This document shows, piece after piece, positions 1-64,000 of a stretch of DNA of 64,000 bases. The DNA comes from Clavelina lepadiformis (Eukaryota > Chordata > Ascidiacea > Aplousobranchia > Clavelinidae), in the NCBI RefSeq assembly GCF_947623445.1, contig NC_135241.1:15688501-15752500 (forward strand), read 5' to 3'. The notes under the pieces were generated by a model. The model saw nothing but the letters and a program-made list of their open reading frames with translations, ran no database searches and was not told the origin of the DNA. The position numbers and the translations under genes are program-made. Each line of letters begins with the position of its first letter. Positions within the stretch are counted from its first letter, which is position 1.

Positions 1-642
1 AAACTGCAATTATGTTATAACTTTTAAGGCGACAAAACACCGAGAAAAATGGCTTGGAATGTGACAGTGACAGCGGCTTTTACATCGATCACTGAACGGA
101 TTTATTAATAACTGAAGTCAGTGTGACTTCATTTTACGTCTCGGTAACGTTTCTGTTATAGACACCGAAAAAGCGTTTGCTATAACAGTGGAACAAATAA
201 GATTCTGGTGGAATGAAATTGGAGGCAAAAGGAAGATTTCATGACTCCAATTTACAAAGGTGGAACGCATCTACACAGTTGATACGGTTACTGTAATCTG
301 CACCTTTCCTAACGAAAAATTCACATCCAGACATTACAGCATTAGGCACCCACTTTGCATACTTTTTTTGCCTGGACCAGGTCTTGGCTACCTTCACGTA
401 GGTCTACTTACACATAGCTGTGCATACAGTCAGCGCAAACCTGCAATTGTAATAAAAAATCGCACAGTTTACAGCGTTTCTTTCATTGCATCATTACCGA
501 AACTTTTCAGATCAGACTTGACAACAAATTGTTTACCAAGTAAAAAGTTAATAATGACCGATTTATGTTAAGCTCCATATATGCACTCGAGCGTTACTGT
601 GGAGAAAGAAAACGAGAGCACGTGACCAACTTTCTCGTCATG
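1..642. other. No gene recognised
   Basis: Only short unrelated open frames occur here, none with a recognisable motif or a consistent splice pattern. I see no repeat that recurs elsewhere in the window. Confidence 0.5.
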
Positions 643-650
643 GTATATAT

Positions 651-1050
651 CAGGGGTGGGCAAACTGCGGCTCGCCGGCATGTTTTTTGTGGCTCTTCAA
701 GTCGAATCGTAAAATTACAAAAAAATTGTAAAGGCTACCAAGAGCACCGTTTATGAACGTTTCTGTCTATTTTTTTCTTTATTTGGGCCAGCATTTCGTT
801 TATGACGTAACAATAGACATAGAGTCAGACATTGATTTCAGGTATAGATTCTATGGCGAAGGTGGTCAAAGTGCGCCTCGCCGACATGTTTTTTATGGTA
901 CTTCTAGCTGATATGAGTGATAAGTAATATCCCAAAATGACTACTAATAATATAATAACCAAAATGACAATCATTACTGATTTTGCGGCTCGCTGGTGTT
1001 TATAGTTTTCTGCAAGTGACTCTTTCATTGAACAAGTTTGCCCACCCCTG
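651..1050. mobile_element. hAT-type MITE, 400 bp, with perfect 8-bp target duplication
   Basis: The ends are perfect 16-bp inverted repeats: CAGGGGTGGGCAAACT at 651-666 and its complement at 1035-1050. They are flanked by identical 8-bp direct repeats, gtatatat at 643-650 and 1051-1058. CAGGG-type termini with an 8-bp duplication are the signature of the hAT superfamily. There is no coding capacity, so this is a non-autonomous derivative. Inside, about 858-910 and again near 983 are degraded copies of the left subterminal sequence (gcctcgcc followed by a catgtttttt-like run), so the element contains repeated subterminal motifs of the kind hAT transposases bind. Confidence 0.9.
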
Positions 1051-1058
1051 GTATATAT

Positions 1059-1803
1059 GTTATTGGTGTGACGTTTTTCATCTTCATTTCCCCAGTTTTT
1101 TATGTATCCGTAGTATGGATGTTATATTATTTATCCCATTCAAACATACTGCCGAATATCACACACCAATATTAAACACATTATATACTTCTGTTATTCT
1201 TAAAAATTCGGATCTTACAGTTGACTGAACTACATCCTTTACTTGACAACGGAATTGTTGCGAAAAAGTTCATAAAACCCAGTTTCGTATATGTTAAAAA
1301 TAGGTTGTCAGAGAAACATAGAATTTCACACGTCTTCCCATTGGCCTTGACCAGTCAATTAATAGACAGTTTTCATTAACTTTCCTCTTTTCGTTAATAG
1401 ATTGTTTTCTGTGTATATTTCAGTACTAGAAAACATGATTACCTGGCTTGTCTCGTACCAATATTTGAATTTAATTAAGAGAAAACGTTTAATAACCAGT
1501 TTACAGATAACCGGTCGAAAATGACCGTAAGGCGTAATCGTCCTTATAGGTAGGGAAATATTTCAGGGCTTCTAGTGTTAAGCTAGGACACTAGGTGAAG
1601 CTAAACAAACGCAAAATACGCACGCTGGTCTCAACAGAGGCCAAGTCTACTGAGAAGAAATTTCAATTGCTGTTTTAAAATTTATTCGAAACCTTCTTAT
1701 TACAAGTGTTTATACAGGCTACGGTTAATTTTCCAAATACATATTTAGGATAAGCTAACTACATGTCCAAACGACACTAGAGGCGCAGTGTGGTTGTTAC
1801 TAA
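1059..1803. other. Non-coding spacer
   Basis: No convincing coding sequence, RNA gene or repeat was seen between the hAT MITE and the start of the P-like element. Confidence 0.5.
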
Positions 1804-1810
1804 CATGCGC

Positions 1811-2190
1811 CAAAGAGATTTAAACACATGAGTAGAAACTTCTCTTTTGCGCATGACGTCATGTTTGTTTCTTTTATTCTCTTGGAGCATATTCTACTTT
1901 CTCCACGGTCACGGTTCACTGCATAACAATAAACATGCAGACGACGACAATGATTTTCAGATCTGTTTGCTGCTGGAACAGATTAGTCTTATTATTACGG
2001 TGCAGTTGTTGGGATCCAATGGGTGTTAAATTTAATTGAAATTAATTAATGAAATCAGGTGAGAGTTTTAGGTTCAGCAATTAATTTAGTTTCAGTTCCT
2101 TGAACTGCTAATGCTGCTCTTTTGTATCAAGGCATGGCTTAGCCTAGCCTACTTACGTTGCACGGGAAGATTTTTTCGTTCCCCATTTCT
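1811..2190. repeat. Left long inverted repeat of the P-like element
   Basis: This arm matches 7580-7960 in reverse complement with few differences, and also matches the internal arm 6720-7090. An internal partial duplication of the arm (about 1945-2057 resembled by 2280-2352) extends the subterminal region. Confidence 0.85.
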
Positions 2191-2595
2191 CTTCGACCAG
2201 GCAATTAGCAACTAAGACTCATTAGCATAGGCCTTATGTTGAAGGTGTTGTGCTATTAAAATAGGCTACTGAAAGTCTGATTTCAGATCTTGTTATTGTA
2301 GTGCAGTTGTTGGGATCTAATGGAGGTCAATTTGAAGTTAATTATTGAAATAGATTGTGACCCAAAAGACGATGCAGCAAACTTCATGTAAGATACGATA
2401 TGTTTATTATTCAATTAGCCAACTGCTGTTGAGCTTTTCCTGTATGGCGGTCACCCAGAGGGTACGTTCTGGCCAATTTATAATAAACAAACAAGCAAAA
2501 CAACAAATTAATGTAAGTCGTAACGAATATTTGAAGAAATGTTGTACTGATATATTGATGTCATTTAATCTGATAATGAAGATATTTATTTGCAG

Positions 2596-2850
2596 ATGTG
2601 GACAATGTTTGCATAATTGCACAAGTAATGAAACTTTGCTGGCTCATCAAAAAACTGTTCACGGTATATTTGTTTAGTGTTTGAAACTTATTTCATTTGG
2701 AGCTCTATCATTGGCAGTTCCGATTAAAAAAATCAAACAAACTTAATTTTACACTTTTCTCGCAGAATCTTCTAGCACTAATATTACAAAAGAAAAGCTG
2801 ATGGAATGGTGGGAAACAGTGGGTGGCGTTCACTCGAAATCAAGTTATTT
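2596..2850 (+). pseudogene. C2H2 zinc-finger exon pair, antisense inside the P-like element
   Basis: A possible exon at 2596-2667 follows a tttatttgcag acceptor and ends at a g|gtatat donor. It encodes a finger with C-x2-C-x12-H-x4-H spacing (CGQC...HQKTVH). After a ~100-bp intron, a ttttctcgcag acceptor at about 2765 opens a second short exon in the same frame, reading ESSSTNITKEKLMEWWETVGG-like sequence and running into the antisense tail of the transposase. This looks like a fragment of a host or transposon gene captured in the element's 3' non-coding region. No start codon or complete gene was found. The splice reading is inference. Confidence 0.35.
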
Positions 2851-5800
2851 TTTTCGCTTCGGCATTGGATCATCGCAAACATCACCATGTTTCCAGTCAA
2901 TAACGTGATTTACATTTGACCCCTTAAGTGACTTGATATTCTTTTTGCACATTATCACATTTTCAAATTGTGCATATTGGTGAATATCAGGCACTTCATT
3001 TCGACGGCCAGTTTGTCTCATATGACCGAAATATGCCTCCAATGGGTCTTGGTTTAAGCGCTTAGTTAAGACGTATGAACCTTCTGGGCTGTTCTCCAAC
3101 AAGAATTTCACCAATTCAGCAATGGCCATGGATGTGGAAACTAAACCGTCGTAGGTTTGATGGCTCAGAAACTGCTTTGACTGTTCGGAAACGGACCCAG
3201 TTAAACTGCTTTTCCATTGTTTTAACTCTGAGAGGAATGTATTAAGCCATTTCAGACGAGGATCATCAATCGTTGTATATGGTTTCAAGTCTGGGTTGTA
3301 TGAATAATTTAATCTGGTGTTCATGAGGTCAAACCACTTATTCAGCAAACCACGCACTCATCTTCATTTCTTCTCCACCACGACTCTTCATTAAACTGGA
3401 GACAGTTCCAGAGAGCAATTGTGCAGCATAGCAAACCCGCATTTTTGCGTAACTCTTTTGGGAAAAATGGCCATCAGTCAACTTGCAACTTCTCAACTCT
3501 GAACTTTCAAATAGGTAGGGAACATGGCAAAAATGCTCCCACAAAATGAAATGTTGTTTGTACTTCATCATTCTAGCTCCACCTGGACGGCTGGATCTCA
3601 CACAGTTACAGGCTGTCTTCAGCAAGTGTGGAGGGTCACTAATCAAATAAATAGGCATTTCTGGCTGATAAATATTAATACACTTGTAGGGGACGGTCAA
3701 ATTGGAATTATTGAGCAATTGGAACAATTTTCGATTGCAGGATGCACCATCAGCAACAAGTGCTAAGACTGTAAAACCACATCTGGCCAAGGATTCAACC
3801 ACTTCCCAGAACATGCTAACCAAGTGAAATGCCTTTGTATTCTTGGTGGCATAAAAGACAATAGGCCGGGAAAAATTGCTAAGGATACTCCTACCATAAA
3901 ATTGTAGGGCATGTGTGGCAGGAGCTTCATTATTGTATTGTCTGTCAACACCCAGATCAACAAATCCTATTATTCGGTCTGTTGCTGCATTATACACAAT
4001 ATTTTCTTTCACTGTAAACAAAATAAGCAACATTAATATGGCAGTATTAATATTTTCTGAAGCATTATAGGCTATATCTCGTGCATATACAGTTAATAAC
4101 TTGTGTCATTGTTTTGTCATAAAGCATGAATAAGAATCTTACACAGTGTGATTAATAGTGTTAAAAATACCAAGAAAAGTTTCACCTTTCATTTCATCGA
4201 TTGATATAACGAGAAAGCGTTCATGTGATGCTAGACTGAGACTTTTGGATTTCAGTTCTTCTAAAACATTATCTTGAATGCCAGGTGCAGTGCAGTAAAC
4301 ATTTCTGAAAACAGTACAAAAGTGAGCAAGTGAAACAATTGCTCGTAGGTAGCTAGTAGTAGCCAAATTACAGAGAACTGAACCCATACGCTACCGATAG
4401 TCATTTAGGGTGCGTGAGCTTGGTAATCGTAAAATGCCACTTTGTCGTAATTCTTCATAGGCACTTTTACTTTTAGCAGCTAGACTCAAACAGAACCTTT
4501 AAAGAAAATTGCAAGGGTTGATTTTAGCATGCTTTTACGAAATAAACAAAAACTTGAGGTCAACTGAACTCAAAACATGCTCAAGGAGACCTAAACCTAC
4601 TTTATTAACTCAGGGTGATATCTTTCCCCATTTCTTTTCATACTATTTAGCTTTTGCTGCTCTTTCCAAAAGATTGAGTAGAAGTTATCAATTTTATCCT
4701 CATCTTGAGCTAAAAAAAATGTATGATATTTACGTAAACTTCACAAACACATATGACACAAAAAAGACTGAGTTATATGCATTGTGTAGGTGCATCACAT
4801 TACATTTGTAGCTTCATTAGAGTAGTTATAAGTAACATATTCTGGATTACCAGCTTTGTAATCGGTATGATACCTGCTTTAACAATGGCTGTCATGTCAT
4901 CTGACATAATTTTATCTACCTCCACTTGCACCGTATCATCAGCTAACAGAGTCGAAACCTTAGCTTCTAATTCTCTAATGCTAATAAAGATTTACTTCTT
5001 AACAACAAGACTATCTTAAATAATACTGTTTTATTTCTATCTTCTGGCATTGCACAAACTACATATAGTTAAGTGTAAAAAGCACAACTACTGACACTGC
5101 CAACCTTGCGAATGAGACTATTACCAATAGGATTACAAAGTGCAATATCACCAAATTTCATTAGCAGTAAAGGTGGAGGTAATTCGAGATGGTAGGTTAA
5201 ATGTTGGCTGCGCTGATCGTTTTAAAGGTTGATCTTTAACCATATGGTAATAATTTAGCCTTTTCTGGTTGAGGCGTCCCTCCTTTTCATCTACACTACA
5301 ACAATTCCTGCACTGACCACTTTCCTTGAGAAAAAGTTCACAACTTGCATTTCTAACAACAAGAAATTTGGTTCATTAAACAAGAAAAGTTACAAAATAA
5401 GCCTAAGATACACTGTACGCCATCTGTGTACACTTTAAGCGCAATACATTATCAGTGTTAACAAAAATGAGTAAGTATATGGTCAGTGGTGGGATTGAAA
5501 TATGTTGTTATCTATATAACAAATGAAAAATTAGTTTTACCTGTATGCAAGTTTCCTAACCGTTGGTGCATTTTCAGAACTGAATGGTGTCATTGATTTG
5601 GTAGTCATGTGTGGCAAGCCACTTCCAGAATTATCCAATCCAGAACATATTGAAAATGATTCAATATCTTTTATGGTGCCGTGTAGTGTTTGAGTAGTTA
5701 TGTCCAGGGAGTAAATACAACTTGAGCGAGGTGCTTTCCAGCCATAATAGCATATCCTTAATGACATGTCATATAATACTCCAATCGAGTATTTAGGTTG

Positions 5801-6222
5801 ATCACAACCATCATAAAAAGAAAAAACAACATTTTTGTTTTCAAATGACCTCTGCCAACCTTCCGGCAAGCGAGCAGATTTCAAGGACGCAACAGATTTG
5901 AAATGTACTTTTGTTTCAAAGATACGCTTCTTCGGCAGCTTTCTTGAATGTACCTGTGCCACCGTCAGCTTAGGCATACACAAAGTGGGTACTGCTCCTT
6001 CACGTAATTCTTTACGGGAACCCTCTGCAAAAAAACTCTTATTAGTGCGTACATGAACATTTGCAATTTTGATACTTGTAATGGTACATATATTAATCTG
6101 AAACCACAGTGAAGGTTTGCACTAATAGCTTGTTACAGATGCAGTGTTATGCTGTGCTCACTCGCTAGTAAATTTAATGAAGTTCTGCATCAAACCATCT
6201 CATGGAAAACACTGCATCAAAC

Positions 6223-7090
6223 GCTAGACATGGCATTACATTAAATATCTTTCCTCAATACACTAGCTACACTACATGTAAGTGTATGTAAAACAAAATT
6301 TACTTAAAACAATGTCAGATCTTTCAAAATGCACTTCACACATTTTCACAGCATCTCGAGCAAATAGATTTTTATGTGCTCGTCGCTTCTGCAAGCCAGC
6401 ACAATACACTCCAACCTTTCTGCCCAGCTTTCCTTCTCCTTTTTTACAAATTTTCTCGAAGGTATCTTAAACAGAGTCACGGCAGGTGACCTGTTGTTGC
6501 ACATTGGTAAACAGCAAAAGTTTGCCATTATTTCAGACTATTTAGCTTATTTCAATAACTCAAAACCTGCAACATAAGACCTGTACTAATGAGTCTTAAT
6601 CTGTAAAGTTTTTATTCTGCGCGTGGAGCGTAATTTTATGCGCAGATGAAACAATACAATATGACTCGGTCTATCTAAATTTTTCATCCATTCATTTTAG
6701 TTTTCACCTTAAATGTGGTAAACGAAAAAATCTTCCCGCGCAACTCAAGTAGGCTAAGCTAAGCCATGCCTTGATACAAAACAGCAGCATTATCAGTTCA
6801 AGGAACTGAAACTAAGTTAATTGCTGAACCTAAAACTATCACCTGATTTCATTAATTAATTTCAATTAAATTTAACACCCATTGGATCCCAACAACTGCA
6901 CCGTAATAATATGACTAATCGCTTCCGTCAGCAAATGGATCTGAAAATCATTGTCGTCTTCCGCATGTTTATTGTTATGCAGTGAACCGTGACCGTGTCG
7001 AAAGTAGAATATGCTCCAAGAGAATAAAAGAAACAAAAATGACGTCATGCGCAAAAGAGAAGTTTCTACTCATGTGTTTAAATCTCTTTG
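6223..7090. repeat. Tandem duplicate of the P-like element's 5' end (copy A)
   Basis: Positions 6223-7090 and 7096-7960 are direct repeats of ~868 bp. Each begins cgctaga, contains a THAP exon and the long inverted-repeat arm, and ends aaatctctttg like the true right end. Copy A is therefore a second complete right terminus buried inside the element. Recombination between two elements, or insertion of one into the end of another, would produce this. Confidence 0.88.
6346..6528 (-). pseudogene. Duplicated THAP exon broken by a one-base deletion
   Basis: This copy is nearly identical to the THAP exon at 7179-7404 up to RSDEHIK. A T run is one base shorter (five Ts near 6369-6373, against six near 7243-7248), which shifts the frame and ends the exon as IYLLEML. 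The intact outer copy can still splice to 6024, skipping this one. Confidence 0.85.
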
Positions 7091-7579
7091 GTCTAACGCT
7101 AGATATGCCATTACATTAAATATCTTTCCTCAATACACTAGTTACACTACATGTAAGTGTATGTAAAACAAATTTTACTTAAAACAATGTCAGATCTTTC
7201 AAAATGCACTTCACACATTTTCACAGCATCTCGAGCAAATAGATTTTTTATGTGCTCGTCGCTTCTGCAAGCCAGCACGATACACTCTAACCTTTCTGCC
7301 CAGCTTTCCTTCTCCTTTTTTACAAATTTTCTCGAAGGTATCTTAAACAGAGTCACGGCAGGTGACCTGTTGTTGCACATTGGTAAACAGCACAAGTTTG
7401 CCATTATTTCAGACTATTTAGCTTATTTCAATAACTCAAAGCCTGCAACATAAGACCTGTACTATTGAGTCTTAATCTGTAAAGTTTTTATTCTGCGCGT
7501 GGAGCGTAATTTTATGCGCAGATGAAACAATACAATATGACTCGGTCTATCTAAATTTTTCATCCATTCATTTTATTTT

Positions 7580-7960
7580 TACCTTAAATGTGGTGAACGA
7601 AAAAATCTTCCCGCGCAACTCAAGTAGGCTAAGCCATGCCTTGATACAAAACAGCAGCATTATCAGTTCAAGGAACTGAAACTAAGTTAATTGCTGAACC
7701 TAAAACTCTCACCTGATTTCATTAATTAATTTCAATTAAATTTAACACCCAATGGATCCCAATAACTGCACCGTAATAATAAGACTAATCTGTTCCAGCA
7801 GCAAACAGATCTGAAAATCATTGTCGTCGTCTGCATGTTTATTGTTATGTAGTGAACCGTGACCGTGGAGAAAGTAGAATATGCTCCAAGAGAATAAAAG
7901 AAACAAACATGACGTCATGCGCAAAAGAGAAGTTTCTACTCATGTGTTTAAATCTCTTTG
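7580..7960. repeat. Right long inverted repeat of the P-like element
   Basis: This is the terminal arm complementary to 1811-2190. It ends aaatctctttg at 7960, directly before the catgcgc duplication. It lies upstream of the transposase start and should contain its promoter. Confidence 0.82.
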
Positions 7961-8226
7961 CATGCGCCAATGAACAAGCAAAAGTGACAAAGCTGAAAAG
8001 GCCTAAAATGTGCTCATGAAAAATAACGTTAATAATTGCTGGTAACAACTATTACGGCCACTAAACCTATACTTAATTAAATCCATAAAGGATAAGTTGA
8101 TAATCCAAAAAATTCAGCAGACCAGCAGGTGGTTTGTTCAAGCAACTTATAATTGAAAATTGCTTCAATACTGTATATCAGTGGATAGGAAAAGAAACCC
8201 CATTCAGGGCAAGAACCCGGTTTCTG

Positions 8227-8510
8227 CACTGCAAAAAATAATGCCTTATTGTTAGTTCAAAAGGCTTATATTTAGTGCAGTTGTTTGATGAACTCGAATT
8301 TTGGCTTATTCTTAGTGCATTTAACAATTATGTCTCATTGTTAGTATATTTCCAAGTTTCCTTCCTTGTTGTTAGTAATTCTCAGCCTAATATGTAGGAT
8401 TGCTAACTAATGACCTATTATTTAGAAACCTACCGTTATTGCGGCCTTATTACTAGACATTTTGAATTTCTTGGCTAACATTTAGTTGAAAGAAAACTTA
8501 GTCAGTTTGC
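8227..8510. repeat. Subterminal repeat array of the CACTA-like element
   Basis: At least six degenerate copies of a motif around cttattgttagt recur at roughly 30-60 bp intervals (for example 8245-8255, 8265-8275, 8305-8317, 8335-8347, 8365-8377). Similar motifs in the opposite sense occur at 14800-15060. These are candidate transposase-binding sites. Confidence 0.6.
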
Positions 8511-8934
8511 AAGAGCCAACAACGTAATATTGTCTGATTAACACCATGCCGTTATGATTCCTGTTTGGCCGCTGCCCTTTCGCCGCAAAACTTATTGTAG
8601 TGTAATCCAAAGTGTGCACCGGCTTCTAATTGTAAGCGAGAAACAATTTATTACAGTACTTAGTGTTACATCACTAAAATGTTACAAGTTAACATAATTT
8701 TCTGTTGAAATCGTCATTCTTCCAATATACAAAAATGATTTTATATGAACCTATAGGACAGGTATATTTTGTCTGAATCGCAGCCGCTGTATAGCGCATA
8801 CTTGTGCTTACATTAATTAATTCTGCAGCAAACTCGTTTTTAATTGAATTGGATCTATAACATTAATTTTTTCACTTTCAAATCAAATCAATACGTAAGA
8901 AATCAATTGTTACGTACACACTTAAATTCCATAT

Positions 8935-11900
8935 CTATATCAATGCATAAAAATCAATTTTAGACGCTAAAAAGCACTCTTGTCCACACAAGTAACAGCA
9001 AAGTGGCTCATAATGCAACAGGTTATTAAACGAAAGTAATTTTATGACACTAGATTCCTGAATTGCAAATGAACAGTAACCACAGTTAAACCCAAGTGTT
9101 TTATATCTCATAGCATCAAATAAGATCTTGCCTTGAATACTCAATATATTAATCACACGCCAAAAAATTGGCAGCTCCACTTCAACTCCACAACAAATAA
9201 AGCAACCGGGCTTAAACGTTTGACCATTTATACACACCCAAGAATATGTGGTAATTTCAGCATGGTTATTGGGCAACTCTAGACGTAGTTTCAAATCGCT
9301 GGAAGCTTCCTTTGCAACACCATACGTAATCTGGTCATTAAACATAGACCCATCTTGCAGCTCCAAAGATAAAGCCTTTTGAAAACGTGTAGCCATGTAT
9401 TTACATATGTTTTTAAAATTAGCAATCTTGGTTAATTGTTTTAAAAAAGAATGTTTTCCTTCATATCTCATGCACCAAAAATGCATACTTGGTCCAAGCC
9501 TGGATATGTCCGATGGTAAATGAAGAAGATAGTGTTGCTTTGGTATTATGTTTACCCCAGGGAAGCTTTGCCTAAATAAATCTAAGTGATAAGCAATTTT
9601 CCAACGCAGAAGAGCTATTTGAGATTGAGATACACATGGTGAAAAAACTGTAGACATGATTTCAAGTAATGTCACAAAACACCCCCAATGCACAGATGTC
9701 ATATCCACCCACTCATAAACAAAAAAAGGAAGAAGGCGGCCGAGAAGCCACATCTGAGAAGCAGATTGTCTCAAACTTCCATCTTTCTCGAGATGACTAC
9801 TATCCAGATTGCTTGGTTTCTTGCGTCTGTCCATGTATGAGTATGGAAACTTCTCAAGTTTTTCATTGAACTGTTCGATGGTGAAATATTTTTTGATATT
9901 AACGTAATAATTCAGAAGATGTTTCATGACATAAGGTAAGCAACCCTCAAGAATTACGTGCATCGGATCTTGTGGAACGCAATGGAACGGATTGAAATAC
10001 GGCACCTTAAACAAAGATGACAATCTATTTACTCCAAATTCAGTGGAGGATTTTCTGCAGATATTTTTGCAGTGAATATTTACGTGAGTTTGCAAGGACC
10101 GTAACTTAAAATCGCTTTCAAAAAACATCCGCTGCATGTCATCAAAATTGCACAAACAATGCCGACATTTCTGTTTTGCAAACCCTACACCTTCTTTAAA
10201 ACCTGTAATTTGGTGCGCTGCGAGGGTGTCGCTGATAACTGCAAGCAACGATCCTTTCACATTTATGACTCCACCTTTTTTTAATTGAACTTCAAAACCC
10301 TTGTCAGATAAAATTTCCAATTCTTCATAAAATGTTGATAAAACTTTGTCTATTCCGAACTTCACCACGTCTGATGTATGAGCTATTGCTAACAAAAAGA
10401 TATTGGCCAACCGTGAGCGATAAATAGGATTTATATTTCCAAATGAAACATAAAAAACTGATATTTTATGTTTTCGGGATTTGCTACCAAGTGGATTGCA
10501 CAATTCCAGATCGTCAAAGTAAAGTAACAGCTGCAAAGCTGTGGGCGAAGAAGTAAACAAAGGGTGATTTTGAAGAACTTGGCCATCACAGAAATCTCTT
10601 AAATATTGATCCCGGTTATCTCGTGTCATTGACGTTTTCATGTCGTCATAGTTTTTCACCATTTTACAGAACGATATATTGTTAATTAAAAGTCTGATTG
10701 TGTTCCGTAAAGAAATGTATTGAATGGATCTTGGATGACGTTCAAGGCTTCGGTTATCACGACATCCTTGGGTTTTGGTAGTAAATCCAACAATTACTTC
10801 CTGAGGCTGACAAAAATCTATATTTTGTTCAAAAACCTGCCTTCTGCTATATGCATTTCCCAGTCTATCAAAACGATGCTGAAAGAGATAAATTTTGGCG
10901 GACAAATTGTGAAGAAGTGACGAATCAGATACTAGAGTTTTTATCCTTGTCCACATTTCCTCTTCATGCCTTTTCATCATTTGTACAATATCATCCACCG
11001 CTACCTGCGAAAAAGTAAAAGATGTAAAGCTTGCAGAAAGGATACTATAATTACGATAGTGGATTTTAAATAACTGTGACGTGATTACCATTAGTAAATG
11101 TCTCGGACATAGGCTACTACTGCAATCTCCAATAGGCTATTAACCACTTTTTATATGAAAATTTTGGTTGGAGTTAATGTTAACTTAAATAACAGAAACT
11201 TAACGTCGACAGCAATTTGCTTTCAATCATCATTCAGTGAAGAAAGCAGCCTAATTACCCAATGGCAATCCACAATCCACTGCGTTCCAACTTATCGCAT
11301 TAAGTGACAACAAAGCCACATAATATGTGAAAGTACTGTACTTAGCATTGAAATTTCAACCACTAAAATAATCCTGACAAAATTGCCAAAAACATACATC
11401 TAGGAACGAACTTGAAGTTAAATTTGCTTTTATATATACAGTATATGCATTTATATACAGTATATATATGTATATATATATATACATACATATATGGTAG
11501 GTTTGGTATAAATTATTTTCCTTACCTGCGTTAAATTGTGTCGCGATTGCAAATGGAATACTTGAAGCTCACTTTCAGTCTGTAATGTTTCCAAGTCGTC
11601 ACTTTCCTTGGTGGCTTCAGGTACATGCTGCTGCACTAACTCTTCTTCTAAAGGGTTGTGGTCATTAGGTTCGCAGTTGTTTGTGCTCTGGAATAACAAG
11701 GGATCTGTTTCTGACAAAATGGGTTCCTCAGCAGCAGAACTTTGACTTTTGTGATTGCGCCATCGGTGTTTCACATAACCAGCATAACTGTGAAACTCTT
11801 TAGGACAACCGTCAATTTGGCAAATAATCCGGAAACAGCTATCAATGATGTCTTTATGTGCTCTTCTTATGTGTCGCATGTATAGGGTGCTACTTTCAAA

Positions 11901-11948
11901 AGCGAATTCGCAAGAACCTTTGCCGCGACAAACATGGCACAAGAACAT
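8935..11948 (-). CDS. CACTA-like transposase with N-terminal C2H2 fingers, ~830 aa
   Basis: Two exons, 11948-11526 and 11004-8935, join at a gtaag donor and a tttttcgcag acceptor in phase 0, giving about 830 residues with no internal stop. Exon 1 (141 aa) has two C2H2-type fingers: an atypical one (CHVC...HIRRAH) and a C-x4-C-x12-H-x4-H one (CQIDGC...HRWRNH). An acidic linker follows. The large exon carries motifs shared by a transposase family I associate with animal EnSpm-like elements: YFDDLELCNPLG, a CRHC knuckle, DPMHVILEGCLP, KQHYLLHLP and MHFWCMRYEGKHSF. The conserved Asp in FDDLE and DPMH and the Glu in MRYE are candidate catalytic residues; that is inference. The gene diverges from the accessory gene at 12199, with about 250 bp between the starts as a shared promoter region. 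Confidence 0.82.
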
Positions 11949-12198
11949 ATTTTACTATAATTCTTTCTACACTTTACTACAGTGTGGTCTAAGGTCCAAT
12001 ACCTTTCAGTTTAGCAACGCTAGCACGGTTCATTTTCTTTTCTTTTTTACCAAAGCTCATTTCAGTTATTGCCGGAAAAAGAGAACCGAGACTTATGCAT
12101 TCAAACGTCATAATGGCTAAGAAAAAAGATTGTGGTATTATTTGTCATGTCCGCACTTGTCTCTGTCTTTTTATGTTCGCCACTGTACAAGTCGGGTG

Positions 12199-14735
12199 AT
12201 GGGTTATCTTGCAGAAGAAGCGGCCAAGTATGGCTTATCTGAAAATATTGTGGATGCGTTGAAAGGTATGCTGCAATTGAAACCCTCCTGTATGCTATTA
12301 TGAACAAAATGAGAAAGTATAGATATGAAACATAGGCTGTTCTTGAATGAAATGTTACGTACTGTATATCCAAACCTTTTTGATTTAGCTTTTGTTGGTT
12401 GTTTCGATTTATAATAATTGTATAATTTATAGCCTAATAATTGCGTAAAATAACTCCTATTGCATTGATGCCCTTTAACGCCAGCTTTATGAAATGTCAT
12501 TTTCGCGCTAAAACGCTGGTTTCCTTATATTGTTGCGTGACAATGTCTTGGCATCAGATCAACATGTGGTATACCAGTAAGGCATCTTTGGCTATTTCTA
12601 AGGATTTTTAAGCATAACATACTGCCAACTGTGCAAATTCCACATTTTACTTTTAAAACGAGCTACTATGTATTATAACAGTTCTACGATGTAAACTTTC
12701 ACGCGGTTAGGTTACGATACAAGAAAGCATCTGGACTTATTTTCAATGCGCGTTACATCAATGGCGGTGCCCAACTCCAATGCAATGACGTGCATTTTTA
12801 TTTTAAACCTTTTTCCCGCGTTTGGTATAAAATGTTAGGTTTTACAAGTTATCTAACCTTTGCTTAGTTTCGAAAGGAAACAGAGCTATACTTTGACCTC
12901 CCGTGGTGTTAATTTTAGAACATAATGTAGTGTCTTAAGTGCTTTGGAATAGGCTTGCGGCTTATTATTTACGTTTCTTTGCCATAACCCAACGCCAAAA
13001 ATTCCTATAGGAATATATAATTATAATTACAAATTTTTGGTAATAATTTATTTTTTGATTAAATAAAACTTTGAAACTTTTCCGAATTTCGCCAAGCTTC
13101 AATTTTTAGCGAACTATATCTAATTTGAAAGGGTTATTTCGATGTATTTAGCCTATGATGTTAGTTTCCTGTATGTCAGGTGTTTTTAACAAATGGCGAC
13201 TATTTTTTAGAGAGTGGATTACAAGTTGCTGACTTGCCACTCACACATGCTATCGTTAAAGAAGAGTTTGTCACATTATCTTTTGGAGAAAGAACACGAT
13301 TAATGAATTTCCTTGCTGAAATGTTATTTCATTCGGTGCGTATAATATTTTTAATTAATGTTTTACGATGCAGTGACATAGTTTTTTGTATAAATACAGC
13401 TGGTTAATAACGGTTAACTGTTTGTTTTATCCAGACCGAAACTCAAGATCTTGACAGCATACCATGTGCAATTTCTGAAGGTATGCCTACCCTTCTTGAA
13501 GATGACACCGATGAACCGTCCACATCCTTTTCGTTCGCGTCAGCAAACGATAGTGATATAAGCTTGAATGTATCCACCAATAGCGAAGACGTGTCTTCCA
13601 ACCAATCCATCTCTCATGCACCGACTGGCTCCCATGCGTTTAACAAGGTGTCTTCAAGCTGCTGTTCCATTCCACCCTATCAATTGGTACCTTATCCAGG
13701 AGGGCTAGGAAGTGAATTTCCGTTCTCAGGCGTGGAAAAAGAATTTCTTAACACTGTAACCAAAAATAACCTCCAGGCCTCTCAATTTATATACCTTGTG
13801 AGACGTATTGAAGAAATAATATCTGTTACTTTGGGCCGCAAAACAGAGAGGGCTGAGCGAAAATTAATATCAAAAAACATTGTAAAGGAGTATCCGGTTT
13901 TGGGATGCGGTGGAGAGAAGCCGTGGGTAGCTCTTGATTTAGCCGTCCGCAAAAGAGCGGACAATCAAAAAGCGATGATGAATCGGGTACTGCAAGTACA
14001 ACTTGGCAAGAGCAGAAAGAGAAAGAGAGCTGCCGATGATTGGGAATCCAATCGTGAGCATCGACTGATGGAAATTCGTCATCTGGCGAAGAGAAATGAC
14101 GTTGATGTTATCTTTCAAAAATACTCGCAATATTGCGTTCATCCGATTGAGGTAAATTGGCATAAGATGTGTTACACGTGGCAGTAACGTGTTGAAGAAT
14201 TTTATATCTTACTCATTGATTGCTTTATTTTACTCTGCAGTGTATCAAGGAATACGCTGCTTTAGTTAGTCAGGGCTACGAAGAGTTCCGTTCCAACTGT
14301 TCCTTTCGATGGTCCAGCTTTCTATCATCTCTTGGCGTCTCGTTTGTAGAAGAAGGCTTAGAAAAGGGGAGCTATGTCGTTTTTCAAAGGCTGGCAGAGA
14401 AAGTCTGTTCTGCAGGCTCAAAGTATGTCATTGTGTTTGACAGTAATGGATGTTTATTAGACATAAAAGATAAATCTCGTCAACAACCATTTATAATGTG
14501 TATGGGTGTTCCAGAATTTCCTGGTAACTGTTGTTTAATGATCAATAATCAATCGTACATTCCAATCGGTAAAGTTTCATGCTTTGAATGTATTTTGATG
14601 TTGCTTTCTGTGTACTTTGTATTTGATTATGAGTATCCAACACAAGCTTCATCTTTGTATCGTTTGCTTGAGTTTCACGTTTTTGGCATTGGAAAACGGC
14701 CAACTCAGAAAGTGTATCAAAATCTTTTTGATTGA
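12199..14735 (+). CDS. Accessory protein of the CACTA-like element, 467 aa, function unknown
   Basis: Four exons, 12199-12265, 13211-13335, 13435-14151 and 14241-14735, have GT-AG junctions and keep one open frame. The start MGYLAEEAAKYGL was chosen because it is the first ATG before the donor at 12266. Residues ~65-150 are Ser/Thr/Asp-rich and probably disordered. A short conserved-looking block follows (SFGERTRLMNFLAEML lies before it, FPFSGVEKEFL after it). A basic, helical stretch (KSRKRKRAADDW) and a C-terminal globular region ending FDYEYPTQASSLYRLLEFH complete it. Proteins of this general layout, ending in a YP...LE motif, accompany similar transposases in other animal genomes; I cannot assign a biochemical activity. 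No enzyme motif was found. It could be a DNA-binding or assembly partner of the transposase, as TnpA-like proteins are in plant CACTA elements; that is inference. Confidence 0.75.
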
Positions 14736-15104
14736 TGTTTGTTTAAAAGTTGTTTCTGGCCATTGCATATTCTCATTTTGAAAACGTACTGCAAAATAAA
14801 ACTGGCTTATTATTAAAAAGTGTATTTACCTAAGCGCTAAGAAAAGAAAGTTATGGATTGCTATTAGGATATTTTTGGCTTAAGGATAGCATTAGCAGAA
14901 CTACGGGTCAGCCAGTTTTTAAACTAACTGTTAGGCAAACGAAAGGCGCTTACTATTAGCAATCTTTTAACGGCTTATAACTAGCCTCGATTGTGGATAA
15001 CATACAGCCGAAAAACGAGGACAAAATAGCCACTTTTTTTTCAACCTAACAATAAGGCATTTTTTTTTGCAGTGTGGTGGTAATAGCACTAAGAGTATTA
15101 TTGG

Positions 15105-15368
15105 TTAGCCCGAGTTTGTAAAGCAAGAATGCACACCAATGATAAATAATCTTTGGAAGATGTGATGATAATACTGCTCGTTGCAAGATGGAATTTTCTC
15201 TGGTACATCAACAGTTATGTACGGAAAAAGATGCCAATGCTGTCCAATAAATGGTAGTGCTGAAAGAGAAACTCTTCTTAATCCGGAGCTGAAGACTTGG
15301 CGCTGGTGATGACGTTTCAATTCAGTAACTGGTTCCAGTCTTTTCAATGGAAAATATGTTAAAGTGAT
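15105..15368 (-). CDS. Possible terminal exon of an unrecognised gene
   Basis: On the minus strand a tttactgcag acceptor at about 15370 opens a frame of 87 codons that ends in a stop at 15105-15107. The sequence has an ordinary protein-like composition (LEPVTELKRHHQRQVF, LPFIGQHWHLFPYITV). I do not recognise it and found no upstream exon. The CACTA element ends only 30 bp beyond the stop, so the insertion may have landed in the gene's 3' untranslated region or truncated it. It may equally be a chance frame. Confidence 0.3.
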   Translation of the reverse strand: MTLTYFPLKRLEPVTELKRHHQRQVFSSGLRRVSLSALPFIGQHWHLFPYITVDVPEKIPSCNEQYYHHIFQRLFIIGVHSCFTNSG

Positions 15369-15399
15369 CTGCAGTAAATATCCAAGATAGCTGTGTAAT

Positions 15400-16333
15400 G
15401 TGTGTTGTAAATTTACAAGTTACTTAGTTAATAAACAGAATGACGTATAATTTTCATAGTCCGATTTGAAATTTTCCAATACCATCATCATATCAAAGGG
15501 TACTTGTCATGCGCATGCTGGATGCTTACTGCCTATGTCTAGAGTTTTAAAATAAGAAATTTGGTGACGACTTATAAAAAATCTGGTTTGGCTATGCCAA
15601 CTCACTGGAATGTTTAAAAAAGACTTACTGGCTAGTGTCCTTATTTTCATTTAAACAAGAGAAAAACAGAAGAAGAAAGTGAATTGCGTTTACCATGGTT
15701 TTAATGTGATTGCGCCAAAGAGTGATTTGATTCGTGTCAAGTCGACGTCAAATGGAATTTATGGCACTTGACTTTGACTGCAGATCACGCTCGACGCAAG
15801 TCACATGGAAATGTACCCTGGAGTATGGCAAGCAATATTTAGACAAATCTGAAAACCTTTACATGGAAGATATTTGGTTTGGCGTAGTCTAGTGGAACAA
15901 AAACATGCGATTACAAACAACAGAATGGAATGGTGGGTTAGGAGTAGCCGAAAGTGTGGCACCACCATTTGTTTACGTTTAAGGTAATCCGTTAATTGCT
16001 TAAGGTAATCTATGATGGCACACGCAGCAGTGTGCTGGAAAGGGGACACACTGATCAATGTGCCTTTTACACAGTCATGTCAGCTTATCATAAGCAAACT
16101 AGGCAAGGTTGGTTATTTGAGCCCTGATTTATGATAAAGAAAGAATTAAAGCTTCGGCAAAATTTTGTGTCTTTGCAGTTTGCACGTACAATTTCGCGTA
16201 GAAAACTGCCTTATTTTCCATTCGGGCAAAAAAAGAGTCTTTGGTTTCAACTTTGGGATTCACAGTTTCAATTCTATATATTTTTGTAGGTATCACTGTT
16301 ATAAAATTAAAACACTGTCAAAAATCATTAACA
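15400..16333. other. Intergenic; 5' flank of the phosphorylase gene
   Basis: No coding frame here is convincing. A polypyrimidine tract with AG (tatatttttgtag, about 16276-16288) lies ~45 bp before the MTAP start. It could be an acceptor for a 5'UTR intron or for trans-splicing. Confidence 0.4.
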
Positions 16334-17155
16334 ATGGTTGCTATAAAAGTAGGTATAATTGGTGGAACTGGTCTGAAAGACATTGAATTATTCATCATGG
16401 AAGAAGAGCAGCAGTTATCAACTCCATTTGGTGATCCATCAAGCCCACTTACATGTGGAAAAATGCATGGAATTGACTGTGTTCTTCTATCAAGGCACGG
16501 AAAAAAGCATAATATAATGCCCAGTTGTGTTAATTTTCGAGCAAACATATATGCACTTAAAATGGTTGGTTGCACTCATATCATTGTCACTACAGCTTGT
16601 GGTTCATTAAGAGAAGAAATTAAGCCAGGACACGTTGTAATATTAGATCAGTTTATTGATTTTACGAAAAGTAGGAAATCTACGTTTTACGGTGGCCAAC
16701 CAGGTGATTTACCTGGTGTGTGTCATATTCCAATGCAGAAGCCATTTAACGAGGAAGTGAGGAAAATTCTAATGGAATCTTGTAAAGAAAATAATGTGCA
16801 TTTTCATGAAAAGGGAACTGCTATTACCATTGAAGGACCAAGGTTTTCAACTTACGCCGAAAGCCAATTGTTTCGACAATGGGGTGCAAGTATTATAAAC
16901 ATGACTACTGTTCCAGAAGTGGTGTTAGCCAATGAAATCGGAATTATGTATGCCGCTCTTGCTTTGGTCACAGACTATGATTGTTGGAAAAATGATTGTG
17001 AAGCAGTGAACGTTGAAGATGTTATGAAAACACTTACAAAAAATGTAAGAATGGCTGTTAATGTCATCAGCACTGCCATTAAGCTAATTGCCAAAAAAGA
17101 CTGGGATAATGAAATTGAGGCTGCAAAGAAAGTCTCCAGCACTGCAGTAATGTAA
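16334..17155 (+). CDS. MTAP: S-methyl-5'-thioadenosine phosphorylase, 273 aa, intronless
   Basis: The enzyme cleaves 5'-methylthioadenosine with phosphate to adenine and methylthioribose-1-phosphate, in the cytosolic methionine and adenine salvage pathway from polyamine synthesis. The start is MVAIKVGIIGGTGL, where family members begin; the frame is open further upstream but without similarity. Family motifs run in order: GGTGL phosphate loop (residues ~10-14), LLSRHGKKH, TTACGSLREEI, QFIDFTKS, EGPRFSTYAES, INMTTVPEVVLANE and TDYDCW. All active-site signatures are present. Length fits the family (human 283 aa). Human MTAP has eight exons, so a single uninterrupted exon is notable; there is no obvious 3' poly-A tract of a retrocopy. 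Neighbours are transposons on both sides. Confidence 0.95.
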   Translation: MVAIKVGIIGGTGLKDIELFIMEEEQQLSTPFGDPSSPLTCGKMHGIDCVLLSRHGKKHNIMPSCVNFRANIYALKMVGCTHIIVTTACGSLREEIKPGHVVILDQFIDFTKSRKSTFYGGQPGDLPGVCHIPMQKPFNEEVRKILMESCKENNVHFHEKGTAITIEGPRFSTYAESQLFRQWGASIINMTTVPEVVLANEIGIMYAALALVTDYDCWKNDCEAVNVEDVMKTLTKNVRMAVNVISTAIKLIAKKDWDNEIEAAKKVSSTAVM

Positions 17156-17479
17156 CTTAGGTTTGTATTCTATTTCTAGTCGAAGTTTTGTGTTAATCCT
17201 TTTAATTCAAAACAAAAATAAATAAGCATGCCTACGAACTTTTGCATGACTTGTCTTTTGAATGATATATGTTGCTTTGTTGAGGAAAACGTCTGGTAGA
17301 ACATTATGTTGCATAACACTATCCGAGGAGAATAAGAGATGGTACATAGATATATAAGGTAGTATATAAATGGATCAGGGTTTAAAGTCACTCTGCATGT
17401 AGAGGCAATTACGGTGATTATATCATGGACACTTCATATTTCTGCCATGAAAAAAGGTCTGCTAGGTCTGGCTAGGCCA

Positions 17480-17868
17480 ATAGTCGGGCGGGCAACTTCT
17501 TCGGTCGGCGGGCAACTTCTTCGGTCGGCGGGCCTGATATGAGAAAATGAAGTACTTGGCGGGTCGGATTCCTGAATCGATACATTAATCATGTATTTAT
17601 CCACCTATGCAAGGAATAAATCGTCTTTAATGTAAACTTTAACCCTATTTTCACTAGGTGTGGCTTCTCCTGCACACAATCACAGCAAAACGTGGCGTAC
17701 AGTTGCATTGTTTACTTTGGAAACTTGGAATTTGGTGACTTTTCCTAAAAAATGTTCAGCTATCTCTCCATGTTTTTTTTATCATGTGAGACAGGAAACT
17801 GTCTGCAAGCCGCCCAAAATCCCGGGCCGGGTCCGGCCCGCGGGCTGTATGTTGCCCGCCCCTAGTCT
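17480..17868. mobile_element. hAT-like repeat with GC-rich ends
   Basis: The right end (gttgcccgcccctag, to ~17868) and the left end (tagtcgggcgggcaac, from ~17489) are related in inverted orientation, like hAT termini of the CAGGGGCGGGCAAC type. The left end has a 20-bp tandem duplication around tcggcgggcaacttct (17500-17540). The interior (17641-17778) recurs in inverted orientation at 54978-55106. No clear 8-bp duplication was found, so the exact ends are uncertain. Confidence 0.6.
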
Positions 17869-17879
17869 AAAATGATAAC

Positions 17880-18650
17880 AATAATTTGAATATGTATGAC
17901 ATATTTCAAGAAATACAGTATAAGTCAGTGTCACCCAGTGTTTTTTCATAGTACCAAATCAGTCTCTTAATTTCTCCAACAATCACAAAATTTATACTTC
18001 TGCAAGTACAGCAGAAAACTCGCAATTAGTCTAAAAATTCTTCTTCTAAAATCCGCGGTCACCAAAGACAAACTTCAAAAAAAGTATTGTATAATGACAG
18101 TATTGTAAACATCGCCTGCTAACCATGAAACTCACGCAAAGGGTAAAAAACTCAGTGTCAATTCCAAATTTTCCCTCTCTGTCCTGTCTGTTATGACTTG
18201 TATGTATACAAGTCCTATAACTGATCTGAGCTTAATAGCAAGGTATCTTGATTTTAGACCAGATATTCAATAAATTCCTGTTTAAATTTAAGGGCTTAGT
18301 GACATTTTTTAACAACTCCCTAGGCTTGCATGAGGTAGACAGTTTGAAGGACACCATATAATATATATATATCTGATGAGAGTTAATATAAGCACAGCAA
18401 AATACTCTGTAAATAATGAAATGTAGCACAGTAATAACGTAGTAAAAGTTAAACAAGAAAGAAAAACTACTTTTAAAATCTAGTTCCTTGTACCCGAATC
18501 TGAACTGCAGTATTCCAGGTGACAATAATTACAAGGCTAATACCATATCCAAAGTAGAAAGAAGAAAACACATCTAATACTGCGTTGCAAAATATGTGAA
18601 TTCGACATAAGATGAGACAAAAATGTAAACTCAAACTATAGAAACGATAT
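17880..18650. other. Intergenic; 3' flank of the ENPP gene
   Basis: No gene was recognised. It should contain the ENPP 3' untranslated region, read on the minus strand. Confidence 0.4.
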
Positions 18651-18657
18651 TTTTAGG

Positions 18658-21415
18658 CTATTCCTCCGATTGTTGATAAGAGAGTAGCGCTTCATCCTGC
18701 CTTTCATCACCAGATTGCACAAAATATTCATGGCTCTTGTTTTTGCCATGATGAAAGTGCCGTGTGATGAATGCAATAACAAAAATTGCCATGCTTAATC
18801 CAATGGATATGCCTGACAAAATACATTATATTCTAACAGTTTGTAGATTTATATGCATTGAGGTTCCAGAAAGATTTTTAAAAAGCTACATCTGGTATGC
18901 TAATTCTGTTTTGCATGTTTAGCTTATTTTTTTGTTTTTTCTTGATACAAATATGCTTACAAATCAGGTTAGCAGTTTGACATGTGATCGGATAAGATGA
19001 TGGTTGATGTCGTAAGAGATGTTTCACTCTTTCTATGGATCCATTGTTTGGAGCTGGTTTCAGCTATAGTAAGACATTGTTTAATAAAATACATAAGGTA
19101 AGCTCCATGTTCATGCAGCAGTATTCTCAGTACAATAAATATAAAGCTGGGAGGTTCATTATATAAAGAAACAGAAAATCTTCAATATTAAACAAAAAAT
19201 CAGTCATAATAGGAAATGGAGTGGAATGACATTTAAATTTCAAAACTTACCCCAAGTATGTGACAAATGAGTTCATAAACGTTAACACTGCTGAAAGGCT
19301 CAGAAACAAGTCCTTCCTTGAAAGCTGGACCATGTGCAATGAAGAATGGATGCATATCCATCAGTGAATTACTGTAACCATGGTCTCCCCCTACATATGA
19401 AATTCAACACAATTCAAAAACTTTGTCGTCAGTAATTAAAGAGCAACCTCTGCAAATTTACAAAGAAACTTGATGAAATGGCAAGACTGGTAAGTTCCAA
19501 AAGCTAAAAATAGCTCACACGTAGACCCAGTAAAATGCATAGCCAGCATTTTAAAGTCGAAATTTTAGGCTTATTCATAATACTGTTCTACTAGATCAGA
19601 TGACAGACAACATCACTAACATCAGCAAAGTTTTACATACTCATGGGGAGTTCATCTGAAGTGTTGTTAAGAAGAAGCCACTTGTCCTTCACCGCAACTA
19701 AAACTGGTGGAATACGATTATTATTATTGTAATGAAAATGGGCTGGTATATCTTCTCTTTTCCACACAGAAGCATATGGACCAATTTTTAACAGATCTTC
19801 ATACACAGAATCAAGGTAACCTGGATATGACACAAAAAAATTAATATTATGTCTTCACTTCTGGCAATGAAATGATATATCAGTATATATGTTCCAACTA
19901 CAGTGAAAAACTAAATCATAATTGGAAGTTTTTATAATTCAGGTATGTTATTAATGAGATCACACCTTTTTTTGGCCATATTGCTGCTCCAGTATAGTAG
20001 TTGATAATATGATCCACCTTGGTGATATTAATGTAAGGTAATAGTGCTACCGTTCTTTTTTTGTCAAGCGATGCCATACCATGATCACTTGTGATAATTA
20101 TGTTCACATCTTCATACAGATTATTTTCTGAAAGTTTATCTAGTAAGTAACCTAAAAACAAAATAAATATGTTAGATCAAGGAAAATCTTAAAAGGTGGC
20201 TTAACATAGCATTCAAAAGGATGAAATGCAGGTAGACAGGGGAGAGCTCGGGGTTTACTCAAGCATGCATTGCAAGTTATACAAAATATTGCTATTCAAA
20301 GCGGTAATGGGTTACCTAATTTCTTTGAAACATTAACATCAGATGATTAGCCAATCAGTAATTGATCGTCTAACCATTAAAAAAGGAGGAAGGAACATTT
20401 TATGAGTTAACTTTAACACTTTTCCAGTTCCTAACAACTTAAATTTGTATTGTCACATCATAACCATTCATGAGCATAATCGTTTACTTCTACCTTGTGT
20501 ACACAGACATTAATAGAAAACTTCAAATTAATATGATAATGGGGATGTATATCAATCGATGTTTTGATGGGCGATGGTTACGATAACAATTATTATGTAC
20601 AGTATACAGAAAAAAATGAACACAGGTGATAAAACAATTCTTTTAGAGCTCAGAGCAAGAACAGTAGTGAGATAAGCAACTTTAATTTATCAGCATATAG
20701 GAAACATATGCTTACTTTACATAAGCTGATTCCAAATGTATTATATTTGCTTACCAGTAATGCTGTCACATTGTCCAATCATTTCTGTTACTTCCGGCGA
20801 TTCTGGACCATACTTATGTCCATCTATATCTGGTTGGGGGAAGTACAGCAAAGCAAGTGTAATGTTCAACAACTGGTTACTTTGACCAACTGGTTTATTG
20901 GCAAGCCACTCCACAACGGTATCAACGCGTTGCTTCCAAGGAAAAGTTTTATTGTAATTCTTATAAACTGTTGGAAAGATTCCTTTGATTGGAGCTTCAC
21001 TTCCAACCCAGAAAAAGACACCAGAAGTTCGGCCTTGTATTTGATTTGTTACCCATATTGGCTCACCACCCCAAAATTTACTGCTGGTAACATCTGCTTT
21101 TACGTGATAACTAAAAAATTCATTTAACTTTGGGTCATAAAACTTGTTTGCCACAATCCCATGGTTTTCTTCATAGAGACCAGTCGCCAGTGTATAATGA
21201 TTTGGAAAGGTTTGTGACACAAATACATCTTGGAGCCATTTTGCCTTTACGCCACTCTTGATAAGTTTATCAAAATTGGGCGTATCAATTCTGTTCAAGT
21301 AGTTCCAACGAAAGCCATCAAATGAAATTAAAAGAACTTTGGGTGTTTTTTGACAGTGACAAAAAAGTAAACAACAGACCAGTAATGTTATAACTTTTAT
21401 GCAAGGCATATGCAT
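18658..21415 (-). CDS. ENPP4/5-like ectonucleotide pyrophosphatase/phosphodiesterase, 474 aa
   Basis: Six exons on the minus strand, 21415-20755, 20151-19966, 19820-19641, 19390-19251, 19063-18961 and 18812-18658, are in phase with GT-AG junctions. The protein is a type I membrane ectoenzyme that hydrolyses phosphodiester or pyrophosphate bonds outside the cell. A signal peptide (residues 1-21, CIKVITLLVCCLLF core) is followed by the two-zinc active site: DGFRW (Asp33), the nucleophile in SQTFPNHYT (Thr69), PDIDGHKYG, TSDHGM and the His of IAHGPAF. Near the C terminus a hydrophobic segment (ISIGLSMAIFVIAFI) anchors it, followed by a ~30-residue cytoplasmic tail. HGYSN...DMHPFFIAHGP and LKPAPNNGS are typical of ENPP4/ENPP5; human ENPP4 is 453 aa. 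Which of the two it is cannot be decided here. All metal ligands appear present, so it should be active. Confidence 0.92.
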
Positions 21416-24400
21416 TTTTATAGATTTATTGTTATGATTTTAAAACCTAATAAAACACATGATCTGTAAATAGTTCAGTTTACATCAATTACAGTTGCAA
21501 TAATGTTTAATATATCACAAAATTTTTTTGAGATAAATGTTATGTAACAATACCACTGTACACGAAGTAACAGTCACTAGTATATACCACACTTGGTCAA
21601 TGGTGATATCACGCATACCATTTCAACTAAGCTGCCATTTGTAATTGGTATCCACAAAAAACACTTTCAGGATGTGCAATCACAATGCAACAGACTTGGC
21701 GCAAATATAACAAATAATATACATAAATTTTATCAATCTTTCTAAAGTGCATAATAATAAACTTAGTCATTTGTAATAAATCATGAACTTGTGGTGTTTA
21801 GTGCCACAAAGTCATGCCACATGGCATTATCTCTTTTACTTTTCGGACCTCTAGGTGCATTCCTGACGTAGAATTGTCATTGGGCATACTATGATATAAA
21901 TGCTAGTGCTGGCAGGATGTCATAGAATATCTAACGTTTGACTAGTTTGAATAAAGTTTTTGTTTGAGATTTTATGCTACTGTTTGTCTGCAATTAGTGC
22001 TGGCAGAGAAAAACATGTAGTCTTCATGGAAGTCAGGTCAAGCGAAGTTTATCGACGCAGACACGTTATTGAAATTTTTTGAAAAAAGTAATTCGTTGCA
22101 GAGATTCAGTAATTTTTTTCAACTGTACCCATGGTATCAGTACCGAAAAAGTATTGCGGTACAGTAATTTGGTGCTATAGTACGGCGGTACTGCCCACCT
22201 ATGCTTGCAATGATGCGATTTTGAATGTCTTTTCTTTGTTGTTAAATTTCTGACATCACGTATCAATAATAATAGCGGTTTACGAAGGTTTAAATTTTTG
22301 AAAAGAAACACTGATTGCCGTTAATTTCCAATACTGTCCTTTTCCACACTGCCATTTTCCAGCTTCACCAATTTCTGTACCGTCTTTTTCCGCGTTCCCC
22401 CTCTAAACATGAGCAAGTGTCGTTAGCCTATATCCTTGCCAATGGTATTACATCAAAATAGCGCCACTGGGTATTGGTTGCTGCTAAAAACTGGACAGCT
22501 TACTGTTTGTTTGTTCAACACATGAATATATGTTACGCTTGCAGAGCTTTCTTATCTTATGTTAGAGCTAATAATCTTATCTGTCTTAACTTATGTTATG
22601 TTAACTTAATTTACCTGTTGAATTATCTAACTCTATTGTTACGTGCGGTGAGAATACTCTAACCTCTTGTCAGCCGAAAGGTTTTAAAATTACAACAAAA
22701 ATAGTTTACAAGAAAAGGTTTTTATTGTAGGTGCTGTACACTTTCGCAATATTACGCATAATCAAGAACATAGTAGTATCACTGCTTTAAGATGTCTATT
22801 GAGTTGCAATCACCATGATTAGCGTAGAAAGCTCATCTGTTGGTTTTGGTGATTTTCTAAATCTGCCTCTCTGCCTCTGCTCCCTGGTAGAAGTGCGAGC
22901 TTATAAAACGTGAAACGATGGGAGTGAAAATGTTCGACAAGAAAAACGCAGCATTTCAGAACATGTGCAGCGAGGAAAACAATATGTTGGCAATGAGAGT
23001 TACATGTAGTTGAAGCTGACGCGTAGATAAATACAATCAGTATAAAGTTAAGAAGCGGGCATTTGCAATAAAGATTTCTTATCAGCACAGGTGCTGGAAA
23101 CAACCTGGGAACGTACTAGAAGGAGTTTTCACACGAAGTTATTTAGAGTAGGTTTCCAAATATCAAACAACAGTTGAAGTGTTATCAAAAACCAAGTTCA
23201 TAAACTTCAATCAATAACTGGAAAACACTTTTTCAAGAAATGATGTAATTGTATTAAAAATACCACCCAGGCCGCTACACGCTACCCCACGCACATGATA
23301 TCAGGTTGTGAACAGCTATAGCTTCAGAATTAACCAACGGTAAATTATTTATAGCCCAGTTATGATTGTTTGTAAATCGATTTGAATACTTTCCAAATAC
23401 ATCAGAGTAACAAAGGAAAGCTCGGTAACCGGGACTCGAGAGATGAAGAATCCTCGCCGGGTTTAAATCGTGCAAAGTCTTTCCTTAGTCCGAGGATAAA
23501 TTTTTTTACCATACCAACATAGTTATATTCATAAGTAGATTTGAACACTTCCAAAATACACTAGAATGATAAATGTGATATCATTATGATTGTGAGGAAT
23601 ATTTGCCGCAATTTGCCAACATACCATAAGCCTTAAGCATTGGGTTTATTGTCCATTCTTGTAAGTAAATTGGTTGCTATATGTTGGGGATATTCGTAAA
23701 GAGATTTCATCACCTTCCACTTACATCACCACAAAAAACTAACATCACTCGATTTTTTTTACGTAGCATACGATAAAATAAACAAGTTATAGTGTACGAT
23801 TATCTTCTTCATTCAATATTTGTATGAATGAAAAAATTTGAAACTTCCTCTGCCTGCAGCAAATTTATCCCTAATAGCATCCTGAAAACTTTTGTAACAT
23901 TTGTAATTTAAAAGTTATAGACGTTCAAAATTGGCCACGAAAGTTTTGTGTGCTGAAGTAACCTTGCTCCAACTCCAAAGGGGTCCGGTTTTGTCACGAT
24001 ACCAGATTTGCAGTATTTGTGTATATAATGTTTTGCATTCTTTCAGGCGCCGGTAAATAAACTCTGAAGCAATACTGCGATAAAAGGTTGGAGCCCGAAG
24101 GATTTCCTTTACTGAATGTTGGCAATCTTTTCATAATTATGTAATACGCTTCAAATTCATATGCATGTAAACTATAAAGGCGAAGCTCACTGTTTGGAGT
24201 TTACACTGGCAAACAAAACTTTTTATTTTCTTGTGCGAAAACGAATGATGATCAAACAATTTTTACCAGATCTAAGTTGTAGTCCCATCCTAAATGATCA
24301 AAAAGACTAGCGTGAAGTTCTTCCATACTATTATATGTTTTTCCATACTATTATATTTTCCATGTAACCCATAAAACGTCTTGCAAAAAGTGAGTAGGTG

Positions 24401-24890
24401 CAAGCGTTCGGCAACGTTATCTTATCACTTATCTGTCCCATAATATACAATGTTTGTAACGACTAGATTTTCCTGAGTCGAGGCTGTCTTAAATATGTTT
24501 TGCTATGCTTTAAGCATCCACAGTTACTAAATAGTATAACTTAAACAGTAAACTTAGTAGTTAATTTAGTAGTACTTAATTTGTTTGATTAATTATTGTA
24601 TCAAAATTTTTCATATAATCAATTTTTTGGTCACGAAAACAATTTGCTTAGAAACACTAAGCTGGACAACCATAAATCTACTTCACTGAAATTTTTTCTG
24701 TGTGCTAAAAACACTTCAACGAATACCTGTGGTAAAAAATTGCCAAACTTTGGGTCGCCTGAGGTTGCGTGGTAGTTAATTTTAATTGAAGCAAGACAAA
24801 ACAATTTATGCAGTTTTAATTTGGTAATTATGACGTCACAATTCCTTCGAACGGCTCTAGAGCAAGGCATTATGGTGACTTTTTTAAATG
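21416..24890. other. Intergenic region, ~3.5 kb
   Basis: No gene was recognised on either strand. It contains a dispersed repeat (23067-23277) and short AT-rich duplications (for example ttccatactattat twice, near 24325 and 24342). A possible solitary hAT end is near 22190 (see rejected items). Confidence 0.5.
23067..23277 (+). repeat. Dispersed repeat, copy 1
   Basis: This stretch aligns in the same orientation with 55160-55381. Shared landmarks are caataaagatt at the start, tatcaaa...cagtt, cataaacttc and ccgct at the end. The copies are clearly diverged, with no coding content. Confidence 0.65.
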
Positions 24891-24901
24891 TCTCATTTCA
24901 A

Positions 24902-24937
24902 CCAATCATAAGTCTACAATGGTTCCCATTAGCCAAT
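24902..24937 (+). promoter_or_regulatory. Twin CCAAT boxes upstream of cyclin B
   Basis: Two CCAAT motifs in the same orientation, at 24902-24906 and 24933-24937, are 31 bp apart, about 325-360 bp before the cyclin B start codon. NF-Y-bound CCAAT boxes spaced ~31-33 bp are a known feature of G2/M promoters such as vertebrate cyclin B genes. A CHR element (TTTGAA) was not found; the nearest similar sequence is tttgac at ~24958. Confidence 0.5.
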
Positions 24938-25262
24938 GAAAGGTAAGACGCGGTTTATTTGACTGGGAAAAGAAAATGAGGACTCTATCCTTTACATAGC
25001 AAAAGCTTGGTGTTCATGGCTAAAACATTTCGGTAAAGGCATGACCAGCTAGCCTAAGAACTTGTAGAAACGCTTATGATGTTAGGTAATGTTAATTATA
25101 TTTGTTTCAGACATTTTAAGTTGCTTTCAGTTATCTTAAGTGCACAATCCGTATACGTGACTGCCTGACCAAGCCAAGTAACGAAGCTTTAACGCCGGGT
25201 TGGAAAGGAATTGTGTGCGTTTCTGCAGAAAATTGACGTTTATTTTTAACACGACTGCTATT

Positions 25263-28200
25263 ATGGCTACAGTTACAGCAAGAAATCAAACTATTCAAGT
25301 AAGAATTCCGTTTTTGAATTAACGTCATGCCCAAAGTACGGGTGAAGTAGCTTATAGACTATTGTTGCCGTACGGTAAAACGATGGTTACCTGTCTGGCT
25401 GTAAGCTACTGCCAAGCTAATGTTATAGCCTAATGGTTGTTGTAACTGTTTTAATTAACGTAAACTCCTGTCCAATTTAGTCAAGACAAGCAGTGCAACA
25501 AAATGCAATTATAAAGAAGAGATCTGCTATTCCAACTACACGTTCTGCTCTTGGTGACTTGAACAACCAACTTCCTGTAAGTTTTTTGGTATTAGCATTT
25601 CAGCTTAGTTTTTGACAAACTGAGAAGTGCAGTCTGACATTAGTATGTCGGATTTATTAATGAAACTGGTAAAAATTTGTAAAATGTAAAGAATAGGATT
25701 TAGTGCAGAGCCGTACAACCACAAAGTATTGTATAGCTAGCTACTAGACCTGAATTGTTACTATTATAAGAACTGTCCATAATTTTGACTTGCGTCCTAA
25801 TTTTAAATGTAAAATTTTCTTTCTCATCCATACCATTCTGTTTTCTCGGCTAGTAAGCGAATATTAAAGAGCACAGCGCAAATTTACGATTTCAGGCTCA
25901 AGCTACATTAGATATGGCCCTATATATGCATGTGTGGAAAGAAGCTACCTGGTGCACAACGTAGCTATCTGTTGCACAAAATGGGTCAAAAAAGGTACTT
26001 GGTAAGCGAAGTAACTCCCAAATGGTGATATTTAGTTCACATTCGTGAGCACTTTTTGTTGCCTACTGGTGCACAGCAGTCCTAAACCTAAATAGATTCA
26101 TCGAATATTGCCTGAAAGAAAGATTTTGGCTACACTGTCAAACCGGAATACAGTATCACTTAAAATTTAAGGAAAGTTTTAAATTTAAATTTTATGAAAT
26201 AGCTAAAATTGAGTGGCAAGTCCAAAAATAAATTGATCTTATATGATGATCTCTATTCACTGAATATTCCGTTAGAACAGTTTTATCTGTTAAAGCTGTA
26301 TAGTTTGCTCTAACTGCCAATTGACCCTCGGCACACCACGCCGACTTGCTGGGTCCCCATGTTTTAACACCTTACTTAAAATGGTAAAATCTCTATACAA
26401 ATCGACAATAGGTTATGATTTTATGTAACGCAGCCAAATAAATTAGTAAGAAACGCAAACGTCAGACATAGAACCTTGTCACATGTCAACCTTGTGTCAA
26501 CCCAACGAATGTGTTAGTCAATGATTTGCCTAATTTGTCACATTTTTTTGTTCACGTCAGTATTATATGAGTATTTAACTTGTGTTTGCGTAAATGGCTT
26601 TCAGCTGTAACTGACTTGTACTTTGTCTAATTGGCTATGCTGAAATGAGAAAATTGCGGGCCGCAAATAGGGAAAACTCTAATATTAGCAAAGGATTGAG
26701 TTTACTGATATCGACTTGGTGCTTTGCTGCACCACTAATAACACATTATCACCCCTTATCACCTCATAGTAATCACACATTGACTTGCCCTTCACTGATG
26801 AAGTGTTTGTGGGCTGCACAATCTACCTGAGGGCCGCATGCGGCCCGCATGCCGGGGTTTGGACCACCTTGAACTATGTCTATGTGTAAAAATGAGCATA
26901 AATAATGTATGACATAACACAACTGAAATGCTACTGTAGTAATATGATAACGTTATTGATATTTCCTATAACAGGCATCAAAGAATGGCTCAACTCTACA
27001 GAGGCAAAAAGCTGAGTCAAATTTGCGCAAGCCTTTAGGAACAAAACAAACCAATATTCCACAAAAGAGCAGAGTAACCACTCGCAAAGACAATGCAGCA
27101 AAACCAGCACCTGTTGCAGCTAAGAAAGCTGCTAGTGAATTACCAAATCGTTCTGAAGTTAAGGAAGTTGTCCAAGAAGTTTTACCCGAATCACCTGTTG
27201 CCATGGTGGTTGGGACACCGTCTAAGCAAGATGTGGATCAAGTAAACATCTTCGATTTGGCTTTGAAACCAGGCATAGATGACATTGATGTAAATGATGC
27301 CGAAAATCCTCAATTGTGCTCTGAATTTGTCAACGATATTTATCATTACATGCTTTATTTGGAGTCTCAATACCCCATCAGGCCCGGCTATTTAAAAGAC
27401 ACTGGTTTGAAGTCAAGAATGCGGTGCATATTGGTTGACTGGCTTATACAGGTCCATCATCGATTTCAGTTACTGCAGGAGACGCTGTACCTTACTATTG
27501 CAATTCTTGACCGATTTTTGCAGGTACCTGCCTAAGTAAGATTGGTAATCACCACTATCTATTTGTATGTTGAAATATTTTATAATTCCTCCACCTAAAG
27601 TTGCCTGCACACTGGATGCAATTACGTCATCGCAAAATGAAATCACAGGGAAATGTATGACGCCACGACGCGACATGGCCTTAGTTTGGTAATTTAGGTA
27701 CTCACTGAAAGGCTATAAAGGCATGTTTCAACTTAAATCACTACATTTTACAGCGTAGTCTTCAAAATGTTTATTGACAAGTGACCATGTTACAAATTAT
27801 GGGTATTTCATGTCTATAGCTGGTCACAAGGCTACCATTAATCCCACGCAGTGGTGTAAAAAACAAACCTGTTTGTTCCAGTGCGATTGCTCGAATGCGT
27901 TGACATGCGAATAGCGTTCAGTGTCCAGAAAAAAATCACAAGCAGCTGCAGGTCGTTGCAAATATATTTGCAGATGACGTCCGCATTGCATGCACCTTAA
28001 ATCTACCTCAATAACCACATCTACACTAACTGGCAACGATAACAACGCTAAACTGCACCCATGGACATAATTTCTTGCGTGGCAACTTTTTAACTGGTTT
28101 TTTATTACCTATATATACCTGAAATGTTTATCCAAATAATCCTGATTATCAACTATGCATAAATTGCATACCGTAATTATTCGATTGTAAGACGGCGCTT

Positions 28201-29597
28201 ACAAAATTTTTTAACTCGAACCTTGGGTAAAACGACTTTTTGAACAATTGCAACTGTTATAACGGGAATTGTTCCGTTAGACTTAACCTTGTCATATATG
28301 TATAAATTTTTTCCTTGTAATTTTTCATGATTTGGGTGCCAGATGTTGTAAAACTACCTTTTTGGTGCCACATGCTGTGCCGCCTACATTAATTTTTTAC
28401 CACTATCAGATGCACTTTGCCATCGAGAGCGGTTTACTATGAAGTAAATACGGTATACATTCTACATTGGTACAATTGCTTTTCAGTGTGCTTCCAATGC
28501 GAAAACCAGCTACATGACCTTACAGTGAATTAGAAAATTTAATAAGGTTAGAATTTTAGAGCTGATTTAAAATTAATCTTGCTGTTTTAAAATGGAGGTT
28601 CATCCTGTACCAAGAGCAAAATTGCAACTTGTAGGAGTTACCGCTATGCTTTTGGCATCGAAGTATGAAGAAATGTATCCACCCGAGGTAAATATTAAAT
28701 ATACGTTGGTATGTCCACTGAATTTCTTCCACTAAACACATTATTTTCCAGGTATGTGATTATGTATATATCACCGACAAGGCTTTCTCCCAAGCTCAGA
28801 TTTTGAGCATGGAGATCCTCATGCTGAAGACCTTGGGTTTCAATTTAGGTCGACCTTTGCCCTTACATTTCTTAAGAAGAAATTCCAAGGCTGGCCAAGT
28901 AAAAAAAAATATACTGTGTCAGAATTTCTGCATCAAAGTGTATTTAAATATGTATTTGTTCTTTTGTAGGTTGATGCCACGCAACATTCTCTTGCAAAGT
29001 ATCTAATGGAACTTTCTTTAATTGATTACGATATGTGTCACATCCCGCCTTCAAAGCTGGCTGCTAGTGCCCTTTGCCTGTCTATTAAGTTACTAGAAGA
29101 TGCAGAATGGGTAGGTACAGAATACTGTTCTACATGAATCTCATGGATACATTTAAGGAAAAGATAACACAAATTCATAGATATTCTTATGTCACTGTCG
29201 AATCACACCAAAAATACATTACTTAAGTGACCTGAATTGATATCTTCTGGTATAAGACACATCTTCATATCAAATGCTTACGGTTTACGTAAAAATTGTT
29301 CTTATATCCAGTCACCCACACTTGAACACTACAGCACATACTCAAAGGAAGCACTGGTGCCAGTTGTTTGTCACCTTGCCAAAAACCTTAAGTCTGCTGA
29401 AAGTAGTACCTACCAACAAGCTGTGAAATCGAAGTACTCCAGTCCAAGACTGATGAAAATATCACAGGTTTGTAATTGCCGCCCAATGTGCAACACATGA
29501 AAAAGAGCTAATACGTAACATTAATTTGTAGATCCCTGAAGTCAAACTACCTTTGGTGTCAGAATTGGCAGAACAAGCAAGCTCTTCAAAATTATAG
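25263..29597 (+). CDS. CCNB: Cyclin B, 426 aa
   Basis: Eight exons, 25263-25298, 25481-25576, 26975-27523, 28598-28687, 28752-28898, 28970-29110, 29312-29467 and 29532-29597, are all phase 0 with GT-AG introns. Cyclin B binds and activates CDK1 to drive entry into mitosis and is destroyed by the APC/C. A destruction box RSALGDLNN lies at residues 33-41. The cyclin box begins near residue 160, with the hydrophobic-patch/CDK-contact motif MRCILVDWL at 193-201, then [22 protein letters not shown], the B-type signature [11 protein letters not shown] and [14 protein letters not shown]. These directly identify a B-type, not A-type, cyclin; the B1/B2/B3 subtype was not resolved, though B3 features were not seen. 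Length matches the family (human B1 433 aa). Introns 2 and 3 carry transposon remnants. Control signals are annotated separately. Confidence 0.96.
26641..26872. mobile_element. hAT-like remnant in cyclin B intron 2
   Basis: The right end is GC-rich (gggccgcatgcggcccgcatg at 26831-26851, then ggtttggaccacctt), which in reverse reads like a hAT terminus (aaggtggtccaaacc). A related gcgggccgcaaa motif lies near 26657. The opposite terminus and a target duplication were not found, so this is probably a truncated copy. Confidence 0.45.
28171..28453. mobile_element. Tc1/mariner-type MITE in cyclin B intron 3
   Basis: The ends CCGTAATTATTCG and, in inverted sense, CCGTATTTACTTC are flanked by TA on both sides (28169-28170 and 28454-28455). 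The gattgtaagacggcgc-like subterminal sequence resembles a widespread short MITE type. There is no coding capacity. Confidence 0.55.
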
Positions 29598-29752
29598 GAT
29601 TTTCCATCTTTGTTGGTGAATGCACTGTAATTTCTTGATGGCTTCCCCCAAGACTGTTCTTTCCATAAAACCTCTAGCTAGCTGCTACCCTGTTAAGGAC
29701 AATGTTCTATTTTAGACATAGAATCAAAGTTAATGCCCCCTTGTGTTTAGGC

Positions 29753-29944
29753 TTTTATTTTTATGATGTGTAGTGCTTGTAATTGTGCGCAATTCATTTT
29801 ACAACTCTTTTTAAACCTCGATATTACTAACGCCTTTTATTGTCTAAATGCACTAGCATTTGCAAAAACATGTCAACTTATATTCTGCTAATGAGTAAGG
29901 TAGAGTGCATATCTTTAAGGTATTGATTTTAGCTGTACAATAAA
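29753..29944 (+). promoter_or_regulatory. Cyclin B 3'UTR: cytoplasmic-polyadenylation-type motifs and poly(A) signal
   Basis: TTTTAT motifs occur at 29753-29758, 29759-29764 and 29835-29840, upstream of an AATAAA at 29939-29944. UUUUAU bound by CPEB near the hexanucleotide controls maternal cyclin B translation in animal eggs. In this AT-rich DNA such motifs also arise by chance. Confidence 0.45.
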
Positions 29945-29959
29945 GTCCATATTATGATA

Positions 29960-30712
29960 TGCATATTGTTTTGGTAATAATTAAAGCTTGCAACTATCTA
30001 CATAATAAACTTGTATTCTGGTAAATGTGCCCTTAGTTTTGATCTGAGCCACCTTTCAAAAATAGTTCCCACAACTTCCATGTCTAAAGATTGCCATTAT
30101 GAAAATTTCACAACCTTGGCAGTACTGTATTTATATTGGGATGTGTGTAAGTAATACCTAATGGTCTCTACATTAGCTATATTGGTATATCAAGAGAAAT
30201 AAATAAAAGCATTCATATATCTTCAAATATAGTCCAACCATACAATGTAGCTACACTGCTAGTCCGCTACAGACAAAGATTAGCTTACATATTCTAAAAT
30301 TTGGTATTATGTACTGAAAGCTTCAAATTTTAATTTAAAATTTCAGTTTAAATGAATAGCATTCGTTTTCTCAACCAATTCTCATGCATATAGAGAGGTT
30401 TTAGAAGTATGCTATGGGGTTTATAAAATGTCAACGCCATGCTTAGTGATCAGCCATGGTATCATGGGTATATTCCACCATTAACAGTAAATTACACTTC
30501 AAAACATCAAAGAAGGGAGTTTACAAGCTTCCGCAGTCAAGGATGTCCACAAAATCTTAGACAAAAAAATTAACATAATTTGTTTTCAGACTTTGTGGAC
30601 ATTCTACTTAATGGCACAGGCTAAAAACTCAAGTTGACCAAGCCGATTTTATATTGATCCGAGCATTATGCCTTATTTATTGCAATAGTAGTCAGAGAAG
30701 TTTGATTGTTTA
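29960..30712. other. Intergenic, nothing recognised
   Basis: AT-rich sequence without a supported coding frame, RNA gene or repeat. Confidence 0.5.
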
Positions 30713-30720
30713 GACTAGAC

Positions 30721-31035
30721 CAGGGGTGGCCAACCAGTCAGAGACTAAGAGCCTCACTTCTTACTGTGTTAACCGCAAAGAGCCACATGATACACATTAT
30801 GAGTTATGACGCTTTTTCTTATTACGTCATATTACTGCATCAGATATTGTTTCAGTTGCACTATCTTTATTCTGGGTCGAAATCTGATGTAATCAGTCAT
30901 TATTTAGCAAATATCAATTGAACATTAACCAGTAGAGATTACTTTTCTGTATTATTTATCTGCCTAAAATGGGTAAAATGTGCTCTCTTTCAGAGGTTCA
31001 ATATGAACGAAAGAGCCGCGGGTTGGCCAGGCCTG
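30721..31035. mobile_element. hAT-type MITE, 315 bp, with perfect 8-bp target duplication
   Basis: The ends are CAGGGGTGGCCAACC at 30721-30735 and ggttggccaggcctg at 31021-31035, one mismatch between the 15-bp inverted repeats (CAGG-GGT versus CAGG-CCT region). The duplication gactagac is identical at 30713-30720 and 31036-31043. Just inside both ends is an agagcc motif (agagcctca on the left, aagagccgcggg on the right), as in related CAGGGGTGG-type hAT MITEs. Non-coding. Confidence 0.88.
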
Positions 31036-31482
31036 GACTAGACTGTGGTCAACAGTAAAGAGTCACATGAACAAAACATGTTCAGCACTACCAATCTGTA
31101 ACCTTCCTTGCTGCAACTAACAACCACTGGACACCATTCACAGATTAATTTTTAAACTATACATGTCTATAACAAATACATTCGAAGAGTAACACAACTT
31201 CAGCTAACAAACAAGCAATTATTTAATTTTGCTGATGTTTTGGGTATAAATGTTTTAGTCATTTTTAATGCAATAAAACAAGCTATACAATTTGTAGTAT
31301 ATAAATATAATAAATAAATGATACTGGGTCGCGTTATTCTTTAACTAGCCCACGGTTCACAATACTTTGTTCTCACATTTGTATTACTTTTAGTACATAG
31401 TAAAAAGTACATAAAAAAGTAAAATTCCCATGTTGCTGATATCAATTTAAATCATGAATCCTTGTGTTATTTTCTTTTGGAT

Positions 31483-34400
31483 TTACTTTTCATGTAACTG
31501 TATCAAAGCACGTGTCCTTAAGGATCCAAACATGAAGAATTTAATCTGGCAGCCTGTTTTCCATTCCTTTAAAATAATACTTAAACAGTTAATGGTTGGT
31601 TAACTTTGTACAGAAATTCTGTTTAATCTGAAAGCAATTTCAGATGAAGTGAAATAATACAGTGCAATTTTTGTTTCTTAATTATTTTACTTCCGTTCAT
31701 TTTAGTACTTTTTTAATGCAAGTTTTTTGAAAAGATTATTTTTACCTTGCTGCAATGCCATATTAATCAAATTAAATATTTTAAATGAATTCGTATTGTA
31801 CCTGGATTAAAGCCTGATGAAAATTCTTCATTGAATTGGAGTGTATCATAATGTTCCCTTATGTCTTGGTCACCATCATCTTCAGAGCCTAGCATGGCAG
31901 GTCCATCTTCAACATAGCACGTTAAAAAGTTAGCAACGTTATGTCAAAAATATATTGCAAATGGACGCAAATTCCAATCTTCGCAATCAGTGAAATTAGA
32001 TTTGTGAGTGGTATTATGACACAATGGTCTAGCAAGCATTTTGCCAACAAGAACTGCATTAAACCAAAGATCAAAGAAATCCCATAGAAAGAACGATAAA
32101 GTGAGTTGGCTAACTACAATCATATTAATGACAGCCTTTTTGAAAGTCTTAAGGTTCATATTGAAAATTCAACACACATCCAGCCAACGTTTTGATATCA
32201 TTGTGTGTAATTATTAAAATCCCTTTTTTCCCACGATTGATTTAAAATTTTCCAGGTTCGATGAAAATCAGGGATGGAGACCCTTAATTTTAGGCAAGCC
32301 ATAGAATAATACAATGATACACGGTAAATTAAAAAATAACCTATATACCACATAAAATGTATACCTGCTGTAATTACAGTGCTTTGTGCTTCTCCATCAA
32401 TAATTGGCATGCCCATGTGAATTTTTTTGAGGCATGTCTATCATATACGGTATAAACAGGTTAGTTAGACATTATATACAGTCAGACCTCGTTAATCCGA
32501 ACCACTTTGTTTCGTCAGTTTAAGCAAGTATCCAGATTTTCAGAGTCAAAACAATAACAGGGCAAAATATTGTAGAGCGGGAACACATCCCAATGGTCAT
32601 TGTTAGAATTTGATAGGGTTAAACCTGGTGCACACTAATGCATTTTAAATGGAAAAAGTTAATCAGTGTTACAAAAAGCGTTTGTAAAAATGAAAAAAGG
32701 ATTTTAACGATCCTTTTGTATAATGATCTCCCTTTTGCTTTCATTGAGCATAGATAATAATTAATTAAACGCACATAAACTTGGATTCACAACTAATCTT
32801 TTTCACTCCGCACTTGGAAATCTGGTGCATGGGAGTTTTTCTATTGATTTCGCACTTTTGTTCCAAAGCTTCTGGTTATGAGTTGGACAAGGAGTTTCCG
32901 GATCACAGGGGTAAAATGCATAAGAAATTCGTTCCCATCAGTTTTGTGTCGGGTAGTAAGGATTCCGGTTGTTTGAGGTTCGAATTAATAAGGTCTGACT
33001 GTACTTCATATCATTACGTAGTTAAACATGTTTTTTGTTTTCTAATGAAATGTTTGGTATGTAAGGCCTCACATTGTAATATAAAAGAATTAAATCCAAA
33101 AGTATTTATCACTAAAGTATTGTCCAAAATTATCATTTCCAAGGTTGGCATCACTCTCCACAAGTTTTTACTTTGTTCGATCTTGGTATCTTTTCTAAAA
33201 TATTTCCCATAAACTAACTTTCTTTTATTTTACTTGTATTTCTTTTTTATGGCCAAGTGCTTCAATTTTTTCAAGGCAATCCTCAAAAGTGAGTTTGGGA
33301 TAGAGGCGATGAGCCCAGTGTTCAAGCTTGGTGAGTATCAAGTTTAAATCTTCTATCTAAAAACAGCATGAAAATTTATGAATTTATGTTTGGTAGCAGG
33401 TTTACCACAATGTACAGTTCACATTTTCGTTAGGGATGGTTTCTCTTTAAATGGAGTACAATCTTGATCATTCATGTATTGATGTAATTGGTCATTTGCA
33501 CTCCATGCTTACTGTTTTGCTCTGAGAAGAGTAAAACACAATTTTTACATTCGATCATTTTAAAAGTCAAGGGACCTAGGGCAGTACAAACAAATCAACC
33601 ATCTGCTTATGAGTATACTATACCTTTGCATTATGGTAATATTGGTATTGCTAAAGTTGCACCAATTATTCCAAAATAGCTTTACGGCCAACTAATCTAT
33701 TTCAATAATTGACCATTTATATTGCTGTCCTCACATGTAAACATTCACAGTAACCCAGGCAAAAAATTTGGTATGCAGCAATATTACATCGTACCTTTCA
33801 CATGAAATGTATCATTGCAATTGCACTTTCATGCACAATTCTGCAGGGTGGATGCTAAATGCAAACTTTGTTGTGTTATTTCAATAATTCAAAAAACCTG
33901 TTTTACCATGTAATCAAGCTATACTCCCTTCTGGACTATCGACTCAGAACGCACGGAAGACATTGAGGTGGAATGGATGCTGTTTAAATCAGCGATCCTT
34001 GCATCTGCTACCAGTGCTTGGGAGCGGAAATGGCTAGGTGTGCCAAGGTATAGTGAAAAAAAAACCCCATGGTGGAACCAAGTAGTTAAAGAAGCTATTT
34101 TTGAGCAAATAAAGGAGGCCTATAAAGCCTGGCTTCATGACAGGTATTAGTCTGCTTTGTGAGCTTGGTACAGTATACTCATGCATGAAAAGCTGCAGCA
34201 CACGCAGTGAAACAGTCCAAAAAGCTGACCTGGAAGTAATTTGGACAAAAGTTGGACTACGACTACGGAACAGCTAATAAAGTATTCCAGAAAACCATCT
34301 GCAGATTGCGGGGCAAATGATAATATGCTGCAAAGTCTGTTAAAAATCAACAGGGTGGCCTCCTAACCATAGAGGATGATATCCTCGGAAAATGAAGTGA

Positions 34401-37400
34401 ATAATTTAAAGTTCCATTGATAGTCCAGTCAAAATAGGGTTTGACCCACCACTAATTGCAAATGTTTCGACCCTTACATTTTCTGAAAGCTTACATCATA
34501 CAGAATAACTTACTAAAAATCTGCCACGAAAAATTTAGTGGAACCCCCTTTTTAGGGGTAAAAACAAAATGGCCGCCATGTGTCCTAAAAATCTTCATTT
34601 TTCCATATTTTTTCACCTAATTCATATAATTTAGGTCTGTAAAAGAGCTCATTCTATATTTCTGGTACAGGAATCCAAAAACAGACATTGGAAAGTTGCA
34701 ATATGAGACAAAAACGTGTCTTTTTAAAATTTATAACAATTTAAAAATAAAATGGCCTCCACAAGTCCCAAAAATCTTTAATTTTTTCATATCTTTTCAT
34801 CTAATTTAGTTCTGCAAAAGACCTATGTTAATAACTCACTGTAAATCGAACATAAACCCTTAAAAAGTTTGCTAGTTTGATCATATTCATGTTTCTTCAA
34901 CTTGCAGATCAATATTTCACAAACATTACCGTTTGTATTATGACGTAACTATCGTGATAATTGCGCTGCTTTGCCTGAAAAATTTAGTTCTGCAACAGAC
35001 CTCATTCTCTATAACTGATGATCTGGGAAAGACTGTATATCCTTCTTGTAAGTGTGTTCAATTTTATTGATATCTCTACATTATGAATGAATGTGTTTTT
35101 TGCTCGAATTCTATACTGGAATGTGATGCAGCTGTGACTTTGACAGTGAAAGGTGTTGACGGAATTGTGAAAGCAAGTGCACAGAGAGGAGAAAATCTGA
35201 ACATTGTTGTTGGTCAGTCTGTACACGTGGAGTGCAGAAAACGTTACACCAATCCGAAAGCACTCTTGGTACAAATGAAAAAGCGTCAGGAAGATCAAGA
35301 TGAAGATCATGGTCAACACTCACTTCGTTCAGAATGCACTTTCTCTTACAGAGCTAGGCAGCATTGGACATTTGATGAACGGAACTGGACTTCAACAACT
35401 CTTGGAAATAGTTTATGCACCTAATTCAGTGGTCCACATGCTGTCCGGAAAAGCAGTGAGTCGCGCAGTCAGAAGACATCTTTTGGTGGGTGCAGCCCTT
35501 AATGCACTGTTAACCTCGTCAGCATTAGATATCAACTTGTCTTATATTCCTGAATCCGATGGGTGCTTTTCAGATGACCACGAACAGGACAACCACTTGA
35601 TTCTTCAGTTAAGACATCTAATGAAACGACTACTATTAGGCGCAGTGTCTCCATCAGATTTAGATCAGAATGAAGTGCTTCAGTGCTTAGAACAGAAAGT
35701 ACAGCAAACTAAAGACACCCTAAAAGAATTTAGAACAGCACGACTTTGGCTACAATACATTTCGATGGTCACAATCCTGTGCAAATTCATTAAAGCAGAG
35801 CGACTAGGCTTATGGCCATTGCATCTGCAGTCCATGTATGAAATGCTTCCGTACTTGGCAGCATCAGGTCACAATCACTATGTGAAAAGTATCCACTTGT
35901 ACCTAGCCAAGATGTCCAAACTTCAGAGTGAGATGCCTCTTGTCCACAAGCACTTCATGGAAGGACATCACGTTGTTCGTCGCACAGACAGATGCTGGGC
36001 TGGTCTCTGGACTGACCTGACAATCGAACAATGTCTAATGAGGAGCCTGAAGTCAAGGGGTGGACTTACAAGGGGGCGTGGATTGACAGAGACACAACAA
36101 CTCATCTGGGTTCTATCTGCACCAGCATGCGCCCAAGTAAATGAAACCATGCAAAAGTTCACAGGGGTGAAATTTCTCACCAGTGAGCAACACAAAGAGA
36201 GTACCCCAGCAAGGATGAGCAGAGATATGAAAGATCTTCAAGATCTAATTCAGTATTTGACAGTGAGAAATCCATTTTGAAAGGATGGCCCACCAAGCCT
36301 GAGAAGCATAGTGACAGGCATTGCAGCTCATGACAGTGTCAACTGTGACTCAGCACGGGATGTAGGTATGAAAATCCTTGCACTAATGCCTGGAGTAAAG
36401 GTGACTGAGCATTCCTTCAGAAAGAAACACCAAGCCATCACCATGGGTGCAAAAGAATCGGTCAAAGTCACGGACAGGGAAGTGAGTGTTGATCCCATCC
36501 TCCTATTTCAACGTTTAGTCTGTGCCGGCACAACAACGAATCAGCTACCAGAGGTATTCCAGTATGAACTTTGTCAATTTCCATCAGCCTTGTTTGAATC
36601 AAAGTCCATCATTAGACCAGCCAACAAGGCCTCCTTGGCTGACTTCTTGTGGTCTTCATCAATTGAGTCTGCTCCAAAACCATCTAAGCCCTTAGTCCAG
36701 CATGTACTAGATGGAGGTGCCCTGCTCCATAAACTTCCTTGGACAAAAGGAGCTGCATGGGATGAAATTATGCAGATGTACACTGATTATGTGATGTCCA
36801 AATATGGAGCCTGTATTGTTGTGTTTGATGGTTACACAGATTCGCCTTCCACAAAAGATGGTGCTCACTTCCGAAGAACTGTTGGTAGGATTGGGGCTGA
36901 AGTAATCTTCGATCCAACAATGAAGCTCCAAACCAAAAAGGAAGACTTTCTTGCTAACCATAAAAATAAACAGCGACTAATCCATATGATAGGGGACAGA
37001 CTCGAAAGAGCAGGATGTGTTGTCCACCATGCCAGAGGAGATGCAGATGTCTTGATAGTAGAAACCGCGATGCCATCTGCACAGCAACAAGACACTGTAG
37101 TTTTAGCAAGTGATACTGACATTCTGATTTTGCTCATACATTACAAGAACAGTAATACCACACACAACATCTGGTTCCAAACAGCATCTAAAAAGGGCAC
37201 TAAAAAACCATCAAAGTGCTGGAACATTTCAGTCACCAGAAAACGTCTTGGAGACACTGTGTCAAATAATCTTCTCTTTGCCCATGCACTGTTGGGATGT
37301 GATACCACTTCAAGGGTATTTGGAATAGGCAAACAGAAAGCTGTTACAAAACTAAGAACTGATGAAAACTTCAGAACAGCTGCAGCAACTTTCATGTCAT

Positions 37401-40400
37401 TCTCTGCAAATGCAAATGATGTTGTAAAAGCAGGGAAGTTGGCTCTAATTGCCATGTACAATGGAAGGCAAGATGACAATCTTGACGATCTAAGATATCA
37501 AATTTTCTGTGGAAAGACAGCAAGAAGTACGACTGCAGTAGACCCATGTTCTCTTCCTCCCACGTCATCAGCAGCGAGGTTTCACAGTCTCAGGGTATAT
37601 CATCAAGTGCAGGTGTGGCTGGGTCATGAGACAGATGTGCCACCGTAACAGTGGGGTTGGCGTTTTAGTGAAGGCAGTCTGGTGCCTGTGATGACAGACA
37701 AACCTCCAGCTCCATCTCAGTTCCTGGAAATGATTGTCTGCAACTGCAAGACCGGCTGTTCTACACTTCGATGCACATGCCGGAAATCTGGTTTAGAATG
37801 TACAGTTGCATGTGGTGAATGTCATGGGTTATGTTCAAATTCGTCATTAGGCCTAGTGGAAGACATTGACTCTGATGATGATGCCTTGATTTGAACTATT
37901 AATTGTTTGATAAAATTAGGTCTTTTACAGAACTAAATTGTGCGAATTAGGTTAAACGATAAGGAAAAACGAAGATTTTTGAGACTCATGGCGGCCATTT
38001 TATTTTTAAATTATGTTATAAAATTTTATTAAGACAAATTTTTATCTCATTTTTCAACTTTCCAGTGTCTGTTTATAAATTCCTTGTACCAGAAATATAG
38101 AACGAGCTCTTTTACAGAACTAAATTACATGAATTAGGTGAAAAGATACGTTAAAATGAAGATTTTTGGGACACATGGCGGCCATTTTGTTTTTACCCCC
38201 AAAAAGGGGGTTCCACTAAATTTTTCGCAGCAGATTTTTAGTATGTTATTCTGTATGATGTAAGCTTTCAGAAAATGTATGGGTCAAAACATTTGCAATT
38301 AGTGGTGGGTCAAACCCTATTTTGAGACGGATTGACTGGACTATGAAACCTGTCACAGAAACACAAACTGACACAAAAAAATATGTTTCAGAGAAGTAAT
38401 CTCAGAGGCCGAATTACCCAAGCTGTAAGACCTCTGAAAGCTGGTAAGGCGGCTTGATGTGATGAAATCAGGCCTGAAATGTTGAAGGCCATGAACTTAG
38501 GAGAAATCCTCTGGCTGACCTGTGTTTGTCAAGTGGCAAGGAGTTCAGGTAAAACACAAAGAGATTGGCAAATAGGTGTTATCATTCCAATACACAAGAA
38601 GGGTGACAAGAAGGAATGTTCTAATTATCGGGGCATTTATCTGCTTAGTCTACCTGGTAAGATGTATGTCAAATGTCTTGAAAAATGATGCTGGGATATA
38701 ATTAAAACACAACTTGAGGAAAAATGGGGTGGTTTTCGTGCCAGTCGGAGCACAACAAATCAAATTTTCACGCTTAAGCAAATTTTCAAAAAGTCAAGGG
38801 AATATGCAAAAGATACTTCAATGATCTCGAAAAAGCGTATTTTGATCGAGTTCCTTGAGATACGCTCTGGATAGTATTGTATTGATGGTAGCTTACTAGT
38901 AGTCATTAAATCAATGTACAATTGCCCTAAACTTTTATGTTGGTTTGAACAGTGTTAAGTTAAAACCTTCCACAATGGATGTTGGACTTTGCCAGGGGTA
39001 TGTGCTGTCACCTCTCCTTTTCATAGTTTACATGAACTGGATAGACAGGCACAGCCTTGGCGAAGAGTGTATCATGGTTGGAAGCAGTAGGATCCGTCAT
39101 TCGACGTTTGCAGATGACCTAGTCCTTCTTTCTTCTTCAGAACCTGATCTTCTATTGATTTGCAACAGTTTGCAATGAGCCCGGGATGAAAATAAGCATA
39201 AAGAAAACTGATGTACTTTGCCTACCAAGAAATCACGATCAATGCTCACTGCAAGTGTGCAGAGAAACACCAAAACAGGTAGAGATGTTCAGGTAAGTGT
39301 TCAGGTAAGTGCAATTCACAAGTGATGGAAAGCAGAATACTAAATCAGACACCCAAATTGGTTAAGCAAGTGCAGTCATGCGTGAGCTTCAACGTTCGAT
39401 TGTCATGAAGCAAGAGCTTTCTAAGACCACAAAGCTCTCAATTTTTAAGTCAATTTTCCTTCCAATTCTCTCCAATGGTCATGAAACTTGGATAATGACT
39501 GGAAGAGTGCGCTCATAGGTGCTGCCTTCAGATATGGAATTTTTAAAAAGAGTCTATGTAGTTACGTTACTAGATCAAATGTGTGGCACAGATATCTGTA
39601 AATCTCTAAATGTTGAGATTTACTAAACTTCTTCGAATTGAGAGGTCCCAACTATGATGGTTTGCTCATGTTTTGGTCACCAGAATGCCCCAGGAAAGAC
39701 TTGCAAACCATGTCATTCTTGCTGCACCAACTGGTAAATGACCAATGGGTTGACCAAGAACCAGTTGTTACAACTACATCACTGACTTGGTCTGGTTACG
39801 GCTAGGTGTCCCTTTAGTCAAACCGACAGACATGGCAAAACATTCCTGACATGTTCCGGAGCTTCTAGAGCTGTTGTCGCCACGACCCTCCTGAGAGGAT
39901 AAAGCCTGTTTTGAAAGAGAGAGATCAAAATATAAATAAGCAGCTGCCAATTAATCGCAACTGACTGGTATTTGAAGGTTGATATTTACATCCCTGGTTA
40001 ATACAAGTAATTAAAGTGCTTATTTACTTTGAGTGCCAGCAAGAAAGAAGTGCAGCCTTGATGAGTCATAAAGATAAAAGTTTATGGTCCTCCCATCAAA
40101 CACTTAACCCTTTACAACTTGAAATATAATACAAAAAAAATCATCAATTCCATTGCGACATTTGTAAACTTATTTTCTAATTTGTGGCACAAGGTGCTAC
40201 ACTAGGGTTAAGCTTTGGTGTAAGCAAAATATTTTCTCTCAGTACTTGTATAGTTGCATCATCTGCAGTAATACTGTTAACATCTATACTGTTAGGACAC
40301 CCCACATCTGATTACATTTTTTTAATGTTGCATCAAGACAATCAATTTTGTTTTTCTAGAAAATAACCCCAGCTTTTCTCAACATTATAAATATTTAGGA

Positions 40401-43400
40401 AGATTTTTAAAGATTCAGAATTGCAGTGTTTAAACTGGACAAAACATCGTGTGAAACAGTACCGGTACTTGGTACAAAAACAACAAAAACACCAACAAAT
40501 GTAAAAATTAAGAATTAAGGTGTAAAACTGTCTGGTATAATATAATCAAAGCATATAGCTAAAAGAGCATGATACACCTACTTCATGGCCCTTTCCTTGT
40601 AATTGTACATCTTCAAAGTATTTGGGTATGTCAGGCAAACCACGCAATCCAAGAAGCCTGGAAAAATACAATGAACAATAAAAACATTCTGAGCTGAACA
40701 GAACCCTATTGTCAGAAGTACTGCTTATATATTGATACAGAATCTCAAACAAAACTGTACTCATAAGTAGATATTGACAATAGCGATATTCAGCGTTGTT
40801 TCAAAAAGATAATTGGGTATTTTTTCAGTACTTTTTGTACACATTAACGCTACTACACTACTGGATAAACTAAACATGGCACTGTTTACAACATTACCAA
40901 ATTACTGACACTGCCGCTACCACCAGTGCTTAACAACATCATGAAATGGTACAAGGTAACATCATGAAAGAGGTCTAATAATTAATTTCCATGTGATTGT
41001 AGGCAACCGCTTTGGGATATTTTAGTTATATAACTTTATGGAAACTTACACATGGTGTTAAATTCCATAACATATGGGTCTAGTAGTTCAAAAACAATCA
41101 TTAGTCTAATGTATTTAATCTTTGATTAGAATTTATACATCACTATACAGTAGCCTGTAAATTTTAATAGTAAATATTAGCACTAGTTAGTATTTACTGT
41201 TAAGTCTTACTACTGTGACACAATAACAGTTAACTAAGTAGCTTTTCTTTCAGGACTGGTTGGTTGTGTACTGTGTTATGTTATATAATCATATTTGTTT
41301 CTGAATGCTATACTAAGCTTACTTCTAGCTAGAATCTAGAATATTTCACCAAAGTTTTTATCTGAATCTTTTGGTTAGTAAATACTTGCCATCCTCTTGT
41401 AATTCAATTCTAGAAATCTAGTAGCCATGCTAGACAGGATTGGTTCAGAATTTAGTGAGTGAGCATATTATTTTTAACTTGCTCCTAGTTATTGAGATAT
41501 GTGCTTGAGATGTTCCCACAGTCCCAACATTGGTCACACTTGATACTGCTGATGATCTTGACTTGTGACAAAGGATATAGAAAGTGTCTGACCTGCGGAG
41601 AGTAGAAACACCTGACGGCAAAAAAGACCTCTGGCAAGTTCTCTTTCCAGAAGTTTGTTGTCACCATTTAGCAAACATAACCAAGCAAGGCCCTAAGCTC
41701 ATACTCCGTGCTAGAACTGCCATGAAGTATCAGTTGTGTAGCTTCCTACAATTCTGCTTGAGCCATAATAAAATAATCAAAAACTGAAGAAGAGATCTTG
41801 CAGTCACAATACCAAAGCCTTAACAGACGCTAGGTGACCTAAAGAGCTATCATCCTATATCTCTTCTGTTCATCCCATTCAAGATCCTTGACCTCCTGTT
41901 CTACAACCGCATCGAATCCATAACCAAAACCTTTATTTGTCTTCCCTCATCTATCTCCTCATATATTTACAGTGTTTAGTAATCATACAACCCTGTTTTC
42001 AAGTTCCTTATTTAATTTTTCTTGTAAGTTTGTTTTTGTTTGTGCATTGGGCGTAGAACTTAGATGACACTGATATATTAATATATAGTCTCTAAAATAA
42101 GTGAGTTGGTTTGTGTTGTAAAGCCACTAAGGGCTCTTATTCTAACAGATATTTAGTTAATCAAGGTTTTTTGTTAGTCAAATACATTCCAGCTACTAGA
42201 TCTTTGTCACCTTTTGGCATCCAATTTAGGGCCTCTGTTAATAGATTTTCGCTTTTTAGATGAAGCCATAGGAACATCTTCCAGTTCAGCAAGCGCTGCA
42301 TCTTCTAAAAAAGTTAAATAACAAATCTTTTACAAATAACAACAACAATGTCTGGAACTTTAGCAGCCTTTTTATGAACAGCATCATACATGTTGTTATC
42401 TGGACTATGTGCAAATATATTTACAACATTACGAAAGAGAAAAATTAAGCATGCAGTTATGTAGGTAGATTGTACAATGGTGATATATTAAGTTTGTTTC
42501 GTCAAAAAAAAACAACATGTAAATTTTTGATTGACACAGCTAACAGTCAATTGCATATTGTGAAAGTAAAATTTAAACAAATTGCTTTCAACCTAACCAA
42601 GCATTTCTCAAATGATAGATTCTGACTCAAGTGTGGGTTACCAGGACTGTACCGCTGACACAAATGTGAATAAGAAATTCCCACATGTGGTCTCTTAACT
42701 AACTACTGTTAGTAGATGGCCAATCTTGTAACTAGCAACAACTATTATAAGCATTTAAAAATAATGTTTCACTTGAGTCCCAATTATTGTTATAAACTGT
42801 AATCGTAAACAATTTCCAGTCATAAAAAATACCATTAAAAAAGTTGTGTTAAATTAATATTGTATGTACTTGCACGTTTTGTAAAAACTGATATATGACA
42901 CTGTGCTAATTGTCGTAATTAGCCTTTATTCCTACGGAATTCTCATGCAGATCTGATGTTATTATAATGTTATTTGTGTTCTATTTCGTGTGTTTATCAA
43001 CAAGCGCTGTACTATATTTTGACCGTGTTTAGCATACACGACCTAGTTTTGATTACTTCCGATTTACGTCATTCGTACTACAGCGCTCAATGCGTTAGTC
43101 TGACATGACAGTCTGTAATTTGCAGTCTACCGAATGGAGCTTTATTCTGTGCTCTGAAAACAGTAACCGTTTCGTTTAGAAACTATAATAAATGATTATT
43201 TAAGTCATTGACAATGTGGTGCTGTGATGCTTAACTGGCTATCAGGGGTTAATGAATGCGCTATCAATGGAGTCAAATTAGTGAATAATCGATAAACCAG
43301 TAATTAAAAACTGTTCAAAACCCCGAACAACACACCCAGTTAGCAGAACACAATGCTAATTTAAAAACTTTGCATTACTAAAAGCAACTTACAGTTACAA

Positions 43401-43521
43401 GTTTGACAAAACTGTTACCTTCTTGAAGCGCTCCATTCTCTGCTTCACCAGGAATTGGAGGTGCTTGTAGCCTTTGCTGAATTTCTGCATTATCACCATC
43501 TGCAAATATATCTTCATCCAT
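31483..43521 (-). CDS. TIPIN: TIMELESS-interacting protein (Tipin/Swi3 family)
   Basis: Exons on the minus strand are 43521-43419, 42304-42211, 40657-40582, 33356-33234, 32437-32365 and 31906-31802, all in phase with GT-AG junctions. TIPIN pairs with TIMELESS in the nuclear replication-fork protection complex, needed for fork pausing and ATR-CHK1 signalling. The Swi3 domain covers residues ~58-150: RGPKLDAKRLLGLRGLP, FKGKGHE-like [33 protein letters not shown] and TCLKKIHMG, all diagnostic. A basic SSKKRKS motif just before it may be a nuclear signal. An acidic C-terminal region follows (GSEDDGDQDIREH). The last exon is uncertain: 31553-31483 fits phase and gives ~214 aa, but that exon is short and not conserved. 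The 7.2-kb intron between exons 3 and 4 contains a LINE and a nuclease-encoding DNA element. Start Met at 43521 gives MDEDIFADGD. Confidence 0.88.
32479..33001. mobile_element. Tc1/mariner (Tigger/pogo-like) MITE in a TIPIN intron, 523 bp
   Basis: The ends CAGTCAGACCTCGTTAATCC and, inverted, CAGTCAGACCTTATTAATTC match over ~25 bp with a few differences. TA dinucleotides flank both sides (32477-32478 and 33002-33003). The terminus resembles Tigger/pogo elements (CAGTCNNACCTCGTTAATCCG type). No transposase frame is present. Confidence 0.8.
34421..34845. repeat. Left inverted-repeat arm of the nuclease element
   Basis: It is complementary to 37905-38343, with many small differences. Within the arm, a ~100-bp unit around 34565-34660 recurs at about 34745-34830. 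Confidence 0.8.
35083..37894 (+). pseudogene. Transposon-borne FEN1/XPG-like (PIN-fold) nuclease, disrupted
   Basis: From about 35300 to 37894 one frame runs through with only two in-frame stops, TGA at 36278-36280 (after LTVRNPF) and TAA at 37646-37648 (after HETDVPP). An N-terminal Cys-rich piece (CVFCSN...CRKRY, 35083-35300) is in another frame. Nuclease motifs run in FEN1 order: VVFDGYTDSPSTKD (~36820), RGDADVLIVETA (~37035), ASDTDILILLIHY (~37105) and HALLGCDTTSRVFGIGKQKA (~37285). The last matches the FEN1/XPG Asp plus helix-hairpin motif (LLG-D...GIG-KAV). The C terminus is a Cys-rich knuckle block (CNCKTGCSTLRCTCRKSGL, 37740-37800). The protein would be ~860 aa. The helical region 35400-36280 is unassigned. 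Whether it cuts DNA during transposition or only repairs is not known to me. Confidence 0.7.
37905..38343. repeat. Right inverted-repeat arm of the nuclease element
   Basis: The arm begins ~10 bp after the end of the coding frame, so the terminus overlaps the probable 3' untranslated region. It ends ggacta at 38343, directly before the tga duplication. Confidence 0.8.
41780..41945 (+). pseudogene. LINE reverse-transcriptase fragment in a TIPIN intron
   Basis: Translation of about 41780-41945 gives DLAVTIPKP, then, after a break, DLKSYHPISLLFIPFKILDLL and NRIES. This corresponds to the KSYRPISLL block of jockey/CR1-clade reverse transcriptases. It is a short, frameshifted fossil, distinct from the LINE at 33.9-39.9 kb. 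Confidence 0.6.
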
Positions 43522-43529
43522 GTTGCTAA

Positions 43530-45280
43530 CAACAAATACAGCAAACACAAAAAACAATTCAACCAATAAAGCTAAATTATGACCAAAATAAATGAGAAAA
43601 ATGGAAGCTGTTGATGAAATTTATAAGTATGCAAAAAAGCACCAAACTTGGAAGCCATTCAATTATACTGCAAGCAACTACAAATAAAACTTGTTGGACA
43701 CAATACAACCAAAAAAGTAGAAAGATTATGATATCTTTCACACCTTTTATGATACAGGCAAAAAGATCATGTTTTGGAAAGCACCGCACAATTTTAACAA
43801 GTACCCGGCCACCCAGATTTCAGATTGGGCAACTGAAGTTCAGCTGAATGGATGCCCACTGGGCACCTGGTTTTTGACGTGTCCACAGTGTTTGTTGACA
43901 CACCAAAAACCAGTTGCTTTATTTAATGCTTGACCATGCAGTGCCTTGCAAAACAATGGCAAGCAACACAGTTGAAAGAAAACACATATTGTGACAGCTT
44001 CACAGAAAATGGTGGCCCTAAGGAACTTAATAATAATTAATATAAAATGAAACAAGAAAGGTTTTATATGAAATGTAGTTTGACTATAACCTCTGTTTTT
44101 CATAAATGTAGTGACCATGCTAGTTGGCCCAGTAAATCCATATACCATCGTTTCTAATGCATGTTTTAAGCTTTTTAGGCTTTTCCCGTTTATTAAAGCA
44201 TAATATTATCTAATTGCAACACTTATTATTTTTGCCCTGCTCATGACAAAAAAAAACAAAATGAATGAACAAATGAAGTTCTTGGGTTACTTTTCACAAA
44301 ATGGCATCTAAGCCTACTTTGTAGTGGGCAACCGCTCTTTTTAAAAGAGCGTTGCTCATGCTCCTCGCTGAGAAAAACAGCGCGCTCTTTTTGCCATTCC
44401 CGCTCTTTTCAGCAATACAAAGGTATCTGCCCTATTATCACCATAATCATGTCAAGTGGTTACTTGTTAATTGCCTTAAGTTAGTCTCAAAGCAGTCTTC
44501 ATTTTTTCACAGCATAGAATTAGTCACAAAGCAGTCTAAAAAAATTATATTTGCAATGTAACTTAGTTTACTTTTTTCTATTTTGTGCTTTTCTAGTGTT
44601 GTTTGTGCAAGAAAAGAGTGACGAGCGGATAGCCCTAAAATAGGATTGTGCTCACACTCCTCAAAAAAATCTTAGTGTGCTCGTGCCCCTCTCTGATACT
44701 ATCTTATGCCTGCTAGCACCTATCCCTATCGTAAGGAAATAACTATCTTGGCGTTAGTGTATTGTAAATGAATAAAAATGTTATCAGCTTGCCAATAGGA
44801 ATAACAATTTGGATTTATAGTTTTACTTATAATTGTAAATATGAATTATGCAGCATTTCTGCATTATCAGTTTTGAGATGTTACGCAAAGAGTTAACTGT
44901 ATTCATGCACATTGTTCATAGTTTTATAGTTTCAAAAAGTATATACTCAAAAAAGTTAAGGATATTCCCAGGCAAGTGTAAACTTTAAAGGTACTACAAA
45001 TTACAAGGTAACTGAAGTCATTAATTTATAAACAAACTTTTTCTGATGAAATTTGGTGAATCAATGCTGTATGTTCTCAGCATCTCACGTGTACATTAGT
45101 TATCAAAATTGTTGTTACGCTAACTTAAGACCAATCTTATACGGTGTTGTTTCGAATTTACCAGAAAATTTTCATGTATCAAAATTTTATGTCTGTATTG
45201 TATTGTTCATTTTTCGTCATTGACTATGGATTGCAAAAATTCTGGTGCTAACCTCATTGTAGACTGATCAAATAATAAAT
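43530..45280. other. Intergenic 5' of TIPIN
   Basis: No gene was recognised. A GC-richer, partly palindromic stretch at about 44315-44710 (agtgggcaaccgctcttt on the left, cgtgcccctctctga on the right) may be another hAT-type repeat, but the ends do not match well. Confidence 0.4.
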
Positions 45281-45289
45281 ACACTGATC

Positions 45290-45415
45290 AACAAACGAGA
45301 AAAAGCAGCAAAGCTTTGAAGGCATAAAACATGCAAGTTGTAAATTATAGTGGTGCTACAACGATGAAAGGTGAGCACAGTCACCAAACCCGGAAGGTGT
45401 ATGTTAAAATTAAAC
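45290..45415 (-). repeat. SINE-like repeat, copy 1 (diverged)
   Basis: On the minus strand this aligns to 46700-46835. Shared landmarks are gggtttggtg, ccatc/tcatc, agcac, cttgcatgttt and a T-rich tail followed by tgttgat. It lacks the better-preserved tRNA-like part of the other copy. Confidence 0.4.
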
Positions 45416-46029
45416 CAAAGTAAACTTGTCTACTTTTTAACAACTTGCTTTGCCTTTATAACAAATACATCATGGTAAACTGCTGAAACGCACTTAGAGA
45501 AAGCAAAATTCTGCCAAATGGTGCATTGTCTTGACATTGCTTTGTCACAATGCCTTTTCTTACAAATAGATGTATGACGTTTGGCGCCCGTCGAGATGCT
45601 TAAGTATGCTTAAATTTTACTCGTGTACTACCTCAATTGAGTCAAAAGAGAATTGACAGAAAATATTAGTATTTTGCCATGTTATTAATTATTATTATTA
45701 CAGTATTGGGACTAACCAAACATGCCTGCTGTGCGCTGTAAGGTAAACTATAAACAAACGATTTTGCGCGGTGAAAACATTTCCCAAAGCCGACAAAAAA
45801 TGCACTACTGACTACTGCTGACTTTTTTGGAAGTGGGACAACACAAAACCAACTTAGCCAAGAAAAAGAATCAAACCATTGTTTCCATCAAGCTGGCGGG
45901 AAAATGGGATAAATCAAATAACCATGTTCGCAGTATTTTCTTTGGGGAGAGCCCCTATATAAATCTACTAACCATTTTTACGATATTTTTGAGGTAGTCA
46001 ACAAACGTATATCAAAATGCGGATTAAAT

Positions 46030-46475
46030 TAGGGTTGCCATACCGTCCGGAAAATTCCGGACATGTCCGGAATGTAGGGTTAAATTTTGCGTCCGGGAGG
46101 AATTTTAAAAAATGCTCAAATGTCCGGAATTTTATGATGGGCGTTTTGGGGGAATTAGAATTGCGGGAATAATCCTGTAAATCAGGGGTGTCCAACACGT
46201 GGCACGCGACGTGTCTGACCTAGACCCTAGCCTAGAGATCACCATAGCCTAACCCTAGCCTAGAGATCACCAGAGGTCAAATCAGAAATAGCCCAATAGC
46301 CTAGTGAATTCACGACACTATGTTCAAAAATCCACTCCGGTATACAATGGATAGGCAAAGCATTGCTACTGTGACGTCATATTGATAGACAATGTGTTCA
46401 CACCTCATTTTTAAAAACCGCTAGTGGGCACTAAAGAGTGTCCGGATTTTAGGCCACGAAAATATGGTAACCCTA
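46030..46475. mobile_element. hAT-type MITE with CCGGA-rich ends
   Basis: The ends TAGGGTTGCCATA and TATGGTAACCCTA are inverted, with one mismatch. Both continue into cgtccgga-type subterminal sequence. The flanks gattaaat (46022-46029) and gattaaaa (46476-46483) match at 7 of 8 positions. Inside, at 46183, a second hAT-like terminus (CAGGGGTGTCCAACACG) appears without its partner, and cctagcctagagatcacca is tandemly duplicated at about 46225-46275. The interior is probably a nested, decayed insertion. Confidence 0.75.
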
Positions 46476-46699
46476 GATTAAAACAAATTGGAGTTATCCA
46501 AGCAGAATTACAAAACAAACGAAACTATTATACACTAAATTAGCTAACTGGAAATATCCGCACAAATCATAAACAAACCGCAATAATTGATACACTGATT
46601 TGTCAAACCGTTGTCGTATGGTATCTTCTATTTTTCGCCTTTATGTGCGGAAAGAAATTACGGTGTAATTAAAGTGAGAGCACAATAAGGAGCATTCTC

Positions 46700-46835
46700 A
46701 TCAACAACTAATGAACAGAAAAAAGTGGCAAACCCCAAGAGCTAAAAACATGCAAGGTACACAATGCCATTGTGCTATAAGATGGTAGGTTAGCAGTCTA
46801 ACGCACGGCCACCAAACCCATAAAATAGTTACGTT
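46700..46835 (-). repeat. SINE-like repeat with tRNA-Ser-like head, copy 2
   Basis: The minus strand contains gtggccgtgcgttagactgc followed by taacctaccatc. This resembles the D-arm-to-anticodon part of a tRNA-Ser (gtggccgag...gactgctaa). No clear B box follows, so it is at most a decayed tRNA-derived SINE. Confidence 0.4.
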
Positions 46836-47554
46836 CCTAACTTCAGGAAATATACACAAAATATTATGCTTACAAATTGCAAAAAATAATTGGGAAAATG
46901 TAGGTACTGGTGGCATGCTCACTAACATTAAAAATACTGCTATTAACAACCATTATAAAGTATAACGTAGCCTAGTTTGATTAGGCCTACGAAGTAACGC
47001 AGGTAGATTACGGAAGCAAAAAATATAGTTAATTCTTTATAAGTGCACGACAAACGGATGGTAAAATAATCAAGCCCGTAGCCAGGCATGGGCAGGGGAG
47101 GCACATCCTCTTGCATCCTTTTCTGCCCCTTCTTGTCAAAATCCCTATACATTACAGTACATTTTATCAGACAGCTAGTTGTATGGTATCCTTTGAACCA
47201 GTTTAACATAAGTTTATATTCTCCCACCACTAGCGTATATAAGAGGGCTACCGGGCTATTGTGTCCTCACAAACCCAATTTTATATTGAGCCATAGGTTT
47301 TTTTCGTCTTCATGCTATCTCGTTCATTGCATTTTCTTGTGTGCTACTCATTGGTGAAATTAAGCCGGAACGGTCCGGAACGCCATTCCGGAACAGCGTA
47401 CCGATAAGAGTCAACGTCAATGTGTCGAATTTATAGCCTATTGAAAAAATGCTTTTCAAAATTAGTGTACAGTTGACAGTTGCATGAGATACGTAACAGT
47501 AACACAAAAACTTAAACAAGTACAAGCTTATGACTGGTTTGACATGTTTTGGAG

Positions 47555-48055
47555 CATGGGTTTTCAACTTAGTAGTCGTTCGCGTTTTTTCTGGGAACAC
47601 CATACTTTTGTGACGTTGTTGATTTTTCGTAGAAAGTTTTTTAATTTTTTTTTTCATTTTACCTAATTGGTGGTTTTAATTGATAACTGTCTTTAGTTCA
47701 TTACAGAAAATGCTACGTTAATGTGATTGTTATTTGACAACACAGACAATTGTAGCTGTTTTGTCCTATAAATTGCGTTAACGGGAATTGAAGAAACGGT
47801 TTTAAATTTTTGCTGCGCGTGGTATATGCTATTCGGTAGCGGTGAGCATCAGCGAAGTACAGTTTTTTGAAAAAGCGAAGTTATTATAACAAATACCAAT
47901 AAATAATTCTTTGTCCAAGACTTTTTTTGTTACATTTGACGTAACATTATACGTTACATAAATCGAAATTTCTGGAAGGTCAAATTCTGAAGGCCTATCG
48001 GACAAATTAGGTTGTTCAGAAATGGTTGTGTTGCGAAAAAGGTTGAAAACCACTG
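47555..48055. mobile_element. hAT-type MITE, 501 bp
   Basis: The left end CATGGGTTTTCAACTT and the right end, inverted, CAGTGGTTTTCAACCT match at 13 of 16 positions. The flanks ttttggag (47547-47554) and ttttagaa (48056-48063) agree at 6 of 8 positions, as expected for an aged duplication. No transposase frame is present. Confidence 0.65.
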
Positions 48056-48063
48056 TTTTAGAA

Positions 48064-50080
48064 GGCCTCTGAGAGAAAAATGGGAACCAGAGCCACACGT
48101 AAAAACATTGCTTGGAAAAGGAAGAAGAGCAACTCAATCACAAGTAGCATTGTTTTGTCAAACGTCGAAAGAGATTAATTACTATGTGAACGTTTGTGCT
48201 GTAAATCTTTCAAATACTATTTTTTCATATTTTCAAAATTTACAACACAGAGTGGGAAAAAGTAGACTTACTCTTGGCTGGTTTGTTACAGTTACGGTTA
48301 GAATTGCGTGTGAGGATAATTGAGTGAGGGGTCCCCTTTAGTAAAATCACTCGGTGTAACATCAGTATAGGCTTAGCACCAAGTGATTTGATGTTGCGTC
48401 ATACGTGCTTAGATTTTAACATGATCCGTTTGCTCGTCATTAGTTTTGAACGATATACAAGCTATTTGTTTAGAAACAGGAACGTATGGACGCAATTTTT
48501 CTGTTAAAAAAGTCCGAATAACAGGCTGTTAACGGCTATAGGCTAGATCTAAAATGAACGAAAGTAAACCACGTGTCATCTAAATAACATATTAGGTTGT
48601 TAACGGTTAAAGCTCCTGAATTAACCCTAAGTTAAACCGCAAAACTTATTTTGTCTGCAAAAACCGCCAAGCTTTTGCTAAAATGTTATTCTTTTGATTG
48701 TATAAAGTTGCTTGCATCGCATTGATGTTTGAAATTAGGTTACAAATACGATATAATTTTTATGTTTTGAGGCGAAATTACAGACGTTAGTGTGGCTAGA
48801 GCTAGACGAACTCTATTAATACCAAAGTTAAGTCATTGTTATAAATATGTATTTTTCAACTCACGGAGACCCTAAAATTCTGTGGCCCCGCAACTGGCTG
48901 CAACCTAGTCAGCCACAAGTGCCCACAACCTTAATCTGCCACTGGGTTGTGTGGTGCACGTTGTAACAAACGTGATCGAAAATTCAACGCTGAGAAGTAT
49001 GATCCCTTTTTTTAATATTGTACTGATTCTGCAGCAAAAATCAAATTTTGACCAGCGGTTCTGACTAGCCTGTGGATGTTCTTTTGAGCAAGCGCATTTA
49101 CTTCAGTGTCCATGATGTTCATTTACTACAAGATGAACAAACATTAACTAATCATTTTTAGAAATACGTGTATTATGTTTTGAAAGTCGCGTGACTGAAA
49201 AATTATAATTGCATTGACACGAACATCGTTCTGCCAAAATAATGACTAACCAGACAGAAGTTGGTTTGTAAGAATATCGGCAAACTGTAAAATTTAAGCA
49301 CTACCTTGCGCACAAGTGTTTATGTCAAAGAGTACGTGTATTGGCGCGTATATGAACAATCATATTCAAAACATCATTCAGCCAAATAATAGCTATTTAC
49401 CATTCATTTATCACAAAACTTTCCATGCTACAGATCAACATCACAGCATCGTGTCCTGTAACAATCTCGTATTGTAACTAGTAGCCTATTTTTCTTTAAA
49501 CCTAATCACGAGTTCGAATCCACATACATGATATAAAGCATGAGACAAACTTCACCAAAAAAATTGTTGTAAATGGTTTAAGAACGGTTGGAAACGTTCG
49601 AGCACCAAATTCACATGATCCGATTATTTTTGTTTGGGTACAAGGAAAACAACATTTACACTAATTACGGGATAAATGGAATACAGTAGTTTATGAGCCA
49701 AAGCCACGACGCTAGACGTACAAGCTAAAATGCTCTGTATATGGCATATGCATAATATAATTCACAGTCCAAGGGTATCATCAATTTGCTTGCAGAAAAT
49801 TGTATAAATACAGTATATCATCTGCATATTAACATTGTAGCTTTGTGAGAATAGAATAGTGACATATGTGCAACTATGTTGCTTGTGTAGCATTATATCA
49901 TGAATGAAATATTTTTGTGTCAAGGAAGCACAAGAACCACTTGGTGGGTTTAAAAATTACAATGTGGCACTGCAAAGTAGTGCATAAAAAAAGAAGCACG
50001 ATTCATAAAACTGATTAAAACTTGTAGAAGAACAAATAACATGCATATAACCACTCATATTGGAAACAACCACTATCAAT
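48064..50080. other. Intergenic; 3' flank of homogentisate dioxygenase
   Basis: No gene was recognised. An open stretch at 48012-48323 on the plus strand has protein-like composition in part but overlaps the MITE end and has no identifiable motif. Confidence 0.45.
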
Positions 50081-50086
50081 TTTATT
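50081..50086 (-). promoter_or_regulatory. Poly(A) signal AATAAA for the homogentisate dioxygenase gene
   Basis: TTTATT on the plus strand gives AATAAA on the minus strand, ~255 bp past the stop codon of HGD. It is the first clear hexanucleotide downstream. Confidence 0.45.
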
Positions 50087-50341
50087 AGTCAATAGATAGA
50101 TCCACCCCGAAAATAAACTTCTAACTTTCTATCGTTTTTAGATTTAAACCAATTTACTAAGTTTTAGAAGTCCCAAACCTGTAAGTTCAAACAATCACCA
50201 AAAACCAAATTTTCAAAGAGTAAGTTCTATACCATAACACTTGTCTCAGAAAGTTATTCTTAACAGTGGTAAGGACAAAGACTTCTATTATCACAATTAA
50301 TTACATAAAATGGGCAAGTTAAAAAATACTTCTGCCTATAC

Positions 50342-51658
50342 TTAACATTTTTCAGCATCTGGAGGCTTAAAGTGTGATTTCAAGTCTTGCCAGCATTTGT
50401 AATAATCTTTATCAACACAGCCGCATGATTCATTTCCCCATTCTGTCAAAGCCATGCTAAGAGAAGATTCAAACATAAAGGCAAGAGATCCTTTTCCAAT
50501 GTATTCTGGAACTAATTCTGCAGTTGAAGCTGTTTCAAAACAAGCAGTGTCTGGGCCATGAGGGGTCATCATGCTATGCAAAGTTGCACTTCCCGGTGAA
50601 CTTTCTGCTTTAGCCTCATATTTTCCTTTTATAATTCCCATAAATTCACTCATGCAATTTCGGTGGTAATATGGTGGCCTAAAGGTTCTTTCATGAACTG
50701 ACCAGCGGGGAGGAAAGACAACAAAGTCTGCCAGAGCTATACCCGGTCGAGTTGTCTGGGCTGTTAAAACTGTGAAAATAGATGGATCAGGATGGTCATA
50801 GTTGACAGCATTCACAGCCATGAAGTTGTCTAAATTATACTTGTATGGAGCATAGTTTCCATGCCATGCAACAACATCAAAGGGAGAGTGCTTTTGTTTA
50901 GCAGCAAACAGCTTGCCTTGGTACTTAGATACTACTGTGTACTGACATTTACGATCCTCGAAGTATGCCACTGGTGTTAAAAAGTCTCGTGGATTGGCCA
51001 ATCCATTTGCTCCAATTGGACCCAAATCAGGGAGCTGAAAATGAACTCCAAAAATTTCAAGAATATAACCTCTGCTTGGTTCACTGATGTCAACATTAAA
51101 TCTCATCCCTTGCTGGATTACACATATTTCACCAGGTGCTACTTCCATGATACCAAATTCAGTTGTTACTGTCAACGTACCCTGTTGTGGAACAATTAAG
51201 AAGTCCCCATCGGAACTATATATTGCCTTATCGTCCATACCAACTGTGCATACATAAACATACACTGCAATCCCATGTCTTGAGCGAATATCACCACCAC
51301 CACATATTGTCTGCATCCCATCAACAAAATCTACATTTCCATCTGGTATTTTGAAAGGTTTCCACCGCATCTGATTGGGATTGGGATCAATTCCATCCCA
51401 TGAGGATATAATTCCACTTCCACCTGCATATGGCTGAAATGGCTCATGCTTGGCAGAAGGTAAAATCCGATATAACCAACTCCGTTGGTTGCTATTCCGA
51501 GGGCATGTAAATGCACTTCCTGAAAGCTGTTCGGCATACAAACCATAAGGACACTTCTGTGGACTATTCTGATCCTTAGGTAACGAGTCTGGGCAACGTG
51601 GGTCTTCAGATGAGAAGTGATTTCCAAATCCACATTGATATTTTAAAATGTTAGTCAT
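50342..51658 (-). CDS. HGD: Homogentisate 1,2-dioxygenase, 438 aa, intronless
   Basis: The cytosolic Fe(II) enzyme opens the ring of homogentisate to maleylacetoacetate in tyrosine and phenylalanine breakdown. The start at 51658 ([15 protein letters not shown]) was chosen because family similarity begins there; nine further residues upstream are open but unlike the family. Length equals the family norm (human 445 aa). Signatures are [10 protein letters not shown] and AFTCPR (residues ~38-55), [41 protein letters not shown] and the iron-site region [14 protein letters not shown] plus MTPHGPD. The iron ligands His332, Glu338 and His367 correspond to human His335, Glu341 and His371, so the enzyme looks functional. 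The human gene has 14 exons; here the whole frame is one exon. A TATA-like ctatttatattg lies ~30 bp upstream on the minus strand. Confidence 0.96.
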
Positions 51659-51699
51659 TTTAAACCAAGGATCACACAAGTACAATATAAATAGAGTAT

Positions 51700-53900
51700 A
51701 CTGTTTGTTTACTAGGAAAATATGCTGCCTCTACTGCAACAGCTAATGGCTTTTAAATGACAAAGCTAAAATCACATTTAAGTATAACATAAAACCGGTT
51801 AGACATTGATATAATAATAATATGCTCGGGACACATATTTAACTGACTGCTTTAAAACTCACACAAATTAACTGCTGTATGTGTGATGCATGTTAAAAAA
51901 CACAGCATTCCAAAGAAGTAAATACTGTCAAATCCGTTAAATAGGCTTGTAAATTGTAACCAAGCATAAAGTGAACACCGCTTTATATGACCATTTTGGT
52001 ACTGTAACAAATTTTGCCATATAAAATTCTCCCTTTACTATGACCAGTTTTTGAATATTATAACCACTTCCTTTATCTTTTTCCCTCAATTTTTCGTGTG
52101 GCTCATGTATTCTGAAATCACCTATGTACTAACACTGAAAATAATTTTCTTGTTTAACGTTAATAGAATAAATGATGAATTCACCTTTTTTATCATAAAG
52201 TATAGATCCTGATGTAGTTAGACACAAGTAGAGTAACATTATTAACATTAATGAGTAGGCTATATTGACCGAGCTAGACATAATGTATAGCTATAACTGC
52301 ACAAGACTACACAGTTGGTTTGTGTTAGTGTATAGTACTATAGTTGGCTCATAAAGTTGCTTCATCAGGCAACAGGATAATTAAATACCAGATAACAAGT
52401 TACCGACAATCGTGGAAACCCAATACTGTAATTTATTGTGCATCCTTTCTTTAATGACACACCAACATGAAATGCAGTGACATACAGTACATTAGATACC
52501 GGTATACTTATTACGGATTTTTGTTTTCGCCGGCGTTGTTTTATTGTCGTTAATTGCTTCTTTCAACCTGTTTATAGTATGTTAGGTTTAGTGGCTGCGT
52601 CAAGCATTAATCATTTTTAGCATTTCATTATTCTTGGCTTGTTGCACGTTTTAAGCCCCTATACTAAGCTGCTTTCTACCGTTCATTGTTTGCTGGTGAA
52701 GTTGTTGTTTTATCACGCTACGATGGTTAGTATTTTATTTTTCGTTCCCCCACAGACAAGGACGAAAAATAAACAATACAACACGATTAAACAAAAATGC
52801 TGAAATGCGCGTACACTTTGGGTTACTTAAGTCCTTGCAGAACGATCTCTGAACCGCACACTTTTTCAATAGTGAAGGCGGTAGGTTCGTCAAGCGATTC
52901 TTTTTCTCTTTTGTTTTGTTACACCACTCCGCGCGCCGCCAAGGCTATTTCTTTATTGACAACGTGCTTGCTGATCTATCAACAAGAATTACACGAGCGC
53001 TAACTTACTGGCTCATTAACAAAACAATTGCTCTCACAAAGTAAAGAAATAGATTTTAATAAACATTACCGTTAATATGCGAACATGAATGTTAAACATG
53101 CAAACATGTCCAAAATTTTTGCAAATCTCCTTTTTCTTTTGTATAGATGTTTTTATAAAGCAATGTCAAAGAAAACAAACTCCACTTGTCGCCCTTGTTT
53201 AGCAGCTGTTAATAGCCTACAAGGCTTACCGAGATCAGTATTGGTCATTACTGAAGAATTGAATTCACAGCTGGTAACAGGATAAAGTCAAGAACGCAGT
53301 ACTCTAGTAACGTAGTGAAACATCGTTAAAAAATTGTTGTTGAACAAGGCAGGGTTGGGCAAAGGCAAACTAAAGCTCTCAGAAGATTTTCTTTTGCAAT
53401 AGGCACAGAAGTTCTATATGGTTCTCGGATTTTCGATATTAAACCGAACATGTACTTTTTAAGATAATTCAAAAAAAATTTGTACTGTATTATTATGTAA
53501 TCAACAAAAGTTTTACTCATTGAATTAACTAAAACCACACGAATCAACATTTTTACTAATGCTGTGCTATAGAATTTTTGCGGATGTGGCAATGCAGATA
53601 CGACAAAAATGACCTCAAGTTGTAATGATGACGTCATTAATAATAAACATTCACTACCTGGCCCGCCTGTGAAAACTCAATATCCAAACCAGCTCTCGAG
53701 TCTCCTGGAATGTAAGGCTATACAGTAGTCTAGCTATAATAATATCCATATTTGAAACCCAAGACCGTTACTGCACAATGTTCAACGCGCAATAGGCGCC
53801 ACTGTAAAATTTGTTTTCAACGAACTGTCGAACCTGCCAATACACAAATAACTGCAGTTTGATATGCTCGTTTTGCTCGAGCTCACGACATTGAAACGTG
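51700..53900. other. Intergenic, nothing recognised
   Basis: Several short open frames (such as 52797-53003 and 53085-53285 on the plus strand) have no recognisable motif, splice context or repeat partner in the window. Confidence 0.45.
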
Positions 53901-54977
53901 ATAAATGATAAGCTTGCGCATGATTGGCTGAAGCATGGGGTGTAACAGCGCACCACACCACAAGACTATTTGCGTAAATCGTTTATGACACATAGCGGTT
54001 GCTTGGAATGATTTGCGGTGCACTTGATTACACAGTCAGAGGCAGTGTATTTCTTAACCTACGGGTCACGATTTATAAAGGTTGGTCGCAGAAACAATTT
54101 CTTTGGGCCTAAGACACATGGCGGTAAAGTTAGCTTCCATTTTCTGTTGCATGGGTATCTGCATGACCCCTAAAGAAGACGAAGCATCCCGCAGACCCAT
54201 GCTTGTCAGCTTCGTCAGGGCAGATTGACGAAGCTCAGTACAGTAACTCCTCAACTTACCAACATCCAACTTATGAACATTCTTAGATACGAATGTTCAG
54301 TTTCGTATTTAGGCCTACCGATACGATGTTAACCGCAGACACTGCATACAGTATTAAAGGTCCAATCATCAAGAAGAAGCTCATTCATAATGCTTTTTGG
54401 TGCATGAAAAATACTCCCATCCTGGCATGACACTGCGGATTAGACAAGGAGAACAATAATGCGAGAGCGAAATATACCATGCTTGAAATGCTGCTTGAGT
54501 TTAATGACTTTCCAAGTACATTTGCGGCGATGTCTGGACTGTAATATTCTGATATAACTGCATACATACATACAACGGCAACAAGAAAAACTATTCTTCG
54601 CGGGCCTATGCAAATTGTGCAGAGACAATACAACAAAGCTTGAATTGTTTTCGCCAATATTACAGCAATAATGTGAGATCATGCAATACGCAAACAAGTC
54701 CGAACTTCTTTAATATTGAAGTAATAAACCGAAAAATGTTTTACAGACCGCATTAAACTACGTGGGCTGTGTGTTGTACAAGCCTGGTTTAATCGAACGA
54801 CCTTAGTCAGTATGGAAATAAGAAAGATGTCGGTAGAACACAAGATTAAAGGGAACAGAAATCAAGGAACATAATGCAATAATTCATGGGCCATTAAAGT
54901 CAAACATGCTGTTTCAGACAATCCCTCCAATATTTCTCTGACAATATTTCCAAAAATTACAAATATAACTTTATAAA

Positions 54978-55106
54978 ACAAACATGGACAGATAGCTGAA
55001 CATTTTTTTGGAAAAGTCACCAAATTTCTACAGCAAACAATGCAACTGCACGCCATGTTTTGCTGTGATTGTGTGCAGGGAGGCCACACATAGTGTAAAT
55101 AGGGTT
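54978..55106 (-). repeat. Dispersed repeat, inverted copy of 17641-17778
   Basis: The reverse complement follows the plus strand at 17641-17778 through aaccctattt, cacaatcacagcaaaa, tttggtgacttttcc and aaatgttcagctatct, with small differences. The match shows a shared non-coding family between the two hAT-like regions. Confidence 0.75.
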
Positions 55107-55159
55107 AAACAATGAGACATACGGAAATAAGTTGGACCGAAATCTAGAAAGATAGCCGT

Positions 55160-55381
55160 TTCCAATAAAGATTACTTATTTTAATAAATGCAGGAAAACA
55201 ACATAGGGACGTAGGCCTACGAAGAAGAATTTTCACTTAAAGTAATTTAAGGCAAGTTATCAAATATCAATCATCAGTTCAAATCTTCATCACAAAACAT
55301 ATCCATAAACTTCGATCACAAGTTAAAGAATACTTTGTAAAAGATGGTGTAATGTTATTAGAAAACGTAACCCAAGCCGCT
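55160..55381 (+). repeat. Dispersed repeat, copy 2
   Basis: This is the partner of 23067-23277 in the same orientation, with diverged sequence but colinear landmarks from caataaagatt to a final gccgct. Confidence 0.65.
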
Positions 55382-55700
55382 GCAGTTTCAAGTAGGCTAC
55401 GTCCTGTTTCAATTTTATATCACTAACTTTTTAGGAAATTAGTTGTTTAAAATTATTCAAAATATGTCAATTTATGATGCATGACTTTATTTACAATTAC
55501 TGTTAGTGAATTTATTTGAATTTACTGTAATTTATCCAAGTTCGTTTAAACTGATGTGATTTTGTCTGGATTGGAATTGGCTTATTTCAACTTTTTAAAC
55601 TTATTGTGAATTTCTACGAATTTATAGATAAATTTTTTACCTCCTATTTATCATAATATGTTTAATACTAGTAAAACGCACGCTCAATATAGGTAGTATG

Positions 55701-55855
55701 CAGTGATGGGATTCAGCCGGTTCTTGGAATTTTAATGACGTTCGTGAACCGTTTGTTAACAAGCGTAACAAGGCCTATGTGTATATCGGCCCCGGTCAGT
55801 ATGGCATGCTGCTAGCGAGAGAACCGGATGTTAAAATATTTGAATCCCACCACTG
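55701..55855. mobile_element. hAT-type MITE, 155 bp, with perfect 8-bp target duplication
   Basis: The ends are CAGTGATGGGATTCA and, inverted, CAGTGGTGGGATTCA, one mismatch in 15, with matching subterminal gccggttc/catccggttc. gtagtatg is identical on both sides (55693-55700 and 55856-55863). A lone similar terminus (cagtggtgggattgaaatat) occurs at about 5484 inside the P-like element. Confidence 0.9.
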
Positions 55856-57186
55856 GTAGTATGACTATAGAAAATGTATTAATCGAGATCATCTTATAGA
55901 CATATAGGCTATCAGGATGGATACTGCTTTAATTTCTGTTTTAGCTTTTCTAGCTTCAAGATCGTCTAGTTCTCTGCATCTGAAAGGAAGGATTACTGTC
56001 AATACCACTGCTGACTTGGCTACATCATCACAAAGTGGACTTGCGATCTTCACCATTCCCATATGCTCCTCAACCTTTACTAAGTTATTTAAATCTTTTT
56101 AACTGAGGAATTAACAAAAACGCTGAGCGTAGCCTTTAGCTCACACATGACGTGCTTTGGGCATAAGCAAAAATGTCTAACTTCAGTTATTAAGTCATTG
56201 CGACACATTTTGTTTCGATGCTAGTGATCCTTGCGTAGGCTATACGTTATAGTCAGTGTATTTATTCGTAGCCTATATGAATTCATGGCAATGTTGAGGT
56301 ACGCCATTTTAACATTTCACATCTTTTGTGCATCTGAGGGTCCTGATAACGTGCTCTCACTCTATGGTTAGCCGTATGTGTCAGATATTGCTTCTTTCTA
56401 GACATTCGTAAATTGCGAACACGTTCACAAATTGCGTACGCGTAAGTAAGATATTTTGCCTTACCAAAAGGTTCATAATCGCAATGTACGAACGTGTAGC
56501 CTACGTTTCATTTTTTGCCTGGCGAGATGCTTCGTCTTCCTTAGGGATCAGAAGATACCCATGAAACAGAATGTGGAAGCTAATTTTACCGTCATATGTC
56601 TGAGACACAAAGAAATTGTTCCGCGACCAACCTTAATAGATCGTGACCCATATTTAGTGACAAACGATTTACGCAAATAGTCTTGTGGTGTGGTGCGCCG
56701 TGACACCCCATGTTTCAGCCAATCATGCGCAATAAAGACGCTACTTACTCTACTGAATTTGTCAATTTTGCTTATTACAAATGATAAAAGTTCCTGAGGA
56801 AGTAAATGATGTTTAAAGTTAACACTTCATTAATGTATGATAAAAATCAACTCTTTTTCCGTGTCTAAAATTACAAAACCGACACAGAGTTCTTCCGGAT
56901 TAATCGAGAAATATAACAAAATTTACCTCAAATTAATAAGGATGTACTCAATCTAAAAAGTATTCTCATTTAGTTTAATACCATTATACCAAAACATTTG
57001 CAAAACTATTTCATTGCTAATACAACATAAATTAGGTTTGACATAGGTTAAAAAACATACGCGCATCAAATATATTCAAGTGTTACATGACACTTAAATC
57101 ATTTGCACAAATTAGCAATAATTTTGTACTTTATGTATAAACACATAACTGGACCATAATTAAGATATTATAGAACTAAAATGATT

Positions 57187-59263
57187 TTAAGCAAATGGCC
57201 AAGTTTGCTTAGGCCAAAAAGAACTTCGTATGTCTTCTTTAATAACATTTAATACGTCCGATAAATTGCACGTTGCATCGATTTCCAACAGGTCTTCATG
57301 ACGCTCCTGAAGAATATCTCTGTGCTTCAAATACAGTGGCCATACTTGGCTATCAAATGTATTTGCTACGTCTGCAGGAACGTACACCCTTTTGCTGCAA
57401 AAGCAATGCATTTTACATAAAAATATCAGCCAAACAAATCCATATGCAAAATCAAGCCTCTTATTTTAAGACGATCTAGTATTTCTTGTAGGAAAAATTT
57501 ACCTTCTGCGACTCTTCGCTTCATCATACGGTAAAGTTAAAAAATAACGTTTATTGAAAAGGCAATTGAGGTTCCTAAACATATTTAGAAAACAGTATTA
57601 TTAATCAAGCAATGCATCACGCCACAGTTGTCGCTGTGATATAGTGGTTAACGTGTTGGACTTAAGTTGGACTGACCGGGTTCAAACCTTGGGCGTGCAC
57701 ATCATCACTGTAATGTCACTGTGCAAAATAATACTAACACCCATTTTTATTTCATGACTCTAGTGTATAGCACAGTTTAAAATTGTACGAAGAGCACAAA
57801 AATTTAAAAGGCATTTGTAGAAAAATTATATGCTTATACGTATTCTAAGCTGGACCGAATTTTAACTAAGTTTTCTTATACTGTACCCAGTACAAAAATT
57901 TTGATATGATCCCCTATTTTCATAGAATTTGTTGAGATGTCACAGGTCTTACATTTGAATGTTGCGATGTCCAGTAGTTAAGCATGTACAGTGCACACAA
58001 TCCTTCATAGCCACACTGCCCTTACATTAACAATGTCTTAAATACGCACATCCTACATCAATGAAAAAGTTTACAAACAGGATGTGTGCTTACGGTTCAT
58101 GGAAAATAAGTATTCCTTCAACAAGCAAAATAGCTTTAATTTCATTTTTTGCACCACTACACGAGGCACGTAAATGTTCAAGTATAGAATTGACTTCATC
58201 ACACATTTCATCCATCTTAAATGAACACAATTCTGCAAAGAATTGCTAAAATAAGTCTTTACAATACAACCTGCTGTTACAACCAACAAACAAAAATATG
58301 ACGTTATCTGAACACAGTTATTTAACTACACCTACGCACACATTTTAGTTTATACCTATACACACACATGCAATACCCAAATAAGTATGGATATTTAAAA
58401 GTTTTATCTGAAAAAATTAAGGTTTTTTAAACTCCATTCCCACAACTATGTTTCTTTGACTTACCATCCCATCTCAAAAGTCCAGTAGCTTCATCAGACT
58501 CAACATCACTTTCATCCTGAACAGAAAAACTTTACTGTTTAACATGGTATATTCACATAATCACAGTTAGGGTTTGTAAAATGAGAAACCAATTTTGCAT
58601 TTTTGTGGATTGTTTGACTTCCGTTTTCCTAGTAAAATGTCTTAAATTCAAAGATATCTCAATTGTGTAAACATATATACATCTTATCAATATAAAAGTG
58701 TTGGAAAACAAAGTTGAATTGAGGATTGCGATTTCCATGAAAATGTTGGACTTTAACTCTAATTACAATTTAAAAACCTAGACAGATTAATCCGAGCCTA
58801 GTCTAATTGGTATTGTTTTCAAGTTGGGAGCTGCCTTTGCATTTTTTTAAAGTTCCAGGTCGTGCACAATTTGTCCAAAAATATGTATTAAAATAAGTGA
58901 AATGTGTAATTACATAAAATTCTTTAATTTTGTAGTCCTAGTGTCTGAAATATGTCATATTGTTGTCATTTTGTAAAGACATAGCCTAAACCTAAACTAA
59001 CCATAATAAAAATGATAATTGGAAATTTACAGCAGAGAAAATTGTCAGACTACTAGTAATTAGATATGAAAAGTACACAGAAAATTCCTGAAAGAATGGA
59101 TAATGTTAAATTGTTGGAAATTCATTTCAGTTTGAAAAGTGCAAATTAGAACAAAAAAGTTACCTTAAAGTAAGTATCTTGTCCAACACAATAGCATAAA
59201 ACATTTTGTTTAAAAAGCTTTTTCAGCAATGAGACCAAAGTTGTTTTTCCACCATTGGATACC
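57187..59263 (-). CDS. NMRK: Nicotinamide riboside kinase (NMRK family), first exon not found
   Basis: Five exons on the minus strand, 59263-59164, 58516-58465, 58232-58094, 57574-57503 and 57394-57187, keep frame with GT-AG junctions. The enzyme phosphorylates nicotinamide riboside with ATP to make NMN for NAD synthesis, in the cytosol. Exon 2 holds the P-loop VSNGGKTTL (the G before it lies in the missing exon) and GQDTYFK, equivalent to human SQDDFFKP. Then come RWD, AILLVEGILIFHEP (human IPILIIEGFLLFNYKP), KRYFLTLPYDEAKSRRRSKRVY (LID-like arginines) and FDSQVWPLYLKHRD, matching the family's FDGHVWPMYLKYR. Length from the P-loop on is ~190 aa, as expected (human NMRK1 199 aa). The start exon, coding only a few residues before the P-loop, must lie above 59263 and was not identified. 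A tRNA-like repeat sits in one intron. Confidence 0.85.
57632..57702 (+). repeat. tRNA-like sequence (SINE head or tRNA pseudogene)
   Basis: The stretch contains an A-box-like tagtggttaacgtg and a B box GGTTCAAACC (57680-57689). A T stem of five pairs, two of them G-T, can be drawn (ccggg with cttgg). The 5' and 3' seven-base ends do not pair, so a functional tRNA is unlikely. It lies in an NMRK intron. Confidence 0.5.
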
Positions 59264-59269
59264 CTGATA

Positions 59270-61240
59270 AAAACATGTAGTTAAAATAGACCAATTGTCA
59301 TTTATTTCATGTGGTATTTTTACCAAAAATGGTATTTTTTAAACTCATAAAACAATTTCACAGCTACATTTTTGCATCTCCTTGATGATATCATTATTTT
59401 GGTACTTCAGTTCCTTTTTAGTAGATATATTTTCTGTAGTAATACAACTTACTTATGGTTGTTTTATTTTATACAAAGCTATCTTGTACATTACACTTTA
59501 CTAATCCTGAAGTAATTGCTTTCATCATATAGTGCTTCCTGTTTATCAAAACACTTTTCCTTCAGGCGGCTTTGTATTTTTGCAAGTCATATGAATACAA
59601 ACTTCATAAGAGCTAAAAACTGATTTGGAATTATGCAAACATATTTAAAAAAATTAAAAATATTAAAAAACCTGTATAATAACTCCAATGGTAGTATTAG
59701 TACAACAAACATTTGCAGCATGTTTTTTACGTATCACAAAAAGTAAAACTACATCCTGAGACAATTGCAGTACTTTCTTTCATCTACAGAAGTATACAAA
59801 CAGGCAACACTATACAAACACAGTAATAAACATTGCGGCACAATTTTATTAACAAAAATCAAAACTATATACAAGGCAAAACTATACACATGACCATCCA
59901 AAACTTCTAAACTGTTGCATAAATAATATGTCGAAACTAATTTTACTGTGCATATATTAATTACAGGTATATATGTGAAATGTGCAAACAGTGACTAAGC
60001 TTATTTAAAGCTTCTTAATTATGCAGTACACCATGTTTCCTCGATTATAAAATCTAGTTCATAAGCCAAACACAAAAAAAAAACATTACCAAAGATTAAA
60101 AACGGAAAATGTACGTTGCCTTTAAATATAAGCTGCTACTAAAAAGTAGCACGCTCTTGTCTTGCTAGCTTTAGGTATAACTATAATTATTGGATTATGC
60201 ATTTTCTAAGCAATGGTTTTTGTAGTACAGAGCTCAGCCTTTTCCTTGAAAACAATAAAAAGTTGGAAATTAATCATATACTTGGTAAAAATGATTATCT
60301 AATGAACATCAGTTAAATGTTTGGAACTACAGTATTGCCAGTAATGGAGTTAGGATTTTCAATATTGAGGGACAAACAACTATTCCAATAATTCCATAAT
60401 GGAATGTGCATTTGTCATAAGAGGAATAAAAGCAAAGGAAAAGGTCATTACTTAAAAAGGCAAACCAAGGAATCTTTGCACATCCCTATTTGTTAAGCTG
60501 GAAAGCTATAGTGTAAACTAATTGTTTTCTAAAAAGGTTATTGCTTTTTAGTTTCTAACCTCTTTGTTAATAACAAACTTTATAAATATATACAAAAATA
60601 ACAAGCACATGGGATCTGTTGACAGGAAGTTTACATGCTTAAAGAATTTTTACATGCTGCCAAAAAGCGAGAGAGATCACATGCATCAAAACAGCCGCTC
60701 GAACAGCAGATAACACAAGAGAAAGATAATACAATAATTACTACAACACAAAACATATTGTTTTGAAATTAACCACTATCTTATTCTTTAATAAATGCAA
60801 TTGTGACATAAAACAACGTTTTGAAATAAATCATTTTAACTCGTAGCGGCCATTAAGACACTGATTTCTTGTCGCTAGTTAAGCTGTAGAACTGTGTTCT
60901 ACTTTCCCTTCATGCAATCGAAATGGGTGGTAAATAAGTATCCAATGAAAAGCTTAGGACGCGTCGTATTTTACCGGCGTAATGTCACTCGACCGGTTAT
61001 GGGCAATCAGTTTAGCAATAGTACAATAAGACGGGTATGATTTAAAAGAAATATGGCACAACTCATAAAACATGATTAACATTAAATAGGGTACAAATCA
61101 ATTTCAAGTAAATCTGATTGAAACGCTAATAATTTGATAAAAACTTGATTTTATACTGAGACAGCATGATTTAAATTGAAGTATAATTGCACAAGTTTTC
61201 TTAAAATTGCAAACAACTTAAAATATGTACAAAATTGATT
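59270..61240. other. Spacer expected to hold the NMRK first exon
   Basis: No gene was recognised in this AT-rich stretch. The short first NMRK exon should lie here but no start plus donor in the right phase stood out. Confidence 0.4.
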
Positions 61241-61250
61241 GTCATATAAT

Positions 61251-62663
61251 CTAAAAAAACTTCTTCTTTTCTTGGTCAAGCCATGATAGCAAACCAGGAA
61301 ATTTCATAGAAATTTTAATAAGAGCTAAAACATCTCCTTCTGCATGATGATATTTTGGTGCTTCACCGTCAGGAAAATAACGTTCATATACACTCTGCAA
61401 CTTAAAAGACACATATTTTCGATCTGCAGCATACTGAGTAGAATTTTGAGCATTCCACAGACTTCTCATTCCTATCACCGTGTCAGAACAATAAAGTTCA
61501 TTAAAAAATGGAAATTTTATATCAAAACTTGTCAAGTGATCTCTAAGGATAGGAAAATCAAACTCAACTCCATTATGAGCTAAAAGGCAGATTGGTGGTG
61601 CTTGCCGCTGTAAAAAGTTCATTATTGTAAAAGTTGTATCTGGATTAAAAGCTTCTTTAGCACTTCTTGAAATTAAGTGGTTAGTAAGACCACTTATCCT
61701 GCAAGCACCTTCAGAAATATTAATTATTGGGTCAACTATTAATGATAACTTGTCATAGACTCGAGGAATTTCTTCAGCCGATTCAAGGGCTTCTCTATTG
61801 ACAGCAATCATGCATATTTCAGTTACTTTTCTCTTCAAAAGGTCAGTCGTTTCAAGATCAAAAAACACAAAGGTTTCTGTTTTAGAACTAAGCTCTGAAT
61901 CCATTTTGATTGGAAAACCCATTGAACCCAAAGATGCTGGTTTTATTAAGGAAAATTTTTTGCAGCACAAATTATCTAGGAAAGGGATCTTGTTGTAATA
62001 AACTAATTCCATCAACTGGATGTTGGCTTCCTCAGCAGTAAATGAGTGTGGAATGTTTCTAGTCAAGTATCTGGTGCACAAGCTGGCCTGTGTGTAATAA
62101 ACCATGTCAAGAATTGATACTCCATATTTTTTGACAGCTGCCTTGTTGTCAATCATTTTAAATGTCCATAAAGAATCAGCACATAACAGATCCTGATTGT
62201 TGATCACATTTAGGGTATGTCCAGTTCGCTGCAGCTCCATCTGCAAAACTTGGTAAGCGAGTCGAAATCCATTGTGTGCTACAAGACAAACAGGTGCCTC
62301 TTGTCGTTTTAAAAAGCCATGTACAAGTTGAACAACGTTAGAGTTAAACTCAGCTTTTTTTGCTTGTATTACAACAGATTCATTTAAATTGGTTAAGGAA
62401 GCAATATGTTGGTCAACAGACATTTTTGCATCAACAAAAAGTGTCAACTTGTCCACGATTCGCAGCATTGATTCCATTTTACTGTTTTCACAATTATGCT
62501 GATTTGTTAAAAGCTCATTCTTATGAATGGCAATTAAGCTGATCTCTGTTATACTCCCAGCATTTATTGAACTTGCATTTAACGTTAGAAAAACCAATGT
62601 ATTTATTAATTTGCCAGGATTTTCTATTAACTGGTCTTTCGTGGGAGTTTCAAACAAAGGCAT
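61251..62663 (-). CDS. TREX-like protein: degenerate plus intact DEDDh exonuclease domains, 470 aa, intronless
   Basis: The C-terminal domain (residues ~260-470) is a TREX1/2-type 3'-5' DNA exonuclease: FFDLETTDL (Asp269, Glu271), ICLLAHNGVEFDFPIL (Asp369) and YHHAEGDVLAL (His439, Asp444) make up the full DEDDh active site. The N-terminal domain (residues ~20-225) repeats the same fold order but has lost every catalytic residue: FLTLNAS (Thr27, Asn29), LVAHNGFRLAYQVL (Ala136) and FTAEEANIQLMEL (Phe208, Ala213). Shared non-catalytic motifs (TEISLIAI against TEICMIAV, DKLTLFVD against DKLSLIVD, LVAHNG against LLAHNG) show an internal duplication. The start Met gives MPLFETPTK. TREX enzymes degrade stray DNA to limit innate DNA sensing in vertebrates; the role here is inference. 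No membrane anchor is seen at the C terminus. Mammalian TREX1 is 314 aa with one domain. Confidence 0.87.
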   Translation of the reverse strand: MPLFETPTKDQLIENPGKLINTLVFLTLNASSINAGSITEISLIAIHKNELLTNQHNCENSKMESMLRIVDKLTLFVDAKMSVDQHIASLTNLNESVVIQAKKAEFNSNVVQLVHGFLKRQEAPVCLVAHNGFRLAYQVLQMELQRTGHTLNVINNQDLLCADSLWTFKMIDNKAAVKKYGVSILDMVYYTQASLCTRYLTRNIPHSFTAEEANIQLMELVYYNKIPFLDNLCCKKFSLIKPASLGSMGFPIKMDSELSSKTETFVFFDLETTDLLKRKVTEICMIAVNREALESAEEIPRVYDKLSLIVDPIINISEGACRISGLTNHLISRSAKEAFNPDTTFTIMNFLQRQAPPICLLAHNGVEFDFPILRDHLTSFDIKFPFFNELYCSDTVIGMRSLWNAQNSTQYAADRKYVSFKLQSVYERYFPDGEAPKYHHAEGDVLALIKISMKFPGLLSWLDQEKKKFF

Positions 62664-62884
62664 ATTTGAATTACAAACAAAAAATACTGAAAAACAAGAA
62701 CTTGTTGAATTGACTTGAAAAATTAAATGTCTATCTTAGATCAAACTAAGAAAATTGTTGAAACCTGTTGAATCAAACTACAGACAGAGCCATTAAAGAA
62801 GCCTCAAACAGCAAAATATAAAATTCTTATGCGATATTGTACTCTAGTGTCATTATTTCAAAAACCTAGTTAAACCAATTAGAG

Positions 62885-64000
62885 CAGTGGTCCCCAACCC
62901 CCGGTCCGCGGACCAGTACCGGTCCGTAGGTCAGTTGGTACCGGTCCGCACAGGGTACTGTTAATTAGTGTGGGAACCCCTTTTGTTGCGTAGGCACGCT
63001 TGAGTTCTCGAAATCGATTGTCTGGAGAGGCCATTTTATCGCATAATAACCTTAGTTTATTACATCACAAGCCCTTGTTATGCTAAAATTCTTGAATTGT
63101 TATCTTGAGTGTATCAGCTAGTCTTCCTAATTTAGTATCCCTTGCCCATTCTAACTGCCCGATGCCCTTTAATCAGGAGAGTAAGTTTGTTACATTCAGT
63201 TTTTTAGGAGGCGCGCAAACTTTTATTTTCACAGGCTGGGGTTATTTAGCCAGTATTCAAGAGTATTTTTGCTGAGGTTCAGGGTTTTTGATTTTTGCTA
63301 GTGTTGAGCTTTGGCATGATCTTGAACCTGGACATTTACGGAGAGCACAGTTTTATTCTTTTTTAGCAGTACAGTTTTAGTATCTCAGTTGTTTGTTAAT
63401 TCTGGTACGTGTTCTGCATTGCAGCTCCAGGATAATTCAGCTTTCTTTTTTTGGTGAAGTTATTCTCATTTTAGCTATTTTTAGTGAAGCTATATCTCAT
63501 TAAATCTTTATAACAGTCAGTTATTGAGTGTCGAAATTTATCAAACATGAGTACCAAACAGACGTCGTTAGAAAGCTTTCTTGTGAATGGGAAAAGGTCC
63601 ATTGAAGAGACAGAAGAAGAGTCTTCAACATCAAAGAAACAGAAAACTTTTAACAGACAATACCATGAGTCCTACTTGAAATATGGATTTATCGCGACAG
63701 GTGATACCCACGCACCAACACCGCTCTGCATACTTTGCGGTAACAGGCTCTCAAATGAGTCAATGAAACCGTCAAAACTGCTCCGCCACTTGAACAGCAA
63801 GCACGCTAGATCAAAAGACAAGCCCCTGGAGTATTTTGAAAGAAAAAAACGGGAACACAATGGACAGGAAAAATTTCTGAGGGTCACTACAACAATAAAT
63901 GAGAATGCTTTGAGAGCATCATTTTTGGTGGCTAACCGTATTGCTAAGGCGAAAAAGCCATTCACCATTGGTGAAGAATTAATCTTGCCCTCCACTAAAG
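62885..64000 (+). mobile_element. hAT transposon, left part, probably autonomous (runs off the window)
   Basis: The left terminus CAGTGGTCCCCAACCCCCGG at 62885 is followed by palindromic subterminal sequence (ggtccgcggaccagtaccgg and ggtaccggtccg). It continues through ~660 bp of untranslated sequence into a transposase frame at 63547. The right terminus is outside the window. Termini of this type belong to hAT elements related to those that gave rise to the vertebrate ZBED5 and SCAND3 genes. Confidence 0.85.
63547..64000 (+). CDS. hAT transposase, N-terminal 151 residues, open at window end
   Basis: The ATG at 63547 opens a frame with no stop to the window edge. Residues 1-35 are Ser/Glu/Lys-rich with a KKQK nuclear-signal-like patch. 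A BED-type zinc finger follows: Cys61, Cys64, His81 and His86 in LCILCGNRLSN...LLRHLNSKH. After it comes a KPLEYFERK-like linker and ANRIAKAKKPFTIGEELI, the conserved start of the region leading to the hAT catalytic core. The wording is close to ZBED5/SCAND3-type proteins. The RNase-H core and hAT dimerisation region should lie beyond 64000. Because the frame is intact here, the copy may be recent. Confidence 0.88.
   Translation, partial: MSTKQTSLESFLVNGKRSIEETEEESSTSKKQKTFNRQYHESYLKYGFIATGDTHAPTPLCILCGNRLSNESMKPSKLLRHLNSKHARSKDKPLEYFERKKREHNGQEKFLRVTTTINENALRASFLVANRIAKAKKPFTIGEELILPSTK

Follow-up and report, generated by a model that had tools for sequence, protein, structure and literature searches.

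An internally deleted, probably AcademX-type transposon of Clavelina lepadiformis encoding a FEN1-type nuclease and part of a putative DDE core

Introduction

A window of 64,000 nucleotides of the Clavelina lepadiformis genome (contig NC_135241.1, positions 15,688,501 to 15,752,500, forward strand) was analysed for a mobile element that appeared to encode a FEN1/XPG-type nuclease and no transposase. The question raised by this locus is whether a transposon is moved there by a repair-type nuclease without a transposase. A preliminary description of the window had read it in that way, with the nuclease standing instead of a DDE transposase.

Element ends, target site and copies in the host genome

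The bounds given to the element in the preliminary description were confirmed at both ends (Table 1). The inverted arms (405 nt on the left, 427 nt on the right) were aligned with 367 identities over 404 aligned columns, with a further 24 gap positions, and TGA was found on both sides. A sequence of both flanks bridged by a single TGA had 61 candidate matches, of which 40 were scored, 2 of the 40 being the element's own flanks; the junction was read through in 29 of the other 38, so that the host repeat is continuous where the element is absent, as had been proposed. Six read-through places were aligned as empty sites. ATTGA was present at the site in L066, L067 and L068 and TGA in L069, and L070 and L071 differed there. 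The interrupted repeat looks LINE-like, with sub-threshold RVT_1 matches in two of three related pieces scanned.

The family of the window element (F1) has at least 8 copies in the host genome. Over ~592 nt in the 3' portion of the coding region, seven siblings were 97.3-99.0% identical to the window copy. Two further, related families (F2 and F3) were compared. Exact 3-bp duplications flanked 6/7 F1 copies (L015 mismatched) and 5/6 paired F3 copies (C6:12953347 mismatched), or 11/13 paired copies of both families together, and F1 and F3 elements both start with TAGTCC. No swarm of short derivatives bearing the exact 12-mer end was detected (31 sites, against 31 in the reversed control). As termini of F2, TACGGTAG was rejected, being present at none of the other F2 places in the genome; this end had 57 occurrences, against none in the reversed control, and pairs of them spanned ~2-10 kb.

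Table 1. Features of the element and its surroundings, in window positions
Feature	Position	Strand	Remark
Mobile element	34421..38343		3,923 bp; both ends confirmed
Left target-site duplication	34418..34420		TGA
Right target-site duplication	38344..38346		TGA
Left terminal inverted repeat	34421..34825	+	starts with TAGTCCAGTCAA
Right terminal inverted repeat	37917..38343	-	
N-terminal coding piece	35083..35352	+	Cys/His pairs (MNECVFC...); ended by internal deletion
Internal deletion junction	35353..35354	+	left side continued in L010 and L012, right side in L009
Putative DDE domain, C-terminal part	35357..36277	+	holds a helical insertion and the glutamate block WAGLWTDLTIEQ, with the E codon at 36026-36028
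In-frame stop codon	36278..36280	+	
FEN1/XPG/EXO1-type nuclease domain	36680..37360	+	
In-frame stop codon	37646..37648	+	
C-terminal cysteine block	37739..37834	+	nine Cys; CXC/tesmin-like

Coding region and internal deletion

The preliminary description assigned a single gene to 35300-37894. The nuclease frame lies there as described, as one frame interrupted by two in-frame stops, and a further coding piece is located upstream in a different frame. The Cys/His pairs of this N-terminal piece are taken as putative zinc fingers (Pfam zf-C2H2_ZFAND2, E=0.17, below cut-off). At the other end of the protein the Cys-rich block already noted was recovered with nine cysteines; its Pfam matches to TCR (E=0.071) and preSET_CXC (E=0.18) were both below cut-off.

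Siblings were compared with eleven test pieces, of which PIN_GCD and post-PIN, being out of frame, were disregarded. Missing from the window copy at the junction are the second Cys pair, the linker, the ADNxDH block, the ITLDQ block and GGFH, and the N-terminal piece abuts the residue that follows GGFHTMMSY. The window copy is non-autonomous, internally deleted and defective. The putative transposase seemed to be lacking because the middle of the gene is gone from this copy. The claim of a nuclease in place of a DDE transposase is not supported, since the segment with the first two aspartate blocks (D1 and D2) is deleted here and kept in sibling L009, F2 and F3; a nuclease-only transposon was rejected on the same ground, the missing blocks existing in one sibling and two other families. 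Assembled from pieces of several copies and families, the full protein appears to run from Cys/His pairs through a putative DDE core and a FEN1-like nuclease to the CXC block. D1, D2, the glutamate (E) block and the nuclease were found in one open frame in 0/8 F1 copies and in no F2 or F3 copy read.

A defective, non-autonomous copy might also be an inverted-repeat element that captured a host FEN1-family gene and carries the nuclease as cargo. The same domain order and shared flanking domains occur in three divergent families, all repeated in the genome, and this origin is considered highly improbable.

Putative DDE core

The first two aspartate blocks have the forms ADNxDH...DG and T-F/L-DQ. 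The D1 block was similar between F1 and F2 (E=7e-18) and between F3 and F2 (E=6e-8), and ADN-x-DH...DG was invariant in 5 rows (3 F2, 1 F1, 1 F3). The D2 block read [FL]DQ in L009 (F1), L060 (F2) and L037 and P0001 (F3), with FEQ in the F2 copy L059 and FDL in a fourth relative, L048, as exceptions. The E block was found in F1, F2 and F3 (IEK in L009) and is still present in the window copy. By motif order and conservation, the D...D...E blocks are read as a putative DDE/RNase-H transposase core.

In Pfam, some F2 and F3 pieces matched DUF6589 weakly (E 1.3e-4 to 4.2e-3, below cut-off), the window piece 35357..36277 did not match it, and the core pieces matched no other named family; a DUF6589 search of the whole genome gave no signal, its controls being silent too. 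Core profiles searched against the PDB returned chance-level matches and no RNase-H chain. The AlphaFold model of the piece with D1 and D2 had a mean pLDDT of 39.1, with ten-residue means of 50-76 only over residues ~221-290, around D2, where the order was helix-strand-D2-helix-strand; Foldseek with this low-confidence model gave nothing at E<=0.001. In an 801-aa model the part from D2 to E was all helix, mostly at low confidence. No RNase-H fold was shown by AlphaFold of the core pieces. The preliminary description had named a DDE/RNase-H fold in 35400-36280 as a finding that would overturn it; none was obtained, and that region takes in no more than the C-terminal half of that core.

FEN1-type nuclease

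The window frame encodes a FEN1/XPG/EXO1-type nuclease, and family membership was shown by profile and structure comparison, in agreement with the motifs named in the preliminary description, all of which are present. The codons of its acidic residues start at 36710, 36827, 37040, 37046, 37112, 37118 and 37301, and the seven acidic columns were invariant across the three host-genome families. Six of the seven positions fall within the stretch aligned with EXO1; the first (36710) was assigned from its position and the usual order of motifs. The four best matches of the nuclease profile were EXO1 (E 0.008-0.085). All of the top 24 Foldseek matches were FEN1, XPG/Rad2, EXO1, T5 or mycobacterial flap nuclease, or Rat1 (prob 0.98-1.00), with 2 matches at E<=0.001 and TMt of 0.24-0.49; the low TM-scores are probably due to alignments that extend into weak parts of the model. 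XPG_N was sub-threshold in Pfam (E 0.11 and 0.064), and a PDB search with a single nuclease sequence gave no match. Compared with human EXO1, FEN1 and XPG, the nuclease shares the fold and the order of acidic motifs and differs in being fused to a transposon protein; E-A-D of EXO1 is D-A-D here (glutamate to aspartate). No relatives turned up in scans of viral contigs or in one scan of genome contigs. As in the preliminary description, no helicase was seen, none being among the Pfam matches of the scanned pieces; all copies read were incomplete, so that this absence carries little weight.

The FEN1-like nuclease might act as the transposase, with an upstream domain that serves only in DNA binding or as a scaffold. 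In favour of this, the nuclease is the sole enzyme fold shown by structure comparison and the upstream model gave no clear fold, but the reading is judged very unlikely. A fixed 3-bp stagger and inverted repeats are typical of DDE enzymes, and to our knowledge there is no FEN1-family strand transferase. Conservation of the D, D and E blocks that precede the nuclease extends over three families that are 31-40% identical in the compared pieces, and Academ is listed among the DDD/E superfamilies in PMC9587614.

Discussion

The window element is likely to be a damaged AcademX-type DNA transposon that moves by cut and paste, matched by description; this grade is meant for the explanation as a whole, namely an internally deleted element of AcademX kind with a DDE core and a FEN1-type nuclease. 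AcademX is reportedly the nuclease-bearing Academ lineage, as ascribed to Kapitonov and Jurka and to Kojima in 2020. An XPG-type nuclease and a Cys-rich region are AcademX features. The window element shares with AcademX the inverted repeats, the 3-bp duplications, an XPG/FEN1-type nuclease and a Cys-rich block, and no helicase was seen in the incomplete copies read; no difference was shown, the likeness being one of description and the window copy internally deleted. The Academ assignment of the preliminary description is retained to that extent, its 3-bp duplications and XPG-type nuclease fitting the nuclease-bearing lineage.

According to PMC10045372, AcademX has 3-4 bp and AcademH 9-10 bp duplications, a difference that seems tied to nuclease and helicase. 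AcademH, of the same superfamily if the filing under Academ is right, encodes a helicase and differs from the window element, which has 3-bp duplications and no helicase in the scanned pieces. For bivalve Academ, 100 curated consensuses with a mean of 5,565 bp are given in PMC10294476, longer than the 3,923 bp of the window copy. A nuclease-bearing DDE transposon from a superfamily other than Academ is an unlikely source; the core has no named Pfam match beyond weak DUF6589 and the Academ likeness is by description, against which the nuclease and 3-bp duplications match AcademX as described in PMC10045372, the XPG type of nuclease being the one named for Academ in the preliminary description. 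KolobokE, KolobokD and KolobokP likewise pair a DDD/E transposase with an accessory nuclease within a single element, but that nuclease is of the PD-D/ExK, DEDDh or His-Me finger type (PMC9587614) and not FEN1/XPG. A limited literature search, with Kojima 2020 outside it, returned no paper that treats Academ in detail with its XPG nuclease.

In the proposed mechanism, the putative N-terminal zinc fingers would bind the inverted repeats and the putative DDE/RNase-H core would cleave the ends and transfer the strands at a 3-bp stagger. The nuclease would most likely act by cutting or trimming non-transferred 5' strands at the ends of the element, or the 5' flaps that remain after integration. 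Both acidic sets are kept in three families at the divergence given above, which suggests that both are needed. It is conceivable, and offered as a tentative analogy, that two nucleases in one protein share the cutting, the DDE core cutting and joining 3' strands and the FEN1-type domain cutting 5' strands. In Tn7, cutting is split between TnsB and TnsA, and the element would be a eukaryotic single-chain counterpart of that split.

The apparent anomaly of a transposon moved by a repair-type nuclease without a transposase is removed by a deletion in one copy. The analysis also adds, from a single genome, three related families whose putative DDE core and FEN1-type nuclease have stayed together with conserved acidic residues. 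As the two are kept together with their acids conserved, the role of the nuclease is amenable to mutation tests.

Element ends and empty site

The element is 3,923 bp long, and its inverted arms (405 and 427 nt), aligned against each other, gave 367 identities in 404 aligned columns with 24 gap positions. TGA is present at both flanks; the long arms and 3-bp duplication of the preliminary description were both borne out. An empty-site query, made of the two flanks fused with a single TGA, was searched across the host genome and returned 61 candidates, of which 40 were scored matches, 2 of these being the element's own flanks. The junction was crossed uninterrupted in 29 of the other 38. Base-by-base alignment of six junction-crossing loci placed ATTGA at the site in L066, L067 and L068 and TGA in L069; L070 and L071 deviate there. 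Sub-threshold RVT_1 matches (E = 8.5e-4 and 4.2e-4) were obtained in 2 of 3 scanned pieces of the host repeats, which is in line with a LINE; the LINE-like host repeat thus becomes continuous once the element is removed, as first proposed.

Features of the element and of related loci
Feature	Locus	Position	Detail
Element	window	34421-38343	
N-terminal frame	window	35083-35352	
Deletion junction	window	35353/35354	
Main frame	window	35300-37894	
In-frame stops	window	36278, 37646	
Putative DDE core, glutamate (E) codon	window	36026-36028	
Invariant acidic codons (starts)	window	36710, 36827, 37040, 37046, 37112, 37118, 37301	nuclease
F1 3-bp duplications	window, L010, L011, L012, L013, L014		TGA, ATA, CTT, TTA, TAT, TTA
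Second deleted F1 copy	beyond window	G000:C2:15789721-15792844	
F1 copy with nested insertion	L014	G000:C3:10154700-10162700	2.8-kb insertion
F2 coding region in another element	L047	G000:C3:7903800-7910500, 1610-5372	
F2 pieces on both strands		G000:C4:10592871-10595144, C6:14093529-14095978, C6:372177-374620	
N-terminal Cys/His pairs	L042, L063		
D1 block	L060 (F2); L044, L063 (F3)		

Copies and broken frames

At least eight copies of the family (F1) were found in the 209 Mb, 95-contig host assembly. Against the window copy, the seven siblings (L009-L015) show 97.3-99.0% identity in a stretch of about 592 nt within the 3' coding part. The 3-bp duplication is exact in six of seven copies having both ends available and has a one-base mismatch in L015; L009, the eighth copy, stands outside this count, its left end being absent from the retrieved stretch. 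The second deleted copy, on the window's contig and ~63 kb from the window copy, is possibly a local hop. In L014, an insertion within the nuclease-coding part is flanked by an 8-bp duplication, ACACTGTG, and appears hAT-like by duplication length.

At the deletion junction the window N-terminal frame breaks off and is fused out of frame to the residue following GGFHTMMSY. The left side of this junction is extended in siblings L010 and L012 and the right side in L009. Of the eight copies only L009, which has frame breaks of its own, retains the two blocks that the window copy lacks: QYSADNVDHNLHSIDGYGTFHGMG and CPVITLDQPLWLKSF...LGGFH. With the deletion, the out-of-frame join and the in-frame stops, the window copy is therefore unable to make the full protein. 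All coding blocks in one open frame were found in none of the eight F1 copies, nor among the F2 and F3 copies read, as far as each was covered. F1 copies are 97-99% alike in the 3' part yet differ in internal deletions and frame breaks, and none of the eight has the full coding-block set, the picture of a young family whose autonomous source may be lost or absent from the assembly.

Related families

The nuclease query gave 40 matches in the host genome. The matches read belong to F1 or to one of two divergent families: F2, at about 38% identity (e.g., L025), and F3, at about 32% (e.g., L029, whose 801-aa open frame is P0001). F3 ends begin with TAGTCC, as in F1, and among six paired F3 copies five show an exact 3-bp duplication. 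Assembled piecewise from separate copies, the domain order is alike in F2 and F3: N-terminal Cys/His pairs, D1 (ADNxDH...DG), D2 ([FL]DQ), E, nuclease and C-terminal cysteine block. The D1 block aligned between F1 and F2 at E = 7e-18 and between F3 and F2 at E = 6e-8; a D2-type block also occurs in L048, a fourth relative. Weak, below-cut-off Pfam DUF6589 matches were given by pieces of F2 (L025, L036) and P0001 (E = 1.3e-4, 4.8e-4 and 4.2e-3), and none by the window, L010 and L035 pieces scanned.

Inverted repeats around L047 were considered as F2 ends and rejected, since they belong to another element: the F2 coding region lies between its ~200-bp TACGGTAG inverted repeats, with a 6-bp repeat (GAAAAG) outside them, an arrangement of nesting or capture. 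Three F2 copies carry the same coding segment in pieces on both strands, as if palindromic derivatives.

Nuclease and putative transposase core

Seven acidic positions are invariant across F1, F2 and F3. The three-family nuclease profile was compared with the PDB, and its best four matches were human EXO1 (E = 0.008-0.085), the aligned stretch covering six of the seven; the first (36710) we assign to its motif from its position and the motif order usual in these nucleases. In the AlphaFold model of P0001, ten-residue means reached at least 75 in 21 of 30 blocks (residues 451-750). The top 24 Foldseek matches were 5'-nucleases (FEN-1, XPG/Rad2, EXO1, T5 and mycobacterial flap nucleases, Rat1), with E ≤ 0.001 in only two and low TM-scores (TMt 0.24-0.49). 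Conserved acids, profile and predicted structure combined make membership of the FEN1/XPG/EXO1 family well supported, with putative activity, and uphold the FEN1/XPG-type nuclease with ordered acidic motifs described at the outset.

D1, D2 and E follow in that order along the protein. A helix-strand-D2-helix-strand arrangement was predicted (pLDDT about 50-76), the remainder of the model being poor. We infer a DDE core from motif order, three-family conservation, the constant 3-bp duplication beside the inverted repeats, and PMC9587614, where Academ is counted as a DDD/E superfamily. The core stays putative, since an RNase-H fold was recovered neither by structure search, on a mostly poor model, nor by profile search of the core.

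Proposed mechanism and placement

The data establish the element's ends, its duplication and empty site, the sibling copies, the deletion, the conserved residues and the family of the nuclease. In the mechanism proposed, which is drawn by analogy, the N-terminal Cys/His pairs would act as zinc fingers binding the arms, the DDE core would cut and join at a stagger of 3 bp, and 5' strands or flaps would be processed by the nuclease.

Duplications are 3-4 bp in AcademX versus 9-10 bp in AcademH, a difference seemingly related to nuclease versus helicase (PMC10045372). Curated bivalve Academ consensuses average 5,565 bp, longer than the deleted window copy (PMC10294476). Pfam scans of pieces from these incomplete copies gave no helicase match. 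In duplication length, nuclease and cysteine block the element fits AcademX, and it is most likely a further member of an already known kind.
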